NCBI GenBank assembly: GCA_026418215.1
Contig: JAOABT010000422.1
Coordinates: 1 to 15,390 of the forward strand
Reading direction: 5' to 3'
Origin: Clostridia bacterium
GTDB lineage: Bacteria; Bacillota; Clostridia; DSM-8532
DNA: 15,390 bases
Translations under genes and position numbers: made by a program
Notes under the pieces: model-generated
Seen by the model: the letters and a program-made list of their open reading frames with translations, nothing else
Told to the model about the DNA's origin: nothing
The model's database searches: none
In this document: positions 1-15,390 of the stretch, piece after piece
Numbering within the stretch: position 1 is the first letter of the stretch
Layout: each line of letters opens with the position of its first letter

Positions 1-1969
1 GAAGCCCCAGCCCGCCTATGGACTCCATCATTTGCTCCTTAGTATAGCCCGCGGTCTCGAGGGGAGAGAGGATATCCTTCTTGATATCGCCGATGTAGGC
101 CTTGAGCGCCTTGATTTGGCCTTTGAAGGCATAGGTGCCCAGGCTTGCGGGAATCAGGATGGACTGGCCTTCGCGAACCTTCATCGACCCGGTATCCCAT
201 GTAAGCTCAGCGCTTCCCTCCAGGAAGGTATAGGCCACGAAGGATCGGCCATCGGCAAATAGCTGACCGTTTTCTGAAACCTCAATCAGTTCAGCACAGA
301 AATGGGAGTCTGCCACTAAAACCTTTATTCTGACTCCGTCCTTTTCGTAGACCAAGCCAGGGAATTTTCCTTTTAAGGTTGCGCGGTCAAAGCGGATGGA
401 ATCGAGCGCCTTTGTGACATGAAGCGGCCTTGCGGTGCCATCCGGGTTCTTTCGGTCGAAATCGTAGAGCCTGTAGGTGGCGTTGGAATTCTGTTGAACC
501 TCAGCCATAAGGATGCCCTTTCCTGCTGAGTGGACTGTTCCGGCAGGTATAAACACAACATCTCCTGCAGCTACTTTCACACTCTTCAAAAGAGAGCTGA
601 TGCGGCCCGCCTGAATTTGTTTTTCAAATTCCTCGCGGGTCATTTCGCGGGTGAGACCATAGAGAATCGTAGCATCAGGAATAGCCTCCAGGATGTACCA
701 CATCTCAGTTTTACCAAGGTCATTCTCATGAATTTTGGCGTAAGCATCTTCCGGGTGCACTTGGACTGACAGCCAGTCATTGGCATCGATAAATTTCAAA
801 AGGAGAGGAAATTTCTTTTTGTACTGGGCCATGCTCAGGGTGCCCAGGAATCTCTCGCCGAATTCCAGCCCCATATCCTCCAGCGTGCTGCCGGCAAAGG
901 CACCTTCGGCGACGACATTCATGCCGTCGTGATGTGTAGAAATCTCCCAGCTTTCGGCAACGGTCATTTCGGGGATGGCTTTTCCAACCTTTTTCAGATT
1001 GCTTCCGCCCCATATGTAATTCTTATATAACGGCTTGAAGGTAAGGGGATATAAGCTGTTAGTGACGCTTCCCGGAATCATCTGGTTCCTGTAAAGGAAG
1101 GGTGACGTCCCCACCTTTCGCCTAAAGGTACTGCTAAGGTGAAATTCGCTTGAAAAGCCTGTTTGGTCGGCGATCTGACTCAAGGTCAGATTTTTGTTCT
1201 CGAGCAGCTGCTTGACAACTCTCAGCTTTTCCTCAAGCACAAAGTCATGAGTAGACAGGCCGGTTTTGCTTTTAATGACGCGTGAAAGCTGTTTTTCGCT
1301 TAAAAACAGGTATTGGCTGAGTTCCTCGCAAGTGATATTCCGCTTAATATTATCGGCAATGTAGCGCTTGATTGAATCCATGCGGTAATTGCTCAAATCA
1401 CGGTAGGGAACGGTATAGGTTGTGTTGGCCTTAATATCAAGCGCCCGGGCCATGGTAATAATGATTCGATAAACCAGGGCCTTTATCTGCCCAAGATAAC
1501 CGGGCTTCATGGCATAGGCCTCGTGGAACAGGGCTTCAAAAAGCTCATCCACACGGGCTCGATCCTGTGCAACATGGGTAGGGCTGTTTTCCAAGAGCAT
1601 GTAAACGTATTCTTCTTCCCCAAAGGCTTCATCCGGTGCTGGCCTTTTTTCTAGACTAAGACTGCATTTGAGCGCATATTCCAGCATGGGGTCCTGCTTG
1701 GAAGCCTCCTGACTGTGCAGCAGCCCTGAACCTGTTACATACAGATCACCGGGGTTTAATGGGAAGCTGGAGCCATTCATAACGACATTACCGTGTCCGC
1801 TTTTTATATAGTGAAATTCCAGGTTGGAGTGAGCATGCTCATCAAAGGTCATACCCGGCTTAAAGGCCTCCACCCGGATGAAGTCCACCTTGATAAAAAG
1901 GTTGTCCACTCTGAACTGGATGTCCATATTCTGAAGCGTTTCGCAAGCCTTCCAAAGAAAATTATCCAT
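1..1969 (-). CDS. manA: AraC-type regulator fused in frame to type I mannose-6-phosphate isomerase (3' end outside window)
   Basis: One open frame of 656 codons with no stop, running off the left edge. Residues about 20-100 form an AraC-type cupin sensor (EHAHSNLEFHYI, then PGDLYV). Residues about 197-295 carry the double HTH; the second helix pair reads LTLSQIADQTGF (261-272), followed by the family's RRKVGTSPFLYR end. From about residue 305 an entire type I phosphomannose isomerase follows: YIWGG, NDWLSVQVHPED (397-408), LGKTEMWYIL (418-427) and GTVHSAGKG (477-485). Predicted zinc ligands are Q403, H405, E422 and H480. The enzyme interconverts mannose-6-phosphate and fructose-6-phosphate in the cytoplasm. 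The isomerase unit is about 315 residues, the usual stand-alone length, and at least 35 further residues continue past it. Start chosen at ATG 1969 because GGGGGAG lies just upstream; an in-frame ATG at 1990 lacks a good site. The likely role is a mannose-responsive regulator carrying its own enzyme, which is inference. Confidence 0.9.
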   Translation of the reverse strand, partial: MDNFLWKACETLQNMDIQFRVDNLFIKVDFIRVEAFKPGMTFDEHAHSNLEFHYIKSGHGNVVMNGSSFPLNPGDLYVTGSGLLHSQEASKQDPMLEYALKCSLSLEKRPAPDEAFGEEEYVYMLLENSPTHVAQDRARVDELFEALFHEAYAMKPGYLGQIKALVYRIIITMARALDIKANTTYTVPYRDLSNYRMDSIKRYIADNIKRNITCEELSQYLFLSEKQLSRVIKSKTGLSTHDFVLEEKLRVVKQLLENKNLTLSQIADQTGFSSEFHLSSTFRRKVGTSPFLYRNQMIPGSVTNSLYPLTFKPLYKNYIWGGSNLKKVGKAIPEMTVAESWEISTHHDGMNVVAEGAFAGSTLEDMGLEFGERFLGTLSMAQYKKKFPLLLKFIDANDWLSVQVHPEDAYAKIHENDLGKTEMWYILEAIPDATILYGLTREMTREEFEKQIQAGRISSLLKSVKVAAGDVVFIPAGTVHSAGKGILMAEVQQNSNATYRLYDFDRKNPDGTARPLHVTKALDSIRFDRATLKGKFPGLVYEKDGVRIKVLVADSHFCAELIEVSENGQLFADGRSFVAYTFLEGSAELTWDTGSMKVREGQSILIPASLGTYAFKGQIKALKAYIGDIKKDILSPLETAGYTKEQMMESIGGLGL

Positions 1970-2011
1970 GCACTCCCCCGCCTTATGCATCTGTCAGTTC
2001 TCAATATCTCT

Positions 2012-2040
2012 ATTGTATAGAAAAAGGCCCTGTCTGACAA
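2012..2040 (-). promoter_or_regulatory. Promoter of the AraC-ManA fusion gene
   Basis: On the minus strand TTGTCA (2040-2035) is followed after exactly 17 bases by TACAAT (2017-2012). Both are close to sigma-A consensus and sit about 45 bases upstream of the chosen start. The -35 lies in the loop and descending arm of the preceding terminator hairpin, so terminator and promoter share bases. Confidence 0.7.
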
Positions 2041-2052
2041 TGACAGGACCTT
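2018..2052 (-). terminator. Rho-independent terminator between abrB and the fusion gene
   Basis: An 11-bp inverted repeat (2024-2034 with 2042-2052, one G-U pair, 7-base loop) is followed on the minus strand by a T-run. It would stop read-through from abrB. It is the second hairpin after abrB and overlaps the -35 element of the next gene. Confidence 0.7.
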
Positions 2053-2074
2053 GAGATGTCCGATTTATATATGC

Positions 2075-2102
2075 AAAAGCGTGCGGCCTTTCGGCTGCAC
2101 GC
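2075..2102 (-). terminator. Terminator of abrB
   Basis: A GC-rich hairpin with 10-base arms (2079-2088 and 2093-2102) and a four-base GAAA loop on the minus strand is followed by TTTT. One A-C mismatch interrupts the stem. It begins 22 bases after the abrB stop codon. Confidence 0.75.
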
Positions 2103-2124
2103 TTGATGAATCACTTAAGCTGGA

Positions 2125-2376
2125 TTACTTTCCTTCCTGACTTTTAAGCTGCGTGTAGCATTCGCTGCACACATTCTTTCCTTTATAAACCTTGATGTCT
2201 CTTGCGTTGTCGCAGAAGATGCAGGCAGGCTCGTATTTCTTAAGAACAATGGCTTTTTCGTCGGAATAGAATTCCAAACCGTCTCCAATTTCAATGTCTA
2301 GTACGCGCCTTAATTCGATTGGGATGACAATTCTACCCAGCTGATCAAGACTTCTGATCATACCCGTCGCTTTCAT
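2125..2376 (-). CDS. abrB: AbrB-family transition-state regulator
   Basis: An 83-residue protein whose first 45 residues are the swapped-hairpin AbrB DNA-binding domain (LGRIVIPIELRRVLDIEIGD). AbrB proteins bind DNA as dimers or tetramers and repress post-exponential genes in Bacillota. The C-terminal half carries two CxxC pairs, C52/C55 and C70/C73, which could bind a metal; this arrangement is familiar from clostridial AbrB homologues, whereas Bacillus subtilis AbrB lacks the full set. The start is ATG 2376, preceded by a GGGGGG Shine-Dalgarno at good spacing. It is transcribed alone, with its own consensus promoter and two downstream terminators. Its targets cannot be read from this window. 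Confidence 0.93.
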   Translation of the reverse strand: MKATGMIRSLDQLGRIVIPIELRRVLDIEIGDGLEFYSDEKAIVLKKYEPACIFCDNARDIKVYKGKNVCSECYTQLKSQEGK

Positions 2377-2413
2377 ATTAAGTTTCCCCCCGAAAACAAT
2401 TCATTATGTAGAA

Positions 2414-2442
2414 ATTCTAATGCTTTTATCAACTTATGTCAA
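2414..2442 (-). promoter_or_regulatory. abrB promoter
   Basis: On the minus strand a perfect TTGACA (2442-2437) is followed by a 17-base spacer and TAGAAT (2419-2414), giving a start near 2407 and a short leader before the abrB ATG. Confidence 0.85.
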
Positions 2443-2517
2443 GTTTTACTATAAAATTCATCAATATCCCAGTAAATGGGCAATTGCATAAATATTGATA
2501 AGGTGTTTGCGAATACC

Positions 2518-2545
2518 TTAACCATACCAAATCCTGATTTATGAT
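2518..2545 (+). promoter_or_regulatory. Possible promoter of the PflX-like gene
   Basis: TTAACC (2518-2523), a 16-base spacer and TATGAT (2540-2545) lie about 57 bases before the start codon. TACAAT follows immediately at 2545-2550 and is an alternative -10 without a matching -35. The call is weak. Confidence 0.35.
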
Positions 2546-2601
2546 ACAATAGTCCAAAGGTCCCATATCACGGTGCTGTGGGAAGAAAGGGGGCGGTCTT
2601 G

Positions 2602-3480
2602 ATGGGATGTACATTATGTCCCCGAAAGTGCAATGTTGACCGAGATCAACAACAGGGTTTTTGCGGCATGACTAACCGGTTGATGGCAGCAAAAGCCTTT
2701 CTGCATATCTATGAGGAGCCTATTATCAGCGGGATCAACGGCTCAGGTACCATTTTCTTTTCAGGCTGCAGCTTAAGATGCAGCTTTTGTCAGAATGATG
2801 CTATCAGTCATGACTGTGCGGGAAAAGAAATCTCCCAAGAAAGGCTTTGCGACGTAATGCTGGAGCTTCAAAGCCAGGGTGCTCATAACATAAACCTCGT
2901 CAATCCCACACATTTTTCATCGCAGATTACCGAGTGTCTCATGGCCGTAAAATCAAAGCTTAAAATACCCATTGTGTGGAACAGCAGCGGGTATGAACGC
3001 GTAGAAACCTTAATGGGTCTGGAGGGCCTGGTCGATGTGTACCTTCCTGATCTTAAGTATTTCAGCCCTAAACTGTCAGCCTTGTACTCAGGTGCATCCG
3101 ACTATTTTGACTTCGCAAGCCGGGCTGTGCTTGAAATGTACCGACAGGTGGGCGGCGTTGTCTTGAGCGAAGAAGGCCTTATCACAAAGGGACTGGTGGT
3201 GCGCCATCTCGTCCTCCCCAACTGTACCCACGACTCGGTTAAGGTTTTGGATTGGCTATGCAAAAGCATACCGGGTGATGCCTATACAAGTCTGATGGCG
3301 CAGTATACGCCTACTGAAAGGGTGAAGGGGATTAACGGTCTAAACCGCCGTCTGACGGAGCGAGAGTATGACTTTATTGTGGGAAAGCTCCATGATATGG
3401 GGTTTGAGAATGGCTTTGTTCAGGACCTGGAGTCGGCCAGCCTGAAGTACACTCCGGTCTTTGACCTCATAGGGCTATGA
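2602..3480 (+). CDS. Radical SAM protein of the PflX type (COG1313-like)
   Basis: A 292-residue protein. The canonical radical SAM [4Fe-4S] motif CxxxCxxC is C56, C60, C63 (GCSLRCSFCQN), preceded by the PflX signature EEPIISGINGSGTIFFSGC. An extra N-terminal cysteine set (C3, C6, C10, C21 in CTLCPRKC and GFCG) could bind another cluster. PflX-type proteins resemble pyruvate formate-lyase activases, but their substrate is not established, and no formate lyase or other glycyl-radical enzyme lies in this window. It is cytoplasmic, with no signal peptide. An in-frame GTG at 2578 would add eight residues; ATG 2602 is preferred because AAAGGGGG sits 8 bases upstream. The stop codon overlaps a downstream ATG (ATGA). 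Confidence 0.88.
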   Translation: MGCTLCPRKCNVDRDQQQGFCGMTNRLMAAKAFLHIYEEPIISGINGSGTIFFSGCSLRCSFCQNDAISHDCAGKEISQERLCDVMLELQSQGAHNINLVNPTHFSSQITECLMAVKSKLKIPIVWNSSGYERVETLMGLEGLVDVYLPDLKYFSPKLSALYSGASDYFDFASRAVLEMYRQVGGVVLSEEGLITKGLVVRHLVLPNCTHDSVKVLDWLCKSIPGDAYTSLMAQYTPTERVKGINGLNRRLTEREYDFIVGKLHDMGFENGFVQDLESASLKYTPVFDLIGL

Positions 3481-3629
3481 GGGTTTCTGAAGGTGTTGGA
3501 AAAGCGCTGTACCTGGCAGGGGTGTATATTTTGTGCCTCCCTCTTGCCATGAGGCATAACCGTAGCTTCAATAGCTTTGCTTCTTGTGGTATGCACCATT
3601 CTAGTGAAAGTAAGCGCTTCGATGTATAA
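3477..3629 (+). CDS. Possible 50-residue ORF translationally coupled to the PflX-like gene
   Basis: The ATG overlaps the stop of the radical SAM gene in the four-base ATGA arrangement typical of translational coupling. The frame stays open for 50 codons and stops (TAA 3627-3629) right before a terminator hairpin. The product has a hydrophobic stretch (ALYLAGVYILCLPLAM, residues 10-25) and a polar, histidine- and serine-rich tail. I do not recognise it. Position argues for a real gene; short length and lack of a known family argue for chance. The region 3660-3780 shows no gene. Confidence 0.3.
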   Translation: MRVSEGVGKALYLAGVYILCLPLAMRHNRSFNSFASCGMHHSSESKRFDV

Positions 3630-3664
3630 AACAGGCTGGTCCTCATGAACCAGCCTTGTTAATT
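3630..3664. terminator. Bidirectional terminator between the PflX-like gene and asnA
   Basis: A perfect 8-bp stem AGGCTGGT/ACCAGCCT (3633-3640 with 3649-3656) has an 8-base loop. On the minus strand it is followed by GTTTTAT, and on the plus strand by TTGTTAATTGT. It lies where the two convergent genes meet. No other structure or gene is evident in 3657-3780. Confidence 0.65.
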
Positions 3665-3780
3665 GTCTTTATGGACATTAATCCTATTTCGGAAAGACAG
3701 CCACTGGCTTTGCGCCTTCGTGGCCTAAAGTAATTTACTGCATTCGCTTTACATGCCTGCGTGACGAGTTTATATGAGCC

Positions 3781-4797
3781 TTAGAGGAGCACGACGTTTT
3801 TCTGGGCGCACTCCTTCTGCATCTCCTCAGGCCAAATGGAGGACTGAACCTCACCGACATGGGCCTTGCCTAACAGGAACATACAGATACGGGACTGGCC
3901 TATGCCGCCGCCCAGGGTGTAAGGGAGCTTTTTATTGAGTATGCTCATATGGAACGGCAGGTGCTTGCGGCCCTCGCATTCAGCTTTTTCAAGCTGGCTG
4001 AGGAGCGAGACTTCGTCTACGCGGATACCCATGGAGGAAACCTCAAAGGCTGTGTCGAGCACGGGATAGTAGAAGATGATGTCGCAGTTCAGGGCCCAAT
4101 CATCGTAGTCAGGCGCACGTCCGTCATGAGGCTTTCCGGACTTGAGCTTGTCGCCTATCTGCATGACGCAGGTTGCGCCATGAGCCTTGCTGTAGGCTGT
4201 TTCACGCTGCTTGGGGGTGAAATCGGGGTACATGTCCTCGAGCTCCTGAGTGGTCACAAAGGAAATGTCTTCAGAAAGATAGCGCTTGAGCGACGGATAA
4301 GCGCCCACAATATAGTCCTCCGTTTTCTTGAAAACGCCAAAAATCTTTTTAACAACGGCCTTCAAGGTTTCCAGCGTGCGCTGCTCTTTGGAAACCACCA
4401 TTTCCCAGTCCCACTGATCCACATATATGGAGTGAAGGCTGTCGGGCTCTTCGTCGCGGCGTATGGCATTCATGTCGGTATAAAGTCCTTCACCCTGGGC
4501 GAAGCCGTAACGGCCCAAAGCCATTCTCTTCCACTTGGCCAGAGACTGAACAACCTCAACCGTTGCGCCGTCAATATATTTGACATCAAAAGAAACAGGT
4601 CTCTCGATGCCGTTCAAATTGTCGTTCAAACCAGATTCGGGACGTACAAACAAAGGTGCAGATACACGCGTCAGATTCAAGGCTTCAGCTAATGCATTTT
4701 CAAAAAAGTCCTTAATTTTCTTTATGGCAATCTCGGTGTCTCTCAGATTGAGAGAGGGTTTGTAATCAGAAGGGATGATAAAGGGATTAGACGCCAT
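3781..4797 (-). CDS. asnA: Aspartate-ammonia ligase (ammonia-dependent asparagine synthetase)
   Basis: A 338-residue protein of the usual AsnA length (about 330). It makes asparagine from aspartate, ammonia and ATP, releasing AMP and pyrophosphate, through an aspartyl-adenylate on a class II tRNA-synthetase-like fold. Diagnostic stretches are VSAPLFVRPESGLNDNLNG near the N-terminus, QWDWEMVV mid-protein, and the motif-3-like GGGIGQSRICMFLLGKAHVGEVQ near the C-terminus. ATG 4797 is chosen; an in-frame GTG at 4806 would add three residues. Both have only modest ribosome binding sites (GTGAG). It is monocistronic, convergent with the PflX-like gene and divergent from the lipoprotein gene across 123 bases. 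TTGACT (4897-4892) could be its -35, with only a poor -10 (TTTTAT) at 17 bases. Confidence 0.95.
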   Translation of the reverse strand: MASNPFIIPSDYKPSLNLRDTEIAIKKIKDFFENALAEALNLTRVSAPLFVRPESGLNDNLNGIERPVSFDVKYIDGATVEVVQSLAKWKRMALGRYGFAQGEGLYTDMNAIRRDEEPDSLHSIYVDQWDWEMVVSKEQRTLETLKAVVKKIFGVFKKTEDYIVGAYPSLKRYLSEDISFVTTQELEDMYPDFTPKQRETAYSKAHGATCVMQIGDKLKSGKPHDGRAPDYDDWALNCDIIFYYPVLDTAFEVSSMGIRVDEVSLLSQLEKAECEGRKHLPFHMSILNKKLPYTLGGGIGQSRICMFLLGKAHVGEVQSSIWPEEMQKECAQKNVVLL

Positions 4798-4920
4798 TGT
4801 CCACACTCACTTTCATTTTCCATTATTTGATTAGTTGCAAGTCTAATGGTATCATAAAAGAAGAGACGATAAAAGTATAGTACCTTTTAGAAGTCAATCT
4901 AATTTTGGAGGAACAGTTGA

Positions 4921-5718
4921 ATGAAGAAATTCAAAAAGATTCTTGCCATTATGCTTGCACTTTTGCTTTTAGCGGCAACAGCTACAGCATGCGGACAGAG
5001 CGGCAGCAAGGAAACTGATGAGGAGGATACACCGAAGGTATCCGACGCGTCCAAAACACCCGAGGCCACCATCGAAGCAACACCTGAAGCCACACCCGAA
5101 GCTACGCCTGAGGCGACTCCTGAGGCCACTCCCGATGCCTCTTCTGCATCTGGAAGCGAAGTTAGTGCCGATGCTCTTATGGGTGTTATAGATGGTAACA
5201 ACTATAACAACGACTATTTTGGCTTTACTATGAGCTTCCCCAAGGACTGGAAGACCTTGACCCAGGACGAGATGCTTGCCAACTACCAGCTCGGGGCCGA
5301 ATTCATGAAAAAGAACGGAACGAATGAGAAGGTTGTTGACCTTAGCATGCAAAAGATCATTCCGCTTTTCATGATGACCGATACCTCTGGATCAGCATCA
5401 AGCCTCAATATTCTTGCTACAGACTTAAGCCTTATGGGCGGTTTGGTTAAAACAGGGAAGGATTATCTGGTTCTTGCCGAGCAGGGCTTGAAGGCACAGA
5501 AGATTGACTTTACTATGGGCGAGATCGCAGAAGTTAAGATTGGCGGCGCTGATTTCGGTAAGGTTGACGGCGTTATGAAGGTTAATGGCATGGAGATTTC
5601 ACAGTCCATGTATGCAACTATCACAAAGGACCACGTTATCCTATTTACAATGGTTTACACCTCTGATGCAGCCAAGAAGTCCTTGGAAGACACCATGAAT
5701 ACCATAACCGTTAAGTAA
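4921..5718 (+). CDS. Secreted lipoprotein of unknown function with PEAT-repeat linker
   Basis: A 265-residue protein with a classic lipoprotein signal: MKKFKK, a leucine-rich core, and a lipobox ATAC ending at C24. After the lipidated cysteine comes an acidic, Thr/Pro/Ala/Glu-rich linker with repeated EATP units (about residues 46-73). A globular domain starts at about residue 95 (YNNDYFGFTMSFPKDWK). That opening resembles small extracellular domains of the PsbP/DUF1795-like kind common in clostridial lipoproteins, a resemblance of pattern only. The linker probably spans the cell wall. A strong GGAGG lies 9 bases before ATG 4921. A TATAGT at 4876-4881 could be a -10, but no good -35 is seen. 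A strong terminator follows. Confidence 0.85.
   Translation: MKKFKKILAIMLALLLLAATATACGQSGSKETDEEDTPKVSDASKTPEATIEATPEATPEATPEATPEATPDASSASGSEVSADALMGVIDGNNYNNDYFGFTMSFPKDWKTLTQDEMLANYQLGAEFMKKNGTNEKVVDLSMQKIIPLFMMTDTSGSASSLNILATDLSLMGGLVKTGKDYLVLAEQGLKAQKIDFTMGEIAEVKIGGADFGKVDGVMKVNGMEISQSMYATITKDHVILFTMVYTSDAAKKSLEDTMNTITVK
5056..5139 (+). repeat. Tandem PEAT/EATP-coding repeat in the lipoprotein linker
   Basis: About six units of 12-15 bases encode Thr-Pro-Glu-Ala repeats. Synonymous codons vary from unit to unit (GAA/GAG, GCC/GCT/GCG/GCA, ACA/ACG/ACT), so the repeat is old and kept at the protein level rather than freshly duplicated. Confidence 0.85.
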
Positions 5719-5757
5719 GCTATGGTATTTGATAAAAGAATCTAAATTCGCTTCAAT

Positions 5758-5798
5758 AAAGCCTTTCGGTTGTCAATATGCCGGAAGGCTTTCTATTT
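5758..5798 (+). terminator. Terminator of the lipoprotein gene
   Basis: A 12-bp stem (5758-5769 with 5781-5792, one G-U pair) has an 11-base loop and is followed by CTATTT. It starts 39 bases after the stop codon. Confidence 0.8.
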
Positions 5799-5823
5799 CC
5801 CGAAAACTTTTTATGAGATTTTA

Positions 5824-5839
5824 ACAAAAACGCTTGCAA
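5824..5839 (-). promoter_or_regulatory. cre-like / LacI-family operator overlapping the -35
   Basis: Read on the minus strand, this 16-base site matches the catabolite-responsive element consensus (WTGNAARCGNWWWCAW) at 14 of 16 positions. It covers the -35 box of the GH13 gene, which would suit CcpA repression or a dedicated LacI-family repressor. Confidence 0.45.
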
Positions 5840-5862
5840 AAAGAATGGAATGTACGTACAAT
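5834..5862 (+). promoter_or_regulatory. Promoter of the GH13 gene
   Basis: TTGCAA (5834-5839), a 17-base spacer and TACAAT (5857-5862). The spacer and -10 contain the perfect 10-base palindrome TGTACGTACA (5851-5860). Transcription should start near 5869, leaving a leader of about 50 bases. Confidence 0.75.
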
Positions 5863-5871
5863 ATGATTATA

Positions 5872-5887
5872 AGGAAAACGGTTTACT
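5872..5887 (+). promoter_or_regulatory. Second LacI/CcpA-like operator just downstream of the start point
   Basis: A 16-base site centred on the CG of AAAACGGTTTAC matches the cre consensus at 13 of 16 positions. Its centre is 48 bases from the first site, so the pair brackets the promoter. Confidence 0.35.
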
Positions 5888-5919
5888 AAAAACATGGCCG
5901 ATATTAAGGGGGAAATAAA

Positions 5920-7692
5920 ATGATTAACAAAGCTGCAATCTATCACCGCGCCGGTTTGGAGTACCGCTACGCGGCAGCCGACGGAAAGGTGTATATACGT
6001 CTAAAAACCGCCTGTGGTGATGTTAAGAGAGTTATATTGCATCATGGGCTACGCTATGACAGAAATAATCCTGCTATTGTTGAAGAGCTTGAAATGGATA
6101 GGGTTTTAAGCGATGGCATCAGCGATTGGTTTGAAGTGTCCTATTACCCTAAGGACCCTAAGATATATTACTACTTCCACATTGAATCTGAGGATGAATC
6201 TGTCTATTATTTGGAAAGCGGTTTCACAAACAGTGTGACAGATAACCTCAATCTGCGTTTCTATTTTCCTTATATCATGGAGTCAGAGATGCTTCGTGTA
6301 CCCGAATGGTCCAGAGGTGCTGTGGTTTATGAAATCTTTCCTGACCGCTTCGAAAGAGCCGAAGGCTTTGGCCGTGCCATAGAGAATATTGTTGTTGATG
6401 AATGGGGTCAAAGACCAAAGGGCGGCTATCACTATTTCGGCGGCAATCTCGAGGGTATTCGCCAGCGCATCCCTTACCTCAAGGAGCTGGGCGTAGAAGT
6501 ACTGTATCTGACACCTATTTTCAAGGCTCCCTCCGTGCATCGCTACGACATTATCGATTATTATGACATCGATCCGCTGCTTGGAACCAAGGACGATTTG
6601 AAGGCTCTTATTAAAGACCTTCATAAGGAAGGCATCCGTATTGTGATGGATGCGGTCTTCAATCACTGCAGCCACCTGTTCTTTGCCTTCCAGGACCTAT
6701 TGAAGAACCAGGAGAAATCCCGCTTCAAGGATTGGTTCCATGTGAAGCATTATCCCGTTGTTCACCGTGAAAATACTTATCACACCTTTGCGGATGTTGC
6801 ATGGAATATGCCCAAGCTCAACACCAGCAATCCCGAAGTCATTGCCTATTTCAGTGAAGTAGGCCGTTATTGGATTCGTGAATATGATATTGACGGCTGG
6901 CGTCTGGATGTAGCAAATGAGGTTGACTCCAATTTCTGGCGCCAGTTCCGTATCGCTGTTAAGGGCCAGAACCCCGAAGCCCTGATTGTGGGCGAGGTCT
7001 GGACAGAATCCTTCCGCTGGCTGCAGGGTGATATGTTTGACTCGGTTATGCACTATCCCTTTATGAACCCTGTGAGAGAATTTGCAGCCTATAAGAGAAT
7101 TTCTGCGGTCAAGATGGACGAGTGGCTTAATCAGGTAGCGTCGCTCTATACGCATGAGTGTCGTGATGCCCTCTGGACGAATTTGGACAGCCATGACATC
7201 GACCGCTTCCTCAACGCCGCCAATGGCGATACAGACGCTTTGATGCTGGGCTCATTCCTGCTTCTTACCTTCCCCGGCGCACCCATGCTTTACTATGGAA
7301 CAGAGCTGGGCATGGAAGGGGCAAATGATCCTGATTGCAGACGATGTATGGAATGGGAAAGGGCGAACGATGACAATAAGGTCTTTACCCATTTCAAGAA
7401 GCTCATCAGCATTAGAAAACAGCATGAAGCATTGAGAAAGGGCAACTTCAGAACCTGGCGGAAGCCAAATGACGGCGTATACGCCTTCTTAAGGCAAACA
7501 GAAAATGACACGCTCATTGCAGTGCTTAATACCAACGACTATGAGATGACCTTCGAGGTGAGCATTCCGTCTGCACTCCGACAGGCTCAATCCTTTGTCG
7601 ATCTTTATGCGTCTGCCAGGGTTGAAAGGTATGACGACAGCTTAACGATTACGCTGCCAGCTAAGACCGGAGCAGTTGTAACCGGGGCTTAA
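5920..7692 (+). CDS. GH13 neopullulanase / cyclomaltodextrinase-type alpha-glycosidase
   Basis: A 590-residue protein with an N-terminal CBM34-like domain (about 1-125) and a GH13 (alpha/beta)8 barrel from VVYEIFPDRF (about 135). Conserved regions in order are LYLTPIF, DAVFNH, GWRLDV, GEVWT and SHDIDR. The catalytic triad is D330 (nucleophile), E359 (acid/base) and D426, with the same spacing (29 and 67) as recalled for Thermoactinomyces TVA II (D325/E354/D421). A C-terminal beta domain follows. It hydrolyses alpha-1,4 and often alpha-1,6 bonds in cyclodextrins, pullulan and maltodextrins. It has no signal peptide, so it should act on imported oligosaccharides in the cytoplasm. Exact specificity (neopullulanase, cyclomaltodextrinase or maltogenic amylase) cannot be told from motifs. 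ATG 5920 follows AGGGGGA. It is a single gene with its own promoter and operator-like sites. Confidence 0.93.
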   Translation: MINKAAIYHRAGLEYRYAAADGKVYIRLKTACGDVKRVILHHGLRYDRNNPAIVEELEMDRVLSDGISDWFEVSYYPKDPKIYYYFHIESEDESVYYLESGFTNSVTDNLNLRFYFPYIMESEMLRVPEWSRGAVVYEIFPDRFERAEGFGRAIENIVVDEWGQRPKGGYHYFGGNLEGIRQRIPYLKELGVEVLYLTPIFKAPSVHRYDIIDYYDIDPLLGTKDDLKALIKDLHKEGIRIVMDAVFNHCSHLFFAFQDLLKNQEKSRFKDWFHVKHYPVVHRENTYHTFADVAWNMPKLNTSNPEVIAYFSEVGRYWIREYDIDGWRLDVANEVDSNFWRQFRIAVKGQNPEALIVGEVWTESFRWLQGDMFDSVMHYPFMNPVREFAAYKRISAVKMDEWLNQVASLYTHECRDALWTNLDSHDIDRFLNAANGDTDALMLGSFLLLTFPGAPMLYYGTELGMEGANDPDCRRCMEWERANDDNKVFTHFKKLISIRKQHEALRKGNFRTWRKPNDGVYAFLRQTENDTLIAVLNTNDYEMTFEVSIPSALRQAQSFVDLYASARVERYDDSLTITLPAKTGAVVTGA

Positions 7693-7862
7693 ACGTAGCC
7701 AATAGCTCATAAATAGCGGTACAGAAGAGCTCATTTTGCATACCAGGTGCCTTAGAGTAAGTTACGATTCCTTTAGCCTATTGTGAAGCAATAAACCAGC
7801 ATAAAAAAAGGCCTTATGATCATTGCGTATTTCTAAATCTCTTCATAATAGATTGCTCCGAT

Positions 7863-7878
7863 TGCTGTTCCAACAGCA
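7863..7878. repeat. Perfect short palindrome next to the terminator
   Basis: TGCTGTT and AACAGCA are separated by CC, directly abutting the terminator hairpin, so two hairpins stand in tandem. It could be a pausing element or an operator; nothing shows which. Confidence 0.4.
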
Positions 7879-7912
7879 GAAATGCCCGCCAATTCGGCGG
7901 GCATTTCTTTAT
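7878..7912. terminator. Shared bidirectional terminator of the GH13 gene and valS
   Basis: A perfect 13-bp stem, AGAAATGCCCGCC (7878-7890) with its complement at 7896-7908 and a 5-base loop. Its AT-rich foot supplies short T-runs on both strands, better on plus (ATTTCTTTAT). It is placed between convergent genes. Confidence 0.8.
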
Positions 7913-8043
7913 GGGTGCGAAAAGATTTTTAGATACTAATCGAGGGAGAGCCATTAATAGCTACCAAGGGTTTCAGCGAGGGGAAGCAGCTTCAAACCAA
8001 TACAGGAAGCTTGCCTCAAGAACTTGCCAGGAACAGCAGGTAT

Positions 8044-10434
8044 TTAAACAATCTCCGCCTTAAAGCTCCCTGGCGATAGCTCTATGGATTTGGCCCCGGT
8101 AGAGGCTTCCAGGTCTTTGAGCGTCTCTTGGACCAAGGGCAGATGCTCTTGGTTGCATTGGATGCGCAGGCGGTCAATTTCAGCTTTCAAGGACAGGTTT
8201 CGCTCGGACTTATAGCGCCTGACTTCACCCATGATAGCGGTGATACACTGGCCAAAATCTATCATAGAGGGATTCTTGGCTTCTTCACTATCCCAAGTCA
8301 GCAAATGGAGTGATGGGGTGAGTTCATACTTTTTGAAATAGGAAAGGTAGATTTCCTCTGTGATATGGGGAACAAACGGGGCATAGAGCTTCAAGATTCT
8401 TAAAAGGCTCAGGTAAAGCGCGTATTGTGCCGAGCGCCGTTCGCCCGCACCATGTATCTCCGGTTTATAAAGCCTGTCTTTAACAATTTCAAGGTACTGG
8501 TCACAGAAGTCGTTCCAGAAAAAGCTGTCGATTTCCTGACGGGCAGCGCCGGCCTCGTAGGCCTGGAAGAATTTCCGGGCCTTGTTGAGGGTATCCAAGC
8601 CCTTTTCGATAATCCATTGGTCTATGGGGAGAAGCTTTTCTGGCTTTTGTCCATCGTAATCCTCAAGATGCATAAGACAGAAGCGGGATGCATTCCAGAG
8701 CTTTGTGAGGAAGCGGCCGGAGGTTTTCAGCTCTTCCTCGGCAAAAAGCGTGTCGGTTCCAAGCCTTCCGCTGGCTGCCCAGTAGCGCAGGCCATCCGAG
8801 GAGTAGGTCTCAATGAGGGCATGAGGCGACAGCTTGGCATTGTCCTTGGATTTACTGAACTTCTCGCCCTGCTTGGCCATGACGAAGCCGCAAACCATGA
8901 TATCCTTCCAAGGGATCTGTCCTGTATGGTACAGGCTCTTGACAATGGTGTAAAAAGCCCAGGTTCTGATGATTTCATGGGCCTGGGTCCGCATGCTCAT
9001 AGGATGCAGAGGCCTTTCGTCGGCTTCTCCCCAGCGGCTGTTGATCAGCGGAGTTACTGATGAGGTGGCCCAGGTGTCCAAAACGGCCGATTCAGGGGTA
9101 AACTCCGTGGAACCGCATTTGGGGCAGGTCTCATCCGGGCTAGTTTCCAAAGGATTCAGGGGTAAATCCTCATCCGATGCCAGGTGTATGGCACCGCAGG
9201 ACTTGCAGTACCAAACCGGGAACGGAACGCCAAAGTAGCGTTGGCGCGAGATGCACCAGTCCCATTTAAGGTTTTCAACCCAGAGGAGATATCTCTGCTT
9301 CATGCTTTCAGGATACCAGTTGATTTCGTCTGCAGCCCTCAAAAAGCGCTCTTTCTCGCTGAGGATATCAATGAACCACTGCTTCGACGGGATAATCTCG
9401 ATTTCATGCCCGCAGCGCTCGTGGATAGAGACTGTATGGGTGATAGTTTCCTGCTTGAGGAGCAGGCCCTGGCGTTCAAGCTCCTGTAGGATGGCTTGGC
9501 GAGCCCTCTTGACAGGTAGTCCGCCAACGTAAGGAATATCCGTTTGAAGGATTCCGTCCGGGTTGATGACACGCTTGTAGGGAAGCTTGTGGTTATGGAA
9601 CCATTCAAGATCGGTGGTATCACCAAAGGTGGCGCACATAACCGCACCGGTGCCTTTTTCTGGGCTGACCTTGGCATCAGTCAAAATGGGGATGTCAAAA
9701 TTGTATAGCGGAACCTTGGCTGTTTTTCCTATAATGGCCTTGTAACGGCTGTCTTCCGGATGAACGAAAATAGCGACACAGCCGTAGAGAAGCTCAGGGC
9801 GGGTTGTGGCGATCAAGAGCTCTCGCCCCTCAACAAGGAAGGGGAGGGTGTTGAAGGTTGTTTCGCCCTCCTTGGGTTCAAGGTCAGCCTGTGCGATAGA
9901 GGTTTGGCAGTGAGTGCAGTAGAGGACAGGGGTTTCCTTCAAATAGGCCTTTCCCTTCCTGGCCAGGTCTAGGAAGGACTTCTGGGAAATCCTCTGAGAA
10001 AGGGGATTGATGGTTTCATATTGCAGCTCCCAGTCAACCGAGAAGCCCATTTGAGTCCAAAGCGCCTTGAACTCCTGCTCATAACGCTTGGTGGTTCCCA
10101 TACACAAAGCTGTAAAATCACTTCTTTTAAGGCTGTTGGCGCTGATGCCAGCCTCCTTTTCAACCAGCCTCTCGGTGGGAAGGCCGTTATCATCAAAGCC
10201 GAAGGGATAGAAAACGTTCTTTCCCTGCATCCTGTGGAACCGGGCAATGATCTCAGCCTGAGTGTAGGAGAAGATATGCCCGATGTGCAGGCTGCCGCTG
10301 ACCGTTGGCGGGGGTGTATCGATGGAATAGGTCTCCTTGCTGCTGTTGGGATCATACCGGTAGACCTTGTTCTCACCCCAGTATTCCTGAATTTTTTTCT
10401 CTCTTTCCTTGAAATCATAGCGCTTGTCGAGCAT
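8044..10434 (-). CDS. valS: Valyl-tRNA synthetase, archaeal-genre type
   Basis: A 796-residue class I synthetase that charges tRNA-Val. The HIGH motif is in GSLHIGHIFSY (HIGH at about residues 51-54) and the KMSKS-type loop is KFSKSKD; WCISRQR and zinc-binding-like cysteine pairs (CKSC, CPKC) lie between. The CP1 editing domain is present (TTRPELLYG, GTGAVMCATFGD). The stretch GFDDNGLPTERLVEK replaces the usual bacterial ValS PGxDHAG segment. Together with CTFGDTTDLEWF-like editing motifs it matches the archaeal-type ValS also known from Rickettsia. The protein is about 80 residues shorter than Bacillus-type ValS (about 880) and lacks an obvious C-terminal coiled-coil arm. ATG 10434 follows GGAAGG at 9 bases. 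Expression should depend on uncharged tRNA-Val through the T-box leader. Family assignment is firm; the archaeal origin is inferred from motifs. Confidence 0.95.
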   Translation of the reverse strand: MLDKRYDFKEREKKIQEYWGENKVYRYDPNSSKETYSIDTPPPTVSGSLHIGHIFSYTQAEIIARFHRMQGKNVFYPFGFDDNGLPTERLVEKEAGISANSLKRSDFTALCMGTTKRYEQEFKALWTQMGFSVDWELQYETINPLSQRISQKSFLDLARKGKAYLKETPVLYCTHCQTSIAQADLEPKEGETTFNTLPFLVEGRELLIATTRPELLYGCVAIFVHPEDSRYKAIIGKTAKVPLYNFDIPILTDAKVSPEKGTGAVMCATFGDTTDLEWFHNHKLPYKRVINPDGILQTDIPYVGGLPVKRARQAILQELERQGLLLKQETITHTVSIHERCGHEIEIIPSKQWFIDILSEKERFLRAADEINWYPESMKQRYLLWVENLKWDWCISRQRYFGVPFPVWYCKSCGAIHLASDEDLPLNPLETSPDETCPKCGSTEFTPESAVLDTWATSSVTPLINSRWGEADERPLHPMSMRTQAHEIIRTWAFYTIVKSLYHTGQIPWKDIMVCGFVMAKQGEKFSKSKDNAKLSPHALIETYSSDGLRYWAASGRLGTDTLFAEEELKTSGRFLTKLWNASRFCLMHLEDYDGQKPEKLLPIDQWIIEKGLDTLNKARKFFQAYEAGAARQEIDSFFWNDFCDQYLEIVKDRLYKPEIHGAGERRSAQYALYLSLLRILKLYAPFVPHITEEIYLSYFKKYELTPSLHLLTWDSEEAKNPSMIDFGQCITAIMGEVRRYKSERNLSLKAEIDRLRIQCNQEHLPLVQETLKDLEASTGAKSIELSPGSFKAEIV

Positions 10435-10461
10435 AGCCTCTAACCTTCCTTTCGGTTGAAA

Positions 10462-10501
10462 AAATAAAAAGCCTTCGTCCTAACTTACTAGGACGAAGGC
10501 T
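10462..10501 (-). terminator. valS: Attenuator terminator of the valS T-box leader
   Basis: A perfect 13-bp stem (10470-10482 with 10489-10501, 6-base loop) is followed on the minus strand by TTTTATTTTTT. The ascending arm follows the T-box sequence directly, so it competes with the antiterminator. Confidence 0.93.
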
Positions 10502-10772
10502 CTAAAGCTTTCCGCGGTACCACCTAAATTCGTACGTAATGAAACGTACACTCTCTTTCGCCATACGGGTTTCCTCTGAAACCTTATAAGGCTGCCCCTT
10601 TAACGTGGGGCTCTTACGGTGAAGCCTACTTGCTCTGGAAAAGTCCAGCGCTTTGGGTTCACGGCTCAAGGGCTACCTTCGTTTTTCTCTTCACGGGAAA
10701 TTTCCACCGTCATTCCCTCTCTATGCTTCATGAGAAAAAGTACTCTTCCCTGTCAACGCCTCTGCTGTATTT
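10462..10772 (-). ncRNA. valS: T-box riboswitch leader for valS (tRNA-Val)
   Basis: On the minus strand the conserved T-box GGTGGTACCGCGG lies at 10524-10512, directly before the attenuator. Its TGGT bulge complements an ACCA tRNA end, as expected for a tRNA with discriminator A such as tRNA-Val. Upstream is a stem I-like region with AGAGGGA, GGTGGAAA and GAAGGTAGCCCTTGAGC segments. A GTG (valine) followed by A at 10662-10660 is the best specifier candidate. Uncharged tRNA-Val should stabilise the antiterminator and turn valS on. The specifier call is by position and pattern only. Confidence 0.93.
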
Positions 10773-10778
10773 TTTATT

Positions 10779-10807
10779 ATTATATGAGCAAAATCATATG
10801 AAGTCAA
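10779..10807 (-). promoter_or_regulatory. valS: Promoter of the valS T-box leader
   Basis: On the minus strand TTGACT (10807-10802), a 17-base spacer and a perfect TATAAT (10784-10779) predict a start near 10772, giving a leader of about 340 bases. Confidence 0.88.
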
Positions 10808-10990
10808 CGGTCTTTTTGAGCAAACAAAAATGTCAAAATATTGGTTGGACACCCATTTGAACGTCGTTTGCCGTTGGTTCTAGAGTAACCCGATTCCAAA
10901 AAAATTATTAGGCATAAATTCCCAATGGCCCGCATAAAATAAGGATGGTACTTTTTAATGTCGCACATCAAGGTTCCATTTCAATTCAGT

Positions 10991-11116
10991 ATGCGCTGAG
11001 TCTCTGGATCATCAGGGAGCGGGAGAACCACATTTTGGGGTGAATCCGGTATATCCGGTAGGGTTAAACTCTTTCGACCCGAATCCGTCAGCTAATCTCG
11101 TAAGCGTTGGAAGAGA
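10991..11116 (+). ncRNA. c-di-AMP riboswitch (ydaO/yuaA type) upstream of dapB
   Basis: The sequence follows the ydaO consensus block by block: GGGAGCGGGAGAACC, TTTTGGGGTGAAT, a small CCGG/CCGG hairpin, TAGGGTTAAAC, CGACCCGAATCCGTCAGCTAA, then CTCGTAAGCG. P1 pairs GCGCT (10993-10997) with AGCGT; the next helix pairs CGGGAG with CTCG and adjoining bases. The class binds cyclic di-AMP and normally turns genes off when the ligand is high. There is no clear terminator after it. Bases 10861-10990 upstream hold no gene; TAAAAT (10935-10940) is a possible -10, but no convincing -35 matches it. Confidence 0.9.
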
Positions 11117-11194
11117 GGGTGGTTGGTATGCTGTTATTGTCATAGGCTCTTCTTGTCCAATCTTGTCATGAAATTATTTTACGATTGGAGGGAG
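11107..11194 (+). promoter_or_regulatory. dapB: Probable translational expression platform of the dapB riboswitch
   Basis: TCCAATC (11156-11162) is a perfect 7-base complement of GATTGGA (11183-11189), whose end overlaps the Shine-Dalgarno GGAGGGAG (11187-11194). TCCAA can instead pair with TTGGA (11107-11111) at the 3' foot of the aptamer, helped by GAAGAG/CTCTTC. The two folds exclude each other. The absence of a hairpin plus U-run suggests control of translation, not termination. Confidence 0.5.
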
Positions 11195-11198
11195 TTTT

Positions 11199-12026
11199 AT
11201 GACCCAAGTCTGTCTCATGGGTCTTGGAAGAACAGGCATGGAGATCGCACGTATCCTTTTAGAGCAAAGGGATATCAAGCTGGTTGGGGCGATTTGCTCT
11301 GATTTCACCAGCAAAGCGGGTAAGGATATTGGAGAAATATTGAATATTCCGGATACCGGAGCCAAGGTTTATACATCGAACCAGCTCAAAACGGTTATAG
11401 AAAAGCTTAAACCAGATGTTTTCGTTGATTTTTCCAATCACAAAGCCACCATGAAGCACGTGAAGCTCATCTCAGAGCATCATGCCGGGCTTGTCATCGG
11501 CACAACGGGCTTTTCAAGGACGGACCTCATGCGCTTGATGGTTCTTTCTAAAAAGAATCAGTCAGGCATCCTTTATGCCCCGAATATCACACTGGGCGTC
11601 AACGTCATGATGCTGCTTTCTAATATCGCGGCCCGTATTCTCAATGATTATGACTTTGAAATAACCGAGGCCCACCATAAGTACAAGAAGGATTCGCCCT
11701 CAGGAACGGCCCTTAAGATCGCGGATGAGATTGAGAAGGGTCTTGAGGCCACGGGTGTTGAAGTCAATGAGGGTATTCCCATTCATGCCATACGCGCCGG
11801 CGGCATCGTCGGACGGCATCAGCTCATGATTGCCGGTGAAAACGACAAGCTAGAGATCGTGCATGAATCCTTCAGCCGTAAGGCCTTTGCGGCAGGCGCT
11901 TTAAGAGGCATTCACTTTATCAGGGACAAAAAAGGCTTCTATGAGATGCGCGATGTTTTGGACCTTGAAAAAGTGCTCGCGTCTTACTTTGAAAAGCGCA
12001 GGATTGCACTGTATCGGCAACGTTAG
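11199..12026 (+). CDS. dapB: 4-hydroxy-tetrahydrodipicolinate reductase
   Basis: A 275-residue DapB, the NAD(P)H-dependent second enzyme of the diaminopimelate/lysine branch, which feeds peptidoglycan cross-links and lysine. The nucleotide-binding motif is GLGRTG (8-13). GTTGF lies at 101-105 and APNITLGVNVM at 127-137. The catalytic EAHHKYKKDSPSGTA (157-171) has H159 and K163 at the same numbers as in Escherichia coli DapB. HAIRAGGIVGRHQ then lies in the substrate domain. ATG 11199 follows GGAGGGAG closely. No other dap gene is adjacent, so it stands alone behind a c-di-AMP riboswitch. It is convergent with the dinB unit across a 44-base gap (12027-12070) with no clear terminator. Confidence 0.93.
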   Translation: MTQVCLMGLGRTGMEIARILLEQRDIKLVGAICSDFTSKAGKDIGEILNIPDTGAKVYTSNQLKTVIEKLKPDVFVDFSNHKATMKHVKLISEHHAGLVIGTTGFSRTDLMRLMVLSKKNQSGILYAPNITLGVNVMMLLSNIAARILNDYDFEITEAHHKYKKDSPSGTALKIADEIEKGLEATGVEVNEGIPIHAIRAGGIVGRHQLMIAGENDKLEIVHESFSRKAFAAGALRGIHFIRDKKGFYEMRDVLDLEKVLASYFEKRRIALYRQR

Positions 12027-12070
12027 ATAATAGCCTGCAAGTCAATAATCTTTCGCAGCAGCACACCCTG

Positions 12071-12334
12071 TTAAAGCTTATACAGATACCATTTGAAGGT
12101 CTGGGTCTCATATTTCATTTCAAATACCCGCTCGACCCCATCCAGGACGCTTTGAACAGTGAAGATCAGCATGCGGTTTCCGGCAAGCTTTTCTTCCTTT
12201 TTATCCAGGATGCGGTCGATTTTGATTATGCGGGATTCCTGATTCCCCTCCTGGAAGCGAAACTTAAGCGGTTTAATGTTGCCGTCGCTGCTGCTGAGGC
12301 AGATCATATCCACACTCTTCATCAAAACCTTCAT
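12071..12334 (-). CDS. Conserved-looking 87-residue protein downstream of the Y-family polymerase gene
   Basis: A small, mixed-charge protein with no signal peptide or membrane segment; I do not recognise a named family. Visible features are MICLSSSDGNIKPLKFRF near the N-terminus, a basic middle (IIKIDRILDKKEEKLAGNRM) and an aromatic C-terminus (FKWYLYKL), suggesting an all-beta or SH3-like small fold; that is a guess. It starts 18 bases after the polymerase stop codon, so it is almost certainly in the same LexA-controlled transcript. A second in-frame ATG four codons in, preceded by AAGG, is an alternative start. The linkage suggests a DNA-damage role, which is inference. Confidence 0.75.
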   Translation of the reverse strand: MKVLMKSVDMICLSSSDGNIKPLKFRFQEGNQESRIIKIDRILDKKEEKLAGNRMLIFTVQSVLDGVERVFEMKYETQTFKWYLYKL

Positions 12335-12352
12335 GCCCTTGCCACCCCCGCC

Positions 12353-13612
12353 TTAAAGAAGACTGCGCATGCCTGGAAAATCCTCGCGCACGCCGCCTGT
12401 GAGAGGAGGGATGCCTGAGTGAATGAAGCTGCCCCGTACGACGGAGGTGCTGCCAAAGTGCAGCCGTATGGCATCGATGCTTGAATCCAAAGCTTTTTTC
12501 CGCACGAGGCGCGCTTCATCGAATAAGGAGGTCTGGTAAAACTGGTCGTTGCAAAGGGAAGAGAAGGCCACGCCGAAATGTCGCAGCGGGTCTCCGTCCC
12601 AGAGCTCCTGAAAAAGGGATTGGGCCACCTTGTAGAGGCTTTCGGTGTTGTCGGTGGGGGTTAGAAGCCTCCTCTGATGGGAGAAGAAGCTCAGGTCGGT
12701 TTTTCGGATGGAAACCGAAACGACTCTGGCCAGGAGCCTGGCCTGACGCAGGCGGGCCGAAGCTGTTTCCACAAGCGAAAGAACATAAAGCAGGGCCTCC
12801 TTTTCGTTATCCACATCAAAAGGCGTGGTCGTGGAGTTTCCGATACCCTTGGCCTCGCTTCCGTAAGGGTTGACGGGGGAATCGTCGAACCCATGGGCGT
12901 ATTGCCAAAGCACCTTGCCGAAGCTCTTAAAATGGGCGGTCAGAAAATGGGGGTCGGTATGGGCAAGCTGCCCGATACTGAAAATATTCAGTCTATAAAG
13001 CCGAGGTGCCGTGCGCCTTCCCACCATGAAGAGCTCCTTCACCGAGAGGGGCCACATTTTTTTCGGGACCTCTTGGGGATAGAGGGTATGAACCTTGTCG
13101 GGCTTTTCGAACTCCGAGGCCATTTTAGCCAGCAGCTTATTCGTGGAGACACCGATATTAACGGTAAACCCCAGCTCTTTTTTAACCCGCCGGGAGATTT
13201 TTTGTGCGTATTCAAAGGGATCTCGCCCCCGCAACGATTGTGTCACGTCCAAAAAGCATTCATCTACCGAATACCTTTCGATAAGCGGTGAATATTCGCT
13301 TAATAAATCCATGAGTGCATTGGAACACTGGATATAAAGCGAGTAATCGGGCGGCAGCACCACGAGTTGAGGGCATTTGCTTCTGGCCTGCCAAAGCACT
13401 TCGCCTGTGTGGATATCATATTTTTTCGCAGGAATGGATTTGGCCAGGACAATGCCGTGACGGCTTTCCTCGTCCCCGCCCACAACGCTCGGGATTTCCC
13501 GAAGATCAATGGGCGAACCGTGTTGAAGCCGATAAACCGCTTCCCAGCTCAAGAAGGCGGAATTCACGTCAATATGCAGAATAATGCGGTTTCCGCTTGG
13601 GCTTGCCTCCAT
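12353..13612 (-). CDS. dinB: Y-family DNA polymerase (DinB/UmuC-like, pol IV type)
   Basis: A 419-residue translesion polymerase. Catalytic acidic residues are D15 (HIDVNSAFLSW) and D117/E118 (YSVDECFLDV); F20 aligns with the steric-gate residue that excludes ribonucleotides. A finger and palm region follows, then an HhH-type segment (VKELFMVGRRTAPRLYRLNIFSIG) and a little-finger domain. QTSLFDE near the C-terminus fits the QxxLF-type beta-clamp binding motif. ATG 13612 is chosen because GGAGG lies 5 bases upstream; an upstream in-frame start at 13633 lacks a site. It is first gene of a two-gene unit with the 87-residue protein and has a LexA box in its promoter. Whether it is DinB proper or a UvrX-like paralogue cannot be settled here. 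Confidence 0.93.
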   Translation of the reverse strand: MEASPSGNRIILHIDVNSAFLSWEAVYRLQHGSPIDLREIPSVVGGDEESRHGIVLAKSIPAKKYDIHTGEVLWQARSKCPQLVVLPPDYSLYIQCSNALMDLLSEYSPLIERYSVDECFLDVTQSLRGRDPFEYAQKISRRVKKELGFTVNIGVSTNKLLAKMASEFEKPDKVHTLYPQEVPKKMWPLSVKELFMVGRRTAPRLYRLNIFSIGQLAHTDPHFLTAHFKSFGKVLWQYAHGFDDSPVNPYGSEAKGIGNSTTTPFDVDNEKEALLYVLSLVETASARLRQARLLARVVSVSIRKTDLSFFSHQRRLLTPTDNTESLYKVAQSLFQELWDGDPLRHFGVAFSSLCNDQFYQTSLFDEARLVRKKALDSSIDAIRLHFGSTSVVRGSFIHSGIPPLTGGVREDFPGMRSLL

Positions 13613-13653
13613 AAAAATCCTCCGTTTGAGCACTCAAAACCCTATCTGTCTTT

Positions 13654-13683
13654 ATTATAAAAGAACACATGTTCGATTGTAAA
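13654..13683 (-). promoter_or_regulatory. dinB: Promoter of the dinB unit
   Basis: On the minus strand TTTACA (13683-13678), an 18-base spacer and a perfect TATAAT (13659-13654), with the LexA box lying inside the spacer. Confidence 0.85.
13662..13675 (-). promoter_or_regulatory. dinB: LexA (SOS) operator of the dinB unit
   Basis: The minus strand reads CGAACATGTGTTCT, matching the Gram-positive LexA consensus CGAACRNRYGTTYC at 13 of 14 positions. Its place between -35 and -10 would block polymerase until LexA is cleaved after DNA damage. Confidence 0.9.
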
Positions 13684-13706
13684 GAGGTAATATTCGCCGA
13701 ACATGG

Positions 13707-13735
13707 TTTACAATGAGGTGGATGCGTTGTACAGT
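13707..13735 (+). promoter_or_regulatory. Possible divergent promoter towards tex
   Basis: TTTACA (13707-13712), a 17-base spacer and TACAGT (13730-13735). A CGAACATG half-site identical to half of the LexA box sits just upstream (13698-13705). Only tex lies downstream, which implies a leader of about 265 bases. Confidence 0.4.
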
Positions 13736-13870
13736 AGAAGCATCGGAAGCTGAAAAAGGTTGCATTTGCGCTTCTTTGACGATGACAAATCCGATTCTAT
13801 GCGAAGACCAAGCTTAGAGAGGATTATTATGTATACGAGGTCTTAAGGAGCTCAGGATATGACGATCTTT

Positions 13871-13939
13871 TGCTTCAAACTTTGGCTCTATAGATAATAC
13901 TTATAGCGTTATATATTTAAAAGCCTGGGGTTTGAAGCA
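13871..13939 (+). other. Long imperfect stem-loop in the tex leader
   Basis: A perfect 10-base inverted repeat, TGCTTCAAAC (13871-13880) and GTTTGAAGCA (13930-13939), encloses a second 4-bp helix GGCT/AGCC (13884-13887 with 13922-13925) and an AT-rich interior. No U-run follows. The rest of 13741-14008 has only very short ORFs. Confidence 0.4.
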
Positions 13940-14008
13940 TCTTTGAAGCTTAAAGCCTTGGCTTGAAGACATATGCACAGAATATCCTAAACACGGGAGG
14001 AACTCACC

Positions 14009-15390
14009 ATGACAGATATACTCGGGAGACTGGCTAAAGAGCTGTCGATCAAGCTTTCACAGGTTGAAAGCACGGTGAAGCTTATTGACGAGGGCAATAC
14101 TATTCCGTTCATTGCCCGGTACCGAAAGGAAGTCACCGGCGGCTTGGATGACCAAGTCTTAAGAGAGCTTCATGACAGGCTCACCTACTTACGAAACCTT
14201 GAAAACAGGCGCGAGGAGGTTCGGCGCCTGATCGAGGGCCTCAACATGCTCACCGACGAGATATCCACCAGTTTGGACAGGGCCGTGACCCTTCAGGAAA
14301 TAGAGGACATCTACCGCCCCTTTAAGCCCAAGCGGCGTACGAGAGCCTCAATTGCGCGCGAAAAGGGACTGGAGCCGCTGGCGGTGACGATGTACGCTCA
14401 AAAGCTGGTTAAGGGCGATGTTCTTGCCATGGCGTCTGAGTACATTAATACGGAAAAAGGTGTCAACACCGCTGAGGAAGCCCTTCAGGGAGCCATGGAC
14501 ATCATTGCGGAGACGGTGTCGGACAACGCCGAATACAGAAGGGCCATCCGTGAGCTGACCTTTAAAGAGGGCGTGCTTATCACCTCGGCCAAGAAAGAGG
14601 AGGATTCGCCCTACCGCATGTATTATGACTTTAAGGAGCCTGTGTTCAGAATCGCACCTCACCGCGTGCTGGCCGTAGACCGGGGAGAGAAGGAGGAATT
14701 CCTGTCGGTGAAGCTTCAGGCGCCTGAGGAGCGTATTGTTGACTGGCTCAAGGGCAGAACCCTCTCAAAGACAGGCTCGATCTTCAAGGAATATATTGAA
14801 AGGGCGGTTGAGGATGCCTATGACCGCCTGATTGCCCCCTCCATCGAGAATGAAATCCGCGGAAGCCTGACAGAAGCCGCCTCCGAGCAAGCGATTAAGG
14901 TTTTTTCCGAGAATTTGAGAAACCTCCTTTTACAGCCCCCTGTGAAAGGAAGCGTGGTTCTGGGGCTTGACCCCGCCTATCGTACCGGCTGCAAGCTTGC
15001 GGCGGTGGACGAAACGGGAAAGGTGCTTCAAACAGGAGTCATCTACCCGACTCCGCCCCAAAGCAAGGTTGCCGAAGCGGCTGCGACACTCAAGGCCTAT
15101 ATTGCCAAATACGATGTTGATATCATTGCCATCGGAAACGGCACAGCATCCCGCGAATCAGAGATTTTTGTGGCCGGGGTCATCAAGGAGGTTCCCAAAA
15201 AGGTGCACTACATGGTGGTCAGCGAGGCCGGAGCTTCGGTTTATTCGGCGTCAAAGCTCGGATCGGAAGAATTCCCCGAATTTGATGTTTCCTTAAGGAG
15301 TGCCGTTTCCATTGCCAGGCGCCTTCAGGACCCGCTGGCCGAGCTGGTCAAGATTGATCCCAAGGCTATTGGCGTGGGACAGTATCAGCA
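14009..15390 (+). CDS. tex: Tex-family RNA-binding transcriptional accessory protein (3' end outside window)
   Basis: The first 460 codons are present; the family is usually about 720 residues, so the C-terminal HhH and S1 domains lie beyond the edge. Diagnostic stretches are LIDEGNTIPFIARYRKEVTGG near the N-terminus, the YqgF/RNase H-like segment GLDPAYRTGCKLAAVDE (about 318-334), IAIGNGTASRESE, VVSEAGASVYSASKL and RRLQDPLAELVKIDPKAIGVGQYQ at the window end. Tex binds nucleic acid and has been linked to transcription and toxin-gene expression in other bacteria; its exact role is unsettled. ATG 14009 follows GGGAGG. The gene appears single, after a 270-base leader. Confidence 0.95.
   Translation, partial: MTDILGRLAKELSIKLSQVESTVKLIDEGNTIPFIARYRKEVTGGLDDQVLRELHDRLTYLRNLENRREEVRRLIEGLNMLTDEISTSLDRAVTLQEIEDIYRPFKPKRRTRASIAREKGLEPLAVTMYAQKLVKGDVLAMASEYINTEKGVNTAEEALQGAMDIIAETVSDNAEYRRAIRELTFKEGVLITSAKKEEDSPYRMYYDFKEPVFRIAPHRVLAVDRGEKEEFLSVKLQAPEERIVDWLKGRTLSKTGSIFKEYIERAVEDAYDRLIAPSIENEIRGSLTEAASEQAIKVFSENLRNLLLQPPVKGSVVLGLDPAYRTGCKLAAVDETGKVLQTGVIYPTPPQSKVAEAAATLKAYIAKYDVDIIAIGNGTASRESEIFVAGVIKEVPKKVHYMVVSEAGASVYSASKLGSEEFPEFDVSLRSAVSIARRLQDPLAELVKIDPKAIGVGQYQ

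Follow-up and report, generated by a model that had tools for sequence, protein, structure and literature searches.

A probable fusion of an AraC-type regulator with a type I mannose-6-phosphate isomerase in a Clostridia genome

A single reading frame in a draft Clostridia genome encodes an AraC-type transcriptional regulator followed by a type I mannose-6-phosphate isomerase (PMI, the product of manA). We favour, with a probability of roughly 0.6, a real gene fusion, restricted to one lineage and probably of recent origin, by which production of the regulator and of the enzyme became locked together.

Results

The window (the whole stretch of DNA that was analysed, 15,390 nucleotides) makes up all of contig 23 in a draft genome (G000) that totals 2.84 Mb in 676 contigs. 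This metagenome-assembled genome (MAG) is 82.6% complete with 6.28% contamination, and the fusion is known from this one species and this one fragmented MAG. On the minus strand, a single stop-free frame of 663 codons runs from position 1990 to position 2 and is open at the contig edge. The ATG at 1969 (Met8) has a Shine–Dalgarno energy of −8.6 kcal/mol, compared with −2.7 for the first ATG at 1990, and Met8 is the likelier predicted start; from there the AraC–PMI ORF occupies positions 2–1969. The first-pass annotation had likewise placed the fused gene at 1–1969, with regulator and isomerase in one frame without stop or shift, and the uninterrupted minus-strand frame at 2–1990 bears this out. 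The stop codon lies beyond the contig end; PMI relatives align up to residues 660–662, and therefore little of the C terminus is missing. Within this 82.6%-complete MAG, the fused ORF is the only match to the PMI catalytic domain PF20511. Third-position GC is 0.57 and 0.59 for the two halves and 0.53–0.64 for the other genes of the window. We considered and rejected the AraC half as a foreign piece by composition, as base composition runs without a break along the window.

Both halves were recognized by domain models, with matches far beyond chance level. The regulator half matched AraC_binding (PF02311; positions 1652–1888, minus strand, ORF residues 35–113; 1.8e-11, 44.4 bits against a cut-off of 21.1), Cupin_2 (PF07883; residues 41–101; 1.4e-16, 60.3 bits, cut-off 27.2) and the AraC-type helix–turn–helix (HTH) model HTH_18 (1085–1321, minus strand, residues 224–302; 3.5e-15, 56.5 bits, cut-off 33.6), and the HTH_AraC model scored 42.9 bits against a cut-off of 26.6. 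These were followed on the same strand by the type I PMI catalytic domain (PMI_typeI_cat, PF20511; 728–1036, residues 319–421; 1.4e-13, 51.7 bits, cut-off 22) and the PMI C-terminal cupin (PF21621; 95–316, residues 559–632; 2.9e-10, 40.4 bits, cut-off 27). The manA model TIGR00218 matched the fused ORF at 4.6e-41 (141.2 bits, cut-off 116.2), and the structure of Bacillus subtilis ManA (PDB 1qwr) matched residues 314–629 at 3e-55. In numbering that starts at Met8, the HTH_18 match extends to residue 295 and PMI homology sets in with the motif LYPLTF at 306, close to the boundaries of about 295 and 305 given in the first-pass annotation.

Q410, H412, E429 and H487 (ORF numbering) were identical in all 25 rows of the PMI alignment, one of which is the window's own, and R507 was identical in 24; we take these five to be the metal-binding and catalytic positions. 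That alignment (A2) holds 24 of 30 PMI relatives, the other six being omitted solely for size. The first-pass annotation had both halves keeping their key residues; the PMI metal-site positions are retained and the HTH and cupin models pass their cut-offs. The sequence supports a predicted single polypeptide that combines an AraC regulator with a complete type I PMI, a pairing that makes sense in its genomic context. By membership, each half is an ordinary representative of its own family. AlphaFold2 modelled the PMI half with a pLDDT above 90 in every ten-residue block. The HTH end and linker had low confidence. The model was also poor for the regulator's cupin, probably because the alignment had just eight AraC rows.

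The junction (positions 1055–1084, minus strand, residues 303–312) lies within the stretch of low model confidence. Here a TGA of the +1 frame overlaps the ATG at the junction, as it would in an ATGA gene overlap, so that a small indel, be it genuine or erroneous, would separate the two genes. The MAG being of modest quality, the true locus might be an araC and a manA that overlap or abut, their frames joined by a one-base indel error. We consider this distinctly unlikely: AraC homology continues in frame through R301 and PMI homology resumes in the same frame at about residues 312–313, which confines any joining error to some 33 bases.

The same ATG (Met304; 1079–1081, minus strand) is a possible remnant of the manA start, from which PMI could also, or even mainly, be translated to give two products from the fused frame. 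It lies 10 residues before the YPL motif, where the first-ATG starts of four same-genus copies lie 5, 5, 8 and 11 residues before it, and an AGGA stands 5 nt upstream. Its Shine–Dalgarno energy of −4.3 kcal/mol is, however, ordinary: among 93 other internal ATGs in the coding sequences of the window, 28 equal or better it. The AGG doubles as the codon of R301, which is invariant in a five-row AraC alignment. An internal manA start was rejected on this background of internal ATGs, and translation from Met304 seems to us quite improbable. As the leader of manA is apparently gone and this Shine–Dalgarno is ordinary, PMI should come mainly as the fusion protein.

The gene order around the fusion is conserved. 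Immediately upstream lies an abrB-like gene (2125–2376, minus strand, 83 aa) that is 88–95% identical in five relatives and adjoins manA in relatives. Two relatives (G012 and G009) carry asnA, abrB and manA consecutively and co-oriented, and two more (G013 and G019) have abrB and manA co-oriented, with no asnA in the part of the locus that was fetched. In these four genomes, abrB and manA are separated by about 175–321 nt, a gap that holds no araC. G004 shares with the window the order abrB, rSAM, asnA, lipoprotein and GH13-like genes through to valS, and its manA adjoins abrB in inverted orientation. In the window, manA, abrB and asnA are ordered and oriented as in G012 and G009, and an rSAM gene separates abrB from asnA, as it does in G004. 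The araC part sits exactly between abrB and manA. The manA part is 61–65% identical to its four closest same-genus copies.

An assembly chimera was also considered. It is unlikely, since a chimeric contig should misfit on one flank and here both flanks fit, abrB and manA adjoining each other in four relatives. The first-pass annotation had raised the case of homologues that are always split into two ORFs at the junction. The outcome lies in between: an AraC fusion was seen in no further PMI gene among those examined, but in near relatives araC is absent from the locus and has not been split off at the junction. This absence from the abrB–manA locus of near relatives makes those loci look pre-fusion. 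Two further features were seen in these regions: the manA frame of G019 (L146, ~15103–16460) continues without a stop for some 100 codons ahead of its PMI match, with no match to the AraC half, and a lipoprotein-like ORF of the window (4921–5718) carries a run of TPEA repeats after a signal-like region.

Upstream of the fused gene, a promoter-like TTGTCA-17-TACAAT with 10 of 12 consensus matches lies at 2012–2040 (minus strand). It overlaps an intrinsic-terminator-like hairpin 3′ of abrB (2024–2052, minus strand), with an 11-pair stem and a T-rich tail. Sites of both kinds are only about twice as frequent here as after shuffling: six promoter-like sites (by consensus match only) were found between 900 and 2600 where 2.6 were expected, and four terminator-like sites were found where 2.2 were expected. 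The promoter-like site and the hairpin suggest that the fused gene may be transcribed separately from abrB, on a transcript of its own. A crude 16-mer comparison of the leader of the fused gene with the promoters of GH38 and araC genes revealed no shared operator; the best matches had 9–13 identities, and the maxima in 15 shuffles each were 11–14. No insertion scars in the form of direct repeats of at least 12 nt were found in 950–2200.

To place the regulator half, we compared it with other genomes; the samples of the various searches overlap, and the AraC profile, class and whole-protein phylum searches scored the best four to six first-look candidates per genome. Among 31 other genomes of the family (E ≤ 1e-25) there was one homologue, in G016, with 29% identity and an in-frame TGA. 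Four others in a class sample of 391 genomes reached 1e-40 with 32–35% identity, five best candidates being scored per genome and further homologues being possible. These five closest homologues found (29–35% identity, nearly full length) are all near a gene for a GH38 alpha-mannosidase, which stands directly beside the regulator in four genomes (G111, G138, G377 and G016); in G174 the distance is about 5 kb. A profile search added five more distant homologues; three adjoin GH38, two of them from one genus, and for the other two, about 1.5 kb of flanking sequence showed no GH38. As a control, we fetched seven other AraC-HTH loci of the source genome, out of 12 such places, and none had GH38 in flanks of up to 1.5 kb. 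Four GH38 proteins, that of the source genome included, were checked against Pfam. G016 and G050 (in-frame stop), among the ten AraC homologues found, were omitted from alignments A1 and A2. Judged by homology, the AraC half is of the type found with alpha-mannosidases. Both halves therefore point to mannose use, and their union would join two parts of one pathway.

The source genome has one GH38 gene, on the 8.3-kb contig 357 of G000, in a run with genes for two URO-D-family proteins and a B12-binding protein (L166:344-6599). No homologue of the AraC half was found on contig 357, which ends close to the GH38 run, such that a regulator beyond it would escape. In G138 (L148), GH38 comes directly after the araC gene and is followed by genes for a related URO-D protein and a B12-binding protein. 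The same-genus genomes G007 and G008 have no such AraC anywhere at E ≤ 1e-25, despite GH38 proteins 48–49% identical to that of the source genome; this kind of GH38 gene thus does not need the regulator.

The in-frame TGA of the G016 homologue indicates that the gene is being lost there, and the AraC–PMI fusion was found in one species. Both observations would fit an AraC half that is degenerating, a passenger leader of manA with no regulatory role. We regard this as very improbable, because the AraC half is free of stops over 305 codons, keeps 32–35% identity with four homologues over its full length, and scores above the cut-off with its cupin model and both HTH models.

To determine how rare the arrangement is, we examined other PMI genes. 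PF20511 occurs in 95 of 398 phylum genomes and 195 of 391 class genomes, the source genome being counted in both. None of 67 PMI loci besides the window (of which at least three are the same place seen twice) has an AraC regulator in the PMI frame. Fourteen other frames exceed 550 aa among the matches listed and none matches the AraC half; by reading, their partners are ROK in eight, a nucleotidyltransferase in three and GH1 in three, with five of the 14 Pfam-confirmed. With the whole protein as query, 20 other genomes out of 33 in the order and 42 others out of 264 in the phylum gave matches, and every alignment among those listed starts at residue 285 or later, that is, it runs through the PMI half. 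In a plasmid collection, 939 records matched, none with a single place covering 80% of the protein. Literature on AraC with PMI, judged by titles and the beginnings of abstracts, describes no such fusion, nor do papers on related themes, judged by title among those listed. As to the domain architecture that the first-pass annotation asked about, no second AraC–PMI fusion was seen among the PMI genes examined, and PMI was seen fused to other partners. The AraC–PMI pairing was absent from the collections and papers searched, which does not prove it unique.

The other PMI fusions are of several kinds. PMI–ROK fusions, which join the isomerase to a probable sugar kinase, were seen in L153, L155, L156, L157, L159, L161, L163, L164 and L064 (Pfam-checked in L161, L163, L164 and L064); ROK precedes PMI in L164, and PMI precedes ROK in the remaining eight. 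A GH1 glycosidase-like domain accompanies PMI in L106 (Pfam-checked), L154 and L162, in frames of 770–778 aa from three genomes of one family. L111, L158 (Pfam-checked) and L160 combine PMI with a nucleotidyltransferase, possibly a mannose-1-phosphate guanylyltransferase, and a 498-aa frame at L035:1480-2976 combines PMI with a NUDIX domain (Pfam-confirmed).

Discussion

We propose that a regulator of the GH38-associated AraC type arrived in the gap separating abrB from manA, where it apparently replaced the leader of manA and became continuous with that gene. Relatives show both the likely pre-fusion locus (abrB–manA) and the setting in which the regulator is usually found (near GH38), which shows how such a fusion can arise. 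A single polypeptide, consisting of cupin sensor, HTH, short linker and PMI, would then be made from its own promoter. Its ligand, its targets, the activity of both halves and the mode of control are predicted from sequence: the cupin would most likely sense a mannose-type sugar, the HTH would most likely activate its own gene, the alpha-mannosidase gene on contig 357 or both, and the PMI half would convert mannose-6-phosphate to fructose-6-phosphate. The fusion would lock together production of a mannoside regulator and of ManA, the protein having the build of a trigger enzyme (an enzyme that also controls transcription). This predicts a single regulator common to the alpha-mannosidase gene and the one manA that was found.

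The PMI half could also, as the first-pass annotation suggested, act as a second sensor of flux, with binding or turnover of mannose-6-phosphate or fructose-6-phosphate altering DNA binding. Such sensing would suit a chain shared by an enzyme and a DNA-binding domain, the build given for trigger enzymes in PMC8249747, and two halves that point to one pathway. The junction, however, was modelled with low confidence and does not suggest tight coupling, and none of the AraC homologues found carries a PMI, so that their cupin should suffice as a sensor. Since PMI was modelled confidently and the HTH end and linker were not, we take the two parts to be independent and rate flux sensing lower, as rather unlikely. 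Its fullest form is a two-sensor AraC regulator, in which the cupin reads mannosides, a still-catalytic PMI reads mannose-6-phosphate or fructose-6-phosphate, and the alpha-mannosidase gene is controlled in trans; this also strikes us as unlikely, and if true, one protein would integrate mannose supply and mannose flux. Locked co-production is the simpler reading compared with a PMI half that senses mannose-6-phosphate or fructose-6-phosphate.

PMC8249747 names BirA, NadR, PepA, PutA and PyrH as trigger enzymes of Escherichia coli, and the term is also used in PMC4941109. In the enzymes named, a metabolic enzyme and a DNA-binding part share one chain, as they do in the sequence of the fusion; unlike in the enzymes named there, the DNA-binding part here is of the AraC type with a cupin sensor of its own. 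Control by the substrate of the enzyme, as in trigger enzymes, is putative for AraC–PMI. If real, the fusion would extend the set of enzymes with a built-in DNA-binding domain by a pairing that the searches made here did not find, that of an AraC regulator and a sugar-phosphate isomerase.

The PMI–ROK, nucleotidyltransferase–PMI, GH1–PMI and PMI–NUDIX proteins also hold PMI and a partner in one frame, but their partners look like enzymes, whereas here the partner is a DNA-binding regulator. Regulators of the RpiR family consist of an HTH and a SIS sugar-isomerase fold, and their folds differ from those of the AraC–PMI fusion in both parts. They likewise join an HTH to a phosphosugar-binding fold and would work similarly if flux sensing holds; in comparison with them, the PMI of the fusion retains its metal-site residues.

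Each half has stand-alone counterparts. The AraC regulators near GH38 (G111, G138, G377, G016 and G174) likewise comprise a cupin and an AraC HTH, one of them Pfam-checked, but are separate genes of about 300 codons near a mannosidase, whereas here the regulator is at manA and fused to it. B. subtilis ManA (1qwr) and the TIGR00218 family have catalytic and cupin parts and metal-site residues in common with the PMI of the fusion; the N-terminal regulator of about 300 residues is present here and in no other PMI examined. Unfused neighbours were also observed: a divergent araC gene adjoins manA in G059, and Arthrobacter citreus plasmid CP053689.1 (L201) carries an AraC-type regulator, manA and ROK as separate adjacent genes.
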